From Gammaproteobacteria bacterium (GTDB taxonomy: Bacteria > Pseudomonadota > Gammaproteobacteria > Natronospirales > REEB76), in contig DATEHU010000017.1 in the NCBI GenBank assembly GCA_035279405.1, positions 124,001 through 188,000 of the forward strand: 64,000 bases of DNA, given 5' to 3'. The notes beneath the pieces are model-generated. The model made no database searches and was not told the DNA's origin. It saw nothing but the letters and a program-made list of their open reading frames with translations. Shown in pieces: positions 1-64,000 of this stretch. Made by a program: the position numbers and the translations under genes. Position 1 is the first letter of the stretch. Each line of letters opens with the position of its first letter.

Positions 1-735
1 GCCTATGCGTTCGGCGGAAGCATGTTTTCTCTGCTGGCCGCGCTGGGTGCGATCTGGTTGCTGATGATGAGCTGCCACCTTTTGGGTTTTGTCGCGTTCC
101 ACGGTTATGCGCAAATGAACGTGGGCATGGAAGAACTGAAGAAAACCGAGGATATACGCCGACTGGAAAATCAGCAAGCGAAGCTCGGGGAGCTGCTGTT
201 GCAGGTGGATCTACTGCTGGCCGCGGGCGATCAGCGCGCCGCCTGTGATGCCATGTTCCTTGACCCCGGACCGCTGCATGATGCGCAGAAGTTCCATGAG
301 GATCTGTATGAAGCATTGCGCAGCCGCGGGCAAGTTATCCTCGCGCTGGTCCAGGGCAAGCGACTCATGCACTTGTTGATGCATCAAAACAAGACGGGGC
401 GTGCGCTCACGGTGTATGAGCAATGCCTGAATCTCTGCGGCTTCTTCGAGCCCCGCGAATTGCTCGAAGCGCTGCAACTCGCGGAATCGGCCTTGCAGGA
501 AGGGCGCCTGCCGCTGTTCGACAAGATCGCCGCCGGTATAGTGCAGCAGCATCCAGGATCGGACGAGGCAGTGGGTTTACAGTTTCGCCGCGTGCGTTAC
601 CTGATTGAGGCCCAAAAGGACGAAGCCGGCGCGCTCCGGGATCTTGAAGCGCTGCTTTCCGAAACCGACAATCCTCTCTATCCGCGCATCGCCGCGCTGC
701 ACAAAACGTTGAGCGCTCCGCGTTCGTCGCGCTGA
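1..735 (+). CDS. Membrane protein, 5' end outside the window (partial)
   Basis: The reading frame is already open at base 1 (AYAFGGS before the first ATG at base 22), so the true start lies upstream and only the C-terminal part is visible. A hydrophobic segment at about residues 2-30 of the visible part (LLAALGAIWLLMM, then HLLGFV) looks like the last transmembrane helix. It is followed by about 200 soluble, helix-rich residues resembling TPR-like repeats. Integral membrane proteins of the DUF4013 or BPSS1780 type often end in a similar histidine-bearing helix, but this assignment is only a suggestion. I do not recognise a function. Confidence 0.7.
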   Translation, partial: AYAFGGSMFSLLAALGAIWLLMMSCHLLGFVAFHGYAQMNVGMEELKKTEDIRRLENQQAKLGELLLQVDLLLAAGDQRAACDAMFLDPGPLHDAQKFHEDLYEALRSRGQVILALVQGKRLMHLLMHQNKTGRALTVYEQCLNLCGFFEPRELLEALQLAESALQEGRLPLFDKIAAGIVQQHPGSDEAVGLQFRRVRYLIEAQKDEAGALRDLEALLSETDNPLYPRIAALHKTLSAPRSSR

Positions 736-744
736 TAGCCCTGC

Positions 745-1038
745 CTATTTGAGATAGGTGTCGTCCGGATAGCACCAGGCCCAGTCCGGTTCGGCTTCGA
801 TGGTCTTGATGATGGGGTGCTGGCTGCTCGCGTAATGCGCGCGCGCGTGGCGGTTCCTGGAGCTGTCGCAGCAACCCACATGTCCGCAGATCATGCAGAT
901 GCGCAGATGCACCCAGGTGTCGTCCTGGGCGACGCATTCCGGGCACACGTGCGCCGTGTAGCTCACTTCACGGGCCTGACCGGTGTGTTTGCAGAGTTTC
1001 GAGTGGAGTTGTTGCGCGGTCAATTTCACGCTGGGCAT
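745..1038 (-). CDS. UBP-type zinc finger domain protein
   Basis: This 97-residue protein is essentially one ubiquitin-protease-type zinc finger (zf-UBP). The Cys/His ligands lie in the order C-H (LCKH), CPEC, CMICGHVGCC and HARAHY, followed by HP and a WCYPDD motif. In eukaryotes this fold binds the C-terminal glycine tail of ubiquitin. In bacteria it occurs as small stand-alone proteins of unknown role. The start was placed at 1038 because a GGAGG ribosome-binding site stands 5 bases ahead of that ATG; the frame remains open upstream through a repeat that is unlikely to be coding. It lies tail-to-tail with the preceding membrane protein gene. Confidence 0.85.
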   Translation of the reverse strand: MPSVKLTAQQLHSKLCKHTGQAREVSYTAHVCPECVAQDDTWVHLRICMICGHVGCCDSSRNRHARAHYASSQHPIIKTIEAEPDWAWCYPDDTYLK

Positions 1039-1072
1039 ATTGGCCTCCGGTGACAATGTTGCATGAGGACTC

Positions 1073-1133
1073 TGGGGTACCCTCACCCGGCGCTTCGCAC
1101 CACCCTCTCCCGGAGGGAGAGGGGGTTCTGTAA
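1073..1133. repeat. Palindromic GC-rich intergenic repeat (CTCTCCC/GGGAGAG family)
   Basis: A CCCTCTCCC arm is followed by GGAGGGAGAGGG, preceded by a CCCTCACCC stretch. The same pattern recurs near 6300, 31120, 46490, 53365 and 59235, so it is a dispersed family in this genome. Here it separates the zinc finger gene from the pirin gene. Confidence 0.7.
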
Positions 1134-1138
1134 GGGGG

Positions 1139-2086
1139 CTATTGACTGGCGATCGGCCGCACGGTGAAGGACGGCGCCTTGAGCCGCTCGCCCTTGTACG
1201 CTTTGACTTCGCCAAAATGCCGCCGGGCTTCCCAGTCATCGCGCGCCGCGCGGATTTCCTCGGCGGTGCGCGCCACGAAATTCCACCAGATGATCACAGC
1301 CTCGCCGAAGGGCGCACCGCCGATGAGCACCGCGTGCGCGGGTGCCTTGCTCGTCAATTCCAGGCCACTGCGGTGGGTGCCGAGGTAGTGCAAGGCGCCG
1401 GGCGTGAGGCGCGTGCCTTCCAGGTCAAGTTCGCCCTCGATGATTACCAGCGCGTGCTCCCAAGCGGGATTGAGCGGCAATCTGAGTTTGCCGTTGGCGC
1501 CCATCCTGAGTTCTGCTCCCACCAATGGCGAAAATTCCCGGGCTCGGACGCGCACGTCGTGCAGTTCGCCCATGAATATCTGTACGCGCCCGCCGCCCGG
1601 CTCGAGCACCGGCAGGTCCTTGTAGTGATCGAATGCGGGTTCGCGTCGGCGCTCCGCTTCCGGCAGCGCCACCCACAACTGCAAACCGTGCAGCTTGCCG
1701 GAATTCTGCGGCGGAGTTTCTTCCGAATGCGCAATCCCGCGTCCGGCGGTCATCAGGTTCAATTCACCGGGACGCGCCATGCCGGTGAACCCCAGGCTGT
1801 CGTTGTGCAGGACTTCACCCGAGAACAGCCACGACACGGTTTGCAGGCCGATGTGCGGGTGTGGCGCCACATCCATGGCTTTGCGGCCGCTGAATGACAG
1901 CGGCCCGTAGTAATCGAAGAAGCACCACGGTCCCACCAGGCGGTGCTGGCGCAGCGGCAGCGCGCGTACCACCGTCAGGCCGCCGCCCAGTTCGGCGTTG
2001 CGTGCGGGCCAGCTCAGAATTTCCGCGCGGGTTGCGCCTTCGCCTTCACAACGTTCGGCTTCCGGCTGGGGCAGTGGATTGCTCAT
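1139..2086 (-). CDS. Pirin family protein
   Basis: A 315-residue bicupin of the pirin family, normal in length. The N-terminal cupin carries the metal-binding HPHIGLQTV and the family block AGRGIAHSEE (about residues 76-125). The C-terminal pirin domain ends with the typical GGAPFGE block and a WWNFV motif. Bacterial pirins bind Fe or other metals; some show quercetin dioxygenase activity and others bind pyruvate dehydrogenase, so the substrate cannot be told from sequence. The ATG at 2086 is the first good start; a weak GGA precedes it. It reads leftward as a single gene next to the zinc finger gene. Confidence 0.93.
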   Translation of the reverse strand: MSNPLPQPEAERCEGEGATRAEILSWPARNAELGGGLTVVRALPLRQHRLVGPWCFFDYYGPLSFSGRKAMDVAPHPHIGLQTVSWLFSGEVLHNDSLGFTGMARPGELNLMTAGRGIAHSEETPPQNSGKLHGLQLWVALPEAERRREPAFDHYKDLPVLEPGGGRVQIFMGELHDVRVRAREFSPLVGAELRMGANGKLRLPLNPAWEHALVIIEGELDLEGTRLTPGALHYLGTHRSGLELTSKAPAHAVLIGGAPFGEAVIIWWNFVARTAEEIRAARDDWEARRHFGEVKAYKGERLKAPSFTVRPIASQ

Positions 2087-2111
2087 GGTAATTCCTACGT
2101 CGGTACAACTC

Positions 2112-2870
2112 TCAGGGATGCGGCACGGGCTGAAAGGCGAAGTTCCAGGTGAAATTCGTATCCAGCGTCACGAACAGCGGGTTACCCCTGAGGCCGAATT
2201 TCGTCAGCCACGTTGCGCCCGTGCTGCGATTGTACGCCTTGCCTTCGGCGTAACGCGTTGAGGATTCGGGGCCGTTGAACAACATGCCCGGCGGAGATAC
2301 ACGCACTGCAGTGGTGTCGCTGATGTTCATTGGCGTGGTCACCGGCTGCCACTCGGCATCGACGCTCAGTGTGCCGCGTGCAAAACGCAGCACGCTTTTG
2401 GCATGCTTGCCTTTGGCGAGAGCATGCAGAGTTAGCGACACTTGCGCCCGGGCCACGGGGATGCCATGGCTTTGGAACAACCGCATCACCGGTGTACCCG
2501 GTTTCCCGGCGGCTGCCAGTACCGCGATCCAATGGGCGTTCGCGGGCATCGGCGCGCTGGCATCGAGGACCACCGGTTCCACCGGTACCAGCACGAAGGC
2601 CGCGTTGAACGACCCGGTGGCTTTGCCCGCGTAGCTGGAATCGGGGCAGGAGGCGACGAACACCAGCACCAGCCCTGCGTCTTTGACCGGCCCGAGCGCG
2701 GCCCGCCATTGGGGTCCCACGAATGTGTTCAATTCGGAAAGCGGTTTGGCCCAGCCGGCCGTCAGGCCGGTGCAGGGCCGCTGCGCCGAGATTGTCCACG
2801 CAGCCTCGGCGTTCGCAGCCGTTCCGATCCCCATGGCCAGCAGTCCGCATACAATCATGGCGCAGCGCAT
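2112..2870 (-). CDS. Secreted or periplasmic hypothetical protein
   Basis: A 252-residue protein with a clear Sec signal peptide (MRCAMIVCGLLAMGIGTAANA, cleavage after ANA at about residue 21). The mature part has three cysteines and no motif I recognise. The start at 2870 is chosen because GGAGG lies 6 bases upstream; a longer frame upstream would put residues ahead of the signal peptide. It is divergent from lhr. Function unknown. Confidence 0.75.
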   Translation of the reverse strand: MRCAMIVCGLLAMGIGTAANAEAAWTISAQRPCTGLTAGWAKPLSELNTFVGPQWRAALGPVKDAGLVLVFVASCPDSSYAGKATGSFNAAFVLVPVEPVVLDASAPMPANAHWIAVLAAAGKPGTPVMRLFQSHGIPVARAQVSLTLHALAKGKHAKSVLRFARGTLSVDAEWQPVTTPMNISDTTAVRVSPPGMLFNGPESSTRYAEGKAYNRSTGATWLTKFGLRGNPLFVTLDTNFTWNFAFQPVPHP

Positions 2871-2918
2871 AATGCCTCCGGATAATTGCGAATAGAGCAC
2901 CGATATTAAACCCGATTC

Positions 2919-5900
2919 ATGAGCCTCGAATACTTCCATCCCGCCACTGCGTCATGGTTCCGCCAAAGCTTCGCCGCGCCTACACCGGCGCAGGCCGATG
3001 CCTGGCCGGCAATTCGTGCCGGCCAACACACCCTCATTGCCGCGCCCACCGGCTCCGGCAAGACGCTCGCGGCGTTCCTGGCCGCCATTGATGCGCTGGT
3101 TTGCGAAGGTCTGGAACACGGTCTCAAGAATGAATGTCATGTGTTGTACGTGTCGCCGCTCAAGGCGCTCTCAAACGACATCCACAAGAATCTGCAGCAG
3201 CCGCTGGAAGGCATCCGTGAACAACTGCGCGCGCAGAATCTCCCTGACATAGAAATCCGCGCGCTGGTGCGCACCGGAGATACGCCGCAGGCGGAACGCG
3301 AACGCATGCGTCGCGAGCCGCCGCACATCCTGGTGACCACCCCCGAGTCGTTGTACATCCTGCTGACTTCCGATTCCGGCCGGCGCACCCTGTCCACGGT
3401 CAAAAGCGTGATCGTGGATGAAATCCACGCGCTCGCCGGCAACAAGCGCGGCGCGCATCTCGCGCTATCGCTGGAAAGATTGTCTGCGCTCACGCCGCAG
3501 GCACCGGTGCGCATCGGTCTGTCGGCGACGCAAAAGCCCATTGAAGAGGTCGCGCGCTTTCTGACGGGTGGCGAGGCGTGCAACATCATCAATACAGGTC
3601 ACGTGCGCGAACGGCGGCTGCATCTGGAATTGCCGCGCTCGCCCCTCGCGCCGGTGATGGCCAACGAAGTCTGGGCGGAAATCTACGACCGGCTGGCAGA
3701 ATTGATCAACGCGCATCGCACTACGCTGGTGTTCGCCAACAACCGGCGGCAGGCGGAGCGCGTAGCACGGCATCTGGCCGAGCGCATCGGCGAGGAGCAC
3801 GTCACCTCGCATCATGGCAGCCTGGCGCGCGCCCATCGCCTCGATGCCGAGCAGCGCCTGAAGCGCGGCGAACTGAAGGCGCTGGTGGCGACCGCTTCGC
3901 TCGAACTCGGTCTCGATATCGGCGACGTGGACCTGGTGTGCCAGCTCGGCTCGCCGCGCAGCATCGGTACGTTCTTGCAGCGCGTGGGCCGCTCCGGTCA
4001 TGCGCTCGGCGCGCTGCCCGAGGGCCGGCTGTTCCCGCTGTCGCGCGACGATCTGGTGGAATGCGCCGCACTTCTGGATGCGGTGCGCCGCGGGGAACTC
4101 GACGCATTGCACGTAAAGGAAGCCCCGTTCGACGTATTGGCGCAGCAGATTGTCGGCGAAGTCGCTTGTCGCGAATGGAATGAAGCGGAGCTGTTTGAGC
4201 TTTACCGCCGCGCCTGGCCGTACCGGAATCTGAGCCGCGCGGACTATACCGAAGTCGTCAGGATGCTGGCCGAAGGTTATGCCACGCGCCGCGGTCGAAG
4301 GAGCGCGTATCTGCACCGCGACGCGGTCAACGGCAAATTGCGCGGCCGGCGCGGCGCCAAACTCGTGGCGGTCACCAACGGCGGCGCGATTCCCGATCAG
4401 TTCGACTACGAAGTGATCCTGTCTCCCGCGGGCCTGCGCGTCGGCTCGCTCAACGAGGACTTCGCCTTCGAGTCCATTCCCGGCGACATCTTCCAGTTGG
4501 GCAATACCAGCTATCGCATCCTCAAGGTCGAAACCGGCCGCGTCTTGGTGGAAGACGCCAAAGGCCAACCACCCAACATTCCGTTCTGGTTCGGTGAGGC
4601 ACCGGCGCGCACACTGGAATTGTCACAGGCGGTATCGCGTTTGCGCGAGAAGGCGGATGGTCTACTTTGCGCATCGGGTGCAATGGACAATCGTGAAAAA
4701 TCCCCCTGCGCGTCACACGCGCTTCCCCCTTCACAAAGGGGGGTGAGTGGGCAGCCGACTCATCAGGCCGCAAGCACCGGCGGTGCGCTCCCCCCTTTGC
4801 AAAGGGGGGCATGGGGGGATTTTATGGCCGAGGGAGGCGTATCCGAACCGAAGGCGAAGCTGGAGCGATGGTTGTGCGCAGAACTGCAATTGGATGCGGT
4901 CGCCGCGCAGCAACTCGCCGCGTATCTTGCCGCCGCACGCGCCGCACTTGGCACGTTGCCTACCCAAAACCAAGTAGTATTCGAGCGTTTCTTCGATGAG
5001 GCCGGCGATCAGCACTTCGTGATTCATTCGCCCTTCGGCGCGTGCATCAACCGTGCCTGGGGCTTGGCGCTGCGCAAGCGCTTCTGCCGCAAGTTCAACT
5101 TCGAGCTTCAGGCCGCGGCACTGGAAGACAGTATCGTTCTATCGCTCGGTCCCACCCACAGTTTCTCGCTGGAAGAGCCGGCGCGTTATCTGAACTCCGC
5201 CAGCGCTTTGGATGTGTTGCAACAGGCGGTGCTGAACGCGCCCATGTTCGGCACGCGCTGGCGCTGGGTGACGAGCACCGCCCTCGCCGTGCGCCGCAAC
5301 CGCAACGGCCGGCGTGCGCCGCCGGCGTTCCAGCGCGCCGACGCTCAGGACCTGGTGGCAGTGGTGTTTCCCGACCAGCTTGCCTGTGCCGAGAATCTCA
5401 CCGGCGCCATCGAGATTCCGGACCACCCCCTGGTAAAGCAGACGCTCCACGATTGTCTGCACGAGGTCATGGATGCGGACGGGTTCCTCGCTTTGCTTCG
5501 GCGTCTGGAATCCGGCGAACTGAAAGTGGTGGCGCGCGATCTGGCCGCACCCTCACCGCTGGCCCAGGAAATCCTCTCGGCTCGGCCGTATGCCTTTCTT
5601 GACGACGCGCCGGCCGAGGAGCGGCGCACGCTCGCAGTGCAATCGCGCGGCATCTCGAGTCTGGAAGACGCCGGCGCGCTGGCGGCACTCGACCCCGACG
5701 CTATCGCGCGGGTGCGCGCCGAAGTCTGGCCCGAAGCGCGCGATGCCGACGAATTGCACGATGCCCTGACAATCCTTGGCTTTCTCACCGAAGAGGAAGG
5801 CAAACGTAATCCAGCTTGGTCGGGTCTTTTCGATGAGTTGGTCACTGCAAAGCGTGCCACGCGATTCTGGCAAAAAGTCGCCAGCCCTAATCCAGTAGTC

Positions 5901-7628
5901 ACCCCCGCGAAAGCGGGGGTCCAGGGATTTGAATCAACGGATACCGCTGCCGAGGTGGGAGCGGTCGTCCCGACCGCGATGGGGCTGAATCGTGGCGGAG
6001 ACCGCCACTCCTACAAAATTCTGTGGGTCGCCGCTGAACGCTTGCATGAACTGCTCACGATTTATCCCGAGGCGATACTCGATCCAGTGATCGAGCCGGT
6101 CGCAGAACCGGATGGAGAACCTTTATCGCAAGAGGACGCACTGCGCGAACTCCTGCGCAGCCGTCTGGAAGCCTCCGGTCAAGTGACCGTTGCTGCACTT
6201 ACGGAATTGTTCCGGCTTCCCGAAAATGAAATCGAACCGGCGCTGCTGACGTTGGAAGCGGAAGGCTCCATCATGCGCGGCCGCTTCACTCCCACGAGTT
6301 TGCCCCCCTCGCCCCCTTTTGGGGGAGAGGGCGAGGGTGAGGGGGGTAATAATTCTCAGCGCACGTCGGCTTCGCCCAGCATCTTGGGCAAAAAGAAAGA
6401 AGTTGAGTCTGAATGGTGCGAGCGCCGGCTGCTCGCGCGTATCCATCAGTACACGCTCAAGCGCCTGCGCAACGAAATCGAGCCGGTGACGCCGGCCGAT
6501 TACCTGCGTTTCCTGTTTGAGTGGCAGGGCGTTGCGGGCGAGCGCGCCGAAGGCAGCGCTGCGCTGGCCGCGGCGCTGGAACAACTGGAAGGCTTCTCGG
6601 CGCCCGCCGCTGCCTGGGAGGCGGACATCCTGCGCGCGCGCGTCAACGACTACGCACCTTATCTGCTGGATCAGCTTTGTGCCGGCGGTGCGGTAGCCTG
6701 GCTGAGACTCAACCGATCGCACAATGCAGACGGCGAGCGCCATGCCGGCCCAGTGCGCAATACGCCCATCGCCTTTGTCTCGCGCGAAGCCTTGCCCCAT
6801 TGGCGCGCGCTTGCTGGTTCACCGGACGAGGGCGCGTTCAATCTCTCCCACGGCGCGCGTACGGTGCGCGACGCGCTCAGGCATCACGGCGCTTTGTTCT
6901 TTGCCGATCTGGTGCAGGAAACCGGACTGCTGCGCACGCAACTCGAAGCGGCGCTGGCGGAACTCGCGACCTGCGGTCTTGCGACTGCCGACAGCTTCGC
7001 CGGTTTGCGCGCGCTTATCACGCCCACCGCCAAGCGTGCGCCGCTCGCGCGCTCCTTCCGCTACCGCTTGCGGCGCGGCGCGCCGCCAGGAGTAAATGAA
7101 GCGGGCCGCTGGTCGCTTATGCCGCCGCGCACCGTGACGGGCGATGCGCCTGCCGACGGCGACGCGCTCACGCATCTCGCCGTAGTGCTGCTGCGCCGCT
7201 ATGGCGTGGTGTTCCGCAAAGTGCTGGAGCGCGAGAACAACCTGCCGCCCTGGCGGGAGCTGCTCTATATATATAGAAGACTCGAAGCCCGCGGCGAAGT
7301 GCGTGGCGGGCGTTTCGTGGATGGCTTCTCTGGTGAGCAGTTTGCCCTGCCGGAAGCGGTGGGCGCATTGCGCGAAACCCGCCGACACGAAAAGACCGGC
7401 GAACTGGTTTCGGTGTCCGCCGCCGATCCGCTCAATCTTGTGGGCATCGTCACGCCCGGTGCGCGCGTGCCGGTGCAGGGTGAAAACCGCGTGCTCTACC
7501 GCGATGGCGTACCCGTGGCGGTGCAAGTGGCAGAGGAAGTGAAGTTCATGCAGAAAGTTGCGCCCGAGACGGAATGGGCACTACGCAATTCGCTTTTGCG
7601 GCGTATGTCGGTGGAACAACATCCGTAA
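2919..7628 (+). CDS. lhr: Lhr-type superfamily 2 ATP-dependent helicase, with three in-frame repeat insertions
   Basis: A 1569-residue Lhr helicase (the E. coli protein is 1538). Motif I is APTGSGKT (42-49), motif II DEIH (167-170) and motif III SAT (202-204). The second RecA domain, winged helix and large Lhr C-terminal region follow, including the family signature [11 protein letters not shown]. Lhr translocates 3'-5' on ssDNA and unwinds DNA:RNA hybrids in DNA repair. Three low-complexity stretches interrupt the conserved sequence at about residues 591-640, 988-1034 and 1126-1164. Each is the translation of a different dispersed palindromic repeat. The frame is kept through all three, so the protein may still be made, with disordered loops. 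The gene stands alone, without lhr-associated nuclease genes. Confidence 0.93.
4696..4823. repeat. Palindromic repeat inserted in lhr (AAATCCCCC / CCCCCTTT-AAAGGGGG family)
   Basis: The stretch begins AAAAATCCCCC and ends GGGGGGATTTT. Inside are two CCCCTT...AAAGGGG hairpins (around 4723-4743 and 4790-4809). Related units occur at 11094, 34483, 43444, 52251 and 60383. Here it is translated in frame within Lhr. Confidence 0.85.
5890..6013. repeat. Two adjacent dispersed repeats inside lhr
   Basis: The first part is a palindrome of the CCCCCGCGAAAGCGGGGG type, which gives the peptide [10 protein letters not shown] often seen when such repeats are translated. The second is a GTGGGAGCGG-type unit with GTCGTCCCGAC and GGCGGAGACCGCC arms, related to units at 26190, 31168 and 46344. 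Both are translated in frame in Lhr. Confidence 0.8.
6299..6349. repeat. CTCGCCCCC/GGGGGCGAG palindrome inside lhr
   Basis: A near-perfect inverted repeat of C- and G-runs (CCCCCTCGCCCCC against GGGGGAGAGGGCGAGGG), belonging to the same family as the repeats at 1073 and 59235. It is read in frame as a Pro/Gly/Glu-rich loop just before the conserved [11 protein letters not shown] block. Confidence 0.8.
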
Positions 7629-7717
7629 CATTGCTTTGCATTATCGGATTGCTGAAAGAATGATCATTGCTTGAAGTACAGTAGTCTTTGCCATCCATGA
7701 TTCTAGGGCACAAGTAG

Positions 7718-8182
7718 ATGGATAAAATGATCTCTATCTTGTCACTTATTATTGCAGTTCTGGCTGTTTTCATTGGCCCACTCGTATCTCTGCGTATCGC
7801 AAAACGTCAAATCCAGCTATCTCTGGGAGTTGCGAATAAACAGATCATCGCTCCTATGAGGCAAGTATGGATAAATAACTTACGGGATTTGCTGGCTGAG
7901 CTTCTGAGTAGGTCCCGCCATTACTACACAGCAGGTTTTGAAGATAGAACGGACCAGGAGTATCTACGTCTCACCCTTTTAGAATACAAGATTAAATTGA
8001 TGCTTAATGCAAAAGAGAACGATCACAAGCAGCTTGAAGAGCTTATTCGTATGATGATTTCTTCTCTTGAGCAAGGAAGAGAAAAAGATCAAGAATTTGT
8101 AGATACGCATCAGAAATTGGTTGCTTTATCGCGACAAGTATTCAAGAGAGAATGGGACGTTGTAAAGGAACCCATTAACTGA
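7718..8182 (+). CDS. AT-rich hypothetical protein with an N-terminal membrane segment
   Basis: A 154-residue protein with one hydrophobic helix at about residues 4-26, then a basic, helical cytoplasmic part (coiled-coil-like, many Glu/Lys/Gln). Base composition is much more AT-rich than its neighbours and codons such as AGA, ATA and TTA are common, which suggests recent transfer. Proteins of this size with one N-terminal membrane helix occur sporadically in many bacteria with no known role. No partner gene stands beside it. Confidence 0.65.
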   Translation: MDKMISILSLIIAVLAVFIGPLVSLRIAKRQIQLSLGVANKQIIAPMRQVWINNLRDLLAELLSRSRHYYTAGFEDRTDQEYLRLTLLEYKIKLMLNAKENDHKQLEELIRMMISSLEQGREKDQEFVDTHQKLVALSRQVFKREWDVVKEPIN

Positions 8183-8215
8183 ATTGTGATTAACCTCTTC
8201 AAGAGGGAGATTTTT

Positions 8216-8953
8216 ATGCCTAACTTCACTCGCAAGAAAAAATCTGCCAGCCGTAAGCGCAAAGTAGCAAAAACGCTGCACGCCTCGCGCTTCCCAGGCG
8301 AGAATAGTGCCTATCGCAAGGCGCGTGACAAGCTGCTGAAGGAGGAGATGGCGCTGCGACGGCATACCGAGGCAGTAGCGGCGCAACGTCGCAAGCTGCC
8401 ACTGGGCGGCAAAGTCCCCGAGGACTATGTGTTCGAGGGTGTGGACGAGATCATGGGTGTGCGGCGGGTGCGGCTATCCGAATTGTTCTCGCCCGGCAAG
8501 GATACGCTGGTGATTTACAACTACATGTACGGTCCGGCTATGGAGCGGCCCTGTCCCATGTGCACCTCGATGCTGGATGCGCTCGAGGGCAATGCGCATC
8601 ACATCATGCAACGGGTGAATCTGGCGGTGGTGGCGAAATCGCCATTGCCGCGTATTCTCAACTTTGCACAGGAACGCGGCTGGCGGCGGCTGCGTTTGCT
8701 GTCATCCGCCAACAACAGTTACAACCGCGATTATTTCGGTGAAAGCTCCGACGGCAAGCAATGGCCCGCGCTCAACGTGTTCCGCAAGCGCGGCAATGCC
8801 ATTCACCATTTCTGGAATTCGGAATTGATGTTTGCGCCCAGCGACAAAGGCCAGTCGCCGCGGCACGTGGACTTCATCTGGCCGCTGTGGAATCTGCTTG
8901 ATGCCACACCCGAAGGCCGCGGGACGGATTGGCATCCGAAGCTGAGTTATTAG
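8216..8953 (+). CDS. DUF899 family thioredoxin-like protein
   Basis: A 245-residue DUF899 protein. These have a thioredoxin-like fold related to AhpC/TSA peroxidases; the family block YMYGP...CPMCTSMLD is present at about residues 100-120, and HFWNSEL, HVDFIWPLWNLLD and the WHP motif lie near the end. The N-terminus is a Lys/Arg-rich stretch of about 20 residues. The start at 8216 is supported by AGAGGGAG about 6 bases upstream and is preferred to an earlier ATG at 8186. Substrate unknown; its relatives are often found with sigma factor or arsenic/stress genes, which is not the case here. Confidence 0.85.
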   Translation: MPNFTRKKKSASRKRKVAKTLHASRFPGENSAYRKARDKLLKEEMALRRHTEAVAAQRRKLPLGGKVPEDYVFEGVDEIMGVRRVRLSELFSPGKDTLVIYNYMYGPAMERPCPMCTSMLDALEGNAHHIMQRVNLAVVAKSPLPRILNFAQERGWRRLRLLSSANNSYNRDYFGESSDGKQWPALNVFRKRGNAIHHFWNSELMFAPSDKGQSPRHVDFIWPLWNLLDATPEGRGTDWHPKLSY

Positions 8954-8964
8954 AAGCAGTCTCA

Positions 8965-9115
8965 AAATTTGCAATTCGATCATGTTGAGCCCTTCGGCTT
9001 CGCTCAGGACCGGCTGCGCAAAGCGAAGTCGAAACATCGTTATTGCAGCAGAATCTACCCCCTTCGACTCCGCGCCTGCGGCGCTACGCTCAGGGCGAAC
9101 GGATTTTGAGATAAG
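8965..9115. repeat. Intergenic repeats of the CCTTCG...CTCAGG type
   Basis: Two related units, CCCTTCGGCTTCGCTCAGG (about 8990-9009) and CCTTCGACTCCG...CTCAGGGCGAACGG (about 9061-9101), fill the gap between the convergent DUF899 and Kef genes. This is a common dispersed repeat of environmental proteobacteria. No gene is seen here. Confidence 0.65.
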
Positions 9116-9156
9116 TTCTTGGTCCGCTGGTTGATTCCCGCAGAGTAAACCTTCCG

Positions 9157-10947
9157 TTAAGTCGTGGGCTTGCCGGCCGGTTCACTCCGGCTGTCCTCCG
9201 CGAACAGGCGCCGGAGTTCCTCGGCGGCTTCCTTGGTGGTTTGTATGTATTTGGCTTCGTCGTGGAACACGGCGTACTGGCGCTGCAGCAGCTCCTCATC
9301 GTAGTGCTGGAACTTGTCCAGCAGCGCGCGGGTTGCGTGCGCCGGTTCACCCAGACCTTCTAGCACAGCTTCGGTGAGTTTCAGGCTCGAATACAGGGTC
9401 TCGCGCACGATCGCCTTCACGCCCAGTTCCGTGAGCAGATGCGCGTGGTAACGGTTGCGGGCGCGGGCGTACACCGGGACGAGCGGGAAATTCTTGCGCA
9501 CCGTCTCGGCCGTGCGCACCGAAGCCGCTACGTCGTCTATGGCGAGCACGAATACCTTGGCCTGTTCGACGTGCGCCGCGCGCAGCAGCTCCAGGCGCGA
9601 GGCATCACCGTAGTACACCTTGTTGCCGTAACGGCGCAGGTCGTCCACGTCCTCGAGGTTTGCATCCAGCGCGGTGAACGTGATTTTCTTGAGACGCAGC
9701 ACGCGGCCCACGATCTGGCCGAAGCGGCCGAAGCCCGCGATTACCACCGGATTGCCGGGCTCGTCAATGCGGTCAAACGGCGGCGGCGCCTTTTTCGCAT
9801 CTAGGCGCGCCATGACTTTTTCATCGAACAGTACCAGGAAGGGCGTGGCCGCCATCGAGAGCGTCACGGCGAGATTCAGCAGGTCGGTGAGCGGCTGGCT
9901 GAAAATCCGGTAGCCGGCGGCGCTGTTGAAAATCACGAAGGCGAATTCGCCTCCCAGCGGCAGGGTGAAGGCCAGGTTGCGTGACGCGGTACGCGGCAGT
10001 TGATATAGCCGCCCCATACCGTAAAGCACCGCGCCCTTGATGATCAGCATGCCGGCGGTCACGCCGATGACGATGAGCGGAATGGTTGCGAGTAGTCCCA
10101 GGTTCACCGACATGCCCACTGCCAAAAAGAACAATCCCAATAGCAGACCCTTGAAGGGTTCGATGTTGGCTTCCAGCTCGTGGCGGTAACTGGAGTCCGC
10201 GAGCAGCACGCCGGCGATGAAGGCGCCCAGGCCCATGGACAAGCCGACAGCGTTGGCGATGAGCGCGGCACCGATCACGATCAGCAGCGCGGCGGCGGTG
10301 AAGATTTCCGGATTGCCGAAGCGCATCACGAAGCGGAATACGGGTTTGAGAACGTAGCGCCCGCCAAAGATCAGCGCGGCCATCACCACCACGATGATGA
10401 TGACGGAGCGCAGGAAATGCGCTTCGTGAATGGGCGCACCGCCGTGCACCACCTTGAGCAGCGCCAGTACCGGAATCGCCGCGATGTCCTGGAACAGCAG
10501 AATGCCGAACGCCGCGCGGCCGTGTTGCGTGGTGAGTTGTTTCTTCTCTCCCAGCATCTGCAGCACGAAGGCGGTGGACGACAGGGCCAGCCCGAAGCCC
10601 ACCACCAGCGCCGTGATCCAGTCGAGACCGAGGGCGCGCGCGCCGAGCGCCAGGATGATGGTGCTGACCACGACCTGCACCGCACCCATACCGAATACGG
10701 TGCGGCGCAGCGCCCACAGACGTGAAGGTTGCAGCTCCAGCCCGATGATGAACAGCAGCAGCACCACGCCGATCTCGGAAAAATTCAGCAGCGCATCCAC
10801 GCCGGTGATGAGCTTCAGTCCCCAGGGACCGATGACCACGCCGGCAATCAGATAGCCGAGCACCGAGCCGAAGCCGGATTTGCGCGACAGCGGAACCGCG
10901 ATGCACGCGGCGATGAGGAACACCAGTACCTGTGGCAGGAAGCTCAT
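9157..10947 (-). CDS. Kef-type K+/H+ antiporter (CPA2) with TrkA-N domain
   Basis: A 596-residue monovalent cation:proton antiporter-2 protein. About 12 membrane helices (residues 1-385) carry the family blocks GYLIAGVVIGPWG and QDIAAIPVLALL. A cytosolic RCK/TrkA-N domain follows, with the nucleotide-binding GFGRFGQIVG at about residue 400 and an acidic partner further on. KefB/KefC proteins extrude K+ in exchange for H+ when glutathione adducts bind. No kefF/kefG quinone reductase subunit is beside it, so the ligand control may differ. The ATG at 10947 has GGAG 6 bases upstream; a GTG at 10959 lies inside that ribosome-binding region and is less likely. Confidence 0.92.
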   Translation of the reverse strand: MSFLPQVLVFLIAACIAVPLSRKSGFGSVLGYLIAGVVIGPWGLKLITGVDALLNFSEIGVVLLLFIIGLELQPSRLWALRRTVFGMGAVQVVVSTIILALGARALGLDWITALVVGFGLALSSTAFVLQMLGEKKQLTTQHGRAAFGILLFQDIAAIPVLALLKVVHGGAPIHEAHFLRSVIIIVVVMAALIFGGRYVLKPVFRFVMRFGNPEIFTAAALLIVIGAALIANAVGLSMGLGAFIAGVLLADSSYRHELEANIEPFKGLLLGLFFLAVGMSVNLGLLATIPLIVIGVTAGMLIIKGAVLYGMGRLYQLPRTASRNLAFTLPLGGEFAFVIFNSAAGYRIFSQPLTDLLNLAVTLSMAATPFLVLFDEKVMARLDAKKAPPPFDRIDEPGNPVVIAGFGRFGQIVGRVLRLKKITFTALDANLEDVDDLRRYGNKVYYGDASRLELLRAAHVEQAKVFVLAIDDVAASVRTAETVRKNFPLVPVYARARNRYHAHLLTELGVKAIVRETLYSSLKLTEAVLEGLGEPAHATRALLDKFQHYDEELLQRQYAVFHDEAKYIQTTKEAAEELRRLFAEDSRSEPAGKPTT

Positions 10948-11093
10948 GGCAGTCTCCACGCGTGCGACGGCCTAGCTTAGCAAGCTTGGATTGTGAGAGC
11001 GGCCGGGTTGATCACTGAGCCGCCTGCCACGATAACTACATCGCATGCGAGGCAAGCTGCGCGCGTAGTCCAGAGCAGAGGAGAACCTTTCTA

Positions 11094-11327
11094 TTCCCTC
11101 CTTTGAAAAAGGAGGGTGAGGGAGGATTTGATCTGAAAATCCCCCTTCGTTCGGACTTCGCAATCCTGCTCGGTCCGAACGCCCAGGGTGGCCCTGCACA
11201 CTCTGCCATCCTGCATCGTGTTCAGGTCCAGGGAGACCGTCCCTGGTCTCCCGCACATCGCTTCGCGATGAGCCCATGGCCACCCGTTCAGCGCTTCGCG
11301 CCTCACCCCCCTTTTTCAAAGGGGGAT
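11094..11327. repeat. Composite dispersed repeat, copy 1 (element A)
   Basis: A block of about 230 bases bounded by CCCTCCTTT/AAAGGAGG and CCCCCTTTTT/AAAGGGGG hairpins. The inner part (from about 11137) carries CAATCCTGCTCGGTCCGA, TCCAGGGAGACC, GTCTCCCGCACATCGC and GCGATGAGCCC. The same series of blocks occurs reversed at 43444-43659, just upstream of the mature dsbD coding part. No gene of its own is evident; this, with the hom fragment, fills the gap between the Kef gene and the copper cassette. Confidence 0.8.
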
Positions 11328-11362
11328 GGGACATTGGTTCTAAATTGCTCCATTCTTGCCCG

Positions 11363-11515
11363 TTACCGGGAATGCAGCAATTCCCGCGCTGCCTTGAGAA
11401 TATCCGTGAGCACGCCGGCGGCGGTCGGCTCCGGTCCCGCGCCGGGGCCGGCGATGGACAGCGGCACGGGCTGATAGCGGTCCGTCCAGAGGCGCACCAT
11501 GGTTTCCCGCTGTGC
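11363..11515 (-). pseudogene. 3' fragment of a homoserine dehydrogenase (thrA/metL/hom type)
   Basis: Read leftward, this stretch encodes RYQPVPLSIAGPGAGPEPT and then TAAGVLTDILKAAREL with a natural TAA stop. It matches the extreme C-terminus of homoserine dehydrogenases and aspartokinase-homoserine dehydrogenases, where YQPLPL...GAG...VTAAGVFADLL is conserved. Only about the last 50 residues are present; upstream the match ends close to the start of the copper cassette. A second, shorter copy lies at 15351-15437 on the far side of that cassette. Confidence 0.75.
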
Positions 11516-11560
11516 GTACAGTCCGAAGGGGGGGCGTAGCGGCCACGTGGGTGGCGTGTC

Positions 11561-11566
11561 TATAAT
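11561..11566 (+). promoter_or_regulatory. Possible -10 box ahead of the copper cassette
   Basis: A perfect TATAAT lies 7 bases before the ATG at 11574. No convincing -35 box is seen at the usual distance. A GC-rich dyad (GCCACGTGGGTGGC, about 11542-11555) sits just upstream, in the place an activator of the MerR type could use. If the box is real, the first message would be nearly leaderless. Confidence 0.35.
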
Positions 11567-11573
11567 CCGCTTC

Positions 11574-11906
11574 ATGAATGCGCGCAACCGCTTCCGTCTG
11601 CTGTTTGCCCTGAGCCTGGTAGCGGCGTTGACCTTTGTATCTGCCGGCCCGGTGAGCGCGTTGGCGCAATGCTGTCAAGCCGAGGCGGCGCAAATATACG
11701 ACGCCCGTTGCGACACGCACGGTACGTGTGGGCACGGGCAGGACCTGTCGGTCTGCTGTGGTGGCGTCTGCACGGCCCCGGCGATTTCCGCGGCCCCTCT
11801 GATTCCCACGCGCGCGCCGCAGGACCGGAGTTATGCTCGCGGACTTCCCGTCTCACCTGTCCTCCAATGGCTCGAACCTACCGACACTCCGCCCCCGAGG
11901 CGCTGA
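11574..11906 (+). CDS. Small secreted Cys-rich protein of the copper cassette (CopL/DUF2946-like)
   Basis: A 110-residue protein with a signal peptide (NRFRLLFALSLVAALTF, cleavage near residue 30). The mature part carries QCCQAE, a CDTHGTCGHG stretch and a CCGGVC cluster, so it could bind copper or another soft metal. Small proteins of this kind (CopL, DUF2946) often precede copA in Xanthomonads and relatives, where they affect cop expression or bind Cu. The Pro/Arg-rich tail (TDTPPPRR) is also seen in that group. It is immediately upstream of the CopA-CopB fusion. The family call is tentative; the cysteine content, export signal and position are what can be seen. Confidence 0.6.
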   Translation: MNARNRFRLLFALSLVAALTFVSAGPVSALAQCCQAEAAQIYDARCDTHGTCGHGQDLSVCCGGVCTAPAISAAPLIPTRAPQDRSYARGLPVSPVLQWLEPTDTPPPRR

Positions 11907-12002
11907 CCTCCCGCAACCGATAAACGCCCGCACCCGCAGGGGCGCGGGGAATCGTCCAACCGGGCGTCCCATGTGCGTCCGGCACGATGCCGGAGGTGTT
12001 TC

Positions 12003-14633
12003 ATGTTTTCCGTCTCTCGCAAGGCGCCACTTGGTGCGCCGCTCACCCTGTTTGCAGCTCTGATACTCGCCGTGGGCATGCAGCCCGCGTCCGCCAGAAC
12101 CTACGATCTGACCATCGCGCGCACGCCGATCAACATCACGGGCACGCCGACGACGGCCGTTACCGTCAACGGCGTGTTGCCCGGCCCGACGCTGAACTGG
12201 CACGAAGGCGAGCACGTAATCATCCACGTGACCAACAAGCTCAAGGTGCCAACCTCGATCCACTGGCATGGCATCCTTTTGCCGGCAGACATGGACGGGG
12301 TGCCGGGCATCAGCTTCATGGGCATCGCGCCCGGTATGACCTTTACCTACCGCTTCACGGTCAAGCAGGCCGGCACCTACTGGTACCACAGTCACAGCGG
12401 CGGCCAGGAGCAGGAAGGGTTTTACGGCGCTATCGAGATTACTCCGCAAGAACTTCCACCCTTTCACTACCAGCGTGACTATGCCGTGGTGCTTTCAGAT
12501 TGGAGCGATGAGTCGCCCGGGCAAATCATGGCGAACCTCAAGAGCCAGCCCGATTACTACAACTACGCGCAGCGCACCGTGCCGGAGTTTTTCCACGACA
12601 TCGCCGCCAAGGGGCTCGGCGCGACGCTCTCCGATCGCCTGACGTGGGGGCGGATGCGCATGAGCCCGACCGACCTCAGCGATGTAACCGGCGCGACCTA
12701 TACCTATCTGATGAACGGCAAGACGGATGCGCAAAACTGGACCGCGCTCTACACGCCTGGCCAGCGCGTGCGTCTGCGCCTGATCAACGCCTCCTCGATG
12801 ACGTACTTCGACGTGCGCGTGCCGGGGCTCCAGATGACTGTGGTGCAGGTGGACGGACAGGACGTCAAGCCGGTCACGGTGGATGAGTTGCGCATGGCAA
12901 TCGCCGAAACCTACGACGTGATCGTGACGCCGAAGGACGGCCGTGCCTACACGATCTTCGTCCAGAGCATGGATCGTTCCGGCTACGCGCGCGGCACGCT
13001 CGCCCCGCACGCGGGGATGGTGGCGGCGGTGCCGCCGATGGATCCGCGCCCGTTGCTCACTATGCGTGATATGGGCATGAACATGAGCGGCATGCAGGGT
13101 ATGGACAACATGCCGGGCATGAAGATGGAGAGGCGCGAGGCCGAGCCGACCGCAAGTCAGCCGGCAATCGAAGACATGCCCATGCCGGAGCACGCCATGA
13201 GCATGAAAAGTACAAACACAACGCCCCCGGCGCAGGTCTCGCACGCCCCTCACTCGAATCTACCCGCGGCCGCAGGTAGTAAGGAAAAGAGGCCGGCATC
13301 GGATATGTCTGAGATGGCCGGCATGATGCACGCCATGACATTGCCGGCTGCGTCGGCCACGGCCGCGACACCGGCGTACGCGCCACCCGTGTACCCCGGC
13401 GTGGGCGTCGCGCATATTGCCGAGGCACCCATGAGCCGTCTCGACGATCCCGGCAACGGCCTGCGTGGCAACGGGCGCGTGGATCTTGCCTATGCCGATC
13501 TCGAAAGTCTGAAGCCGCATCCCGACCCGGCGCCCGACCGCACCATCGTGCTGCATCTCACCGGCAACATGGAACGTTACATGTGGTCGTTCAACGGCAA
13601 GAAGTACGCCGAGTCGGTGCCGCTCAAGATGCATTTCGGCGAGCGTGTGCGCATCGTGATGATCAACGACACCATGATGAATCATCCGATTCATCTGCAC
13701 GGCATGTTCATGGAACTGCAGAACGACCATGGGGTACACAATCCGCTGCTGCATACCGTCAACGTGCAACCCGGCGAAACGCTGAGCGTGCTGGTCACGG
13801 CGGATGCTCCCGGTGGCTGGGCGCTGCACTGTCATCTGCTCTATCACATGGAAGCGGGCATGTTCCGCGAAGTGCTGGTGATGCCGCCGCCCGGCGCCAC
13901 GGACCCGGCGGTCTATTCGACGCCGGCTTTCGCCGATGCCCGCGGCCACACGACCGGTGTTCCGTCGCCGCCCCAAGAACGATTCACGATGGCGGACACG
14001 AAACTCCACCGGCAGGTGCTGCTCGATCAACTCGAATACCAGTCCGGCCTCGGCGCGAGTTCCGATGCCCGCGCCTGGGATGCGCAGGCGTGGTTCGGCG
14101 GCGATTACCGGAAGCTGTGGCTCAAAACCGAAGGCACCCGCAGCGGCGGTCATACCGAGGACGCCAATCTGAGCACCTTCTACGATCGCGCGTTCAGTCC
14201 ATACTTCGACTTCCAGGCCGGCGTGCGTCACGACTTCGGCGGTGGGCCGGCGCGCAACTGGGCGGCCTTTGGCATTCAGGGGCTCGCGCCGTACTTCTTC
14301 GACGTTGAACTCACGGGCTACCTCGGCCCCGGCGGGCGCACGGCGGCGCGCGCCAAGCTGCGTTATGAGTTGCTCTTTACGCAGCGTTTGATTCTGGAGC
14401 CCGAACTGGAGGCGAATTTCTACGGGCGCGACGATGCCGCGCGCCAAATCGGCAGCGGCCTGAGCGATGTCTCTCTTGGCTTCAGGCTGCGCTACGAATT
14501 CAGTCGCAAGTTTGCGCCATACCTGGGCATCGTCTGGCGCGAGCGTTTCGGCAAAACTGCTGATTTCGTGCGTGCGCGCGGTGAGCGCCCCGACGATCGG
14601 CAATGGGTCGCGGGCTTGCGCGTCTGGTTCTGA
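12003..14633 (+). CDS. CopA-CopB fusion: multicopper oxidase joined to outer-membrane copper resistance barrel
   Basis: An 876-residue protein. Residues 1-31 form a Sec-type signal peptide ending QPASA. Residues 32-626 are a CopA/PcoA-type multicopper oxidase with all four copper motifs: HWHG (near 87), HSH (near 130), HPIHLHG (near 561) and HCHLLYHMEAGMF (near 610). A Met-rich region (GMNMSGMQGMDNMPGM and later Met/His clusters) lies between the second and third cupredoxin domains. From about residue 663 the sequence is CopB: LLDQLEYQ, DAQAWFGGDYRKLWLKTEG, AGVRHD, GLAPYFF and a terminal aromatic residue (WF) as in outer-membrane barrels. In other bacteria copA and copB are separate genes. 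The ATG at 12003 has CGGAGG 6 bases upstream. The protein should oxidise or sequester periplasmic Cu(I). Confidence 0.88.
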   Translation: MFSVSRKAPLGAPLTLFAALILAVGMQPASARTYDLTIARTPINITGTPTTAVTVNGVLPGPTLNWHEGEHVIIHVTNKLKVPTSIHWHGILLPADMDGVPGISFMGIAPGMTFTYRFTVKQAGTYWYHSHSGGQEQEGFYGAIEITPQELPPFHYQRDYAVVLSDWSDESPGQIMANLKSQPDYYNYAQRTVPEFFHDIAAKGLGATLSDRLTWGRMRMSPTDLSDVTGATYTYLMNGKTDAQNWTALYTPGQRVRLRLINASSMTYFDVRVPGLQMTVVQVDGQDVKPVTVDELRMAIAETYDVIVTPKDGRAYTIFVQSMDRSGYARGTLAPHAGMVAAVPPMDPRPLLTMRDMGMNMSGMQGMDNMPGMKMERREAEPTASQPAIEDMPMPEHAMSMKSTNTTPPAQVSHAPHSNLPAAAGSKEKRPASDMSEMAGMMHAMTLPAASATAATPAYAPPVYPGVGVAHIAEAPMSRLDDPGNGLRGNGRVDLAYADLESLKPHPDPAPDRTIVLHLTGNMERYMWSFNGKKYAESVPLKMHFGERVRIVMINDTMMNHPIHLHGMFMELQNDHGVHNPLLHTVNVQPGETLSVLVTADAPGGWALHCHLLYHMEAGMFREVLVMPPPGATDPAVYSTPAFADARGHTTGVPSPPQERFTMADTKLHRQVLLDQLEYQSGLGASSDARAWDAQAWFGGDYRKLWLKTEGTRSGGHTEDANLSTFYDRAFSPYFDFQAGVRHDFGGGPARNWAAFGIQGLAPYFFDVELTGYLGPGGRTAARAKLRYELLFTQRLILEPELEANFYGRDDAARQIGSGLSDVSLGFRLRYEFSRKFAPYLGIVWRERFGKTADFVRARGERPDDRQWVAGLRVWF

Positions 14634-14647
14634 AAAAGGAGCATTCC

Positions 14648-15304
14648 GTGAAAAGACATACCGAACATGTTCTGGTCGGCGTCGGCGTCTTGGCCGCGAT
14701 CGTAATTGGCCTTGGCCTTTTTGTCTGGTCCGGCATTTACAACATAGGCGCCGACGATCACCATTTGCGGGTCACATACAGGGTGCTGCAAATCCTGCGC
14801 GATCGCTCGATCCGGGCGCGCGCGGACGACATCCAGGTGCCAAACCTCGACGACCCGCAACTGATTCTGAAGGGCGGCAGGCAGTACGCGGCGATGTGTG
14901 CCCAGTGCCATCTCGAACCCGGTATCGGGAATTCCGAGCTGCGCGAGGGCATGTACCCGCAGCCGCCGAATCTCTCGCAGGAGCATTTCGATCCCAGGGT
15001 CGCGTTCTGGACGATCAAGCACGGCATCAAAATGAGCGCGATGCCAGCCTGGGGCCAGAGTCATGATGACGCGACGATCTGGAGCATGGTGGCCTTCATG
15101 GGGAAACTTCCCGGCATGACCCCCGAACAGTACAAGGCCACCGTTGCCAAGCTGCCGCCGGGTGAGGATACGGACATGCATGCGGACGAGGGGCATCCCC
15201 ATTCGCATGCCGTACACGGACGCATGACAACGCCGGCACCCGGGATGACCTCGATGCCGGGCAGGACTGCCCCGCCTTCCGCAGGGACGGGCAGCGGTGA
15301 CTGA
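14648..15304 (+). CDS. Membrane-anchored c-type cytochrome
   Basis: A 218-residue protein with an N-terminal membrane anchor (about residues 8-30) and one haem c site, CAQCH, near residue 85. A later MSAMPAW motif offers a methionine as the sixth ligand. The C-terminal tail is rich in His and Met (DMHADEGHPHSHAVHG), which suggests metal binding. The GTG start is supported by AAAGGAG 6 bases upstream and lies 14 bases after the CopA-CopB gene, so the two are co-transcribed. It may carry electrons from Cu(I) oxidation by the neighbouring multicopper oxidase; that role is inferred. Confidence 0.82.
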   Translation: MKRHTEHVLVGVGVLAAIVIGLGLFVWSGIYNIGADDHHLRVTYRVLQILRDRSIRARADDIQVPNLDDPQLILKGGRQYAAMCAQCHLEPGIGNSELREGMYPQPPNLSQEHFDPRVAFWTIKHGIKMSAMPAWGQSHDDATIWSMVAFMGKLPGMTPEQYKATVAKLPPGEDTDMHADEGHPHSHAVHGRMTTPAPGMTSMPGRTAPPSAGTGSGD

Positions 15305-15350
15305 GCTCGGCCTCAGAAATCCATCGTGGCCCGGAGTTCCGCTTCCAGGC

Positions 15351-15437
15351 TTAGCTCCGACGCAATCGGTGCGCGGCTTTGCGAATGTCGGTGAGCACGC
15401 CGGCCGCGGTGAGTTCCGGCCCCGCACAGTTCTTGCC
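15351..15437 (-). pseudogene. Second 3' fragment of a homoserine dehydrogenase
   Basis: Read leftward it gives GPELTAAGVLTDIRKAAHRL and then a TAA stop, the same C-terminal block as the fragment at 11363-11515. At the DNA level 37 of 45 aligned bases agree between 11396-11440 and 15381-15425. It lies directly after the copper cassette and before the permease operon. The rest of the gene is absent. Confidence 0.7.
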
Positions 15438-15498
15438 CTTGTCAAGATGCGAACGGCCCGTTATTTTGACTTGATGGCGACAAGGCGAGGGTAACGCG

Positions 15499-15690
15499 AT
15501 GTGCCGCTGGAAACGCGCCTGCTGGATTGTGGGTTTGTTCGCAATACCGTACGTGCCGGTGTTGTGGGTCGGGCTGTACAACCACGCGCAGCCGGCGGTC
15601 TTCGGCATCCCGTTCTTCTACTGGTTCCAGTTCGTGTGGATCATCGCGACGGCGATCGTCACCGCCGTGGCGTATCTGGCCAAAGTCTGA
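15499..15690 (+). CDS. DUF3311 small membrane protein
   Basis: A 63-residue protein with two hydrophobic helices (IVGLFAIPYVPVLWVG and FYWFQFVWIIATAIV), typical of DUF3311. The family almost always precedes a sodium:solute symporter gene, as here, and is thought to be an accessory subunit of the permease. The next gene begins 22 bases after its stop. Confidence 0.85.
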   Translation: MCRWKRACWIVGLFAIPYVPVLWVGLYNHAQPAVFGIPFFYWFQFVWIIATAIVTAVAYLAKV

Positions 15691-15712
15691 ATATCATCAA
15701 TCGGAACCGCAC

Positions 15713-17260
15713 ATGAACTGGCCTGCGCTCACGGTGTTTGTGCTGCTGTTTGCCCTGGTGACGGTGCTGGGGTTCGTGGCCGCACGCTGGCGGCGCGGCA
15801 ATCTCAATCACCTGAACGAGTGGGGCCTGGCGGGACGGCGCTTCGGCACGGTGGTGACCTGGTTTCTGCTCGGCGGCGATCTCTACACCGCTTATACCTT
15901 CGTGGCGGTACCGGCGCTGGTATTCGGCGCGGGCGCCATCGGCTTTTTCGCGTTGCCGTACACGCTCATGGTGTATCCGTTCGTGTACGTGGTGTTTCCG
16001 CGCCTGTGGTCGGTCGCGCGCACGCACGGCTACGTGACCGCATCGGATTTCGTGCGCGGCCGTTACGACAGCGGCCTGCTGGCGCTGGTGGTGGCGATCA
16101 CCGGGATCCTCGCCACCATGCCGTACATCGCGCTGCAGCTTGTCGGCATTCAGGTGGTGATCGCGGCCATGGGCTTTACCGGCAGCGGGCTGATTGGCGA
16201 CGTGCCGCTCATCATCGCGTTCGCGATACTCGCGGCCTTCACCTACACCAGCGGCCTGCGCGCGCCGGCGCTGATCGCGGTGGTGAAAGACCTGCTTATA
16301 TATATCGTCATCATCGCCGCCGTGATCATCATTCCCATGCAGCTCGGCGGCTACGGCCACATCTTCGCGGCCATCCCCGAAGCCAAGTTGTTCCTGAAAC
16401 CGCCGGCCGGCGGCAATCTCGGCAGCTACAGCGCCTATGCCACGCTGGCGCTCGGCTCGGCGCTCGCGCTGTTCCTGTATCCGCACTGCGTCACCGGCGT
16501 GCTGAGCGCGAACGGCCGCCGCACCATCAAACGCAACATGTCGCTGTTGCCAGCGTATTCACTGGTGTTGGCATTGATCGCGTTTTTGGGCTACATGGCT
16601 TACGCCGCGGGCGTACAACACGATCCGGCGTATGCCGGCTGGTTCAAGCAGTACGGGACGACGTTCGCGGTGCCGGCGCTGCTGCTGCATTCTTTCCCGG
16701 CGTGGTTCGCGGGCGTGGGTTTCGCGGCCATCGCCATCGGCGCGCTGGTACCGGCCGCGATCATGTCCATCGCCGCATCGAACCTGTTCACGCGCAACAT
16801 CTACAAGGAATACCTCAAGCCGGGCGCGACGCCGGAACAGGAAGCCAAGACCTCGAAACTCGTGTCGCTGATCGTGAAGCTCGGCGCGCTGGCCTTCATC
16901 ATCTTTCTGCCCGAGTCGTACGCCATCCAGTTGCAGTTACTGGGTGGCGTGTGGATCATCCAGACGCTGCCGTCCGTGGTCATCGGGCTTTACACGCGCT
17001 GGCTGCACCGCTGGGCGCTGGTCATCGGCTGGGTTTGCGGTATGGCCGTGGGCACCGCCATGGTGGCGGCGCAGAACTTCAAGACTTCGATTTATCCGCT
17101 GCACCTGGGCGCGCTCACAGTGCCGGGCTACGCCGCGTTGTATTCCGTGATCATCAACATCGCCGTGGTGATTGTGTTGACGGTGATACTGCGCGCGTTG
17201 CGCACGCCGGCCGGCCACGATCAAACTTCGCCGGATGACTACGAGCGCGAGGCCGCGTGA
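15713..17260 (+). CDS. Sodium:solute symporter, monocarboxylate permease type (MctP-like)
   Basis: A 515-residue integral membrane protein of the SSS family with about 13 helices. Family blocks include LAGRRFGTVVTWFLLGGDLYT-like sequence after the first helix, YVTASDFVRGRYDSG, and the conserved LFLYPH and RRTIKRNM segment. The pairing with DUF3311 is typical of MctP-like carriers of lactate, pyruvate or other monocarboxylates. The substrate is inferred from the family. Start chosen at 15713, where the hydrophobic N-terminus begins. The stop overlaps the start of the next gene by 4 bases. Confidence 0.9.
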   Translation: MNWPALTVFVLLFALVTVLGFVAARWRRGNLNHLNEWGLAGRRFGTVVTWFLLGGDLYTAYTFVAVPALVFGAGAIGFFALPYTLMVYPFVYVVFPRLWSVARTHGYVTASDFVRGRYDSGLLALVVAITGILATMPYIALQLVGIQVVIAAMGFTGSGLIGDVPLIIAFAILAAFTYTSGLRAPALIAVVKDLLIYIVIIAAVIIIPMQLGGYGHIFAAIPEAKLFLKPPAGGNLGSYSAYATLALGSALALFLYPHCVTGVLSANGRRTIKRNMSLLPAYSLVLALIAFLGYMAYAAGVQHDPAYAGWFKQYGTTFAVPALLLHSFPAWFAGVGFAAIAIGALVPAAIMSIAASNLFTRNIYKEYLKPGATPEQEAKTSKLVSLIVKLGALAFIIFLPESYAIQLQLLGGVWIIQTLPSVVIGLYTRWLHRWALVIGWVCGMAVGTAMVAAQNFKTSIYPLHLGALTVPGYAALYSVIINIAVVIVLTVILRALRTPAGHDQTSPDDYEREAA

Positions 17261-17511
17261 ACATCCCGCGCATCATCGGTCTCACCGCGGCAGCGCTTAC
17301 CACGCTTTCCCTGTTGCCGCAGGTATGGCGCTCATTCAAGACGCGCGACACGCGCGGCATTTCACTCGGCATGTACGTGGCGTATACGGTAGGCATCGCG
17401 CTGTGGCTGGTGTATGGTCTGCTGATCCACGACTTGGTGGTGACGCTTGCCAATGCCGTGACATTGATTTTTGCGGCTGTCATCCTTACGCTCAAACTGA
17501 GATTTGGGTGA
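17257..17511 (+). CDS. SemiSWEET / PQ-loop transporter
   Basis: An 84-residue three-helix protein with the PQ motif (LSLLPQVWRSFKTRDT) of SemiSWEET sugar transporters, followed by GISLGMY and a conserved Asn (TLANAVTL). Such proteins work as dimers and allow passive passage of small sugars. The GTG start overlaps the permease stop (GTGA), so the two are translationally coupled. The substrate is not known. Confidence 0.88.
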   Translation: MNIPRIIGLTAAALTTLSLLPQVWRSFKTRDTRGISLGMYVAYTVGIALWLVYGLLIHDLVVTLANAVTLIFAAVILTLKLRFG

Positions 17512-17518
17512 ATCACAC

Positions 17519-18205
17519 ATGCATCGAACACGGGGATTCCTGCTTGTCTTGCTGACGTTGATGGCGTTGACCGGGTGGCAGTGCGCGCAGGCCGACGATA
17601 ACGATATTTACGCGCCGGGCATGAGTGCGGCGGTGGATCTCGGCAGCTATCGCACGGATTTCGCCTACAGCAACGGCAATCATCAGGCAGACATCGGCCG
17701 CTACGGCATCACCTTTGTACAACCGGTGGCGCCGGAAGTGGGTTTCGGCCTGCAGGGCGGTTATATGACTGCCGGCATCGACAACGCGACGCTCAATCCT
17801 CTGGGCGACGGCTACGGCCCGTTTTTCGGATTGTTTTTCACCGCACAACCCGAGTTGGGCAATTACTGGAGCGTGGATGTGCGTGCCGGTTATACCTGGC
17901 ACGACATGAGTTACAGCGGCGCGAACCAACAGGCGGATGCCACCTGGTACACCAGCTATGCCTCTGCGGGACCGGCATTGCGTATTGATCACTGGCGGTT
18001 TTCCGCCGGCGGGTACTGGCAGAACATTTCCGGCCATGAAACCGACACCGGCACGCTGAACGGGCGCCTGGATTTTTCCGCGGCGCACTCCAGCGGCGCC
18101 TACTTCGGGTTTGCCTATTACCTGGATCAGACCGGCTCAGTCGGCATTTATGCGTTCGGTGGTGCGCGCCACGGCATGAGCCTGGTTTTCAAGCGGGAGT
18201 TTTAG
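17519..18205 (+). CDS. Outer-membrane beta-barrel-like hypothetical protein
   Basis: A 228-residue protein with a signal peptide ending QCAQA and a mature region of alternating aromatic/polar strands (WSVDVRAGYTW, WYTSYASAGPAL, AYFGFAYYLDQ), ending in KREF. A C-terminal Phe is the sorting signal for outer-membrane barrels. No defined family is recognised. The ATG at 17519 is chosen because the signal peptide begins there. A decayed copy of the middle of this gene lies inverted at 19040-19225. The stop overlaps the convergent doc gene. Confidence 0.72.
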   Translation: MHRTRGFLLVLLTLMALTGWQCAQADDNDIYAPGMSAAVDLGSYRTDFAYSNGNHQADIGRYGITFVQPVAPEVGFGLQGGYMTAGIDNATLNPLGDGYGPFFGLFFTAQPELGNYWSVDVRAGYTWHDMSYSGANQQADATWYTSYASAGPALRIDHWRFSAGGYWQNISGHETDTGTLNGRLDFSAAHSSGAYFGFAYYLDQTGSVGIYAFGGARHGMSLVFKREF

Positions 18206-18687
18206 CTGTGTTGACGGGAGCGGCGTGTTTTCTTAAGCGGTAAGTCTCGGTGGAGCCGTTTAGCCTTATAAGAGCGGCGCGTTTCATGTACTTGATTGCG
18301 TGTGCTTGCCTGCATGTGCGCATGTAACCAGGCTGAAAAATCCTTTTCGCTGAGTTTGCCTTCGGCCAGCGCCAGCATGGTCAGGTATTTTTCTTCGTCG
18401 CTCGCGACCAGCTCGATTTTATTCAACGCCAGGAAAGTTCGATACGCTACGTAAGCGGTGCGCTTATTACCGTCCACAAAGGGATGATTGCGGGCCAAGC
18501 CGAAAGCCAGGCTCGCCGCCAGTTCGGCAAGATCAGGCGCGGGATCGCCGTAAGCGAAAAGCTGCTGCGGCCGGGCGAGGGCGTATTCCAATAGTGTTTC
18601 GTCGCGCACGCCCGCGCTGCCGCCATGCTCGGCAAGCTGGCGGTCGTGAATGGCAAGCGCCAGGGCCTTTTCCAGCCAGACGATCAT
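18202..18687 (-). CDS. Doc-type toxin (Fic fold, death on curing)
   Basis: A 161-residue Fic/Doc protein. The catalytic loop HPFVDGNKR lies at residues 68-76, and the family's N-terminal HGG...VRDETLLEYAL block precedes it. Doc toxins phosphorylate EF-Tu and halt translation. The C-terminus carries about 30 extra basic residues (KAKRLHRDLPLKKTRRSR) beyond the usual end, running into the convergent outer-membrane gene by 4 bases. The gene lies 8 bases after the AbrB-type antitoxin gene and is co-transcribed with it. Confidence 0.9.
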   Translation of the reverse strand: MIVWLEKALALAIHDRQLAEHGGSAGVRDETLLEYALARPQQLFAYGDPAPDLAELAASLAFGLARNHPFVDGNKRTAYVAYRTFLALNKIELVASDEEKYLTMLALAEGKLSEKDFSAWLHAHMQASTRNQVHETRRSYKAKRLHRDLPLKKTRRSRQHS

Positions 18688-18695
18688 GCGTGGTT

Positions 18696-18920
18696 TCAGC
18701 TATCGGCGAGTTTGCGCAGTAGATTCCGGTCCTTGCGCATGATGCGTTCGGCCACTTCCATTTGCTCGGCGAGTTTGGAATCGAAGGGCGTGAGTTTGAT
18801 GCCGTCCGGCAGTTCGGTGGCGTAAAGCGCGTCGCCTTTTCCCAGGCGCAGGCGCGCCAGCAGTTCCTTCGGCAGTATGACGCCGGCGGAATTGCCGATC
18901 GTGGTGACTTTGAGTTTCAT
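18696..18920 (-). CDS. AbrB/MazE/SpoVT-type antitoxin
   Basis: A 74-residue protein with an N-terminal swapped-hairpin DNA-binding domain (VTTIGNSAGVILPKELLARL, residues 4-23) followed by an acidic/basic tail expected to bind the toxin. Classical doc genes pair with a Phd antitoxin; here an AbrB-type protein fills that place, which is also known for some Doc families. AGGAGG lies 8 bases before the ATG, and a perfect palindrome (18941-18958) lies just upstream as the likely operator. Confidence 0.88.
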   Translation of the reverse strand: MKLKVTTIGNSAGVILPKELLARLRLGKGDALYATELPDGIKLTPFDSKLAEQMEVAERIMRKDRNLLRKLADS

Positions 18921-18940
18921 AAATAGGCCTCCTGACAGCA

Positions 18941-18958
18941 TTATAACGTACGTTATAA
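18941..18958. promoter_or_regulatory. Palindromic operator of the toxin-antitoxin operon
   Basis: TTATAACGTACGTTATAA is a perfect 18-base inverted repeat centred 30 bases upstream of the antitoxin start. Antitoxins of this kind repress their own operon, so this is the probable binding site. Its TATAAC/TTATAA halves may overlap the -10 box. Confidence 0.75.
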
Positions 18959-19039
18959 GCCTGCCAAAATGCCGTTCCTGAGTGGGTTGGTCATGTTCAG
19001 CCAATCGCTGGCCGCAACAATCCTCCGTGCACAAGTTGC

Positions 19040-19225
19040 AACACTGGCCCCAGCGATGCGTAGCCGGTGTACCAGGTGGCATCCGCCTGCTGGTTGTACT
19101 GCTGTAACTCATGTCGTGCCAGCTATGACCACAAGGCAAACCAACATTCCAGCAAGCACCAAACACGAGCTGTCAGTTGAAGAACAAACCCGGCAACGGT
19201 CCGTAGCCGCCGCCCAAAGGAATGC
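19040..19225 (-). pseudogene. Decayed inverted copy of the outer-membrane protein gene
   Basis: Read leftward, this stretch has TTTGGGCGGCGGCTACGG, TGGCACGACATGAGTTACAG, GCGGATGCCACCTGGTACAC and a GCATCGCTGGGGCCAG segment in the same order as the gene at 17519-18205 (its bases of about 17800-17977). The distance between blocks differs by one base, so the frame is broken, and an in-frame stop is present. Weaker similarity may continue to about 19300. The rest of 18959-19497 holds no gene I can see. Confidence 0.75.
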
Positions 19226-19527
19226 GCGTCTTGCATGCTAACAACGCTAACGTTGCCAACAGCCATGCGAAAAACCTGGGCGCTCAATGCGTGCTTTCAA
19301 CTGTGGCGTAATTTGCGCGTCGGGCCAATTTTCGCCAGCCACAGGATGATGGCGTGCAAGTTGCCGATTCTCAATCTGAGTCAGCACGGCAGCTGCTGTC
19401 AGCACTCCTGGTCGCACGCTGCCAATGCGACCCGTTTGTCGCCGACCGATGGGCGTGCAACTTTTCCCGTGCCTGCTAGGCTAAAGATCAGGGCCGCGTG
19501 AATGCGGTACACAGGCAGCAAGACAAC

Positions 19528-20151
19528 ATGGGCAGCCAGCGAGTCATTGCAGTGGAAAATCTCGAAGACTGGTTCCGCCAGTCGATCGGCGGCGCGCTCG
19601 AGCGCCGCCAAGTCTCGGCCGAGGCGCACACTGAACAGTACGTGGTGCGGCTGGCCACGGAGTTCGCGCGCACCGAGGCCTTGTACGAATGCGCGCACGA
19701 CGGCGGTTACCGGTTGAAACCGCTGGCGGGCATGCTGGCTGAGGCCTTCGAGTCCGGCTCGCCGGAGCGGCGCCAGCAGTTGTTGCAGCGGCTGGGCGAC
19801 GTGGCGCTGTTCATCGCCGGCTTTTTCAGCGATTACCTCAATCACCGTCCGGTGGACGTGGACTATTACAGCCGCATGGGCGGTACCGCCTACGGCACGC
19901 TCGCGGACATGCCGCCGGCCTCGCGGCGCGAGGCGGTGCTAAGTCCGGTATTCGCGGAACTCGCGCGCAAGTTCGACGAGTTCGTGGACGTGCTCAACGA
20001 AGTGGCACAGCAGGCGCGGGTTTTCGACGAGCGCGATGTGATGCGGCTCTACGAGTTGTGGTTGCGTACCGGCAGCCGCCGCGCGGCGGACAAACTGCGC
20101 GAACTCGGCGTGCAGCCGGCCGCGGGCGCACGCAGCCGCTTCACGCATTGA
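19528..20151 (+). CDS. Conserved hypothetical protein upstream of ttcA
   Basis: A helical, soluble protein of 207 residues (217 if the GTG at 19498 is used). It has no membrane segment or recognised catalytic motif; a YYSRMGGTAYGTLA stretch near the middle is the most distinctive part. It is followed after 4 bases by another soluble hypothetical gene and then ttcA, and seems to form a small operon with them. The start is uncertain because neither candidate has a strong ribosome-binding site. Function unknown. Confidence 0.7.
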   Translation: MGSQRVIAVENLEDWFRQSIGGALERRQVSAEAHTEQYVVRLATEFARTEALYECAHDGGYRLKPLAGMLAEAFESGSPERRQQLLQRLGDVALFIAGFFSDYLNHRPVDVDYYSRMGGTAYGTLADMPPASRREAVLSPVFAELARKFDEFVDVLNEVAQQARVFDERDVMRLYELWLRTGSRRAADKLRELGVQPAAGARSRFTH

Positions 20152-20155
20152 GTGC

Positions 20156-20794
20156 ATGCACGCCGCGGCTCCCGGCACGACGCTCGGCACGCTGCAGGAT
20201 TACCTGGCGCGGCTCTATGAGCTCGACGTGGCGTTTCGCGTCGAGGATTTCCTGTTGACCGATGCGCGTGTGGCGCAGGCACTCGAGGGCGCAAGCTACC
20301 GGCCGCTGCCGGAAAAACTCTTGTTGCGGGAATCGCCGGCAGCGCTGGAGCTGTCGGTGTACCTCGATCCCGAAGTGCTGCAACGGCTCGCGGCCGGCGG
20401 TTCGCTCGAGGACTTCTGGACCGTGCTGGAAGGCGTGAGCCATTTTCTATATCTCGCCTGGAACGCACAACACGACCGCGGCGTGCGTGCGGTGGAACTC
20501 GAACTGCAGGCCGAGGTGGACAAGTATGCGCTCACCACGCTCATTGGCGCCGGACAGGCTGGGCTCGGAGCCGGTGACGTGCATCAATTGCTGTTCGAGT
20601 GTGCACACTTCGATTCAGGCTTGAGCGGCGCGCTGCTGGAGCGTTACCGTGATGCCACCCGCGATGCGGCGCGCTACTGCCTGAGCCTGGCCCGACGCTT
20701 CGCCGGCCCCAAGGATCCAGCGCGACTGCGCGAGCTGCGTCGTTTCTACCGCCTCGATCACTGCACCAAAATCCGGTTTATCGCCGAGCATTGA
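20156..20794 (+). CDS. Conserved hypothetical protein, second of the pair before ttcA
   Basis: A 212-residue soluble, helix-rich protein with no recognised domain. A core stretch FLYLAWNAQHDRGVRAVELELQ-like sequence (about residues 99-120) and AEVDKY are its most conserved-looking parts. It starts 4 bases after the preceding hypothetical gene. The two look like partners and may be translationally coupled. ttcA begins 68 bases later, possibly from its own promoter. Function unknown. Confidence 0.72.
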   Translation: MHAAAPGTTLGTLQDYLARLYELDVAFRVEDFLLTDARVAQALEGASYRPLPEKLLLRESPAALELSVYLDPEVLQRLAAGGSLEDFWTVLEGVSHFLYLAWNAQHDRGVRAVELELQAEVDKYALTTLIGAGQAGLGAGDVHQLLFECAHFDSGLSGALLERYRDATRDAARYCLSLARRFAGPKDPARLRELRRFYRLDHCTKIRFIAEH

Positions 20795-20862
20795 AGCGCG
20801 ACCGGCGGCCGGCGGGCGAAAACCGCTAGAATGGGCGCGCTTTTTTTACGCGGATTTGCCCC

Positions 20863-21777
20863 ATGTCCAGACGCCCCGTGAACGTCAACAAGCTGGAGAA
20901 ACGCCTGCGCCGGCAGGTGGGTCAGGCTATCCAGGATTTCAACATGATCGAGGCCGGCGATCGCGTCATGGTGTGCCTGTCGGGCGGCAAGGATTCATAC
21001 ACGCTGCTCGATATCCTGCTCAAGCTCAAGGCGAGCGCGCCGGTGGAGTTCGAGATTTTGGCGGTCAATCTGGATCAGAAGCAGCCGGGTTTCCCCGAGC
21101 ACGTGCTGCCGGAATATCTGAAGAGCATCGGTGTGCCGTTCCATATCCTCGAGCAGGACACCTACAGCGTGGTGAAGCGCGTGATTCCGGAAGGCAAGAC
21201 CACCTGCAGCCTGTGCTCGCGCCTGCGACGCGGCGCGCTGTACACGTTTGCGGCACGCAACGGTATCACGAAGATCGCGCTCGGGCATCATCGCGGCGAC
21301 ATCGTCGAGACATTTTTCCTCAACCTGTTTTACGCCGGCAAGCTCAAGGCCATGCCGCCCAAGTTGCGGTCCGATGACGGCCGCCACGTGGTCATCCGCC
21401 CGCTTGCCTATGTCGAGGAGCGCGACATCGCCAAGTACAGTGCCCTGCGGGAATTCCCCATCATTCCCTGCAATCTCTGCGGCTCGCAGGAACACCTGCA
21501 GCGCAAGGCGGTGAAAGCGATGCTGGCCGAGTGGGAGCGCCTGCATCCGCAACGCATAAATTCCATCTTTGCGGCGCTGCGCGACGTGGTGCCGTCGCAT
21601 CTGGCCGATGCACGCTTGTTCGATTTCAGCGCACTGGGTGCGCGCCTGCCGCCGCGCCGCGACTGGCTGGCGCCGGACGCCGGTGGCGAAGATGACATGG
21701 CCGACGTGCTGGTGGCCGCGGTGCCGGTGGACGAGTTGCTCATGACCGCCCGGCGCGCGGTTGCGGCCGGCGCCTGA
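20863..21777 (+). CDS. ttcA: tRNA 2-thiocytidine biosynthesis protein TtcA
   Basis: A 304-residue PP-loop ATPase. The ATP-binding SGGKDS motif is at residues 40-45. C115 and C118 (CSLC) and the second pair C203/C206 (CNLC) correspond to the cysteines that hold the [4Fe-4S] cluster in TtcA. The enzyme thiolates cytidine 32 of certain tRNAs in the cytoplasm. Length is normal (E. coli 311). It follows two conserved hypothetical genes. Confidence 0.96.
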
Positions 21778-21815
21778 TTGCCGGCCGATGAAATGTTGAG
21801 AGGGGAGAATCACCT

Positions 21816-23678
21816 GTGACACTGGTCGCGGCCGCATCCGGCTATTTCAGTTCCGAACAGCTTGCCGCCCTGTCGAAAGAGGGACTGCAGGTTGCCGTGG
21901 TCCAGACACCGGCTGATTTGTCTGGCAAGAACTGTACGGTGCTGTGTCTCAGTCCCAATCTGCTCTCCGCCGAGGCGACCCTCGCACATTGGCAGGCCGC
22001 CGCCGCGGACGCGGCAATGGTCGCCGACCAATCCATTGCGAAGGCGGGCGTGACCGGCATTTCGAAATCGTGGCCTACGGCGGCCATTTCCGCCACGCTG
22101 CATCTGGCGGCGGCGGGCGCACACGGGCGCCGGCAATGGCGTGAGCTCGGCGAACTGGGCGCGGCGCTCGCCGGCGAGCGCAACCCGCAGGCGTTGCTTG
22201 CATTGATTCTCACCGGGGCGCGGAGCTTGGCGGGCTGTGACGCCGCCGGCCTCTTTCTGATTGACAAGCCCACCGGCGGTGACGCTGAACTGGTGCTGCG
22301 GCTCGCGCAGAACGCATCGGTGGATTTCACGTTCCAGGAACAGCGCCTGCCCCTGAACCGCTCCTCGATTGCCGGTTACGTGAGCGTGAGCGGCGAGGAG
22401 ATCAATGTCGCGGACGCCTATGCGCCGCCGGCGGGCGTGACGTGGCGCTTCAACGACAGTTTCGATCGGCGCTTCAGTTATCGCAGCGTCTCGCTGTACG
22501 CCGTGCCACTGCGTACGCCGCAGGGCGCGGTCATCGGCGCCCTCGAATTCATCAACCGCAAGCGCGAGGCCGCGGGCAAGCTCGATGACACCGCGAACGC
22601 GACGCGGCAAATCCTGCCTTTCGATGCGCAGCTGCTGCCGCTGCTGCGTGCGTTCGCGACCCAGGCCGCCGCCGCCCTGGAAAACACCCGCTTGTTGCTG
22701 GCCGTCGAGAACATGTTCGAGGGTTTCGTGACTGCCGCGGTCACGGCGATTGAGCAACGCGACCCGGTCACCAACGGGCATTCCTTCCGCGTGGCGCGCA
22801 TGACCACGGGTTTGGCCCAAGCCCTGCCGCGTTCCGGTGTAGCGCGCTTCAACGGCGCGACTTTCAATGACCGCCAATTGCGCGAACTGCGCTATGCCGC
22901 GCTGCTGCACGATTTCGGCAAGATCGGCGTGCGTGAAAACGTGCTGGTCAAGTCCCACAAGCTCACTACCGAGGATTTTCAAGCCATCCAGGCGCGCATC
23001 AGCGTGGAAACGGAGCGTCTCAAGCGCCGTGCACTGGCGCAGCAACTCGTGATGCTGAGAGGCGGCATGGATTCAAGCCAGGAACGGCGCGCCATCGAGC
23101 AGGAACTGCAGAGCAAACTTGCCGCCCTGGACGCTTACTGGGGTGCCATCCAGGAAGCCAACGAACCGGAACTCGCGAAGAAAAAGTCCGGCAAGGCGTT
23201 CAAGCAGGCGGTCGAGTACAGCCTCACCGAAGAGGGCACGCCATTGTTGACCGCCGAAGAGCGACGCGTGTTGTCCATCCCGCGCGGCAGCCTGAGCGCC
23301 GAGGAGCGGCGCGAAATCGAAGCGCATGTGCTGCATACCTACAATTTCCTGCGGCGTATCCCCTGGCCGGAGGAGCTGGCCGCGATACCCGAAATCGCGG
23401 GCGCGCACCACGAAAAGCTCGACGGCAGCGGCTATCCGCGTGGCCGCACCGAGGCAGACATCCCCCTGGCGTCGCGACTCATGACGGTGGCCGACATTTA
23501 CGACGCGCTCACCGCCACCGACCGGCCTTACCGGAAGTCCCTGCCTTCAGAACGGGCCTTCAGGGTGCTTGAGGACGAGGCGCAGCAGGGCAAGCTCGAC
23601 AGCGATGTAGTGCGCATATTCATTGATGCCAAGGTCTATGACCAGGCCGCGACCCTCGACTCGCTGGAAGGTCACTAG
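21816..23678 (+). CDS. GAF and HD-GYP domain protein, probable cyclic-di-GMP phosphodiesterase
   Basis: A 620-residue protein. Residues of about 120-290 form a GAF domain (ARSLAGCDAAGLFLID onward); an HD-GYP domain follows from about 310. The HD pair lies in LLHDFGKIGV (near 365) and the GYP block is HHEKLDGSGYP (near 531). All visible catalytic residues of HD-GYP c-di-GMP phosphodiesterases are kept. Between the two motifs there are about 100 more residues than usual, rich in Glu, Lys and Gln. The start is a GTG with GAGGGGAG 8 bases upstream. No receiver domain is present, so the signal is probably a small molecule bound by GAF. Confidence 0.88.
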   Translation: MTLVAAASGYFSSEQLAALSKEGLQVAVVQTPADLSGKNCTVLCLSPNLLSAEATLAHWQAAAADAAMVADQSIAKAGVTGISKSWPTAAISATLHLAAAGAHGRRQWRELGELGAALAGERNPQALLALILTGARSLAGCDAAGLFLIDKPTGGDAELVLRLAQNASVDFTFQEQRLPLNRSSIAGYVSVSGEEINVADAYAPPAGVTWRFNDSFDRRFSYRSVSLYAVPLRTPQGAVIGALEFINRKREAAGKLDDTANATRQILPFDAQLLPLLRAFATQAAAALENTRLLLAVENMFEGFVTAAVTAIEQRDPVTNGHSFRVARMTTGLAQALPRSGVARFNGATFNDRQLRELRYAALLHDFGKIGVRENVLVKSHKLTTEDFQAIQARISVETERLKRRALAQQLVMLRGGMDSSQERRAIEQELQSKLAALDAYWGAIQEANEPELAKKKSGKAFKQAVEYSLTEEGTPLLTAEERRVLSIPRGSLSAEERREIEAHVLHTYNFLRRIPWPEELAAIPEIAGAHHEKLDGSGYPRGRTEADIPLASRLMTVADIYDALTATDRPYRKSLPSERAFRVLEDEAQQGKLDSDVVRIFIDAKVYDQAATLDSLEGH

Positions 23679-23834
23679 CAGGCTGTTGAAAAGCAGCCTG
23701 CTAGGCGCCCCAGGGATGGGACGCATCAAAAATCAAACACACAAGTGTTTGATTTTTGGAGCAAGGCGCGAATTTACTTCGCGCCGCAGCGAGTTGAAAA
23801 AGACCAGGGAGGGTCTTTTTCAACAACCTGCTAG
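23677..23834. repeat. MITE-like element with terminal inverted repeats and nested hairpins
   Basis: The ends are AGCAGGCTGTTGAAAA and TTTTTCAACAACCTGCT, imperfect inverted repeats. Inside are three hairpins: GGCGCGAA/TTCGCGCC (23765-23784), a perfect 13-base stem AAAAATCAAACAC/GTGTTTGATTTTT (23728-23757), and AAAAAGACC/GGTCTTTTT (23797-23820). No coding potential. The left end overlaps the stop codon of the HD-GYP gene. It may also end transcription of that gene. Confidence 0.75.
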
Positions 23835-23872
23835 CCGCCAGAGCCGGACGCGCACCGGCGCAAACGCATCCT

Positions 23873-24079
23873 TCACGCATCCAGATCGGGAATCATCAGG
23901 CTCTCGAGCTTGGCGATGTAGTCCTTGAGCTGCAACTTGCGCTTCTTGAGGCGCTTGAGCTGCAATTCGTTGGTGTGCGGATCGTCCGCCAGCCGGCCGA
24001 TGGCCATGTCGAGATCGCGGTGCTCGATGCGCAATAGTTCGAGTTTGGCGCGGATTCCCTGGCTGGAAATGCTGGTCAT
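23873..24079 (-). CDS. DUF465 (YdcH-type) small protein
   Basis: A 68-residue, highly charged helical protein. The block LELLRIEHRDLDMAI and the RLKKRKLQLKDYIAKLE segment are typical of DUF465/YdcH, a small family of unknown function common in proteobacteria. The ATG at 24079 gives the usual family length; a longer frame continues upstream but lacks similarity. It stands alone between the MITE-like element and queD. Confidence 0.85.
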   Translation of the reverse strand: MTSISSQGIRAKLELLRIEHRDLDMAIGRLADDPHTNELQLKRLKKRKLQLKDYIAKLESLMIPDLDA

Positions 24080-24294
24080 GAGTGCGAAATCCGTATCCAG
24101 GATGCCGGTGACGGGAATTCCGCTCAACATACGTTTCGCAGTCAGTCGGTGCAAGGGGCAGCGTAGCAGGCGGGGCCGGGTGGACCCGCCGCCACGTGCC
24201 GGTGCACGTATTGCCCACGGCCCGGAATCTCCTTTCTGAGCGGCTAGAATGAGCCTGGCTTACACTTTGGGTCGTGGGTGATTCGGCGCAGGCA

Positions 24295-24651
24295 ATGGAA
24301 ATTTTCAAGCTGTTCCATATCGAGGCGGCCCACCGGCTGCCGAACCTGCCGGCCGGCCACAAGTGCGGTCGCCTGCACGGCCATTCATTCCGCGTCAGGG
24401 TTTACGTGCGCGGTGAGCCCCAGGCCGGGACCGGCTGGATCATGGATTTCGCCGAGCTCAAACGGGCATTTACGCCGGTGTTTGAGGAGCTTGACCACCG
24501 CTATCTCAATGACATTCCCGGCCTGGAAAATCCCACCAGCGAAATCCTGGCGCGCTGGATCTGGCAGCGGTTGCAACCATCGCTGCCGCAACTGTCGAAA
24601 GTGGTAATCGCCGAAACCTGTACGTCCGGGTGTGTGTATCGTGGCCATTGA
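24295..24651 (+). CDS. queD: 6-carboxy-5,6,7,8-tetrahydropterin synthase
   Basis: A 118-residue QueD protein (E. coli 121). Zinc ligands H13, H28 and H30, catalytic C24 ([10 protein letters not shown]) and the later LDH and AETCTS motifs are all present. It converts 7,8-dihydroneopterin triphosphate to 6-carboxytetrahydropterin in queuosine (preQ1) synthesis. The other que genes are not in this window. A GTG at 24274 would add seven residues, but the family usually begins at this ATG. Confidence 0.94.
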
Positions 24652-24665
24652 ACAGGAGTGAATCC

Positions 24666-25547
24666 ATGCGTACCCATTCAGTGTTGAGCGGCTGGTTGTT
24701 GGCGTCAGGTTTGCTGTGTGCGCCGGCGGTCATGGCCATGAGCGACCAGCAATACCTGCTCGCCATGCAGGCGATGCACATGCACGATGCGCCGGTCGCG
24801 AGTCCCGCGACCCGTGCCACGCCGGTGCAGCCCATCCAGCACCGCGAAGTCGCGTATGCCAACGTCAACGGCCAGGCGGTACGCGGTTACCTGGCCGAGC
24901 CGCTGCACGCCGACGGCCCGCTGCCGGCCATCATCGTGATTCATGAATGGTGGGGCTTGAACGACAACATCCGCGACATGGCGGACCAGTTGGCAGGCGA
25001 AGGCTATACCGCGCTCGCCGTGGATCTGTACGGCGGTCACGCCGCCACCACGCCTGAAGCCGCGGTGCAGCTCATGAAAGGCGTGCTTGCCGACACCGCG
25101 GCAGCGAACAGCAATCTGCGTCAGGCGTATGCCTATGTGCACGACAAGCTGCATGCGCCGCGCGTGGGCGTCATCGGCTGGTGTTTCGGCGGCGGCTGGT
25201 CGCTGCAGACCGCGCTCATGCTGCCCGACCAGTTGAATGCCGCGGTCATGTACTACGGCCGGCCGGTGGATGATGTGGCCGCGCTGTCCAAGCTGAAAAT
25301 GCCGTTGCTCGGCTTTTTCGGCGAGCAGGACCAGGGCATCACGCCGGCGGACGTGCGTGCCTTTCAGGCGGCGCTCAAGCACGCACATGTAGATGCCCAA
25401 ATCCATGAATACGCCGGCGCCGGCCATGCCTTTGCCAATCCCTCGGGCGGGAATTACCGGCCAGCCGCCGCTGCCGATGCCTGGAAACGCACCTTGGCGT
25501 TCTTTGCGCACAATCTCAAAGGCGCGGGTGCGCATCCGGCCGGCTGA
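24666..25547 (+). CDS. Secreted dienelactone hydrolase family protein
   Basis: A 293-residue alpha/beta hydrolase with a signal peptide ending near ALA-like PAVMA (residue 24). The dienelactone hydrolase signatures are HEWWGLN (94-100) with the acidic residue before the nucleophile region, nucleophile C173 in GWCFGG, Asp near 222 and H254 in GAGHAF. The triad Cys-Asp-His is complete. Periplasmic members of this family are common and their substrates are mostly unknown. GGAG lies 7 bases before the ATG. Confidence 0.88.
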   Translation: MRTHSVLSGWLLASGLLCAPAVMAMSDQQYLLAMQAMHMHDAPVASPATRATPVQPIQHREVAYANVNGQAVRGYLAEPLHADGPLPAIIVIHEWWGLNDNIRDMADQLAGEGYTALAVDLYGGHAATTPEAAVQLMKGVLADTAAANSNLRQAYAYVHDKLHAPRVGVIGWCFGGGWSLQTALMLPDQLNAAVMYYGRPVDDVAALSKLKMPLLGFFGEQDQGITPADVRAFQAALKHAHVDAQIHEYAGAGHAFANPSGGNYRPAAAADAWKRTLAFFAHNLKGAGAHPAG

Positions 25548-25589
25548 AATGCTAGGCTTGGTTCTTCAAACATGGAGTGAGGTGCAACC

Positions 25590-26156
25590 ATGCGGAAGCT
25601 ATTTGCGGGTTTGTTGCTGCTGGCGATGGGCGGACTGACGGGAGTGCAGGCCGCGACACTCGCGGGCGTCAACATACCGGATACCGCCGTGGTGGGCGGG
25701 CAGACTCTGGTGCTGAACGGCATTGCGTTGCGCACCAAGACCTGGTTCAAGGTCAAGGTCTATGTGGGGGGGCTGTATTTGCGTGAGAAGGCCAATACGG
25801 TGGAAGCCGTGCTGGCCCAGACCGGTCCGGATCGCGTGCAGATGAACATGATCTACGCCGCCTCCCCAGGTCAGTTCAAGGATGCGTGGGATGAAGGCTT
25901 CAACGACAACAATCCCGAGATCAGTGCGGAACTGCGCGCCAAGATAGACCAGTTTGTCGGCTTTTTTGGCCAGGCAAAACGCGGCGATGTCATCACTCTG
26001 GATTACATTCCGGGGCAGGGCACCGAGGTGCACTGGAACGCCGAGCTCAAGGGCACGATCGCGGGTGCGGATTTCCACACTGCGCTGTTGAATGCTTTTC
26101 TCGGCCCGAAGTTGCCGGATGATTTCCGCAACGGCTTACTGGGCGTGAAAAATTGA
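25590..26156 (+). CDS. Periplasmic chalcone isomerase-like protein
   Basis: A 188-residue protein with a signal peptide (cleavage after VQA, residue 21) and the bacterial chalcone isomerase-like domain: VLNGIALRTKTWFKVKVYVGGLYL, with FFGQAKRGDVITLDY-like and GLLGVKN at the end. Bacterial members lack the plant enzyme's catalytic set and are thought to bind fatty acids or related lipids. It follows the hydrolase gene by 42 bases. The specific role is unknown. Confidence 0.85.
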   Translation: MRKLFAGLLLLAMGGLTGVQAATLAGVNIPDTAVVGGQTLVLNGIALRTKTWFKVKVYVGGLYLREKANTVEAVLAQTGPDRVQMNMIYAASPGQFKDAWDEGFNDNNPEISAELRAKIDQFVGFFGQAKRGDVITLDYIPGQGTEVHWNAELKGTIAGADFHTALLNAFLGPKLPDDFRNGLLGVKN

Positions 26157-26187
26157 CCGGGTGCGTTTTGCAGGACTGACGCCCACA

Positions 26188-26238
26188 TCGCGATAAACGC
26201 AGAATCGCGGCCAAGGGCTGCTGCTACAAGTATTGCCG
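26188..26238. repeat. Dispersed repeat at the 3' end of cysQ
   Basis: An imperfect inverted repeat (ACATCGCGATAAACGCAG, then GAATCGCGGCCAAGGGCTGC) of the GCGGC...GCCGCGA family seen at 5958, 31168 and 46344. It overlaps the last codons of cysQ. Confidence 0.5.
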
Positions 26239-27021
26239 CCAGTCGCGCGCTGGGTCCGCGTACGCGATGAAATGGGGATTGAGCAGAGATTCCTTCGCGT
26301 TGTAGCTGAGCGCCGTTCCGTCGACGTTGACCACGTGACCGCCGGCCGCCAACAGAACGGCGTGACCGGCCGCCGTGTCCCATTCCGAGGTCGGGCCAAG
26401 GCGCGGGTACACGTCAGCGGCACCTTCCGCCACCAGGCAGAATTTCAGGGCACTGCCGCGCGACACGGTCGCATGCGGTCCGAGTTTCGCGAGATAGCCG
26501 TCCAGCAGTTCGCCGCGGTGCGAGCGGCTGGCGACCACGCGCACCGGGTCTCCGGAGAGCGGGTGCACGCGAACCGGCTCGGGCTTGCCCGCGCCATGGC
26601 GGCGCCAGGCGCCGGCACCGACCACGCCGTAGTAGCTGAGATTCTCCGCCGGGATGTGCACCACGCCGGCCACCGGCGCATGTTGCTGCACCAGCGCGAT
26701 GTTCACGGTGAAGTCGCCGTTGCGGTTGATGAATTCCTTGGTGCCGTCGAGCGGATCCACCAGCCAGTAGCTGTCCCAGCGGCGGCGCTCGGCAAACGGA
26801 ATCTGGCTGGATTCTTCCGAGAGCACCGGCAGATCGGGCGTGAGCTGTTTCAGCCCTTTGACGATGATTTCCTGCGCCGCCAGGTCGGCGGCGGTGACCG
26901 GCGAACGGTCCGCTTTCTGTTGCACGCTGAAATCCGTGGCGTAGATTTCCAGAATGCGCCGGCCGGCGCTGTCGGCAATGTTGAGCAGCGGTTCGAGCAT
27001 GCGCGCGTCGGCGAATCGCAC
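26224..27021 (-). CDS. cysQ: 3'(2'),5'-bisphosphate nucleotidase
   Basis: A 265-residue inositol-monophosphatase-family enzyme. Metal-binding residues are in LSEESS (near 70), WLVDPLDGTKEF (near 88-99) and EWDTAAGH (near 214). CysQ removes phosphate from adenosine 3',5'-bisphosphate produced in sulfate assimilation. The start is a GTG at 27021 with GGAG 8 bases upstream; the nearest ATG (27000) has no such site. It is divergent from the HAD gene. Length is close to the E. coli protein (246). Confidence 0.92.
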   Translation of the reverse strand: MRFADARMLEPLLNIADSAGRRILEIYATDFSVQQKADRSPVTAADLAAQEIIVKGLKQLTPDLPVLSEESSQIPFAERRRWDSYWLVDPLDGTKEFINRNGDFTVNIALVQQHAPVAGVVHIPAENLSYYGVVGAGAWRRHGAGKPEPVRVHPLSGDPVRVVASRSHRGELLDGYLAKLGPHATVSRGSALKFCLVAEGAADVYPRLGPTSEWDTAAGHAVLLAAGGHVVNVDGTALSYNAKESLLNPHFIAYADPARDWRQYL

Positions 27022-27065
27022 TGTGAGTCTCCGGTTTGCGGAAAAGCCGGTATATCATACCGGTC

Positions 27066-27794
27066 ATGTTGCAAAAGGCGCGCATGCAGGTGGCTTGGGC
27101 CGCGATCGACAACGTGTTCCTGGACATGGACGGCACGCTGCTCGACCTGCATTTCGATAATTACTTCTGGCAGGAATACCTGCCGCGACATTATGCCGAG
27201 CGCCGCGGCTTGAGCACGGCGCAGGCACAGGCGGAACTGCGGCCGCGCTTTCGCGCGCTTGAAGGCACGCTGCAGTGGTACAGCGCCGATTACTGGTCAG
27301 CCGAACTGGGCGTGGACGTGCTGGCACTGACGCGCGGACTTCAGCATACGATCCGCGTGCATGCGGGCGCGCTGGAGCTGTTGCAGAACGCGCAAGCGAC
27401 GGGCAAGCGCCTGGTGCTGCTCACCAATGCGCATCCCGGCGTGCTGGCGATAAAGCTTGAACATACGGGACTGGGGCGGTTTTTCGACCGCGTGGTGTCC
27501 GCGCATGCGCTGGGTCATCCCAAGGAAACCGCAGGCTTTTGGCAGAGTCTGCGTACGCTTGAACCCTTCGACCGGCGCAGCACCTTGTTTGTGGACGACA
27601 GTTTGCCGGTGTTGCGCGCCGCACAGTCCGACGGCCTGGGGCGGTTGATTGCCGTGCGCCGTCCCGACAGCCACCAGCCGGCGCGCGAGATCGACGAGTT
27701 CCCCTCGGTGGAGTCGTTGGCGGAGTTGATGCCGGAAAGCAGTGAGGGGTTAGGGGTGAGGAGTGAGGAGCTGGAGAAAGCGCGAAATTATTGA
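27066..27794 (+). CDS. HAD-family GMP/IMP nucleotidase (YrfG-type)
   Basis: A 242-residue HAD hydrolase. Motif I is FLDMDGTLLDL, motif II LLTNAHP, motif III includes HPKE and motif IV is LFVDDSLPVL. The pattern DNYFWQEYLP after motif I is typical of YrfG, the GMP/IMP nucleotidase, so purine nucleotide breakdown is the likely role. The last 15 residues (SSEGLGVRSEELEK) are encoded by a GTGAGGGG/GTGAGGAG minisatellite-like repeat, so the natural C-terminus may have been replaced. ATG 27084 is another possible start. Confidence 0.85.
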   Translation: MLQKARMQVAWAAIDNVFLDMDGTLLDLHFDNYFWQEYLPRHYAERRGLSTAQAQAELRPRFRALEGTLQWYSADYWSAELGVDVLALTRGLQHTIRVHAGALELLQNAQATGKRLVLLTNAHPGVLAIKLEHTGLGRFFDRVVSAHALGHPKETAGFWQSLRTLEPFDRRSTLFVDDSLPVLRAAQSDGLGRLIAVRRPDSHQPAREIDEFPSVESLAELMPESSEGLGVRSEELEKARNY

Positions 27795-27850
27795 AAGACA
27801 AATTGTCAGACCTAAGCGTTTTGAACGCCTCACGCCTCACGCCTCAGCGC
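27742..27850. repeat. GTGAGGGGT / CCTCACGCC short repeats between convergent genes
   Basis: GTGAGGGGTTAGGGGTGAGG and GTGAGGAG units cover the 3' end of the HAD gene; CCTCACGCCTCACGCCTCAG units lie at the 3' end of rhlB. A reversed form (CCCCTCACCCCTCACCCC) is at the 5' end of waaF. Confidence 0.65.
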
Positions 27851-29118
27851 CTGCGGCGTCGGCCGCCGCGTGCGCCACCGCGCCCGGGTGCATGGCCGTG
27901 ATGGTGCAGCTGCGCCTGATAGCGTTCGCGTTTCGCCGCCGGGTGCAATTCCGCGAGCAGCTCCGGCCGCAGGGCCTCGCGCGGAATGGCGCGACCGATG
28001 TAGTGCTCGATCTCCGGCAGCGAAAACGCGTATTCCTCGCAGGCAAAGCTGATGGCGTCGCCTTCGGCGCCGGCACGCGCGGTGCGGCCGATGCGGTGCA
28101 CGTAGTCCTCGGCGTCCTGGGGCAGATCGTAGTTGATGACGTGCGTTACGTCGGGGATATGCAGGCCGCGCGAGGCGACGTCGGTGGTCACCAGGATCGG
28201 CAGGGCGCCCTCGGTGAATTCGCGCAGCAGCCGCAGGCGCTTTTTCTGCGGCACGTCGCCGGAGAGCACCGCGGCCTTGAAGCCGTTGCCCTTGAGCCAG
28301 GCTTCCACGTCTTCCGCCACGCGTTTGGTATTCACGAACACCATGGTGCGGTGGGCTTCCAGTTGCCGCAGCAGGCCCACCAGCAAGGCGATCTTTTCGT
28401 TGGTCGCGGGCAGATACAGCACCTGGCGCACGCTGTTGACCGTGACCTGGTCCGGCTGGATGCGCACGAACACCGCGTTGTTCATGTGTTCGTAGGACAG
28501 CTCCATGACGCGGTAGGAGAGCGTGGCCGAGAACAGCATGTTGAGCCGCTCGGTGGGGTGCGGCATGCGACGCAGCAGAAAGCGCACGTCGGCAATGAAG
28601 CCCATGTCGAACATGCGGTCGGCTTCGTCCAGTACCAAGACTTCCAAGACGCGCAAATCGTATACGTGCTGCTTGAAGTAATCGATCAGCCGGCCCGGAG
28701 TGCCGATGAGCAAATCCACGCCGGCCGCCACGCTGTCGCGTTGCTGGTCGTAGTTCTCGCCGCCATACACCACCGTGCGACTGAGATTGACATGCCGGCC
28801 GAGCAGTTCGGCATCCTTGTGGATTTGCACCGCCAGTTCACGCGTGGGCGCCACCACCAGCGCGCGCGGTTGATTCGCCCGGCGCCCGGATTTGGGTGGA
28901 TGCGTCAGGAGGCGCTGATACAGCGCGAGCAGAAACGCGGCGGTTTTGCCGGTGCCGGTCTGCGCCTGTCCGGCCACGTCCTGGCCCTTGAGCAGCAGCG
29001 GCAGCGCTTGCGCCTGAATGGGCGTGCAGTGGCTGAAGCCGGCCTCGGCGAGGCTGGCAAGCAGGGGCGCGGCCAGTCCCATGGACTCGAAACGCAGCTC
29101 GGTCAGGTGTTGTTCCAT
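27844..29118 (-). CDS. rhlB: DEAD-box RNA helicase RhlB
   Basis: A 424-residue DEAD-box helicase (E. coli RhlB 421). Motif I AQTGTGKT (52-59), motif II DEAD (164-167), motif III SAT and motif VI HRIGRTAR are intact. The Arg/Gly-rich tail (GRGGARGGRRRRR) is typical of RhlB. It is a partner of RNase E in mRNA decay. Its place divergent from trxA-rho is the usual gammaproteobacterial order and supports the gene name. Confidence 0.95.
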   Translation of the reverse strand: MEQHLTELRFESMGLAAPLLASLAEAGFSHCTPIQAQALPLLLKGQDVAGQAQTGTGKTAAFLLALYQRLLTHPPKSGRRANQPRALVVAPTRELAVQIHKDAELLGRHVNLSRTVVYGGENYDQQRDSVAAGVDLLIGTPGRLIDYFKQHVYDLRVLEVLVLDEADRMFDMGFIADVRFLLRRMPHPTERLNMLFSATLSYRVMELSYEHMNNAVFVRIQPDQVTVNSVRQVLYLPATNEKIALLVGLLRQLEAHRTMVFVNTKRVAEDVEAWLKGNGFKAAVLSGDVPQKKRLRLLREFTEGALPILVTTDVASRGLHIPDVTHVINYDLPQDAEDYVHRIGRTARAGAEGDAISFACEEYAFSLPEIEHYIGRAIPREALRPELLAELHPAAKRERYQAQLHHHGHAPGRGGARGGRRRRR

Positions 29119-29373
29119 CGTGGTTTCTTGAGTGACCCGGGGGCTTGCAATCCGCCGGCGGTTGGGCTCAAATAGGCTTCAACGCCCAGTACCCGTGCTC
29201 AGTGCGGGACGTTTCCGAACCTCATAACGCTTTATTAATTCAGCGACGCGCACCAGCCGCGACATTGTGCCCTAACCGGCACGGCACGTCACTTCCCATG
29301 CGGGTTGCACGCCAACGCACCCATCCGCCCAGCGGCGGCACCAAGAGTTTCAGATACCGGAGGATCGATAACC

Positions 29374-29700
29374 GTGAGTGACCAGATCGTGTATACCACC
29401 GACGCCAACTTCGAAAACGACGTGTTGAAATCCAGTGTCCCGGTGCTCGTGGATTACTGGGCGGAGTGGTGCGGGCCCTGCAAGATGATCGCTCCGATCC
29501 TCGACGAGATCGCCAAGGACTACGACGGCAAGCTCAAGATCGCCAAGGTCAACGTGGACGAAAATGCCCACCTTACCCAGAAATACGGGATTCGCAGCAT
29601 TCCCACCTTGATGCTGTTCAAGAGCGGCAGCGTGCAGGCGCAGAAAATCGGTGCGCTTTCGAAGTCCCAGTTGACGGCATTCATTGAAACCAATATCTGA
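29374..29700 (+). CDS. trxA: Thioredoxin 1
   Basis: A 108-residue classical thioredoxin with the active site WCGPC (C33/C36) and the cis-proline motif SIPTL. It is the general cytoplasmic disulfide reductant, kept reduced by thioredoxin reductase. The start is a GTG with GGAGG about 10 bases upstream; the frame is open further upstream but that part is not thioredoxin-like. It lies upstream of rho, as in many gammaproteobacteria. Confidence 0.96.
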
Positions 29701-29787
29701 CTGCGGCCGCACATGCGGCGCGCGGTGCGCACGGCGGCAGAGAACCGCCGGCAGCATTAGACAGAATTGCAAAACATTTTTCTAACC

Positions 29788-29806
29788 CCGGCATTCGCCG
29801 GTTTTC
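29788..29806 (+). terminator. Terminator-like hairpin between trxA and rho
   Basis: CCGGC and GCCGG form a 5-base stem around ATTC and are followed by TTTTCCT. The stem is short, so it may be an attenuator rather than a strong terminator. Confidence 0.5.
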
Positions 29807-29838
29807 CTCTATTGCATTAAATCGGGAACTCCGCGTTT

Positions 29839-31098
29839 ATGAATCTGACTGACCTCAAGAAACGACCCGCCGAAGCCATCATCGAACTGGCGGAATCCAT
29901 GGGCCTGGAGAACATGGCGCGTTCGCGCAAGCAGGACGTGATCTTCTCCATCCTCAAGGCACACGCGCGCAACGGCGAGGAAATCTCCGGCGACGGGGTG
30001 CTGGAAATCCTGCAGGATGGTTTCGGCTTCCTGCGCTCCGCGGAGGGCTCGTATCTCGCCGGCCCGGACGACATTTACGTCTCGCCCAGCCAGATCCGGC
30101 GTTTCAATCTGCGTACCGGCGATTCCGTGGCCGGCAAGATCCGGCCGCCCAAGGAAGGCGAACGCTATTTCGCGCTGCTCAAGGTGGACCACATCAATTT
30201 CGATCCGCCCGAGAACGCCAAGAGCAAGGTGCTGTTCGAGAACCTGACGCCCCTGTTCCCCAAGCAGCGCTTCAAGATGGAGCGCGGCAACGGCTCTACC
30301 GAGGACATCACCGCGCGCATCATCGACATGATCGCGCCCATCGGCAAGGGCCAGCGCGGCCTGATTGTGTCGCCGCCCAAGGCCGGCAAGACCATGATGT
30401 TGCAGAACATCGCACAGAGCATCACCGCCAACTATCCCGACGTGTACCTGATCGTGCTGCTGATTGACGAGCGCCCCGAGGAAGTCACCGAGATGCAGCG
30501 CTCGGTGAAGGGCGAGGTGGTGTCCTCGACCTTCGACGAGCCGGCCACGCGCCACGTGCAGGTTGCGGAAATGGTCATCGAGAAGGCCAAACGTTTGACC
30601 GAGCACAAGCGTGACGTGGTGATCCTGCTGGATTCCATCACGCGCCTGGGGCGCGCCTACAACACCGTGGTACCGGCCTCCGGCAAGGTGCTGACGGGCG
30701 GCGTGGACGCCAATGCATTGCAGCGCCCGAAGCGCTTCTTCGGCGCGGCGCGCAACATCGAAGAGGGCGGTTCGCTCACGATTCTGGCCACCGCACTGGT
30801 CGAGACCGGTTCGCGCATGGACGACGTGATTTACGAGGAATTCAAGGGCACCGGCAACAGTGAAATCCACCTCGACCGGCGCATCGCGGAAAAACGCGTG
30901 TTCCCGGCCATCAACATCAACCGCTCCGGCACGCGTCGCGAGGAACTGCTGGTGCCGCAGGACGAGCTGCAGAAAATCTGGATTCTGCGCAAGCTGCTGC
31001 ATCCCATGGACGAGCTCGCGGCCAGCGAATTCCTGCTCGACAAGCTCAAGGAAACCAAGACCAACGCCGAGTTCTTTGATTCCATGAAGCGGCAATGA
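29839..31098 (+). CDS. rho: Transcription termination factor Rho
   Basis: A 419-residue Rho (E. coli 419). The N-terminal helix bundle and RNA-binding cold-shock-like domain (residues 1-130, with GFGFLR) are followed by the ATPase domain: P-loop PPKAGKT (179-185), Walker [11 protein letters not shown], and the Q/R-loops. It acts as a hexameric RNA translocase. A hairpin GATGCC-GTC-GGCATC overlaps the stop codon. Confidence 0.98.
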
Positions 31099-31111
31099 TG
31101 CCGTCGGCATC

Positions 31112-31245
31112 TGATTGTCCCTTCTCCCGTGTCAGGGGAGAAGCATGGATGAGGCGGTCTTGAAAACGTAGGAGCGGCTTTCAGCCGCAATTAAGTGGCG
31201 CAGATTGTGAGAGCGGCGTGGACCTATGGTCCACCTGTCGCAATC
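31112..31245. repeat. Cluster of intergenic repeats between rho and purD
   Basis: CCCTTCTCCCG...GGGGAGAAG (31119-31145), GTAGGAGCGGCTTTCAGCCGC (31168-31188) and GAGAGCGGCGTGGACC...GGTCCACC (31208-31232) follow one another. These are three of the repeat families found elsewhere in the window. Nothing coding is seen here. Confidence 0.6.
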
Positions 31246-31246
31246 C

Positions 31247-32545
31247 CTATTCTCGATGTCCAGCCTTTTCCCGTTGCAGCGCGCGGTAGCCGATATCGCG
31301 GCGGAAAAACCGTCCCGGCCAGTGAATGCCTTCGGCGACCTGATAAGTGCGCTGGCGGGCAGCGGTCAGCGTGTCATCCACCGTCGTCACGCACAACACC
31401 CGCCCACCGCTGGTCACTACGCGGCCATCCTGCTCCGCAGTCCCGGCGTGGAATACCTTGATGTGATCCATGGGGGACGACGGCAGGCCGGCGATAGAAT
31501 CACCTTTGCGGTATTCGCCCGGATAACCCTCGGCTGCGAGCACCACGCCGAGCGCGGGACGCGCATCCCATTCGGCGGTGATTTTGTCGAGCCGGGCGGC
31601 GAGCGCGGCTTCACACAATTCCACCAGATCGGACTTTAGGCGCAGCAGGATGGGTTGGGTCTCGGGGTCGCCGCTGCGGCAGTTGAATTCGATTACCCGC
31701 GGCTGCCCGTCCGGCGAGATCATCAGGCCCGCGTACAGGAATCCAGTGTAAGGCGTGCCCGCGGCGGCCATGCCGTGGATGGTGGGCTGGATGATGTCCT
31801 TCAGGATGCGCGCGTGCAGATACGGAGTTATGACCGGCGCGGGTGAATACGCACCCATGCCGCCGGTATTGGGACCGGTGTCGCCGTCGCCCACGCGCTT
31901 GTAATCCTGGGAAGTGGCGAGCGCCAGCACGTGTTCGCCGTCGGCCATGACGATGAAGCTCGCTTCCTCGCCCTGCAGGAAATCCTCGATCACCACGCGA
32001 TGTCCGGCGGCGCCGAAGGCATTGCCGGCCAGCATGTCGCGCACCGCATGTTCGGCCTCGGCGAGCGTCTGCGCCACGATCACGCCTTTACCGGCGGCCA
32101 GCCCGTCGGCCTTGATCACGACCGGCGCGCCATGCTCGTGCAGATGCTTGAGCGCCGTTTCCACTGCGGTGAAGGTACGGTACCCGGCGGTGGGAATGTT
32201 ATGGCGCGCGAGAAAATCCTTGGCGAAGGCTTTGGAGCCTTCGAGCTGCGCGGCCGCCTGCGTCGGGCCGAAGCATGGCAGACCCGCCTGGACGAACACA
32301 TCCACGATGCCTGCCACCAGCGGCGGTTCGGGGCCGACCACGGTGAGCGCGATGCCCTGACCGAGTGCGAAATCCACCAGAGCCTGCAGATTGTCGGGGG
32401 CGATGCGCAGATTCTGGCATTTCGCCTCGTGTGCGGTGCCAGCGTTGCCCGGCGCCACATACACGCGCGCCACGCGCGGCGACTGCGCCAGCTTCCACGC
32501 CAGCGCATGTTCACGTCCGCCGCCGCCGATGACCAGAACCTGCAT
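31247..32545 (-). CDS. purD: Phosphoribosylamine-glycine ligase
   Basis: A 432-residue PurD (GAR synthetase), the second step of purine synthesis. The N-terminal VIGGGGREHALAWKLA motif, the ATP-grasp domain with VIKADGLAAGKGV (near 140) and GDPETQP (near 290) are present. It lies downstream of purH, as in many gammaproteobacteria, but a repeat of about 150 bases separates the two genes. The length agrees with the E. coli protein (429). Confidence 0.97.
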   Translation of the reverse strand: MQVLVIGGGGREHALAWKLAQSPRVARVYVAPGNAGTAHEAKCQNLRIAPDNLQALVDFALGQGIALTVVGPEPPLVAGIVDVFVQAGLPCFGPTQAAAQLEGSKAFAKDFLARHNIPTAGYRTFTAVETALKHLHEHGAPVVIKADGLAAGKGVIVAQTLAEAEHAVRDMLAGNAFGAAGHRVVIEDFLQGEEASFIVMADGEHVLALATSQDYKRVGDGDTGPNTGGMGAYSPAPVITPYLHARILKDIIQPTIHGMAAAGTPYTGFLYAGLMISPDGQPRVIEFNCRSGDPETQPILLRLKSDLVELCEAALAARLDKITAEWDARPALGVVLAAEGYPGEYRKGDSIAGLPSSPMDHIKVFHAGTAEQDGRVVTSGGRVLCVTTVDDTLTAARQRTYQVAEGIHWPGRFFRRDIGYRALQREKAGHRE

Positions 32546-32599
32546 GATTTTTCCGCGGGCTGTTACTGAATCCGTATGGTACGTGTTTGGTCTGTTAAA

Positions 32600-32757
32600 G
32601 CCAGGAATTTTGGCTGCGAGTCGCTAAATCCCAAGCTAGGCGCCGGAGATTTTGCCCGAGGACGAGGCGCATCCCGAGCGAGCAGCGGAGTTACCGATCT
32701 GTGTAATGAGCAGCGCAGCGAGGGTTGCAACGCTGTAATCGGGCAAAAGATCCGTGC
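32600..32757. repeat. Repeat-like block between purH and purD
   Basis: The stretch contains CTAGGCGCCGGAGATTTTGC, GAGGCGCATCCCGAGC and a reversed arm (GGGCAAAAGATC) that pairs with GATTTTGCCC. The TAGGCGCC motif also occurs at 23702 in the MITE-like element. No reading frame of note. Confidence 0.5.
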
Positions 32758-34332
32758 CTAATGCCGGAAATGGCGAATGCCGGTCAGCACCACGGCAATC
32801 CCGTGTTCGTCCGCTGCGGCGATGACTTCCGCATCGCGCATCGAGCCGCCCGGCTGGATGATGGCGGCGATGCCCGCCGCCGCGGCTGCGTCCACGCTGT
32901 CGCGGAAGGGGAAGAAGGCGTCCGAAGCCATGACCGCGCCGCGCACTTCCAGTTGGGCTGCGGCGGCTTTGAGCGCGGCGATTTTCGCGCTCATCACGCG
33001 GCTCGCCTGACCGGCGCCGATGCCGAGGGTACGTAGATCTTTTGCGTACACGATGGCATTGGATTTCACAAACTTCGCCACCGCCCAGGCGAACATTAGA
33101 TCGTCGAACTCCTTGGCCGTGGGTTGGCGCTTGCTGACCACTTTCAACTCCGCGCGCGTCGTGCGCTGCTGATCGGCAATCTGCATCAGCAGGCCGGAGC
33201 CTACGCGTTTCACGTCGATGCTGTTATGGCCATCGCCCGGCGGAATTTCCAGTATGCGCACCTTGGGTTTGGCAGCCGCCGCGGCCAGCGCGTCCGCGGG
33301 CACCTGCGGCGCAATCAACACTTCGACAAACTGGCGTTTGATCACTGTCTGTACGGTTTGCGCATCGAGTGGGCGGTTGAAGGCGATGATGCCGCCGAAG
33401 GCGGATTCCGGATCCGTGGCGTAAGCCAGCGCGTAGGCCGCCACGCCATCGGCCGCGAGCGCCACGCCGCAGGGGTTGGCGTGCTTCACGATCACGCAGG
33501 CGGGCGCCTCGAATTGGCGCACGCATTCCCAGGCGGCATCGGCGTCCGCGAGGTTGTTGTAGGAGAGTTCCTTGCCCTGCAACTGGCGCAAAGTGGCGAG
33601 TGTGCCGGGTGCGGGGTACAGGTCGCGGTAGAACGCGGCTGGCTGGTGCGGATTCTCGCCGTAGCGCAGGTCCATGAGTTTCACGAAACGGCTGTTGGCG
33701 TGCGCCGGGAAGGTGTCACGGCCGACGATCGCATCGTATGCGTCATTGAGCTTGAGACAGGAAAGGTAATCGCTGATGGCGGCGTCGTAATCGGACACCA
33801 GGTCAAACGCAGCCACCGCGAGGCGAAAACGGCTGGCGCGCCCGAGGCCGCCGTCGCGGCGGATTTCGCCGAGCGCGTCGGCGTACTGCGTGGGTGCACT
33901 CAGCACCGCCACATCGTTCCAGTTCTTGGCGGCGGCGCGCAGCATCGCCGTACCGCCGATGTCGATGTTTTCGATGGCCTGGGCCAGCGTGGCCTGCGGC
34001 TGGGCGACCGTGGCTTCAAAGGGATAGAGATTCACCACCAGCAGGTCGATCGGCGGGATGCCATGCTTCTGCATAGTCGCGGCGTCGGTGCCGCGCCGCC
34101 CGAGCAGTCCGCCGTGAATCTTGGGGTGCAGGGTTTTGACGCGTCCGCCGAGGATTTCGGGAGAGCCGGTGTATTCCGCAACTTCCTGGACCGGGAGTCC
34201 GGCATCGCGCAGCAGTTTCGCGGTGCCGCCGGTGGACAGCAGTTCGATGTCGAGCGCATGCAGGCCGCGCGCCAGATCCACGAGACCGGTTTTGTCGGAA
34301 ACCGAAAGCAGCGCACGTTGGATGGGGCGCAT
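32758..34332 (-). CDS. purH: Bifunctional AICAR transformylase / IMP cyclohydrolase
   Basis: A 524-residue PurH (E. coli 529). The N-terminal IMP cyclohydrolase domain begins [15 protein letters not shown]; the C-terminal transformylase domain has [12 protein letters not shown] and the active-site [13 protein letters not shown] region. It performs the last two steps of IMP synthesis. It lies downstream of fis, in the usual dusB-fis-purH-purD order. Confidence 0.97.
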
Positions 34333-34482
34333 CGGCTGGAGCCTGGAGATTGCGGAATGTGAATTTTACAGTGACCCCCGTGCCTCGGCTACACGGGACA
34401 ATCCCATGAGTAGTGTGTGTCTGAACGTGACATTCCAGCTGCTGGCCAAGGACGGGCGGCCAAACCAGCGCCAGCGGAGTTA

Positions 34483-34541
34483 AGTCCCCTTCGCGCTCAG
34501 CGCGCGCCCCCCATTTTAAAAGGGGAGTGAGGGGGGATTTC
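34483..34541. repeat. Palindromic repeat at the 3' end of fis
   Basis: AAGTCCCCTTCGCG...CCCCCCATTTTAAAAGGGG...GGGGGGATTTCA, the same family as at 4696, 52251 and 60383. It abuts fis: the end of the element (TGAAAT when read leftward) contains the fis stop codon. Confidence 0.8.
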
Positions 34542-34836
34542 AGGCGCTGATTTTATATTGACGCAGTTTCTTGCGCAGCGTGCTGCGGTTGAGGCCGAGG
34601 ATCAGCGCGGCGCGCGACTGGTTGCCGCGCGTGTAGTCCATCAGCGCCTTGAGCAACGGCGGCTCGATCTCGGCCAGCACGAAGTCGTACACGTTCGTGG
34701 GGTCATGGCCGTCGAGGTCGCTGAAATAACGTCGCAGGGTCTTCTCGGCATAGTCCCGCAGGCAATGTGAGGCCGCCACGCCCGGCGCGCCGCCCTCGAC
34801 CACTTCGAAACGTTGTGCCGTGGCTTTGTTGTTCAT
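34540..34836 (-). CDS. fis: DNA-binding protein Fis
   Basis: A 98-residue Fis with the C-terminal helix-turn-helix GNQSRAALILGLNRSTLRKKL. It bends DNA and regulates rRNA, tRNA and recombination genes. Its start overlaps the stop of dusB by 4 bases (ATGA), the classic dusB-fis operon. The natural end of the protein (KISA) is followed directly by a repeat element that provides the stop codon. Confidence 0.96.
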   Translation of the reverse strand: MNNKATAQRFEVVEGGAPGVAASHCLRDYAEKTLRRYFSDLDGHDPTNVYDFVLAEIEPPLLKALMDYTRGNQSRAALILGLNRSTLRKKLRQYKISA

Positions 34837-35819
34837 GCCGCCAACTCCAGTTCGTTGTTGTTGTCCCCAAATAGATCACGGACCAGGGCACGCTGTGCGC
34901 GCGTGCTTTCCACGCGCAGCAACTGGTCCCGCAGCCCGGCCGCGTGTGGCACGGTCTTCAGATACCAGCCGATGTGCTTGCGTGCCATGCGCACGCCGGT
35001 GAACTCGCCGTAAAAAGCGTACAGATTGTCGAGATGCGCGAGCATGATGGCGGCAATCTCGGCGGGCGCGGGCGGCGGCAGTTTGCGGCCGGTCGCGAGA
35101 AAATGCGCAACCTCGCGGAAGATCCATGGCCGTCCCTGGGCGGCGCGTCCGATCATGACGGCATCGGCGCCGGTGTGCGCGAGCACCGCCTGGGCTTTCT
35201 GCGGCGAGTCCACGTCGCCGTTGGCGATCACCGGAATGCCGACCGCCGCCTTGATGGCGCGGATGGTTGCGTACTCGGCCTCGCCGCCGTACAGATCGGC
35301 GCGCGTGCGGCCGTGTACCGCCAGCGCGCAGATGCCTGCCTGTTCGGCGATTTTCGCAATGCGCACGCCGTTCTTGTGTTCGCGATCCCAGCCGGTGCGA
35401 ATCTTGAGCGTTACCGGCACGTTGACCGCGGTGACCACCGCTTCGAGAATCTGCCCGACCAGCGTTTCATCCTGCAACAACGCCGAGCCGGCCGCCTTGT
35501 TGCAGACTTTCTTCGCCGGGCAGCCCATGTTGATGTCAATGATCTGCGCGCCTTCATCGGCGTTGCGACGCGCGGCTTCGGCCAGCATGAGGGGTTCGCC
35601 GCCCGCGATCTGCACGATGCGTGGCTCGGCCTCACCTTCATGATCGCGCCTGCGGCGGCTTTTCAGGCTGTCGTAGAGCGCGACTTGCGCCGTCAGCATT
35701 TCCGAAACCGCCAAGCCTGCACCCAGGCGCATGCACAACTGGCGGAACGGACGGTCGGTGACGCCCGCCATCGGTGCGAGCACCACGGAGTTGCGCAAAA
35801 AATACGGCCCTATACGCAT
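34833..35819 (-). CDS. dusB: tRNA-dihydrouridine synthase B
   Basis: A 328-residue flavoenzyme. The family start MRIGPYFLRNSVVLAPMAGVTD places the initiator at 35819, although the frame is open to 35960. The active-site cysteine lies in MGCPAKKVCNKAAGSAL; the FMN-binding VIANGDVDSP and GADAVMIGRAAQG motifs follow. It reduces uridine in the D-loop of tRNA. It is first gene of the operon with fis; a good promoter lies 38-65 bases upstream. Confidence 0.96.
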   Translation of the reverse strand: MRIGPYFLRNSVVLAPMAGVTDRPFRQLCMRLGAGLAVSEMLTAQVALYDSLKSRRRRDHEGEAEPRIVQIAGGEPLMLAEAARRNADEGAQIIDINMGCPAKKVCNKAAGSALLQDETLVGQILEAVVTAVNVPVTLKIRTGWDREHKNGVRIAKIAEQAGICALAVHGRTRADLYGGEAEYATIRAIKAAVGIPVIANGDVDSPQKAQAVLAHTGADAVMIGRAAQGRPWIFREVAHFLATGRKLPPPAPAEIAAIMLAHLDNLYAFYGEFTGVRMARKHIGWYLKTVPHAAGLRDQLLRVESTRAQRALVRDLFGDNNNELELAA

Positions 35820-35856
35820 GCGTGCGTGGATTTGTTGAACGGGGATTAGGGGCCGG

Positions 35857-35884
35857 ATGATAACGGCAAACCCCGGGGTGTCAA
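35857..35884 (-). promoter_or_regulatory. Sigma-70 promoter of the dusB-fis operon
   Basis: Reading leftward, TTGACA (35884-35879) and TATCAT (35862-35857) are separated by 16 bases. A 10-base palindrome ACCCCGGGGT lies between them. The expected start of transcription is about 30 bases before the dusB ATG. Confidence 0.75.
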
Positions 35885-35993
35885 ACTTGAAATTTTCCGC
35901 GCCACGTTCTATGCGAATGCGCCGCGTGAGCGTTCGGATTGGCAGCGCAGATTCGCGCAATTTGTCCCGGAGACAGGCGCGGTTCCTTGAGAA

Positions 35994-37025
35994 TCAGCCT
36001 GCGCCGGCGCTGCTGCCGCATTGGCGCTGATTTTCCATGTTCAGGCAGGCCTGTACCTGAAAGCCCACCGCGTCCGGTCCCGGGTCCACCACGTCGATGC
36101 GGAAATGCGTGGCCATGCCGCTGCCCAGCCAGGTGGCGGGCTGGTTCGCGGGCAGATACTCGCTGGCGGTGAAATCCCGCGCGCGCAGCGCATCGCCGTA
36201 GCGGTCGGTGAGTTCCACGCGCAGCAGCGGCCACGACTGCGCGAAGTCCGCGTGGTTCTGCAGATTGCCGGTAATGGCCAGGGCGCCGGGTGTGTCCGGG
36301 TCGGAGGTCACATTGATGCTGCTGATTATCCAGGAACTCGGCTGTGGCACCGCCTGCAACGGATGCCCCATGGCCGCATACACGGCGCCCAGCGGCGGGC
36401 CAATCACAGCGGTGGCGCTCAATGCCAGCCGGTTGGCGTTGATCAGCTGGATGGCCAGCAGCACGAGCAACATGACCGCGCCTACCCCCCAGCCGCTGAT
36501 GGCAAAACGCCGGCGTGGGGCGGGTGCCACGCGCGGTTCGCTCGGCGGCAATTGCGTGTCGCGGTACAGCGCCTGGTCGCGCGCGAGTTCCGGGGGCTTG
36601 GGAATATGATCCTCGATGAGCAGCGATGCCTGCGTCGGTGAAGGCGCAGACGCAGGTTCGGCCGGTTTGGCGGCCGGGGGCTCGCCCCACAAATCCGCGA
36701 ACAAATCGTCTATCGGCGCGACGGATTCTTGGTCTTTTACCGAAATTTTCAGGTCCAGCACCGGCGGCGCCGGACTGGCGGATTCGATGGCAATCGGCTC
36801 GAGCTCCTCGGGCTTGCGCACCGGCGTTTCCTCCGCCGGCTCAATCGTGTAAACCGGTGTGCCGGTTTCCGCAACCTCCGCTGCCACCTCGGAAGCCTCG
36901 CGCAGGGTTTCAAAGGCATCGAACACGCTTTGGCAGCGGCTGCAGCGCACCAGTCCATGCACCGCGCGCAACTGCGCGGTATTGACGCGGAACTGGGTGC
37001 CACAAGCGGTGCAGGTCGTGAACAT
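35994..37025 (-). CDS. Zinc-ribbon and DUF3426 membrane protein
   Basis: A 343-residue protein. An MJ0042-type zinc ribbon begins the protein (MFTTCTACGTQFRV, then VRCSRCQSVF). A long Pro/Ala/Glu-rich linker and one membrane helix (AVMLLVLLAIQLINANR-like, near 190) follow, then a DUF3426 domain. These proteins always occur beside prmA or accC in beta- and gammaproteobacteria, with unknown role. The ATG overlaps the prmA stop (TGATG). Confidence 0.9.
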   Translation of the reverse strand: MFTTCTACGTQFRVNTAQLRAVHGLVRCSRCQSVFDAFETLREASEVAAEVAETGTPVYTIEPAEETPVRKPEELEPIAIESASPAPPVLDLKISVKDQESVAPIDDLFADLWGEPPAAKPAEPASAPSPTQASLLIEDHIPKPPELARDQALYRDTQLPPSEPRVAPAPRRRFAISGWGVGAVMLLVLLAIQLINANRLALSATAVIGPPLGAVYAAMGHPLQAVPQPSSWIISSINVTSDPDTPGALAITGNLQNHADFAQSWPLLRVELTDRYGDALRARDFTASEYLPANQPATWLGSGMATHFRIDVVDPGPDAVGFQVQACLNMENQRQCGSSAGAG

Positions 37026-37909
37026 CAATGCCTCTCTGGTTTGCGGCGCGCATCCAGTCGCCGCCATCCGTCGCGCTGTGTCCCGGGGCCGAATCGGAAC
37101 CAGGGCGCACAGGCGGCGCGCACGTCGCGATCCTGATCCGCAAGGATACCGGAAAGTACCAGCTCTCCGCCGGGCTTGAGCCGTTGTGCAAATTGCGGCG
37201 CCAGCTCGATCAGGGGCGCAGCCAGAATGTTGGCGAGTACCACATCCACGGCCGCGGCCGGCAAGCTGTCCGGCGGGCCGATCTTGATTTGCGCATCCAC
37301 CTGGTTGCGCAGAGCATTTTCGTGCGTGGCGGTAAGCGCCTGCGCGTCATTATCCACCGCGTGGACGCGCGCGGCACCGAGCAGGGCGGCGGCGATCGCC
37401 AGCACGCCCGAGCCGCAGCCGTAATCCAACACGGATTTTCCGGCGAGATCCGCGCCATCCAGCCATTCGAGGCACAGTGCGGTGGTGGCATGGGTGCCGG
37501 TGCCGAACGCCAAGCCCGGGTCGAGTCTGACATTGACGGCGTCGGAATCGGGCGGCGCGTAGGCGCTTGGCACGATCCAAAGTCGCCGGCCAAAGCGCAT
37601 GGGTTTGAAATCCTTGAGCCATTCCCGTTCCCAGTCGCGGTCCGCGAGCGGCGTGAAGCGGTGCGGCGGCAACCTGCCGAGCGCCGCGGTGAGTACCGCA
37701 CGCACCGCGTCCGCATCAATGTCGGATGGAAACAGCGCACGCAGTTGCGTGTGCGGCCAGCGGGATGGATGCAGCGGATCGGGGTCGTACAGCGGGTGGT
37801 CCGCGGCGTCGCAGCACGTGACAGACCGGGCGCCGGCAGCCTCGAGCGCGGCTTCGACGCGCAGCACCTCGTCGGCCTCGAGCATCATCTGAAGTTGCAG
37901 CCAAGCCAT
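37025..37909 (-). CDS. prmA: Ribosomal protein L11 methyltransferase
   Basis: A 294-residue PrmA (E. coli 293). The SAM-binding motif VLDYGCGSGVLAIAAALLG (near 160-178), the upstream DPGLAFGTGTHATTALCLEWL block and the VVLANILAAPLIELAP motif are typical. It trimethylates ribosomal protein L11 in the cytoplasm. It lies between accC and the DUF3426 gene. Confidence 0.96.
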   Translation of the reverse strand: MAWLQLQMMLEADEVLRVEAALEAAGARSVTCCDAADHPLYDPDPLHPSRWPHTQLRALFPSDIDADAVRAVLTAALGRLPPHRFTPLADRDWEREWLKDFKPMRFGRRLWIVPSAYAPPDSDAVNVRLDPGLAFGTGTHATTALCLEWLDGADLAGKSVLDYGCGSGVLAIAAALLGAARVHAVDNDAQALTATHENALRNQVDAQIKIGPPDSLPAAAVDVVLANILAAPLIELAPQFAQRLKPGGELVLSGILADQDRDVRAACAPWFRFGPGTQRDGWRRLDARRKPERH

Positions 37910-37996
37910 AAAAAGTACTGCGTGCTGCGTTCTATGTGCTGCGAATGAAAAGTAGATTCTGCTTCTTTACGCAGTACGCAGCACTCAGCACGTCTT
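37908..37996. repeat. Short repeats between accC and prmA
   Basis: AGTACTGCGTGCTGCG, TATGTGCTGCG, and the reversed ACGCAGTACGCAGCACTCAGCACG make an imperfect inverted repeat of GTGCTGCG-type units. This is a minisatellite-like family of environmental genomes. It interrupts the accC-prmA intergenic space only. Confidence 0.65.
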
Positions 37997-37997
37997 T

Positions 37998-39338
37998 TTA
38001 CAATCCCAACTTCTTTTCGAGGTAGTGAATATTCGTGCCACCGGCGATGAAGGCCGAATCGCTGAACAGTTCCTGGTGCAGCGGGATGTTGGTGTTGATG
38101 CCCTCGACTACGGTTTCCAGGAGTGCGGTGCGCATGCGCGCCAGCGCCGAGGCGCGGTCATCGCCGTAGGCGATGATCTTGCCGATGAGCGAATCGTAGT
38201 AGGGCGGCACGGTGTAGCCGCTGTACGCATGCGAGTCCACGCGTATGCCGGGACCGCCGGGCGCGTGCCAGCGGGTGATGAGACCGGGGGAGGGCGTGAA
38301 CTTGTGCGGGTCCTCGGCGTTGATGCGGCACTCGAAGGCGTGGCCCTTCATCTGGATGTCCTTCTGCTTGAGCGTGAATGGCTTGCCGGCGGCGATCATC
38401 AGCTGCCATTTCACGATGTCGATGCCGGTAACCAACTCGGTGATCGGGTGCTCGACCTGCACGCGGGTGTTCATCTCGATGAAGAAGAACTGGCCGTCCT
38501 GGTAGAGGAACTCGAAGGTGCCGGCGCCGCGGTAGCCGATGTCCTCGCAGGCTTCGGCCACGCGCTCACCCATGGTGCGGCGCTGCTTCTCGCTGATGCC
38601 GGGCGCGGGCGCTTCCTCGATGATCTTCTGGTGACGGCGCTGCATCGAACAATCGCGTTCGCCGAGGTGCACCGCGTTGCCCTGGCCGTCGGCCAGCACC
38701 TGGAACTCAATGTGCCGCGGACGCTCCAGGAACTTCTCCATGTACACCGCGTCGTTGCCGAAGGCCGCCTTGGCCTCGGCCTTGGTCATGTTGATGGCCG
38801 ACATGAGCGCGGCCTCGCTGTGCACCACGCGCATGCCGCGTCCGCCGCCGCCGCCCGAGGCCTTGATGATCACCGGATAACCGATTTTCCTGGCGCTCGC
38901 GACGGTCTGTTTGGCATTGTCGGTGATCGCACCGTCCGAACCCGGCACCGTAGGTACGCCGGCCTTCTGCATGGCCTGCTTGGCCGAGACCTTGTCGCCC
39001 ATGAGGCGGATGGTTTCGGCGCGCGGGCCGATGAAAATGAAGCCGCTTTTTTCCACGCGCTCGGCGAAATCCGCATTTTCGGCGAGGAAGCCGTAGCCCG
39101 GATGGATGGCGACCGCGTCGGTGACTTCGGCGGCGCTGATGATGGCCGGCATGTTGAGGTAGCTGTCGGCGGAGGCCGGCGGGCCGATGCACAGCGCTTC
39201 GTCCGCGAGGCGCACGTGCTTCAAATCGCGATCGGCGGTGGAGAACACCGCCACCGTCTTGATGCCCAGCTCGCGGCAGGCGCGCAGGATGCGCAGCGCA
39301 ATCTCGCCGCGGTTGGCGATCACGATCTTGTCGAGCAT
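37998..39338 (-). CDS. accC: Acetyl-CoA carboxylase, biotin carboxylase subunit
   Basis: A 446-residue AccC (E. coli 449). ATP-grasp protein with [17 protein letters not shown] at the start, the glycine-rich [12 protein letters not shown] loop, and the catalytic [14 protein letters not shown] segment. It carboxylates biotin on AccB with bicarbonate and ATP, the first half of malonyl-CoA formation. It follows accB by 39 bases. Confidence 0.98.
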
Positions 39339-39377
39339 CGCCGGCGCGCGGCTGGTGGCTTTGGCGGCGATGGCGGC

Positions 39378-39854
39378 TTACTCGATGATGATCAATGGCT
39401 GACCGAATTCCACCGGATCGCCGTTGCTGGCCAGGATCGCCTTGACGGTACCGGCCTTGTCGGCCTCGATCTGGTTCATCATCTTCATGGCCTCGATGAT
39501 GCACAGCGTGTCGCCCTCCTTTACCACGCTGCCGACATCCACAAACGGTTTGGACCCGGGTGTGGCGGCGCGGTAGAAGGTGCCCACCATCGGCGATTTC
39601 ACCTGGTGGCCGGCGGGGATTTCCTTGCCGCTGGGTGTCACCGTCGCGCTCGCAGCCGGTGCCGCAGCTGCAGGCGCAGCCGGTGCGGGCGCGGCCGGAA
39701 CTGGTGCGGGCGCAGCCATCGCATGCGTAACCGCCGGAGCGCTCCCGCCGTAGCGGCTGATGCGTACCGATTCCTCGCCCTCGGTAATCTCGATTTCCGC
39801 GATGCCGGATTCTTCCAGCAGCTCGATGAGTTTCTTGACCTTGCGTATGTCCAT
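39378..39854 (-). CDS. accB: Acetyl-CoA carboxylase, biotin carboxyl carrier protein
   Basis: A 158-residue AccB (E. coli 156). The Ala/Pro-rich linker (about residues 45-75) separates the N-terminal region from the biotinyl domain. The biotinylated lysine is in EAMKMMN. Its partner subunit AccC is directly downstream. Confidence 0.97.
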
Positions 39855-39878
39855 AGGCGTTACCCCGGAAAAGCAGGT

Positions 39879-40328
39879 TCAGTGTGTCTGGGTGCGCAGC
39901 CAGCGGTCGGCCGCCTGCAGCGCGAGCTCGTAACCCTGGCTGCCGAGGCCCGTGATCGTGCCGAGCGCCAGGTCCGAGAAATACGAGTGACGGCGGAAGG
40001 GTTCGCGCCCTTGGATATTGCTCACGTGGATTTCGATGAACGGCAGCTTGACCGCGGCCAGCGCGTCACGCAGCGCGACGCTGCTGTGCGTATAGCCCCC
40101 GGGATTGACCAGCAGGAACGCAGTGCCGTCCTTGCGCGTCTGCTGCACGCGGTCCACGAGTGCGCCCTCGTGGTTGCTCTGGAATGACGCCAGCGTGTGG
40201 CCCAGAGCCTTGGCTTGGTTCTGCAGACGCTGTTCGAGTTCCGGCAGGCTGGCATGACCATAGAGTTCCGGCTCCCTTTCCCCCAGAAGATTCAGATTGG
40301 GCCCATTCAACATCAGGATGCTTGCCAC
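39879..40328 (-). CDS. aroQ: 3-dehydroquinate dehydratase type II
   Basis: A 149-residue type II dehydroquinase. The N-terminal LNGPNLNLLGEREPELYG block contains the catalytic Arg18 and Tyr23; the NPGGYTHSSVALRDAL and HVSNIQGREPFRRHS motifs follow. It forms 3-dehydroshikimate in aromatic amino acid synthesis. It is first gene of the aroQ-accB-accC operon, the usual arrangement. Confidence 0.97.
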   Translation of the reverse strand: MASILMLNGPNLNLLGEREPELYGHASLPELEQRLQNQAKALGHTLASFQSNHEGALVDRVQQTRKDGTAFLLVNPGGYTHSSVALRDALAAVKLPFIEIHVSNIQGREPFRRHSYFSDLALGTITGLGSQGYELALQAADRWLRTQTH

Positions 40329-40373
40329 TCGATGCCTTCATTTAAGCCTGGAATCCCAGGAGATGGCGGCAGG

Positions 40374-40401
40374 ATTATAGCAATTCCATTTCTAGAGTCA
40401 G
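40374..40401 (-). promoter_or_regulatory. Sigma-70 promoter of the aroQ-accB-accC operon
   Basis: Reading leftward, CTGACT (40401-40396) and a perfect TATAAT (40379-40374) are 16 bases apart, ending 46 bases before the aroQ ATG. The remaining 40402-40578 shows no gene. Confidence 0.65.
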
Positions 40402-40578
40402 CGCCAGTTCCCGGCCCGGCCCACTCTGGAAGACCCCATTGATTGCATGGTTCGACTTAGCCGGCAAATTGGTGCCGGAGGTTCTTTGGGGCTGGTCGGG
40501 GCATGGATTGTGAGGCAGGCAGGCCAGATTGTCCATGCCCGGTTTTGACAGAAGCAGGGAGATCAGCGCAGTTGGCGG

Positions 40579-41214
40579 CTAGTTTGCCTGGGTTGTAGCC
40601 GCTGGCTTTGCAGACGGCAGGGCCGGGAGCTTTAGCGCGGCTCTGATCAGGTTTTCGGCATCCATGGGCTCCATGGCGCCCGCGTTGATGCGGAACACGC
40701 TACCGTCCGGGTCCAGCACCACGCTCACCGGCAGGCCGATGAAGTCGCCTCCCAGGGCATTCACGATGTCGGCGCTGTGGCCACCCCCCATGAGAATGGG
40801 GTAATTGACCACCGTTCTCTTGAGGAAGTCACGCACGTCCTGCTCGCTCTGCTCATCGGTGGCAATGCCCACGATCTGCAGGCCCTGGGCCGCGTATTTG
40901 GCCTGCAACTTCACCAGCAGCGGTACTTCCTCGCGGCAGGGCGGGCACCACGTGGCCCAGAAATTCACCAGCACCACCTTGCCGCGCCAGTCATCCAGGC
41001 TGTGCGGCTTGCCCTGCAAGTCGTTCATGGAAACCGTCAGCGCTTCGGCGGCGGACATTGCGGGGATCGCGGGCGGCGGCGCGGAAGTTTCCGCCACCGA
41101 CGTGACCGGTGCCGGGTGGTGAGCCGGCTGCATCCAGGTGTACACGCCGAATCCGGCCGCACCCGCCGCGATCAGAATGACGATTACCAATACCGTGGCT
41201 TGAGTGTGTTTCAA
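40579..41214 (-). CDS. TlpA/ResA-like membrane-anchored thiol-disulfide oxidoreductase
   Basis: A 211-residue protein with an N-terminal membrane anchor (residues 7-27) and a periplasmic thioredoxin-like domain with active site WCPPC (C90, C93) and the cis-Pro motif GLPVS. Proteins of this type reduce apocytochromes or other periplasmic disulfides using electrons from DsbD. The TTG start overlaps the dsbD stop (TTGA), so the two genes are coupled, which supports that role. Confidence 0.88.
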   Translation of the reverse strand: MKHTQATVLVIVILIAAGAAGFGVYTWMQPAHHPAPVTSVAETSAPPPAIPAMSAAEALTVSMNDLQGKPHSLDDWRGKVVLVNFWATWCPPCREEVPLLVKLQAKYAAQGLQIVGIATDEQSEQDVRDFLKRTVVNYPILMGGGHSADIVNALGGDFIGLPVSVVLDPDGSVFRINAGAMEPMDAENLIRAALKLPALPSAKPAATTQAN

Positions 41215-43466
41215 TTTCCTGTGCCCGTGTTGTCTGCGAATACCTGGCGCACGCGTGCCGCGAAATCCTCCGGGTCCATGTAACCGACCACGCGCTGGTC
41301 CGTGAGTTCCTGACCGCGGTCATTGAAGAACATGATGCTCGGCGGACCGTAGATGCCGAAATGCTTGAGCAGTGCCTGATCGGCGGCGTCGTTGGCGGTG
41401 ACATCGGCTTCCAGGAGCCGCGTGTTGCCGAGCGCGGCAATCACACTCTGATTGCGAAACGCTCCTTGCTGCATCTCCTTGCAGGATACGCACCAGTCGG
41501 CGTAGAAATCCAGCATCACGGTTTGATGCCGCATGCTGGCCGCCGCCACCGCCTGATCCAGATCCGTCACCGTCTTGATGCGCGTGAACTGCAGGCCGTC
41601 GATGCGGTTCACACTCGACCCGGCTTGCGTGAAGCGCGCCAATGGCTGCAGCGGATCCTGTGCGCCGCTCGCCGCACCTACCAGCATGATAACGCCGTAA
41701 ATCCCGACTACCACTCCCACGCCCTGCCACACTCGCCGCCAGGCAAGCGCGCGGGTCTTTTGCAACAGCAGATACACGCCGCAGGCAATGGCGAGCGCCG
41801 CCCACAATGCGAGCGTTACCGCTCCCGGCAGGATGCGCGACAGGAACCAGATGGCCACGGCGATGAGCAACACGCCCAGGAAATATTTGACCGCCGTCAT
41901 CCAGGCGCCGGCCTTCGGCAGCCACTTGCTTGCGGAGGTGCCGACGATCAACAGCGGCACGCCCATGCCCAAGCCAAGTGCAAACAGGGTCAGCCCGCCG
42001 CGCAGCGGATCGCCGCTCTGGCCAATGACCAGCAGCGCCGCCACCAGCGGCGCGGTTATGCAGGGACCGACGATCAGTGCCGAGAGCACGCCCATCACGC
42101 CCACACCCGCGAACGCGCCGCCGCGCTGTGTATTGCTCAGGCTCACGAGGCGCGTCTGAAGCGCACTCGGCATCTGCAACTGATATACGCCGAACATGGA
42201 GAGCGCCAGCAGCACGAAAACCAGCGCAAACACGCTCACGATCCAGGGATTCTGGAACCAGGCCTGCACGTTGGCGCCGGCCAGCGCCACGATCACGCCG
42301 GCCACGGTATAGGTGAGCGCCATGGCGATGACGTAAGTGAGCGAGAGCGAAAATGCGCGCAGCGTGGAGGGTTTGTTTTGCTGGCCGGCGATCAGGCCGG
42401 CGATGATCGGAATCATGGGCAGTACGCAGGGTGTGAAGCACAGTGCGATGCCGAGGCCCAGGAACACCAGCAGCACCCAGGCGAGGTTACCGTGGCGTAT
42501 CAAATCCGCGAGCCGGTTCTGTTGTGCAACAGGCGGAGGGTTCGCCGCCACTGTTGACGCCACGCCGGTCGTGGGAGTCGCGGACACGCCAGGCGTGGTG
42601 AAGTTGATCAGCACGGTTTTGGTGATCGGCGGATAGCACAGGCCCTTGTCGGCGCAGCCTTGGTAGGTAACGACGAGCGGAATACTGCTGTCGCCGCCGC
42701 TGCGCGTCACCGGGATCATGGCCGCCACGCTCTGGCGGTAAATTTCCTGCGTGCCGAAATACTGGTCGCTCTCGATCTGGCCTTGCGGGAAATCCGGTGC
42801 GCCCAGCGACACGTTCAGGTCGGAACTCGTGAAATGGAATTTTTGCCGATACAGGTAATAGCCGTCGGCGATCTGCCACTGCGCCTCGATGGTGTTCGCA
42901 TCCTTGGCATAGGCGCTGAAATGAAACACCTGGTCGGGCGGCGGGAAACTGCCGGTGCTTTGGCCCCCGGCCACCACGGCCGCGAGATCCGGCGGATGTA
43001 CCCCGGCAACTTGCGCGGCGGCCAGAGTCAGATTGAAGGTGCGGGTCTGTGGCGGATAGCAAAAGCCTTGGTCGGCGCAGCCCTGGTAAATGACTTCTAG
43101 CGCCAGCGGTCCCGAGCCGGCATAGGGGACGCTCGCGGTCACGCCGCCGCGATAGATTTCCTGGGTGCCGAAGAACTGATCCGTATGGGTTTCGCCCGCA
43201 GGAAATTGCGCGTTCTCAAGGGCCACGCCGGGTGTCTGGCTGACGAACTTGAATTTGCTGCGGTAGAGGTAATAGCCGGGCTGGATGTCCCAGTGGGCCA
43301 GCAGCATGCCGTTCTGCGGCTGTACCTGCAGGCGATATGCCTGGTCGGGCGGCAGCGGCTGCCAGGCGGCATGGGCCAAGGCGGGCAGCAGGGCGAGAAT
43401 CGCCAATAACCATACGGCACCCGAAGACAAAAGGCGTGGTGCAAAATCCCCCCACGCGCGACGCAC
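41211..43466 (-). CDS. dsbD: DsbD thiol:disulfide interchange protein with two tandem alpha domains
   Basis: A protein of about 751 residues (E. coli DsbD 565). After a signal sequence ending ALAHA come two tandem copies of the periplasmic alpha domain, each with YQGCAD-(Q/K)-G-(F/L)-CYPP. Eight membrane helices of the beta domain follow, with FTPCVLPMIPI and the second Cys in VGPCITAPL. The C-terminal thioredoxin-like gamma domain carries WCVSCKEM. DsbD moves electrons from cytoplasmic thioredoxin to the periplasm. The start is uncertain: the frame remains open to an ATG at 43691, but that part is the translation of a dispersed repeat. A GTG at 43466, right at the edge of the repeat, gives a normal signal peptide. 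Confidence 0.9.
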   Translation of the reverse strand: MRRAWGDFAPRLLSSGAVWLLAILALLPALAHAAWQPLPPDQAYRLQVQPQNGMLLAHWDIQPGYYLYRSKFKFVSQTPGVALENAQFPAGETHTDQFFGTQEIYRGGVTASVPYAGSGPLALEVIYQGCADQGFCYPPQTRTFNLTLAAAQVAGVHPPDLAAVVAGGQSTGSFPPPDQVFHFSAYAKDANTIEAQWQIADGYYLYRQKFHFTSSDLNVSLGAPDFPQGQIESDQYFGTQEIYRQSVAAMIPVTRSGGDSSIPLVVTYQGCADKGLCYPPITKTVLINFTTPGVSATPTTGVASTVAANPPPVAQQNRLADLIRHGNLAWVLLVFLGLGIALCFTPCVLPMIPIIAGLIAGQQNKPSTLRAFSLSLTYVIAMALTYTVAGVIVALAGANVQAWFQNPWIVSVFALVFVLLALSMFGVYQLQMPSALQTRLVSLSNTQRGGAFAGVGVMGVLSALIVGPCITAPLVAALLVIGQSGDPLRGGLTLFALGLGMGVPLLIVGTSASKWLPKAGAWMTAVKYFLGVLLIAVAIWFLSRILPGAVTLALWAALAIACGVYLLLQKTRALAWRRVWQGVGVVVGIYGVIMLVGAASGAQDPLQPLARFTQAGSSVNRIDGLQFTRIKTVTDLDQAVAAASMRHQTVMLDFYADWCVSCKEMQQGAFRNQSVIAALGNTRLLEADVTANDAADQALLKHFGIYGPPSIMFFNDRGQELTDQRVVGYMDPEDFAARVRQVFADNTGTGN

Positions 43467-43659
43467 GCCCCCCCCTTTGCAAAGGGGGGTAAGGGGCGGA
43501 GCCGCGAGCGGGCAGCCACGGGCACATCGCAACGCGATGTGCGGGAGACCAGGGACGGTCTCCCTGGACTTGAACACGACGCAGGAAAGCAAAGTGTTCA
43601 GGGCTGCCCTGGACTTTCGGACAAAGCAGGATTGCGGAGTCCGAAAGAGGGGGGATTTA
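43444..43659. repeat. Composite dispersed repeat, copy 2 (element A), at the 5' end of dsbD
   Basis: Reading leftward this has the same series of blocks as 11094-11327: CAATCCTGCTTTGTCCGA, CCAGGGCAGCCCTGAACAC, TCCAGGGAGACCGTCCCTGG, TCTCCCGCACATCGC and GCGATGTGCCC, ending in CCCCCCTTTGCAAAGGGGGG. It overlaps the first codons of dsbD and is open in the dsbD frame up to base 43691. Confidence 0.85.
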
Positions 43660-43717
43660 AGGTCGCATTGACTGGCGCGCATATTCGACATGTCGTTCGA
43701 TGCTCAAAATAATAAGT

Positions 43718-44044
43718 TCAGGATCCACGGCTATTCTGCGTCAGCCAGCCGAGATAGTCGGGGTCGCCGTGGCTTACTGGAAGGGCCAGGATTTCCGGGG
43801 TCTCATACGGGTGCAGCGCGCGCAGGCGCTCGCGCAGGGCTTCGAAGCGCCCGGCCGTGGATTTGATGATCAACAGGCATTCGGGTTCCCGCTTCAGCTC
43901 CTCTTTTCAGATATATATGGAGGTGAGTCCCGGCACCAGGTTCACGCAGGCCGCCAAGCGCTCTTTCACCAAAGCCAAGGCAATTTTCTCCGCTGACTTC
44001 TGGTCAGGGACGGTGGATAAGACAACTACATGATTCTCAAGCAT
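43718..44044 (-). pseudogene. cutA: cutA with a premature TGA codon
   Basis: Read leftward from the ATG at 44044, the frame gives [20 protein letters not shown], then [15 protein letters not shown], a TGA at codon 46 (43909-43907), and then KEELKREPECLLIIKSTAG and HPYETPEILALPVSHGDPDY to a normal stop at 43718. The total of 108 codons fits CutA (112 in E. coli), and no base is gained or lost. The TGA stands where CutA has a conserved Trp (TGG; SLYYWEGK in E. coli). So a single G-to-A change or a base-calling error breaks the gene. CutA is a small trimeric protein linked to divalent metal tolerance. Confidence 0.85.
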
Positions 44045-44075
44045 AAGTTTCCATAAATTTCCAACGGCCCATCCC

Positions 44076-44103
44076 TTGACTCCGGGGGATTCGACCTTAT
44101 CAT
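44076..44103 (+). promoter_or_regulatory. Promoter of groES-groEL
   Basis: TTGACT (44076-44081) and TATCAT (44098-44103) are separated by 16 bases. The -10 box overlaps the first base of the CIRCE operator, so repressor binding would block the promoter. Confidence 0.7.
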
Positions 44104-44129
44104 TAGCACTCAGAGCGGTGGAGTGCTAA
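44103..44129. promoter_or_regulatory. CIRCE operator (HrcA binding site)
   Basis: TTAGCACTC, nine bases, GAGTGCTAA: a perfect match to the CIRCE inverted repeat. HrcA binds this element and represses groE operons until heat shock. It indicates that this organism has HrcA control of groESL. Confidence 0.95.
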
Positions 44130-44198
44130 CAGGGTTCCTCCGCATGCCTTTGTAGACCCGTCATCCCTGGAAATCATTTCAAGAAGGAGAGTCTTTCC

Positions 44199-44492
44199 AT
44201 GAAGCTGCAACCACTTCACGACCGGGTGATCATCAAGCGCCTGGAGTCGGAAACCAAATCCGCGGGCGGCATTGTCATCCCCGACACCGCCAAAGAAAAG
44301 CCCATGAAAGGCGAAGTCGTCGCCGTCGGCAAGGGCCGCACCCTGGACAGCGGCCAGGTACTGGCGCCGACCGTCAAGGTGGGCGACAAGGTGCTGATCG
44401 GCAAGTATGCCGGTTCAGAGTTCAAGATTGACGACGTGGAATACGTCGCGGTGAAGGAAGACGAGATCATCGCCATCGTCGGCGGCAAGTGA
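44199..44492 (+). CDS. groES: Co-chaperonin GroES
   Basis: A 97-residue GroES with the mobile loop [19 protein letters not shown] (about residues 17-35) and the LHDRVIIK N-terminus. It caps the GroEL ring. AAGGAGAG lies about 7 bases upstream. The GroEL gene follows after 54 bases. Confidence 0.98.
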
Positions 44493-44534
44493 TCCGGTTT
44501 TTCATCCCGAATTCATTCAACCCATTTCATTTAG

Positions 44535-46181
<1,647 letters not shown>

Positions 46182-46202
46182 TCTGACAAGTAAGTCGGAA
46201 AG

Positions 46203-46228
46203 AAAAACCCCGCTTCGGCGGGGTTTTT
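46203..46228 (+). terminator. Rho-independent terminator of groESL
   Basis: AAAAACCCCGC and GCGGGGTTTTT form an 11-base perfect stem with loop TTCG and a T-run continuing TCTTTTCT. Confidence 0.95.
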
Positions 46229-46306
46229 CTTTTCTCTTTGTTCTCTCTCCCCCGAGGCGGGGGAGAGACAAAAGTGAGGGGGCAAGTTGGTTGTATCAGG
46301 AAGGCA

Positions 46307-46335
46307 AAAAAGCCCCGCAGCAATTCGGGGCTTTT
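46307..46335 (+). terminator. Second terminator-like hairpin after groEL
   Basis: AAAAGCCCCG and CGGGGCTTTT form a 10-base stem around nine bases, followed by CTTTT. Confidence 0.65.
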
Positions 46336-46342
46336 CTTTTGT

Positions 46343-46790
46343 ATGTGGGAGCGGCGATATTCGCCGCGATGCCTTTTCCCTTTGATGTGGGAGCGGCGAT
46401 ATTCGCCGCGATGCCTTTGCGCCGTCATTCCGGCGTAGGCCGGAATCCAGGTTTTGAATGCAGCCGCCGCCAGCGGCGGCTTATATTCAACCCCCCCTCC
46501 CTCCGGGAGAGGGTGGGGAGAGGGAAGGAGCGGCCTTCGGCCGCGCCTTTTTCAAGAGAGCGGGGTTCCGCCCCCGCAACACGGGTCCATTTTCTTTGCT
46601 CGTCCAAAGAAAATGGACGAAAAGAAAGGACGCCCCAGGATGCCGGTCCTTCGGCCTGCCCTGCGCGCTTCCCTCGTTCGGGGCTTCGCAGACGGCACAT
46701 CCCTGTGCCGCTGCGAAGGCTCGCCTTCCTGGCTTCGCCAGCTTCGCTGCCTTATCCTCACTCTGTCCAGTGCTCGGCGGCATCCAAGGG
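46343..46790. repeat. Cluster of dispersed repeats between groEL and the helicase gene
   Basis: Two tandem copies, 42 bases apart, of ATGTGGGAGCGGCGATATTC plus GCCGCGATGCC (from 46343 and 46385) are followed by a CGTCATTCCGGC/GCCGGAATCC palindrome, a GCCGCCGCCAGCGGCGGC palindrome, CCCTCCGGGAGAGGG, GGAGCGGCCTTCGGCCGC and an inverted pair ATTTTCTTTG/CAAAGAAAAT (about 46590-46615). At least five repeat families meet here. No gene is seen in 46229-46821. This is the most repeat-dense part of the window and marks the left edge of the AT-rich helicase gene. Confidence 0.75.
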
Positions 46791-46836
46791 GTGATGGACA
46801 CGTAGTCAAGCACGCCAATCAATGTTGGGGTCGAGT

Positions 46837-48480
46837 ATGAGTGCGGATATGCAAAGACAGGAAGCACAAGATGTACAACGCGAACTTCGTGAAGCAATTG
46901 AAAGGATTGTTGCGTCCCATAGCTCGCGCAGACTTGTGGTGGCGGGTCCCGGCGCAGGGAAAACCACGCTGTTTCGTACGTTGTTAGAGCAGTCTGCGGG
47001 AAACAGAGACACACGGCTGGCTCTTACCTTCATCAATAACCTCAAACAAGGCTTGGACAAGAGCCTAGGCGACCTTGCGTGCATCTTTACGCTTCATGGT
47101 TACTGTCAGTCATTACTCCATAGGCATGCTGTACTAAGGGCGGGGCTAACCCGGAATTTTATATGCCAACCAGGACTGACTTCTATTATCAAGTCTGATT
47201 GGACGCATATACATGGAGGAGGACCTCCTGCTTTCACGAATTTAATGCGCAACCTGGTGATGGATCCCGCGATACAGTTCTTTATAGACAGAACGAATTA
47301 CTACGATGCTGTAGATTTCGACGACAGCGTGTATCGAACATATTTGGCGATAGCGGCTCATCCGGAGATGATTCGAGGATTTAATCTTGTCTTAATAGAT
47401 GAGTACCAAGATTTCAATCGTATGGAAGCTGCTGTAATCGAGATACTAGCTCGGGAGAACCCAATCGTAATCGCTGGTGATGATGACCAGGCACTGTACA
47501 GCCAGTTAAGAGGTGCCAGCTGGGATCATATTCGAGCACTTTATGCTGGTGACGAATACGAAAAATTTACATTGCCATTCTGCATGAGATGTCCAGAAGT
47601 CATTGTCAATGCAGTAAACGATGTAATTGCGGAAGCAACGAAGCTGCATCGTCTACGTGGACGTATTGAAAAGCCATTTCGACACTTTGAACCAGCTAAG
47701 GGTGAGGCCAGCAGGCAGTATCCGAGGATTACCTCAATTACGACGAGCGTGCAACGGCGCAAACCAAACTATTTTGGGCAGTATCTTATTCAAGCTATAG
47801 AAAAGGTTCCGCAAGCAGAAATTGCCGAGTCGAGGGAAAAGGGGGAACTGACCGTCTTGATAATTGCAAGTAATCCGTACCGTCGGCAAATAGAAGAATA
47901 TTTGACGGAACATAATCGGTTATTTGATACGAGTTCGAGTGAACCTGCAAATATAAGACGAGAAAATGGTCTGGCAATTTTGAAAGGCAATGAAACGTCA
48001 AATTTAGGGTGGAGAATCATTGGAGAATTTGAAGACGACACCGTTTTGGCTGGGTGGCTGCATGCCGCTCAAGCTCGGCGGACAAATCTCTTTGACGTAA
48101 TACCGGAAGAATATCGAGCAGCCGTGCTTCAGGAAGCGGCCCGATGGGAGCCTACAGTAGAAGAAGTCGCTCAGACTCCAGACGACGGTGGCCCAACAAT
48201 CAAGATCACATCGTTTGAGGGTGCGAAAGGTCTCTCTGCTCAACAAGTTTTCATTATCGGCATGCATCAAGGAGAGTTGCCACACGAGTCGGCGAACATA
48301 CGCGATATTGAAATTTGTAAGTTTTTGGTTGGATTAACTCGAACCAAAAGGAAATGTACTCTATTAAAGACATCTCGCTTCGGCGAATCAAGAAAGCAAC
48401 CATCTATCTTTCTTTCCTGGATAGACGCGAGTCGTTATGAAGAAATATATGTGGATGCTGCGTACTGGAGGAGGGACTAA
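46837..48480 (+). CDS. UvrD/Rep-like superfamily 1 helicase, AT-rich, probably acquired
   Basis: A 547-residue SF1 helicase. Motif I is AGPGAGKTT (near 36-44), motif II LIDEYQDFN (near 187), motif III GDDDQALYSQLRGA (near 214), motif V-like ITSFEGAKGLSAQQV and motif VI VGLTRTK near the C-terminus. Codon use (ATA, AGA, TTA) and AT content differ sharply from neighbours, so it was probably acquired. It lacks nuclease domains. GajB of Gabija is a helicase of similar size, but no GajA nuclease gene is beside it. Many stand-alone UvrD-like genes sit in defence islands; a role against phage or plasmids is possible but unproven. ATG 46822 is another possible start. Confidence 0.85.
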   Translation: MSADMQRQEAQDVQRELREAIERIVASHSSRRLVVAGPGAGKTTLFRTLLEQSAGNRDTRLALTFINNLKQGLDKSLGDLACIFTLHGYCQSLLHRHAVLRAGLTRNFICQPGLTSIIKSDWTHIHGGGPPAFTNLMRNLVMDPAIQFFIDRTNYYDAVDFDDSVYRTYLAIAAHPEMIRGFNLVLIDEYQDFNRMEAAVIEILARENPIVIAGDDDQALYSQLRGASWDHIRALYAGDEYEKFTLPFCMRCPEVIVNAVNDVIAEATKLHRLRGRIEKPFRHFEPAKGEASRQYPRITSITTSVQRRKPNYFGQYLIQAIEKVPQAEIAESREKGELTVLIIASNPYRRQIEEYLTEHNRLFDTSSSEPANIRRENGLAILKGNETSNLGWRIIGEFEDDTVLAGWLHAAQARRTNLFDVIPEEYRAAVLQEAARWEPTVEEVAQTPDDGGPTIKITSFEGAKGLSAQQVFIIGMHQGELPHESANIRDIEICKFLVGLTRTKRKCTLLKTSRFGESRKQPSIFLSWIDASRYEEIYVDAAYWRRD

Positions 48481-48544
48481 TAGAAAGGAAAAGCATAAAC
48501 AATTTCTAATGGGCAGCGGATAAGCCGCCGCAGGCTTAACGAAA

Positions 48545-48785
48545 CTATCGCATCGCCGCTCGCAGTCTTTCCAGCTCCTGAATGTATCCCCGATTATGCT
48601 CAATCCATAGCTCCAGCAGTTTGTGTAACGTGATTTCGCCTACGCCTTCGAGATAAGCTGTCCGGGCGAGTTGGGATTCGGTCAGCTTCCCAAGAATTTT
48701 CAGGTTTGCACGGCGTGCTTGAATGAAGGCGTCCAGGGCGCCTCATTGGCAGTTTTGCTGTAATGTAGCGTCGAGCATGGGTCTC
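48545..48785 (-). pseudogene. Truncated, frameshifted copy of a DinB family gene
   Basis: Read leftward this gives ALDAFIQARRANLKILGK, then YLEGVGEITLHKLLELWIEH and a stop, closely matching the C-terminal half of the DinB protein at 49975-50442. Near its upstream end the frame is broken (ACAGCAAAACTGCCAATGAG against ACAGCGAACAGCCAATGC in the intact gene) and the first half is missing. Its stop codon TAG lies at 48545-48547. The rest of 48481-48799 shows nothing else. Confidence 0.85.
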
Positions 48786-48799
48786 GAGATGGTTGTGAT

Positions 48800-49009
48800 A
48801 TGACCAAGAGATTCAAAATCGGCGATCACGTGAGCTGGAATTCGGAGGCGGGACGGGTATCGGGCACGATCATCAGGATTCATACCCGCGATTTCGATTA
48901 CAAAGGTCATACGCATCATGCGTCGAAAGATGACCCGCAATACGAAATCAAGAGCAACAAGACCGAGCACATTGCGGCGCACAAGGGCAGTGCTCTCAGG
49001 CATGCCTGA
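48800..49009 (+). CDS. DUF2945 / HVA1 family TUDOR-like protein
   Basis: A 69-residue protein with the family pattern FKIGDHVSWNSEAGRVSGTI, then DPQYEIKSNKTEHIAAHKGSAL. DUF2945 (hypervirulence-associated protein, TUDOR domain) is found in many bacteria as a short stand-alone protein. The fold suggests binding to a nucleic acid or peptide; function is unknown. It lies between the DinB fragment and the reductase gene. Confidence 0.88.
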   Translation: MTKRFKIGDHVSWNSEAGRVSGTIIRIHTRDFDYKGHTHHASKDDPQYEIKSNKTEHIAAHKGSALRHA

Positions 49010-49077
49010 TTCCGGGGGAACAATAATTTGCGCTTGGCATGAACGGGCGCACAGCATGATGCGTTACATTGCGTAAC

Positions 49078-49944
49078 ATGACGAAGGCTCCGAGTAGCAA
49101 TCAAAGACCAGTTCTGCGCCTGTTTCCCGGCCCGGGCGGGCCGGCGCCCTTGCGCGGGCTTTATCTCAACGATGCGCTGCGGCCTTCCGGGACGCCGGCG
49201 CGGCCATTCGTATATGCGAGCTTTATTGCGAGCCTCGATGGACGGATTGCGCTGCCTGACCGGGAAACCAAAACACACAAGGTGCCGCGCGCGATTGCGA
49301 ATTCGCGCGACTGGCGGCTGGTGCAGGAGCTGGCCGCATCGGCTGATGTGTTGGTGACTACCGGCAGATATATCCGCGATCTCGCCGCCGGAGTTGCACA
49401 GGATAATTTGCCGGTCAGCGACAAGCCGGAATTCGCCGATCTGCTCGAATGGCGGCGCGCACGCGGTTTGGCGTCGCAACCAGCTGTCGCCATTGTCACC
49501 GGGAGTCTCGATTTGCCGATTCCGGAGCTGCTGCTGCATTCGGGCCGGAGAATTTACATCGCCAGCGGCGGTGCGGCCGATGCCTCGCGGATTAAAACGT
49601 TGACGGCGCAAGGTGTTCGCGTGTTAAAGACTGGCACCGGCAATCGTGTCGAAGGCCGTGCGCTTATTGCAGCGCTGGCCAAAGAAGGCTTCGGCAACAT
49701 TTTCATGACGGCGGGCTCCGTGTTGCTGAACACGCTTCTTTCCACTGGTGTCCTGAACCGACTCTATCTAACGCAAGCTTGCCGCATCCTGGGCGGTCCG
49801 GTATTTGAAACGCTTTACACCGGCGAGGAGCTTAGTTCGCCGGCCGACTTCAAGCTGCATTCGCTTTATTACGACGCCGGTGAAAGCGGCGCTGTCGAGC
49901 AGTTATTTTCCGTATTCGATTACCGCGCCCCGCTGGACGATTGA
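49078..49944 (+). CDS. RibD C-terminal domain (pyrimidine reductase-like) protein
   Basis: A 288-residue protein of the dihydrofolate reductase/RibD reductase superfamily: FVYASFIASLDGRIALPD at the substrate/NADPH site, SADVLVTTGRYIRDL, and the nucleotide-binding EGRALIAALAKEGFGNIFMTAGS with LNRLYLTQACRILGG. It lacks the RibD deaminase domain and is not next to other rib genes, so it may be a stand-alone reductase rather than a riboflavin enzyme. A TTG at 49069 in the same frame is a poorer start. Confidence 0.82.
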   Translation: MTKAPSSNQRPVLRLFPGPGGPAPLRGLYLNDALRPSGTPARPFVYASFIASLDGRIALPDRETKTHKVPRAIANSRDWRLVQELAASADVLVTTGRYIRDLAAGVAQDNLPVSDKPEFADLLEWRRARGLASQPAVAIVTGSLDLPIPELLLHSGRRIYIASGGAADASRIKTLTAQGVRVLKTGTGNRVEGRALIAALAKEGFGNIFMTAGSVLLNTLLSTGVLNRLYLTQACRILGGPVFETLYTGEELSSPADFKLHSLYYDAGESGAVEQLFSVFDYRAPLDD

Positions 49945-49974
49945 GTTGTCATGTCTATTATGTGTTTGGTTAGG

Positions 49975-50442
49975 CTAACGAACGGCGGTCCTCAGCTTTT
50001 TCAGTTCCTGAACGTGCCCGCGGTCATGCTCGACCCACAGTTCCAGTAATTTCCCTAACGTGATTTCGCCTACACCTTCGAGATAAGCCGCCCGGGCGAG
50101 CTGAGTATCCGTTACATCCCCAAGAATCTTCAGGTTTGTGTGGCGCGCTTCGGTAAAAGCATCCAGAGCTGGCTGCATTGGCTGTTCGCTGTAGTGCCGT
50201 TCGCGGGCGAGCTGACCGCCGTTGATGTCGGGCAGCGTGGGGTGATTTTCCGCAAGCATGCGATGCAGCCGTACTCCGTAGCCTTCGATTTCGATATCCC
50301 GCAGGTGGCAGATATTTTCCAGCACGGAAAAGTATCCGCCTTTGGGCTGGTAGTGCAGTTGCGCATCTGTGAGACCGGCAACCTGCCGCCGCAGGGTTTC
50401 CGGCATGCGTGTGAGTGCGGCGATGGCTTCCTCTGGCGACAT
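49975..50442 (-). CDS. DinB family metal-dependent protein
   Basis: A 155-residue four-helix-bundle protein of the DinB/YfiT type. The metal-binding His residues are expected in LENICHLRDIE (near 48) and WVEHDRGH (near 133-137). Members include thiol transferases that use bacillithiol or mycothiol and many of unknown substrate. It reads leftward; a truncated copy lies at 48545-48785 in the same direction. Confidence 0.85.
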   Translation of the reverse strand: MSPEEAIAALTRMPETLRRQVAGLTDAQLHYQPKGGYFSVLENICHLRDIEIEGYGVRLHRMLAENHPTLPDINGGQLARERHYSEQPMQPALDAFTEARHTNLKILGDVTDTQLARAAYLEGVGEITLGKLLELWVEHDRGHVQELKKLRTAVR

Positions 50443-50470
50443 GGTGTTACTTACATTCTAGCCGTTCGAG

Positions 50471-50506
50471 AACAGCGGACTCGCGCTCGGCGAGTCCGCT
50501 GCTGTT
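50471..50506 (-). terminator. Hairpin between the membrane protein gene and dinB-like gene
   Basis: AGCGGACTCG and CGAGTCCGCT form a 10-base perfect stem around seven bases (50474-50500), with outer AACAG/CTGTT pairing. No T-run follows, so it may be a Rho-dependent stop or RNA end stabiliser. Confidence 0.5.
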
Positions 50507-50528
50507 GGTTGCCACGCCAATGCTTGAG

Positions 50529-51089
50529 TTATGCGTGCCAGAGCGCCGCGAAGATTGCGCCGGTGATCAGGCTGTAGATCAAGCCGTCAATCACGTCCTT
50601 GGTCACGGCTTTCCAAGGCTGGCCGTACCAGATTCCCATCGGCAGCACGGCGAAGGCGTAAGCCATGAATCCGACCGTGGCGACGACGCGGAACACTTGC
50701 AGACCGGCGGTGCCGCCGGCCAGCGTACTGGAGGCAATGTAGGCGCAGAAGATCGAGACGATCAGGCAGAAAATGAACCACTGGACCAGGCTTGCCCCCA
50801 TTTTGGGCGTGCCGCTCGCGCGCAGGAACATGAAAGCCACCGGGCCCCGCTTGTATTTCTCCTGAGCCTCGGGCTTTTTCATGTCCTCCATTTTGCAAAA
50901 CGGCAGCATGTACATGCCGGGCGAGGGATTGCCCTTGCGGATTGCGGCGCCCACTTCATCTTCATTGGAGAAGCCGTGATAGTCCGGCATGTGCCAGAAT
51001 TTCAGGGCCATGTGCACGATGCTGCTGGCGATGAACACGCCGATTGCGGAGAGCAGGATCGGCAGCCACAACTGGGTCAAAGTGATCAT
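50529..51089 (-). CDS. Conserved membrane protein of unknown function
   Basis: A 186-residue protein with four predicted membrane helices (about residues 7-27, 103-125, 132-153 and 165-184). The first helix is followed by a soluble part of about 75 residues with MALKFWHMPDYHGFSNEDE and YMLPFCKM. AAGGAG stands 6 bases before the ATG. No family function is known to me; it stands alone, divergent from the quinone oxidoreductase gene. Confidence 0.78.
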   Translation of the reverse strand: MITLTQLWLPILLSAIGVFIASSIVHMALKFWHMPDYHGFSNEDEVGAAIRKGNPSPGMYMLPFCKMEDMKKPEAQEKYKRGPVAFMFLRASGTPKMGASLVQWFIFCLIVSIFCAYIASSTLAGGTAGLQVFRVVATVGFMAYAFAVLPMGIWYGQPWKAVTKDVIDGLIYSLITGAIFAALWHA

Positions 51090-51165
51090 GGGGTGCTCCT
51101 TGCAAATGTTGCCCCGCAGTGGGGTCGTGGGATTCTACGCCGCAATTGCGCGGAATGACCCGTCA

Positions 51166-51186
51166 CCGCATGTCGTTGACATGCGG
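51166..51186. promoter_or_regulatory. Inverted repeat in the divergent region before the quinone oxidoreductase gene
   Basis: CCGCATGTC and GACATGCGG form a perfect 9-base inverted repeat with loop GTT, placed about 55 bases before the oxidoreductase start. It could be an operator. No regulator gene is adjacent. Confidence 0.4.
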
Positions 51187-51238
51187 GTAATATATTGTCG
51201 AATAGCACGACCCAACCCTGTTTCCCGGGAGAATACCC

Positions 51239-52210
51239 ATGCCCCACGCCATCCGCATATACGCAACCGGCGGGCCGGAAGTGCTGCGCTGGGAAGAAGT
51301 CGCGGTCGGCAAGCCCGGCCCCGGCGAGGTCTTGGTGCGCAACACCGCCGTCGGCCTGAATTTCGTGGATGCCTATTACCGCAGCGGGCTGTACCCGATT
51401 TCGTTGCCCGCGACTCTCGGCCGGGAAGGTGCGGGTGTGGTGGAGGCGGTCGGTCCGAAAGTGAAGGAGTTCAAATCGGGCGATCGCGTGGCCTACACGG
51501 ACCCGACCGGTTCCTATGCGGAAGTTCTGCTGCGGCCGTCCGACCGTTTAGTGAAAATCCCCGCGGGAGTGAGTGACAAGACCGCGGCGGCCATGATGCT
51601 CAAGGGTATGACTGCGCAATTCCTCTTGCGGCGTACATATAAGGTGAAGAAGGGCGACACGATCCTGGTGCACGCCGCGGCCGGCGGTGTCGGCCAGATT
51701 CTCTGCCAGTGGGCAAAATATCTTGGCGCTACGGTCATCGGTACCGTGGGCAGCGATGCCAAGGTGGCGCTCGCAAAAAAGGTTGGCTGCAAGCACGTGC
51801 TCGTGACATCGCGCGAGAAAGTTTCGGAGCGTGTGAAAGAGATCACCAAAGGTGCGGGCGTGCCGGTGGTCTATGACGGCGTGGGCAAGGACACCTTCAT
51901 GGATTCGCTGGATTGTCTGGCGCCGCTGGGCCTGATGGTGACCTACGGCAACGCCTCGGGTGCGGTGCCGCCGTTCAGTCCCACGGTCCTGACGCAGAAA
52001 GGCTCGCTGTTTATTACGCGCCCGACTTTAGGAACCTACATTGCCCGGCGCGAAGACCTGGTGCGTACCGCACGTGAATTATTCGCGGTCGTGAAGAAGG
52101 GCACAGTGAAAATTGCCGTCAACCAGACCTATCCGCTGCGGGAAGCAGCTCAAGCGCACCGCGACCTCGAATCCCGCAAAACCACGGGTTCGACGGTGTT
52201 GTTGCCGTAG
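51239..52210 (+). CDS. NADPH:quinone oxidoreductase
   Basis: A 323-residue zinc-independent medium-chain dehydrogenase of the QorA type. The N-terminal domain has NFVDAYYRSGLYP and LGREGAGVVEAVG; the NADPH-binding site is AAGGVGQ (147-153). It reduces quinones by one or two electrons in the cytoplasm. Length fits E. coli QorA (327). It is convergent with the VOC gene. Confidence 0.93.
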   Translation: MPHAIRIYATGGPEVLRWEEVAVGKPGPGEVLVRNTAVGLNFVDAYYRSGLYPISLPATLGREGAGVVEAVGPKVKEFKSGDRVAYTDPTGSYAEVLLRPSDRLVKIPAGVSDKTAAAMMLKGMTAQFLLRRTYKVKKGDTILVHAAAGGVGQILCQWAKYLGATVIGTVGSDAKVALAKKVGCKHVLVTSREKVSERVKEITKGAGVPVVYDGVGKDTFMDSLDCLAPLGLMVTYGNASGAVPPFSPTVLTQKGSLFITRPTLGTYIARREDLVRTARELFAVVKKGTVKIAVNQTYPLREAAQAHRDLESRKTTGSTVLLP

Positions 52211-52250
52211 CACAGTACGCGACTTGTGTGTCATCGCTTTTGCTGAGCAA

Positions 52251-52300
52251 TTGAAATCCCCCCCTTTGCAAAAGGGGGGTTCTGCGCACGGGGGGATTTT
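52251..52300. repeat. Palindromic repeat downstream of the oxidoreductase gene
   Basis: TGAAATCCCC...CCCCCTTTGCAAAAGGGGGG...GGGGGGATTTT: a full unit of the same family as at 4696, 34483 and 60383. Confidence 0.85.
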
Positions 52301-52364
52301 CCACACATATCAATTTTGTTCGGTGCTCCGTGGGAGCGCCAAGCCAACTGATGGTGGGTTGAAA

Positions 52365-52388
52365 GAAGCCCCGCTTTTGCGGGGCTTC
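52365..52388. terminator. Bidirectional terminator-like hairpin between convergent genes
   Basis: GAAGCCCCGC and GCGGGGCTTC form a perfect 10-base stem with loop TTTT, 5 bases past the end of the VOC gene in one direction and about 155 bases past the oxidoreductase gene in the other. Confidence 0.75.
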
Positions 52389-52392
52389 GGAT

Positions 52393-52926
52393 TTAATGAT
52401 GTTGCTCCTGCATGCGTCGCTGCATTTCCTTGGGCGACACGTCCTCAATATGCGTGTGGATATGCCAGCGGTGGCCATACGGATCAATGAGCGTGCCGGT
52501 ACGGTCGCCGTAAAATTGATTCTCCACCGGCCGTTCGACCCGGGCGCCGCTGCTTACGGCGCGCTCAAAGACTTTATCCACGTCCTTGACGTAGAGCAGG
52601 ACACTCACCGGCGACGAGCTGCCCGGCTGCGGTGCACGTGCGCCCATCTCCGGATTTTCATCCGCCAACATGACGTGAGATGTGCCGATCAGAATCTCGG
52701 CGTGACCGATGCGCCCTCCGGGAGCCGGCATGCGCACCTTTTCCCTGGCGCCGAAAGCGTTTTTGTAGAACTCCAGCGCCGCCGCCGCGCCATTGATGAT
52801 CAGATAGGGCGTGATGCTGTGGTAACCGGCGGGAATCGGCTGAACACGACGCGGTTTGCCCGTCTTGGCCTTGGGTTTGCCGGCGCGACGTTTTGCAGAT
52901 TTCGATTTTGCGGACTTCTTTACCAT
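52393..52926 (-). CDS. VOC family (glyoxalase/PhnB-like) protein
   Basis: A 177-residue protein with a Lys-rich N-terminal extension (residues 1-27) and a single VOC domain: YHSITPYLIINGAAAALEFYK, IGHAEILIGTSHVMLADE and DPYGHRWHIHTHIED. The PhnB-like subgroup binds a metal in some members and includes antibiotic-binding proteins; the substrate here is unknown. The extension resembles that of histone H1-like tails and may bind nucleic acid. Confidence 0.85.
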   Translation of the reverse strand: MVKKSAKSKSAKRRAGKPKAKTGKPRRVQPIPAGYHSITPYLIINGAAAALEFYKNAFGAREKVRMPAPGGRIGHAEILIGTSHVMLADENPEMGARAPQPGSSSPVSVLLYVKDVDKVFERAVSSGARVERPVENQFYGDRTGTLIDPYGHRWHIHTHIEDVSPKEMQRRMQEQHH

Positions 52927-53031
52927 GTGGACCTCCTGACAATCACATTAAACGAATGCTCAGTTTAATGCCGGGCGGCTGACAGGGTGGCCACGCCATG
53001 TTCATTAACCGGGACCGGGCGTCCGCTTATG

Positions 53032-54315
53032 TCACACGTTGGTACTGCGCATGAACCATTCAGGCTCAATATCGAACTGCAGCAACCTGCATTCGAGCGC
53101 GCCGTTATAAAAGGTGTTGATTTTCCGGGCACGCACGCCGATCTGCTTCGCAAGATCCCGGTTGTCCGTGATCACGCCCGCGCGCCAGCCCGGGCACTGG
53201 CTCCGCAGCCACCGACCGAGTTCGACGTACAACGGGCCAAGTTGCCCGGCTTCGCCCAGCCGCTCGCCGTAAGGGGGATTGGTCACTACCAAACCGGGGG
53301 TGAGCCCAGTACTCAGCACGTTATCGGCTAACGCACGGCGTTCAAAATGAATCAAGCTTCGCTCCGATTTCCCCTTTCCCTTTGGGAGAGAGTCGGGTGA
53401 GGGCGGCTGCATATCCTTTAATGTCATGAGGCCCGCGCGTTCGGCATTGGCCTTCGCGGCTGCAATAGCTTGTGGATCAGGATCCATACCCAGGATCACT
53501 GGAATTTTCCCGCGGCCGGCATCACGACGCCGGCGTGCCTCCTGCAACATGTGGTCCCAGAGCTGCGGATCATGCTTGCGCCAGCCGCTGAAGCCCCAGC
53601 GCGTGCGCCACAGTCCCGGCGCCACGTCGCCCGCGATGAGCGCGGCTTCAATCGCGAGCGTTCCGGATCCGCACATCGGATCCACGAATGTGCCGCCTTG
53701 TTTGCCGATTTCCGGCCAGCCGCATTTGAGCAGTAGCGCTGCGGCGAGAGTTTCCTTGAGCGGCGCCGCGACCCCACGTATGCGGTAGCCGCGCTGGTGC
53801 AGACTGTCGCCCGAGAGATCCAGGCTCACCGTGGTGATGTCGCGGTGCAGGTGCACGTTGATGCGCAGGTCCGGCTGCTCGACATTCACCGAAGGCCGGC
53901 GGCCGGATGTTTCGCGGAAGCGATCCACGATCGCGTCCTTGACGCGTTGCGCGCCGAACCCGGTGTGGATGATGTTTTCGTTGCTGCCGGTGAAATCCAC
54001 CGCCAGCGTGCCATCGGGCGAAAGATCGTTCTCCCAGGGCATGCGCGTGACCGCGGTATAGAGCCGGTCGGCATCCGGCGCGGGAAACCGCGCCAACGGC
54101 ATGAGCACGCGGTTGGCGGTGCGCAGCCACAGGCAGGCACCGTAGGCAATGGCGAGCGGCCCGCTGAAAGACGCGCCGCCGCGCGCTTCGTTCACTTCAT
54201 GTGCACCGAGCGCGCGCAATTCGTCTGCGACCAGCGGCTCCAGGCCGCGCGCAGCGGTCGCGAAAAAATGGCGCTCGGCACGCACCGGCGGTTTGCGGCT
54301 GACAGCGGCGGGCAT
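53032..54315 (-). CDS. THUMP-domain 23S rRNA methyltransferase (RlmL-type, short form) with an inserted repeat
   Basis: A 427-residue protein. An N-terminal THUMP region (HFFATAARGLEPLVADELRALGA) is followed by a class I SAM methyltransferase domain with FVDPMCGSGTLAIEAAL and the catalytic VVTNPPYGERLG. It is the RlmL half (m2G2445 in 23S rRNA); the RlmK half fused in E. coli is absent. Between AGLMTLKD and the NPPY motif a stretch (MQPPSPDSLPKGKGKSE and on) is the translation of a dispersed repeat at about 53345-53410. The start at 54315 is where family similarity begins; the open frame upstream runs through glnE antisense. Confidence 0.87.
   Translation of the reverse strand: MPAAVSRKPPVRAERHFFATAARGLEPLVADELRALGAHEVNEARGGASFSGPLAIAYGACLWLRTANRVLMPLARFPAPDADRLYTAVTRMPWENDLSPDGTLAVDFTGSNENIIHTGFGAQRVKDAIVDRFRETSGRRPSVNVEQPDLRINVHLHRDITTVSLDLSGDSLHQRGYRIRGVAAPLKETLAAALLLKCGWPEIGKQGGTFVDPMCGSGTLAIEAALIAGDVAPGLWRTRWGFSGWRKHDPQLWDHMLQEARRRRDAGRGKIPVILGMDPDPQAIAAAKANAERAGLMTLKDMQPPSPDSLPKGKGKSERSLIHFERRALADNVLSTGLTPGLVVTNPPYGERLGEAGQLGPLYVELGRWLRSQCPGWRAGVITDNRDLAKQIGVRARKINTFYNGALECRLLQFDIEPEWFMRSTNV
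53345..53410. repeat. Repeat inserted in the rlmL-type gene
   Basis: TTTCCCCTTTCCCTTTGGGAGAGAG and TCGGGTGAGGG: the CTCTCCC/GTGAGGG family also seen at 1073, 6299 and 59225, here kept in frame. Confidence 0.7.
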
Positions 54316-54359
54316 TGTGTTAGGGTACGGAACGCTTCGGAACTGTATGGTCGCATTCC

Positions 54360-57251
54360 ATGAACCGCGCCGCCACTTGCCCCGCGTTGTTGATGCCCGG
54401 GCTTGAAGCCGGACTGACACAGTGGCGTGCCAACGGCGGCGATCCGGCACGCCTGCCTGCGGCCGTGAATGACAGCCTGTCGCGGGTCTGGGCAAGCAGT
54501 GCATTTGTGGCCGAAAGCTGCGTGCGTGAGCCGCAGCTCCTGGATGAATTGTGTGCATCCGGCGATCTGTTGAGCACCGAGTCCCCGGGCGCACGCGTGG
54601 CCGCGCAACTCGCGACGCGCACGTTTGTGTCGGAAGACGAACTCATGACCGTGCTGCGCCGCGTGCGGCGGCGTGAAATGCTGCGTATCGCCTGGCGCGA
54701 TCTCACCGGCTGGGCGGAGCTTGCGGAAACCCTGCGGGATTTGTCCGATCTCGCCGATGCCTGTCTCGAGGGCGCGCTCAAACCTTTGACGCAATGGCGT
54801 GCCGGACGCCACGGCGTGGCACGTAACGCCCGGGGTGTGCCCCAGACGCTCGTCGTACTCGCGCTCGGCAAACTCGGCGCCGGCGAACTCAACTTTTCTT
54901 CCGACGTGGATTTGATTTTTGCCTATCCAGAACACGGTGCGAGCGACGGCGCGAAACCGCTCGACAACGACGAGTATTTCCTGCACCTTGGTCAACGCTT
55001 CAAGCGCGTGCTGGACGAGCCGACCGCCGACGGTTTCGTATTCCGCGTGGACTTGCGCTTGCGCCCCTTCGGCGAAGCCGGACCGCTCGCCATGAGCTTT
55101 AATGCCATGGAGACCTATTACCAGAACCACGGTCGCGACTGGGAACGCTACGCGCTCATCAAAATGCGGCCCTGTGCCGGCGATGTCAAAGCGGGTGCGC
55201 AGCTTCTGGAGCGGCTGCGGCCCTTCGTGTACCGCCGTTACCTCGACTTCAACGCCTTCGAATCCTTGCGCGAGATGAAGGAGCTGATCCGCCAGGATGT
55301 CGCGCGCCGCGGGCTCGAAGACAACATCAAGCTGGGTCCCGGCGGCATCCGCGAGATCGAGTTCATCGCGCAGGTATTTCAGCTGATCCGCGGCGGGCGT
55401 GAACCGCCGCTGCGCACGCGCGCAGTGTTGCTGGTGTTGCGCCATCTGGGCGCGGAAAATTATTTGAAGCCGCAGGAAACCGCGGATCTGGCCGCGGCCT
55501 ATGAATTTCTGCGCCGCGTGGAAAACCGCCTGCAGGAATGGCGCGATCAGCAGACCCACGAACTGCCGCGCGATGCCGAGGGCCGCGCGCGTCTCGCCTG
55601 GACCATGAACTGCGCCGACTGGGATGAATTTGCCGCGGCACTCGCCACGCACCGCCGGCATGTGCAGCAGGTGTTCGACGCCGTGGTGGTGATGCCGCGC
55701 GCGCTGCGCGAGCAGCAGCACCGTGATTCGCCCTATACGTCCTTGTGGCAGGGCATGCTTGCCCGGGAAGATTCGGTCACGCGGCTGGAAAGCGCCGGGT
55801 ACGCCGAGGCCGCCGCCGTGGCCGAAGAGCTGGGCGCGCTGCGCAACAGCGGATTCATCAGCGGGCTCGGCACGCGCGGCCGCCAGCGGCTGGACGAACT
55901 CATGCCGCGGTTGCTGGAAACGGCCGCCGCCACGTCTTCACCCACCGCAACATTTCGGCGGCTGCTGCACGTGGTCGAGGCCATCGGCAAACGCTCCGCG
56001 TATCTGGCGCTGCTGGTGGAGCGGCCCACGGCGCTGCAACACCTTGCGCGGCTGGTGGCCGGCAGCAACTGGCTCGCCGATCTCGTCGCACGCTCGCCGC
56101 TGCTGCTCGACGAGCTGATTGATCCGCGCATCTTCAGCGAATTTCCGACGCAGGATTCGCTGCAACGCGAGCTGGAGACCGCATTCGCGGATATCCCCGC
56201 GGATGACCTGGAAGCGCAGATGGATGCGCTGCGCCAGTTCCAGCAGGCCGCGGTAGTGCGGGTGGCCGCGGCGGATCTGGCCGGTCAGGCACCGCTCATG
56301 AAGGTCAGCGATTTCCTCACCTGGATCGCCGAGCAGGTGATACGCAAGGCGCTCGACATCGCCTGGCGTCACATGCGCACGCGCCACGGCGAGCCGCAGT
56401 GCATCGAGCGCGGCCGGCTGCGGCGCGCGCGCTTCGGCGTGATTGCGTACGGCAAGCTCGGCGGCTGGGAGTTGGGCTATGGTTCGGACCTCGATCTGGT
56501 ATTCCTGCACGACAGCCGCAGCGGCGAACAGCAATCGAATGGCGCACGCGTGCTCGACAACAGCGAGTACTTCACGCGTCTCGCGCAGCGCGTCATCAAT
56601 ATCCTCTCGATCCCGACGGCCTCGGGGGTGCTTTATCAAGTGGACACTCGGCTGCGGCCGAGCGGTGCGGCCGGTTTGATCGTGAGTTCTCTGGACAGCT
56701 TCGCGCGCTATCAACGCGCGCAGGCCTGGACCTGGGAACACCAGGCTTTGCTGCGCGCCCGGCCGGTGGCCGGAGACAGCGAGGTGGGCACGGAATTCGA
56801 AGCGCTGCGCCGGGAGGTGCTCGGCAAACCGCGCGACGCGCAGACATTGCGCCGTGAGGTAGCCGAAATGCGGACGCGCATGCGGCACGAGCATGCGGCA
56901 AGCGCCGGGGAATTCGACCTCAAGCTGGATGCCGGCGGCCTCACGGACATCGAGTTCCTGGTGCAGTACTGGGTGCTGGCCAATGCGGACCGCCATCCCG
57001 CGCTGCTCGACTGGACTGACAACATCCGTAATCTGGAAGGATTGGTGGCTGAAAGGGTGGTCACGGCAGAGACCGGCGAGTTTCTGACGGACACCTATAA
57101 GGCCTTTCGCCGCATCGTGCATCGCACGAGCCTTGAAGGCCTGCCGGCGCGCATCCCGGCGGCGGAGGCAGAGCCGCGGCGTGCGCGTGTGCGGGAACTG
57201 TGGGCGTCAACCATCGGAGCATTGCCCGACGAAGCGCCTGCGAGGCCTTGA
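54360..57251 (+). CDS. glnE: Bifunctional glutamine synthetase adenylyltransferase/deadenylase
   Basis: A 963-residue GlnE (E. coli 946). Two nucleotidyltransferase domains are seen: GKLGAGELNFSSDVDLIF near residue 175 (deadenylylating half) and GKLGGWELGYGSDLDLVF near 700 (adenylylating half). It modifies glutamine synthetase in response to PII and glutamine. It is divergent from the rlmL-type gene with only 44 bases between the starts. Confidence 0.97.
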   Translation: MNRAATCPALLMPGLEAGLTQWRANGGDPARLPAAVNDSLSRVWASSAFVAESCVREPQLLDELCASGDLLSTESPGARVAAQLATRTFVSEDELMTVLRRVRRREMLRIAWRDLTGWAELAETLRDLSDLADACLEGALKPLTQWRAGRHGVARNARGVPQTLVVLALGKLGAGELNFSSDVDLIFAYPEHGASDGAKPLDNDEYFLHLGQRFKRVLDEPTADGFVFRVDLRLRPFGEAGPLAMSFNAMETYYQNHGRDWERYALIKMRPCAGDVKAGAQLLERLRPFVYRRYLDFNAFESLREMKELIRQDVARRGLEDNIKLGPGGIREIEFIAQVFQLIRGGREPPLRTRAVLLVLRHLGAENYLKPQETADLAAAYEFLRRVENRLQEWRDQQTHELPRDAEGRARLAWTMNCADWDEFAAALATHRRHVQQVFDAVVVMPRALREQQHRDSPYTSLWQGMLAREDSVTRLESAGYAEAAAVAEELGALRNSGFISGLGTRGRQRLDELMPRLLETAAATSSPTATFRRLLHVVEAIGKRSAYLALLVERPTALQHLARLVAGSNWLADLVARSPLLLDELIDPRIFSEFPTQDSLQRELETAFADIPADDLEAQMDALRQFQQAAVVRVAAADLAGQAPLMKVSDFLTWIAEQVIRKALDIAWRHMRTRHGEPQCIERGRLRRARFGVIAYGKLGGWELGYGSDLDLVFLHDSRSGEQQSNGARVLDNSEYFTRLAQRVINILSIPTASGVLYQVDTRLRPSGAAGLIVSSLDSFARYQRAQAWTWEHQALLRARPVAGDSEVGTEFEALRREVLGKPRDAQTLRREVAEMRTRMRHEHAASAGEFDLKLDAGGLTDIEFLVQYWVLANADRHPALLDWTDNIRNLEGLVAERVVTAETGEFLTDTYKAFRRIVHRTSLEGLPARIPAAEAEPRRARVRELWASTIGALPDEAPARP

Positions 57252-57257
57252 TATAAT
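57252..57257 (+). promoter_or_regulatory. Possible -10 box before the zinc-finger protein gene
   Basis: A perfect TATAAT overlaps the end of glnE, 31 bases before the GTG start. No good -35 box is seen. Confidence 0.4.
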
Positions 57258-57288
57258 CGCCAGCCTCCTACGCCAACCGGACGCAAAC

Positions 57289-57495
57289 GTGAGCCAGCCT
57301 GCCGTCAAGACTCAAAAACAGGGAACGCCGAACGCCAAGCGTCACTACGACGTTACCCGCAAGGATTTGCCGTTGCACTGTCCCACGGACGGCATGAGTC
57401 TGTGGAATTCGCATCCGCGGGTGTTCCTCGCCATAGAAGCCACCGGCAACATCAAGTGCCCCTACTGCGGTGCGACGTACACGCTGGTTGACTGA
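57289..57495 (+). CDS. CHCC-type zinc-finger domain protein
   Basis: A 68-residue protein ending in a zf-CHCC domain: LHCPTDGMSLWNSHPRVFLAI followed by IKCPYCGATYTLVD (Cys, His, Cys, Cys). The domain is related to the mitochondrial complex I subunit NDUFS6; its bacterial role is unknown. The GTG start fits the usual family length. It often lies near glycosyltransferase or ilvE genes, and here precedes the LPS genes. Confidence 0.85.
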   Translation: MSQPAVKTQKQGTPNAKRHYDVTRKDLPLHCPTDGMSLWNSHPRVFLAIEATGNIKCPYCGATYTLVD

Positions 57496-57519
57496 CACGG
57501 CGTCACGGCGGAGAGCCGC

Positions 57520-58278
57520 ATGAGCAAAGCGCTTTCCCGGATTTCCGTCGTCATGATCGTGCGCGATGCCGCGGCCACGCTGGCGACCACACTCGACTCG
57601 GTGCGCGAGTTCGGCGAAGTGGTCCTGTACGACAACGGCTCCCGCGACGGAACTCTGGAAATCGCCGCGCGCTACCCGAATGCGAGGGTTCAGCAGGGTG
57701 AGTTCACCGGCTTTGGCCCCACGCGCAAGGCCGCGGCGTCGCTGGCGAAGAACGACTGGATTTTTTCGCTTGATGCCGACGAAGTCGTCGAGCCCGGTCT
57801 GGCTGCGGCCATCGCCGGACTCACGCTGGACAAGCCGGAGCAGGCCTATTCGGTCGAGCGCCAGAATTTTCTTCTCGGCAAGCGCGTGCGCCACGGCGGC
57901 TGGGGCAGCCAGCGACTCACACGCCTGTATAACCGGCGTACCCACCAATTCAACGCCGTGGCGGTGCACGAGAAGGTGGAATTGCAGGCCGGCGAGCGGG
58001 CCGTGCCGCTCACGGGAGTACTGCGCCACACCGCGATGCGCGATGCCGGCGATTTCCTGGTGAAAATGCACCGCTACACCATGCTCAAGGCGGGGGAATC
58101 CACGCGCACCTATCCGCCGGCTATCATTTTATTCAAGACCGTGTGGGCGTTCATCCGCGCCTATTTCCTCAGGCTCGGCATGCTGGATGGTTGGCGCGGC
58201 CTGCTGATTTCAGTATCCGAAGCCAACGGCGTGTTCTATAAATATATAGTTATCTATTCAAAGAGAGATCAAACATGA
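57520..58278 (+). CDS. Glycosyltransferase family 2 (WaaE/KdtX-like, LPS core)
   Basis: A 252-residue GT2 enzyme: [20 protein letters not shown] at the nucleotide-sugar site, the metal-binding LDADE (near 87) and a VHEKVE catalytic region. It resembles WaaE/KdtX beta-1,4-glucosyltransferases that add sugar to heptose I of the LPS core. The C-terminal part is hydrophobic and basic, suiting the inner face of the membrane. Its stop overlaps the rfaD start by 4 bases, which supports a role in core synthesis. Confidence 0.88.
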
Positions 58279-59216
58279 TCATCGTCACCGGCGCGGCCGG
58301 CTTCGTGGGCAGCAATCTGGTGCTGGCGCTCAACCGGCGCGGCCGCACCGACATGATTGCGGTGGACGACCTCAAGGACGGCACCAAGTTCCGGAATCTC
58401 GTGGAGGCGGAGATCGCGGATTACCTCGACAAGGATCAATTCCTGCAACAGCTCACCGCGGGCACGCTCGGCCCGATTGAGGCGGTATTCCACAACGGCG
58501 CCTGTTCCGACACCACCGAGTGGGACGGCCATTACATGATGACCGTGAACTATGACTACTCCAAGACGCTGTTGGAATATTGCCTGACTCACAAAATTCC
58601 GTTCCTCTATGCCTCGTCGGCCGCGGTGTACGGCGGCGGCAAGGTGTTCAAGGAAGAGCGTCAATACGAGGCGCCGCTCAACCTTTACGGCTATTCCAAG
58701 TTCCTGTTCGATCAGTATGTGCGCCGCCGCATGCAGGCCGCGTTCAAGAGCCAGATCGCCGGCTTCCGCTACTTCAATGTCTATGGCCCGCGCGAGCAGC
58801 ACAAGGGCAAGATGGCCAGTACCGCCTTCCACTTCAACAACGAGATACTTGCCACCGGCAACTGTAAGCTCTTCGAAGGTAGCGGTGGTTACAAGGACGG
58901 CGAGCAGCGCCGCGATTTCATTCACGTGGACGACGTGTGCGCCGTGAATCTCTGGGCTTTCGATCACCCCAAGGTCTCCGGCATCTTCAACCTCGGCACC
59001 GGCAAGAGCCAGACCTTCAACGAGGTGGCCAATGCCGTCATCAAGTTCCACGGCAAGGGCAAGATCGAATACATCGCGTTCCCGGAAAATCTGAAAGGCC
59101 GTTACCAGAGCTTCACCGAAGCCGATATGAGCGCGCTGCGTGCCGCCGGTTGCGAGCACAAGTTCATGACGGTGGAGCAGGGGGTGCAGAAATACATGGA
59201 GTGGCTGAACAAATAA
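58275..59216 (+). CDS. rfaD: ADP-L-glycero-D-manno-heptose-6-epimerase
   Basis: A 313-residue short-chain dehydrogenase/epimerase (E. coli 310). NADP-binding [10 protein letters not shown] (5-14), the catalytic Tyr138/Lys142 in YGYSK, and [14 protein letters not shown] are all present. It makes ADP-L,D-heptose, the donor for the LPS inner core, used by the heptosyltransferase encoded downstream. Confidence 0.97.
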
Positions 59217-59224
59217 TTGCGCAG

Positions 59225-59310
59225 CCGCTTTGTCCCCTCGCCCCGTTGAGGGGAGAGGCCAGGGTGAGGGGTGATCAATTCCCCCTCATCCCCACCTTCT
59301 CCCGCAGGGT
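59225..59310. repeat. Repeats between rfaD and waaF
   Basis: CCCCTCGCCCCGTTGAGGGGAGAGG, GGGTGAGGGGTG, CCCCCTCATCCCC and CTCCCGCAGGGTGAAGGAG: members of the CTCTCCC/GGGTGAGG family. Confidence 0.7.
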
Positions 59311-59325
59311 GAAGGAGTCAAAACA

Positions 59326-60354
59326 ATGAATAGCACCCCTAACCCCTCACCCCTCACCCCTCACCGCATTTTAGTTGTCGGCCCTGCCTGGATCGGCGAC
59401 ATGGTGATGGCGCAAAGCCTGTTCGTCACCCTCAAGCAGCGTTTTCCCGATTGTGAGATTGACGTGCTGGCGCCGGCTTGGTCGAAGTCGCTGCTGGCGC
59501 GCATGCCCGAAGTGCATGCCGCACACAGCATGCCTCTGGGGCACGGTGAATTCGGCTTCGGTGCGCGCCGGCGGCTGGGGCACCTGCTGCGCGGACGTTA
59601 CGATCAAGCCATCGTCATGCCGCGCTCCTGGAAGTCCGCGCTGGTGCCGCTCTTTGCCGGTATTCCACGGCGTACCGGCTATCGCGGTGAGTGGCGTTAC
59701 GGCCTCATCAACGATATGCGCACGCTCGACAAGTCCGTGCTTACCCAGACGGTGCAGCGTTACGTGGCGCTGGGACTGGAGCAAGGCGACACGTTGCCGC
59801 CGCCCATTCCGCATTCTGCATTGCGCGTGGATACGCGGAACCAAAACGCCTTGCTGGACAAGCTGGCATTGAACCGCGATCGGCCGGTCATTGCTGTCAT
59901 GCCCGGGGCTGAATATGGTCCGAGCAAGCGCTGGCCGACGGATCACTTCGGCGACCTTGCAAAGCGCTTGGTTGCAGCGGGCAAGCAGGTGTGGGTATTC
60001 GGCTCGACAAAGGAACAGCCGCTCGGCGAGGAAATTCTTCGCATCGCCGGCCGGCATGTCGTGAATCTCTGTGGTGAGACCCGGCTCGAAGATGTCATTG
60101 ACCTCATGTCGCTGGCCGAAACCGCGGTGACCAACGACTCCGGTCTCATGCACATCGCGGCCGCCGTAAGCATCAAGGTAGTCGCGCTTTACGGCTCTTC
60201 GACGCCCGATTACACCCCGCCGCTTACCGACAAGGCGGAAATCGTCTATCTGCACCTCGATTGCAGCCCGTGTTTCCGGCGCGAATGCCCGTTCGGCCAC
60301 ACCAATTGCCTGAACCACATGAGCGTAGATGAGGTCCAACGAATTATTCCCTAA
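59326..60354 (+). CDS. waaF: Lipopolysaccharide heptosyltransferase II
   Basis: A 342-residue GT9 heptosyltransferase. The N-terminal ILVVGPAWIGDMVMAQ, the KRWP motif of the ADP-heptose site (GPSKRWP) and TNDSGLMHIAAA are typical of WaaF, which adds heptose II to the inner core at the inner membrane. The first 12 residues (MNSTPNPSPLTP) are encoded by a CCCCTCACCCCTCACC minisatellite-like tract, so the N-terminus may be added sequence or a later GTT/ATT start may be used. Confidence 0.94.
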   Translation: MNSTPNPSPLTPHRILVVGPAWIGDMVMAQSLFVTLKQRFPDCEIDVLAPAWSKSLLARMPEVHAAHSMPLGHGEFGFGARRRLGHLLRGRYDQAIVMPRSWKSALVPLFAGIPRRTGYRGEWRYGLINDMRTLDKSVLTQTVQRYVALGLEQGDTLPPPIPHSALRVDTRNQNALLDKLALNRDRPVIAVMPGAEYGPSKRWPTDHFGDLAKRLVAAGKQVWVFGSTKEQPLGEEILRIAGRHVVNLCGETRLEDVIDLMSLAETAVTNDSGLMHIAAAVSIKVVALYGSSTPDYTPPLTDKAEIVYLHLDCSPCFRRECPFGHTNCLNHMSVDEVQRIIP

Positions 60355-60382
60355 GAGCACCTTGCAACATGAATGCCTGTGT

Positions 60383-60445
60383 CAAATCCCCCTGCGCGCA
60401 GAGCGCGCCCCCCCCTTTGCAAAGGGGGGGGGAGGGGCGATTTCA
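60383..60445. repeat. Palindromic repeat between waaF and the ECF sigma gene
   Basis: CAAATCCCCC, an internal GCGCGCAGAGCGCGC palindrome, CCCCCCTTTGCAAAGGGGGG and GGGGCGATTTCA. The most regular unit of this family in the window. Nothing coding is seen in 60446-60533. Confidence 0.85.
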
Positions 60446-60533
60446 GGTGCTCCGAATAATCATCGTCGCGCATATAGTCAGACGCTCTGCGGTAGCATCC
60501 CCATCGGGATAGCAATGGAGCAACGGCGCACTC

Positions 60534-61790
60534 ATGGACCAGGACGCCACACAAGTTGTCCGTACCGCGGTGGATTCGATTTACCGCACCGAATCGCGGC
60601 GCGTGCTGGCGACGCTCATCCGGCTTGTGGGCGATTTCGATCTGGCCGAAGAAGCCCTGCACGATGCCTTCGCGGCCGCTCTCGCGCAGTGGCCTTCTGA
60701 GGGAGTGCCGGAAAATCCGCGCGCCTGGCTGGTTTCCACTGGCCGCTTCAAGGCCATAGACAAGCTGCGCCGCGATGCGCGCTTCGAGGCCCTCGACGCC
60801 GCAGCCGCACAGGTGGAGGCACTTGCTGACGAAAGTGCCGCGCCGGACGCAGAACCCGGGAGTATCGCGGACGACCGGCTGCGGTTGATTTTTACCTGCT
60901 GCCATCCGGCGCTCGCGCCCGACGCGCAGGTGGCTTTGACGCTGCGCGAAGTCTGCGGTCTGACCACCGAGGAAATCGCCAGCGCCTTTCTCACCCGCGC
61001 ACCCACCATTGCCCAGCGCATCGTGCGCGCCAAGAATAAAATCCGCGAGGCGGACATCCCCTACGAAGTGCCGGTGCGCGCCGAGTTGCCGGAACGGCTC
61101 GACGGTGTACTGCGCGTCATCTACCTGGTGTTCAATGAGGGTTACTCGGCTTCCTCTGGCGCGGCACTGACGCGTAGCGATCTCTCCCGCGAAGCCATCC
61201 GACTCGGCCGGCTGCTTCTGGAAATGCTGCCGGAACTGGAAGTAATGGGTTTGCTGGCGCTGATGCTATTGCAGGAATCGCGGCGCGCGGCACGCAGCAC
61301 AAAGGAAGGCGAACTGATCCTGCTGGAAGATCAGAACCGTTTGCTCTGGAACCGCGAACAGATTGCCGAAGGTCTGGCTCTGATTGAACGCGCTTTCGCC
61401 TCACGCCGCGTCGGGCATTACACTTTGCAAGCGACAATTGCGGCCGAACATGCGCGCGCTCCAAGCGCCGCGACTACCGACTGGAAACGCATCGTTGATT
61501 TGTACGACGCGCTGCAATCGTTGCAACCCTCGCCGGTGGTGGAACTGAACCGCGCCGTTGCCGTGGCCATGTCCCATGGCCCGGCGGTGGGTCTCGACCT
61601 GATTGACGCGTTGCTCGCACGCGGTGAACTCGCGGATTACCATCTGGCCCACGCGGCCCGCGCCGATCTTTGCCGGCGGCTCGGCAGGACCGCCGAAGCC
61701 CGTACAGCTTATGAACGTGCGCTCACCCTCGCGCGTCAGGAACCAGAGCGGCGCTTCTTGGAACGCCGCCTGGCTGCCTTGCCGGAATAG
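60534..61790 (+). CDS. ECF42-type extracytoplasmic function sigma factor with C-terminal TPR-like extension
   Basis: A 418-residue sigma factor. Region 2 (LVGDFDLAEEALHDAFAAAL, residues about 30-50) and region 4 (LTLREVCGLTTEEIASAFL, near 140-160) are followed by about 230 residues of helical, TPR-like sequence (VYLVFNEGYSASSG and HYTLQATIAAEHA). This build, with DGPF/YCII proteins downstream, matches the ECF42 group, which lacks an anti-sigma factor; the C-terminal extension is thought to be needed for activity. The gene starts an operon-like run with two DGPF genes. Confidence 0.9.
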   Translation: MDQDATQVVRTAVDSIYRTESRRVLATLIRLVGDFDLAEEALHDAFAAALAQWPSEGVPENPRAWLVSTGRFKAIDKLRRDARFEALDAAAAQVEALADESAAPDAEPGSIADDRLRLIFTCCHPALAPDAQVALTLREVCGLTTEEIASAFLTRAPTIAQRIVRAKNKIREADIPYEVPVRAELPERLDGVLRVIYLVFNEGYSASSGAALTRSDLSREAIRLGRLLLEMLPELEVMGLLALMLLQESRRAARSTKEGELILLEDQNRLLWNREQIAEGLALIERAFASRRVGHYTLQATIAAEHARAPSAATTDWKRIVDLYDALQSLQPSPVVELNRAVAVAMSHGPAVGLDLIDALLARGELADYHLAHAARADLCRRLGRTAEARTAYERALTLARQEPERRFLERRLAALPE

Positions 61791-61872
61791 GCGGCGCATA
61801 CTTTTCACTTTGGCCACCTGCCGAATCCAGGCCAACCCATCCGACTATCCAAGGAGAACGGAAGCGGCGGTC

Positions 61873-61900
61873 TGTCGAAATCCCGAGTCGCCGTTCGACC
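61873..61900 (+). promoter_or_regulatory. Predicted ECF42-dependent promoter of the DGPF genes
   Basis: TGTCGA (61873-61878) and CGACC (61896-61900) are separated by 17 bases. The consensus reported for ECF42 promoters is TGTCGA in the -35 region and CGA/TC in the -10 region (recalled from work on Streptomyces). The site lies 39 bases before the first DGPF gene. No equal match lies in front of the sigma gene itself. Confidence 0.6.
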
Positions 61901-61938
61901 ATGGAGTAAGAGCCCCCAATCCTGGCCTGGAGTGAAAC

Positions 61939-62304
61939 ATGAAATATCTGTGCCTGGTTTATCTGGACGAGAAACGACTGGAGGAGGTACCCGATGCCGA
62001 GTGTGTGGCTTTTGACACGGGGCTGCGGGCAGACGGCCGCTGCCTTGCCTCCGAGGCGCTGCAATCGGTTACTACGGCTACTACCGTGCGGGTGCGCAAC
62101 GGTCAGGTGGCCATCACCGATGGACCGTTTGCCGAGACTAAGGAGCAACTGGCCGGGTTCTACATGGTTGAGGCGCGCGACCTGAACGAAGCCATCCAAA
62201 TTGCCGCAAAGATTCCGCCGGCGCGCGTCGGCAGTATCGAGGTGCGGCCCATCCGGCCGATCCGCGAAACCGTTGTGGCGGCGCAGGCGCAGCGGCAACG
62301 CTGA
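61939..62304 (+). CDS. DGPF (YCII-related) protein, first copy
   Basis: A 121-residue YCII-domain protein with the namesake motif ITDGPFAETKEQLAGFY (near 58-74) and the N-terminus KYLCLVYLDE. These proteins have a dimeric ferredoxin-like fold; the conserved Asp and His residues suggest an enzyme, but the reaction is unknown. It follows the sigma gene after 148 bases, behind the predicted ECF42 promoter, with GGAG 7 bases upstream. Confidence 0.9.
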   Translation: MKYLCLVYLDEKRLEEVPDAECVAFDTGLRADGRCLASEALQSVTTATTVRVRNGQVAITDGPFAETKEQLAGFYMVEARDLNEAIQIAAKIPPARVGSIEVRPIRPIRETVVAAQAQRQR

Positions 62305-62334
62305 TTCATTCACCATTTAATAGGAGATACTGCA

Positions 62335-62760
62335 ATGAGAGTTATGGTCATTGTCAAAGCAAACAAAGAAACCGAAGCCGGCGTCATGCCGAAGCGTGAG
62401 CTGTTGGAACCCATGGGCAAGTTCAACGAGGAGCTGGTGAAAGTCGGCGTGATGCTCGCCGGCGATGGGTTACACCCCAGTTCCAAAGGCAAGCGCGTGC
62501 GCTTCGAGGGCGCCAAGCGTACCGTGACGGACGGCCCTTTCACCGAAACCAAGGAACTGATTGCTGGCTTCTGGATATGGAAGGTGAAATCCATGCAGGA
62601 AGCCGTAGACTGGCTAAAGCGCGCGCCTTTTGACGGCGGCGCCGAAGTGGAGATCCGTCCGGTGTTCGAGGCGGAGGATTTCGGCGATGAATTGACCCCG
62701 GAGATGCGCGAGCGGGGAGCGCGCATGCGCGAGCAGCTTGCCAAGAATCCGAAGCACTAA
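62335..62760 (+). CDS. DGPF (YCII-related) protein, second copy
   Basis: A 141-residue paralogue of the preceding gene with MRVMVIVKANKETEAG at the start and VTDGPFTETKELIAGFWIW. Its longer C-terminus ends with an acidic helical stretch (LTPEMRERGARMREQL). It begins 30 bases after the first copy, so they are co-transcribed. The pair is typical of ECF42 loci. Confidence 0.9.
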   Translation: MRVMVIVKANKETEAGVMPKRELLEPMGKFNEELVKVGVMLAGDGLHPSSKGKRVRFEGAKRTVTDGPFTETKELIAGFWIWKVKSMQEAVDWLKRAPFDGGAEVEIRPVFEAEDFGDELTPEMRERGARMREQLAKNPKH

Positions 62761-62786
62761 ACTAATCACATAATCAGGAAAGCACC

Positions 62787-63207
62787 ATGCAAATTCAACC
62801 GTATCTGTTTTTCCAGGGACGTTGCGAAGAGGCCGTTGAGTATTACAAAAAAACATCTCGGCGCCAAACAAGGAAGACTGATGCGCTATCAGGACAGTCC
62901 GGAACCACCACCGCCCGGCATGGTGCCACCTGGTTACGAAGACAAGGTGATGTACACAGAATTTCGCGTCGGCGACACCCAGGTGATGGCATGCGACGAC
63001 GCTACCCAGACCATTACCGGCTTTCAAGGCTTTCGCCTGTCGCTCAGCGTGACGAATGAGGCAGAAGCCAAGCGCGTGTTTGCCGCGCTGGCCAACGGCG
63101 GTGAAGTGAACATGCCGCTCGCCAAAACCTTCTTTTCATCTTGTTTCGGCATGCTCAAGGATAAATTCGGTGTGGGCTGGATGATCATCGTTCCAGCTGA
63201 AAGCTGA
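62787..63207 (+). pseudogene. VOC/PhnB-like gene with a frameshift in an A-run
   Basis: The first frame gives MQIQPYLFFQGRCEEAVEYYKK and the next frame goes on with HLGAKQGRLMRYQDSPEPPPP, then YTEFRVGDTQVMACDD and GWMIIVPAES to the end. Together they form one PhnB-like VOC protein of about 140 residues. The break is in a run of seven A (62847-62853); six A would restore a single frame. It is either a recent slippage mutation or a base-calling error. VOC genes are common in ECF42 neighbourhoods. Confidence 0.85.
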
Positions 63208-63245
63208 TTCTGCGAGAGATCCGAAACATAAATGGAGAGAAATTT

Positions 63246-63644
63246 ATGCAGTACGCTATTGAAACTGCTCCCGCATCCAAAGCCATGCTTTGGACGGGCC
63301 GCATTATCGTCATCCTGGCCACGCTGTTTTTCCTGTTTGATGCCGCCATGAAACTGTTCATGCCGGGGCTGGTGGTCAAGGCTACTAGCTGGCACGAAGG
63401 CGTGGTGGTCGGTCTCGGCATCATATTGCTGATCAGCACCGTTCTGTATGCCATTCCGCGCACGTCGGTGCTGGGTGCCATTTTGATTACCGGTTATCTG
63501 GGCGGAGCGGTAGCAACCAATCTATTTGTGCCCGTGGCACCGGTGTTGAATATCAGCCTCGCCGTTATCTACGGCATCCTGGTTTGGGGAGGCTTATTTT
63601 TACGCGATCCGCAGTTGCGGGCAATTCTCCCCGTGCGGCGTTGA
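63246..63644 (+). CDS. DoxX-like family membrane protein
   Basis: A 132-residue protein with four membrane helices: GRIIVILATLFFLFDAAMKL, GLGIILLISTVLYAI, LGAILITGYLGGAVATNL and LAVIYGILVWGGLFL. The FDAAMKL and TGYLGGAVATN blocks are typical of DoxX-like proteins that lie beside sigma factor and VOC genes. AATGGAGAG lies 6 bases upstream. The biochemical role is unknown. Confidence 0.86.
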   Translation: MQYAIETAPASKAMLWTGRIIVILATLFFLFDAAMKLFMPGLVVKATSWHEGVVVGLGIILLISTVLYAIPRTSVLGAILITGYLGGAVATNLFVPVAPVLNISLAVIYGILVWGGLFLRDPQLRAILPVRR

Positions 63645-63690
63645 TGTGGAATTGTTCGGAGTCATTTGATACTTCATGGGAGATATGGAA

Positions 63691-64000
63691 ATGGAAATGC
63701 AAAAGATTACCCCCTGTTTATGGTTCAACCACAGTGAAGCCGAGGAAGCGGTGCACTTTTACACCGGCATCTTCAAAAACTCGAAGATCGGCAAGATTTT
63801 GCGCTATGGCCCGGAAGCTGGGAAGCAACTCGGCATATCGGCGGATATGGTGCTGACCGTGGAATTCACGCTCGACGGCCAGAATTTCACCGCGCTCAAC
63901 GGCGCCGGCGAGATGCAGTTCAAATTCACCGAAGCGGTTTCCTTTCAGGTATTTTGCGAGACCCAGAAAGAACTGGATCATTATTGGGACAAGCTCGGCG
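63691..64000 (+). CDS. VOC family protein (3-demethylubiquinone methyltransferase-like), 3' end outside the window
   Basis: The visible 103 residues begin MEMQKITPCLWFNHSEAEEA and go on with FYTGIFKNSKI and FTLDGQNFTALNGAG, typical of PhnB-like VOC proteins often annotated as 3-demethylubiquinone-9 3-methyltransferase. The gene runs off the right edge. Three in-frame ATGs (63676, 63685, 63697) are alternatives; GGGAG at 63678 fits 63691 best. It belongs to the ECF42 locus. Confidence 0.85.
   Translation, partial: MEMQKITPCLWFNHSEAEEAVHFYTGIFKNSKIGKILRYGPEAGKQLGISADMVLTVEFTLDGQNFTALNGAGEMQFKFTEAVSFQVFCETQKELDHYWDKLG

Follow-up and report, generated by a model that had tools for sequence, protein, structure and literature searches.

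A predicted single-chain CopA-CopB protein with a Sec-like export signal in a gammaproteobacterium

The window analysed here is a stretch of 64,000 nucleotides from a gammaproteobacterial draft genome of 59 contigs. It carries a gene in which a CopA-type multicopper oxidase is followed, in the same frame, by a CopB-type outer-membrane barrel. Judged from its sequence, the product is a genuine single-chain CopA-CopB (PcoA-PcoB) protein. We consider it likely that the chain is a cuprous oxidase exported by Sec and tethered to its partner barrel in the outer membrane, at the periplasmic mouth. It is the same kind of protein, in a different lineage, as the fused PcoA-PcoB that Hernandez-Montes et al. 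2012 reported in one sentence for five Legionella species (PMC3548706); besides that paper, no other mention of a fused PcoA-PcoB or CopA-CopB was found in the literature searched.

Domains of the fused gene

The gene is an uninterrupted frame on the forward strand, running from an ATG at 12003 to a TGA at 14631-14633 and encoding 876 amino acids (Table 1). Pfam orders the domains of the chain as Cu-oxidase_3, Cu-oxidase, Cu-oxidase_2 and CopB. The CopA half matched the NCBIfam model TIGR01480 (copper_res_A) with 790 bits against a cut-off of 479, and the CopB half matched PF05275 with 281 bits against a cut-off of 27 (E 2.4e-85 to 5.7e-84; profile positions 3-208 of 208). With both families far above their cut-offs in one frame, the claim of an earlier note that CopA and CopB share one polypeptide is confirmed. 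The four CopA copper motifs that it had described hold as well: all 12 T1/T2/T3 ligands are present (residues 87, 89, 129, 131, 561, 564, 566, 609, 610, 611, 615 and 620), are invariant across the aligned relatives and are kept in every fused form that covers them. The barrel half matched the crystallised PcoB (PDB 7pge, phmmer 1.3e-60) and the chain ends in VWF, which together with the PF05275 match and 12 modelled strands agrees with the CopB-type barrel ending in WF that had been proposed. In this genome CopB and full-length CopA were each found only at this locus.

The earlier note had also called for a structure prediction, which we ran with AlphaFold on residues 32-876 using 88 aligned rows (pLDDT 87.2, pTM 0.86). 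Both the oxidase and the barrel were well modelled, the barrel with 12 strands at model positions 638-844 (the model starts at residue 32), and pLDDT fell below 50 only in the Met-rich insert and in linker residues 648-658. The model of a Legionella-type fused form, made with row L155 left out of the alignment, was poor (pTM 0.36) and was used solely for its strand count; 12 strands were predicted.

Table 1. Coordinates of the fused gene, its parts and its neighbours in the window
Feature	Position	Strand	Basis
Small secreted Cys-rich ORF upstream of the fusion	11574..11906	+	No Pfam family
Shine-Dalgarno-like GGAGGTG, 5' of ATG 12003	11992..11998	+	Sequence
CopA-CopB fused gene	12003-14633	+	One open frame
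Signal peptide, residues 1-31 (MFSVSRKAPLGAPLTLFAALILAVGMQPASA), Sec-like, without twin arginine	12003..12095	+	Sequence; h-region hydropathy
CopA/PcoA-type multicopper oxidase domain, residues 32-627	12096..13883	+	TIGR01480, Pfam, AlphaFold pLDDT mostly >90
Copper motif HWHG, residues 87-90	12261..12272	+	Aligned relatives
Copper motif HSH, residues 129-131	12387..12395	+	Aligned relatives
Met-rich CopA insert, predicted disordered; 18 Met in residues 351-470	13059..13361	+	Alignment, AlphaFold
Copper motif HPIHLHG, residues 561-567	13683..13703	+	Aligned relatives
Copper motif HCHLLYHMEAGM, residues 609-620	13827..13862	+	Aligned relatives
Pro-rich linker, residues 628-668 (~41 residues)	13884..14006	+	Alignment, AlphaFold, linker comparison
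CopB/PcoB-type 12-stranded outer-membrane barrel, residues 669-876, ends WF	14007..14630	+	PF05275; PDB 7pge phmmer; AlphaFold
c-type cytochrome (CAQCH), likely start GTG 14648, downstream of the fusion	14648..15304	+	Pfam Cytochrome_CBB3 5.2e-15

The joint, related fusions and their origins

A search for single chains covering both families, as the earlier note had suggested, found them in two other gammaproteobacterial genomes, on one further contig (L096) and in the sampled Legionellales. The fusion in genome G276 is 66% identical to that of the window over 848 residues and the fusion in G165 is 44% identical over 881 residues. In the class sample, PF05275 was detected in 117 of 369 genomes, and inspection of the other long frames left canonical CopB fused in three (G000, G276 and G165); no further fusions were found in 398 genomes sampled from the phylum. 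Among the genus-mates compared, only two have copA and copB; the two genes are separate and lie side by side, copA with Tat signals and copB with its own signal peptide. Absence of the fusion from all close relatives, which the earlier note had named as evidence against it, was seen only in part: copA and copB are indeed separate in these two genus-mates, but the homologues closest in sequence are fused chains.

The joint had been placed at about residues 627-662, without a stop. This region is the linker, and the frame is open throughout it. The linker occupies the place of the CopA stop codon and the CopB signal peptide, with no stop inside; no hydrophobic segment lies between the two domains of the fused chain, and the copB signal peptide is absent. 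What remains is a reduced, Pro-rich CopB N-terminal region with two His. The same region is short in the genus-mates too, indicating that the shortening was not caused by the fusion. The G276 linker is homologous to that of the window (0 of 5000 shuffles were as good), and the G165 linker, of nearly the same length, gave a weaker match (60 of 5000 shuffles). From the end of the CopA motif to DQLE there are 53-54 residues in three diverged fusions.

That an assembly or sequencing artefact joined two neighbouring genes is extremely improbable. The draft state of the genome and the separate genes in both genus-mates with copAB would be compatible with such an artefact; however, a lost stop would have kept the copB signal peptide, the GC content is even across the joint, and both the fusion and its linker have homologues in G276. 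Given that the copB signal peptide is missing and that two other genomes have homologous fusions with similar linkers, the fusion is not a missed stop. A frame of the latter kind was seen in L019 (1037 residues), where a frameshifted CopA end runs into copB with its signal peptide intact, and it was rejected as a true fusion. The long frames L020, L021, L023 and L025, as well as those of G594, G606 and G657, which were the longest in the phylum sample outside the class, proved to be separate genes in different frames. Contig matches spanning residues 34-876, which could have been taken for many fusions, were separate adjacent genes by frame, except L096.

L096 (contig VBNY01000029.1) is the sister of a separate copA-copB pair, L121, and is a separate, recent fusion event inside a clade of separate Tat-type copA-copB. 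Like the window chain it joins canonical CopA and CopB in frame, and unlike it L096 has a recent separate origin and retains a CopB N-terminus rich in His and Met; the start of the L096 chain, with the export signal, lies off the contig. Aligned with L121:7640-8100, the fused joint of L096:1-1978 lacks exactly the stop codon and the CopB signal peptide, and the two joints together give a clean view of how a copA-copB fusion arises.

A divergent type of CopB was fused in all 11 complete cases inspected (L026-L036). A twelfth, L038 (G131), is cut by the contig end with both domains present; the trees wrongly label this truncated fused form 'sep'. The divergent fused clade was found throughout the sampled Legionellales, which were identified through matches to plasmid records of Legionella anisa, L. 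fallonii LLAP-10, L. adelaidensis and Aquicella lusitana. The fused forms of L. fallonii and A. lusitana sit on complete plasmids, and those of the Legionellales are annotated merely as multicopper oxidase or are unannotated. The Legionella proteins share the domain order, the Sec-like signal and all oxidase ligands with the window chain, but are only about 33% identical to it. Their CopB half is strongly diverged, with PF05275 E-values of about 1e-21 to 6e-31 compared with those given above for the window.

The CopA tree unites the window with G276 and G165 in one clade (SH-aLRT 97), and grouping the window CopA with the genus-mates was marginally rejected (p-AU 0.045). The CopB tree places the window and G276 with the separate CopB of the genus-mates (support 95), and a single CopB clade of all three fusions was not rejected (p-AU 0.207). 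The window clade and the Legionellales fall on one side of a CopA-tree branch with a support of just 57.8, and joining them in one CopB clade was disfavoured (p-AU 0.081).

Two oxidases, L065:2008-4251 (L065_2008) from Opitutaceae and L037:1503-3569 from genome G020, have Sec-like signals and C-terminal beta-rich, barrel-like extensions that score below the CopB cut-off. They are possibly further oxidase-barrel fusions with other barrels.

Export signal and gene surroundings

Among chains with readable N-termini (that of L096 is not), the Tat motif RRx[FLIVM][LIVMTQ] was found in 98 of 100 separate CopA compared with none of 15 fused forms, which mostly belong to one clade, so that the counts are not independent events, and which include L037 and L065_2008. 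The Tat signal is usual but not universal in CopA/PcoA, being missing in 2 of the 100 separate proteins. The most hydrophobic 15-residue stretch had a median hydropathy of 2.15 in fused forms (1.83-2.59) versus 1.48 in Tat-type CopA (0.98-1.90). The signal of the window chain reads SRKAPL with no RR, and its Leu/Ala-rich h-region has a mean hydropathy of 2.33, above the Tat-type median. In L022, the nearest fused homologue, the signal keeps SRRR without the following F/L, so its assignment to Sec is softer and ambiguous. Three separate CopA of one clade (L080 and L088, and also L128, which was too short to be included in the counts) likewise have Sec-like signals, indicating that the switch from Tat to Sec is not confined to fusions. 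The difference between fused and separate CopA does not appear in the earlier note, and no description of it was found in the literature searched.

As the CopB half has no signal peptide of its own, its export depends on the CopA-side signal. Tat transports proteins that are already folded and is the export route of PcoA/CueO-type oxidases (PMC7558416, PMC8456105). The absence of the Tat motif from the fused forms would fit the need of the barrel to cross the inner membrane unfolded, via Sec, on its way to BAM.

The c-type cytochrome encoded directly after the fusion is 54% identical to the one that follows the separate copB in genus-mate G006 (L040), indicating that the fusion occupies the cop locus of the genus. 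It carries a membrane anchor at its N-terminus and a tail rich in His and Met, and is a possible electron partner of the oxidase. Small secreted ORFs directly precede the fused genes of the window, G276 and G165 as well as the separate copAB of G006; those comparable to the one in the window are L157:10543-10914 (-), L158:5482-5814 (+) and L040:4689-5126 (-). They belong to no Pfam family, are rich in Cys (in the window and G276 at least) and have Pro-rich tails (PPPRR in the window, PPPKR in G276 and RPPRI in G165).

These surroundings bear on whether the chain is mainly a ferroxidase or another metal oxidase, serving iron handling or electron transfer and not copper detoxification. At the G276 locus (L157:10923-14754), an Fe2+ transport protein of the P19 family (PF10634), an OprB porin, a 4Fe-4S membrane protein and a TonB receptor adjoin the fusion, suggesting a link with iron uptake, and a ferroxidase role therefore keeps some plausibility. 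The L. fallonii fusion likewise lies near an iron reductase and cytochrome c3, the cytochrome of the window would suit electron transfer, and PcoAB has been proposed to oxidise Fe(II) (He et al. 2017, PMC5566968). However, the CopA half belongs to TIGR01480 and has the Met-rich insert, no iron genes were found beside the fusion in the window, and the same locus of the genus-mate has copA-copB, the cytochrome c and a CusA-like pump. We regard a mainly iron-related or electron-transfer role as unlikely.

Tethering at the outer membrane and the barrel copper site

In the arrangement that we favour, Sec would carry the fused chain, unfolded, across the inner membrane and BAM would insert the C-terminal 12-stranded CopB barrel in the outer membrane, leaving both termini in the periplasm. 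There the CopA domain would fold and take up copper; maturation of CutO and CueO likely occurs in the periplasm (PMC8456105), which makes copper loading in this compartment plausible. The short flexible linker would hold the CopA domain at the periplasmic mouth of the barrel, where it would oxidise Cu(I) to the less toxic Cu(II) beside its outer-membrane partner. Such tethering would take the place of docking between two separate proteins. The earlier note had expected a tether to the outer membrane and had called this a new layout. Such a tether would follow naturally from the periplasmic termini of PcoB (PMC9210255) and the 12-stranded model; the layout is not new, as it was reported in 2012 (PMC3548706).

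Separate CopA/CopB or PcoA/PcoB (E. coli pco, P. syringae cop, Caulobacter pcoAB) have the same families, gene order and predicted folds, and the genus-mate's separate copAB even shares its cytochrome c partner with the window fusion. They differ in being two proteins, CopA with a Tat signal and CopB usually with its own signal, whereas the window encodes one chain with a Sec signal. PcoA and PcoB co-occur, with genes that are usually adjacent (PMC3548706). The role of PcoB is disputed: its 12-stranded barrel has a pore that narrows and is obstructed towards the periplasm, and copper import was proposed (PMC9210255), whereas work on Caulobacter showed that PcoA is stabilised by the N-terminal region of PcoB, for which docking was proposed, together with efflux of copper (PMC12509749). 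The direction of copper flow in the fused chain is inferred, as is the activity of its oxidase.

In classical autotransporters the passenger domain is N-terminal and a barrel of 12 strands forms the C-terminal part. The fused chain has the same order, and its barrel might deliver the oxidase to the cell surface; we hold this to be very unlikely, since the PcoB pore is obstructed towards the periplasm, the barrel belongs to the CopB family and not to an autotransporter domain, and the passenger would be a compact, globular oxidase, which as a separate protein does its work in the periplasm. An analogy, between unrelated families, is the Cyc2-type fused porin-cytochrome of iron oxidisers (PMC5566968), where a redox domain also precedes an outer-membrane barrel, but as a small cytochrome plug in place of an oxidase of ~600 residues.

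The chain might also be a polyprotein, exported whole and cut in the linker to release a free periplasmic CopA and a CopB barrel. The linker is Pro-rich and partly predicted to be disordered, and with no signal on the CopB half co-export followed by cutting would be workable. Against this, the linkers showed no conserved motif for cleavage, their length is held in the three diverged fusions, and the Tat motif is missing, even though Tat would be available to a free CopA. Cleavage thus has a low probability in our assessment, and we retain the tethered oxidase as the preferred reading.

The reported high-affinity Cu(II) pair of E. coli PcoB, D97/E207, corresponds to D675/R787 in the window chain, as mapped by an ungapped 7pge alignment with numbering inferred from the PcoB chain length. 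The equivalents are D/K in G276, D/E in G165 and L096, and other residues at both positions in the Legionellales, whereas 33 of 49 CopB rows have E at the 207 position in a tabulation of the top six residues only. Copper conduction by the window barrel may thus be altered or lost, and in some fused forms the barrel may hypothetically be more an anchor or an altered channel. No description of an altered copper pair in fused forms was found in the literature searched. We raise only tentatively, as rather doubtful, the broader idea that the fused forms make up a functional class of their own: cuprous oxidases anchored in the outer membrane that had to exchange Tat for Sec because of the BAM-inserted barrel, with a changed copper site (E207 to R/K here, both residues in the Legionellales) and a barrel that serves as anchor or altered channel and not as the PcoB copper pore.

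The contrast between Tat and Sec signals provides a clear, falsifiable prediction about export. The natural fusions represent a 1:1 PcoA-PcoB complex that should survive purification, which would make the interaction of the two proteins, their topology and the direction of copper flow directly testable.
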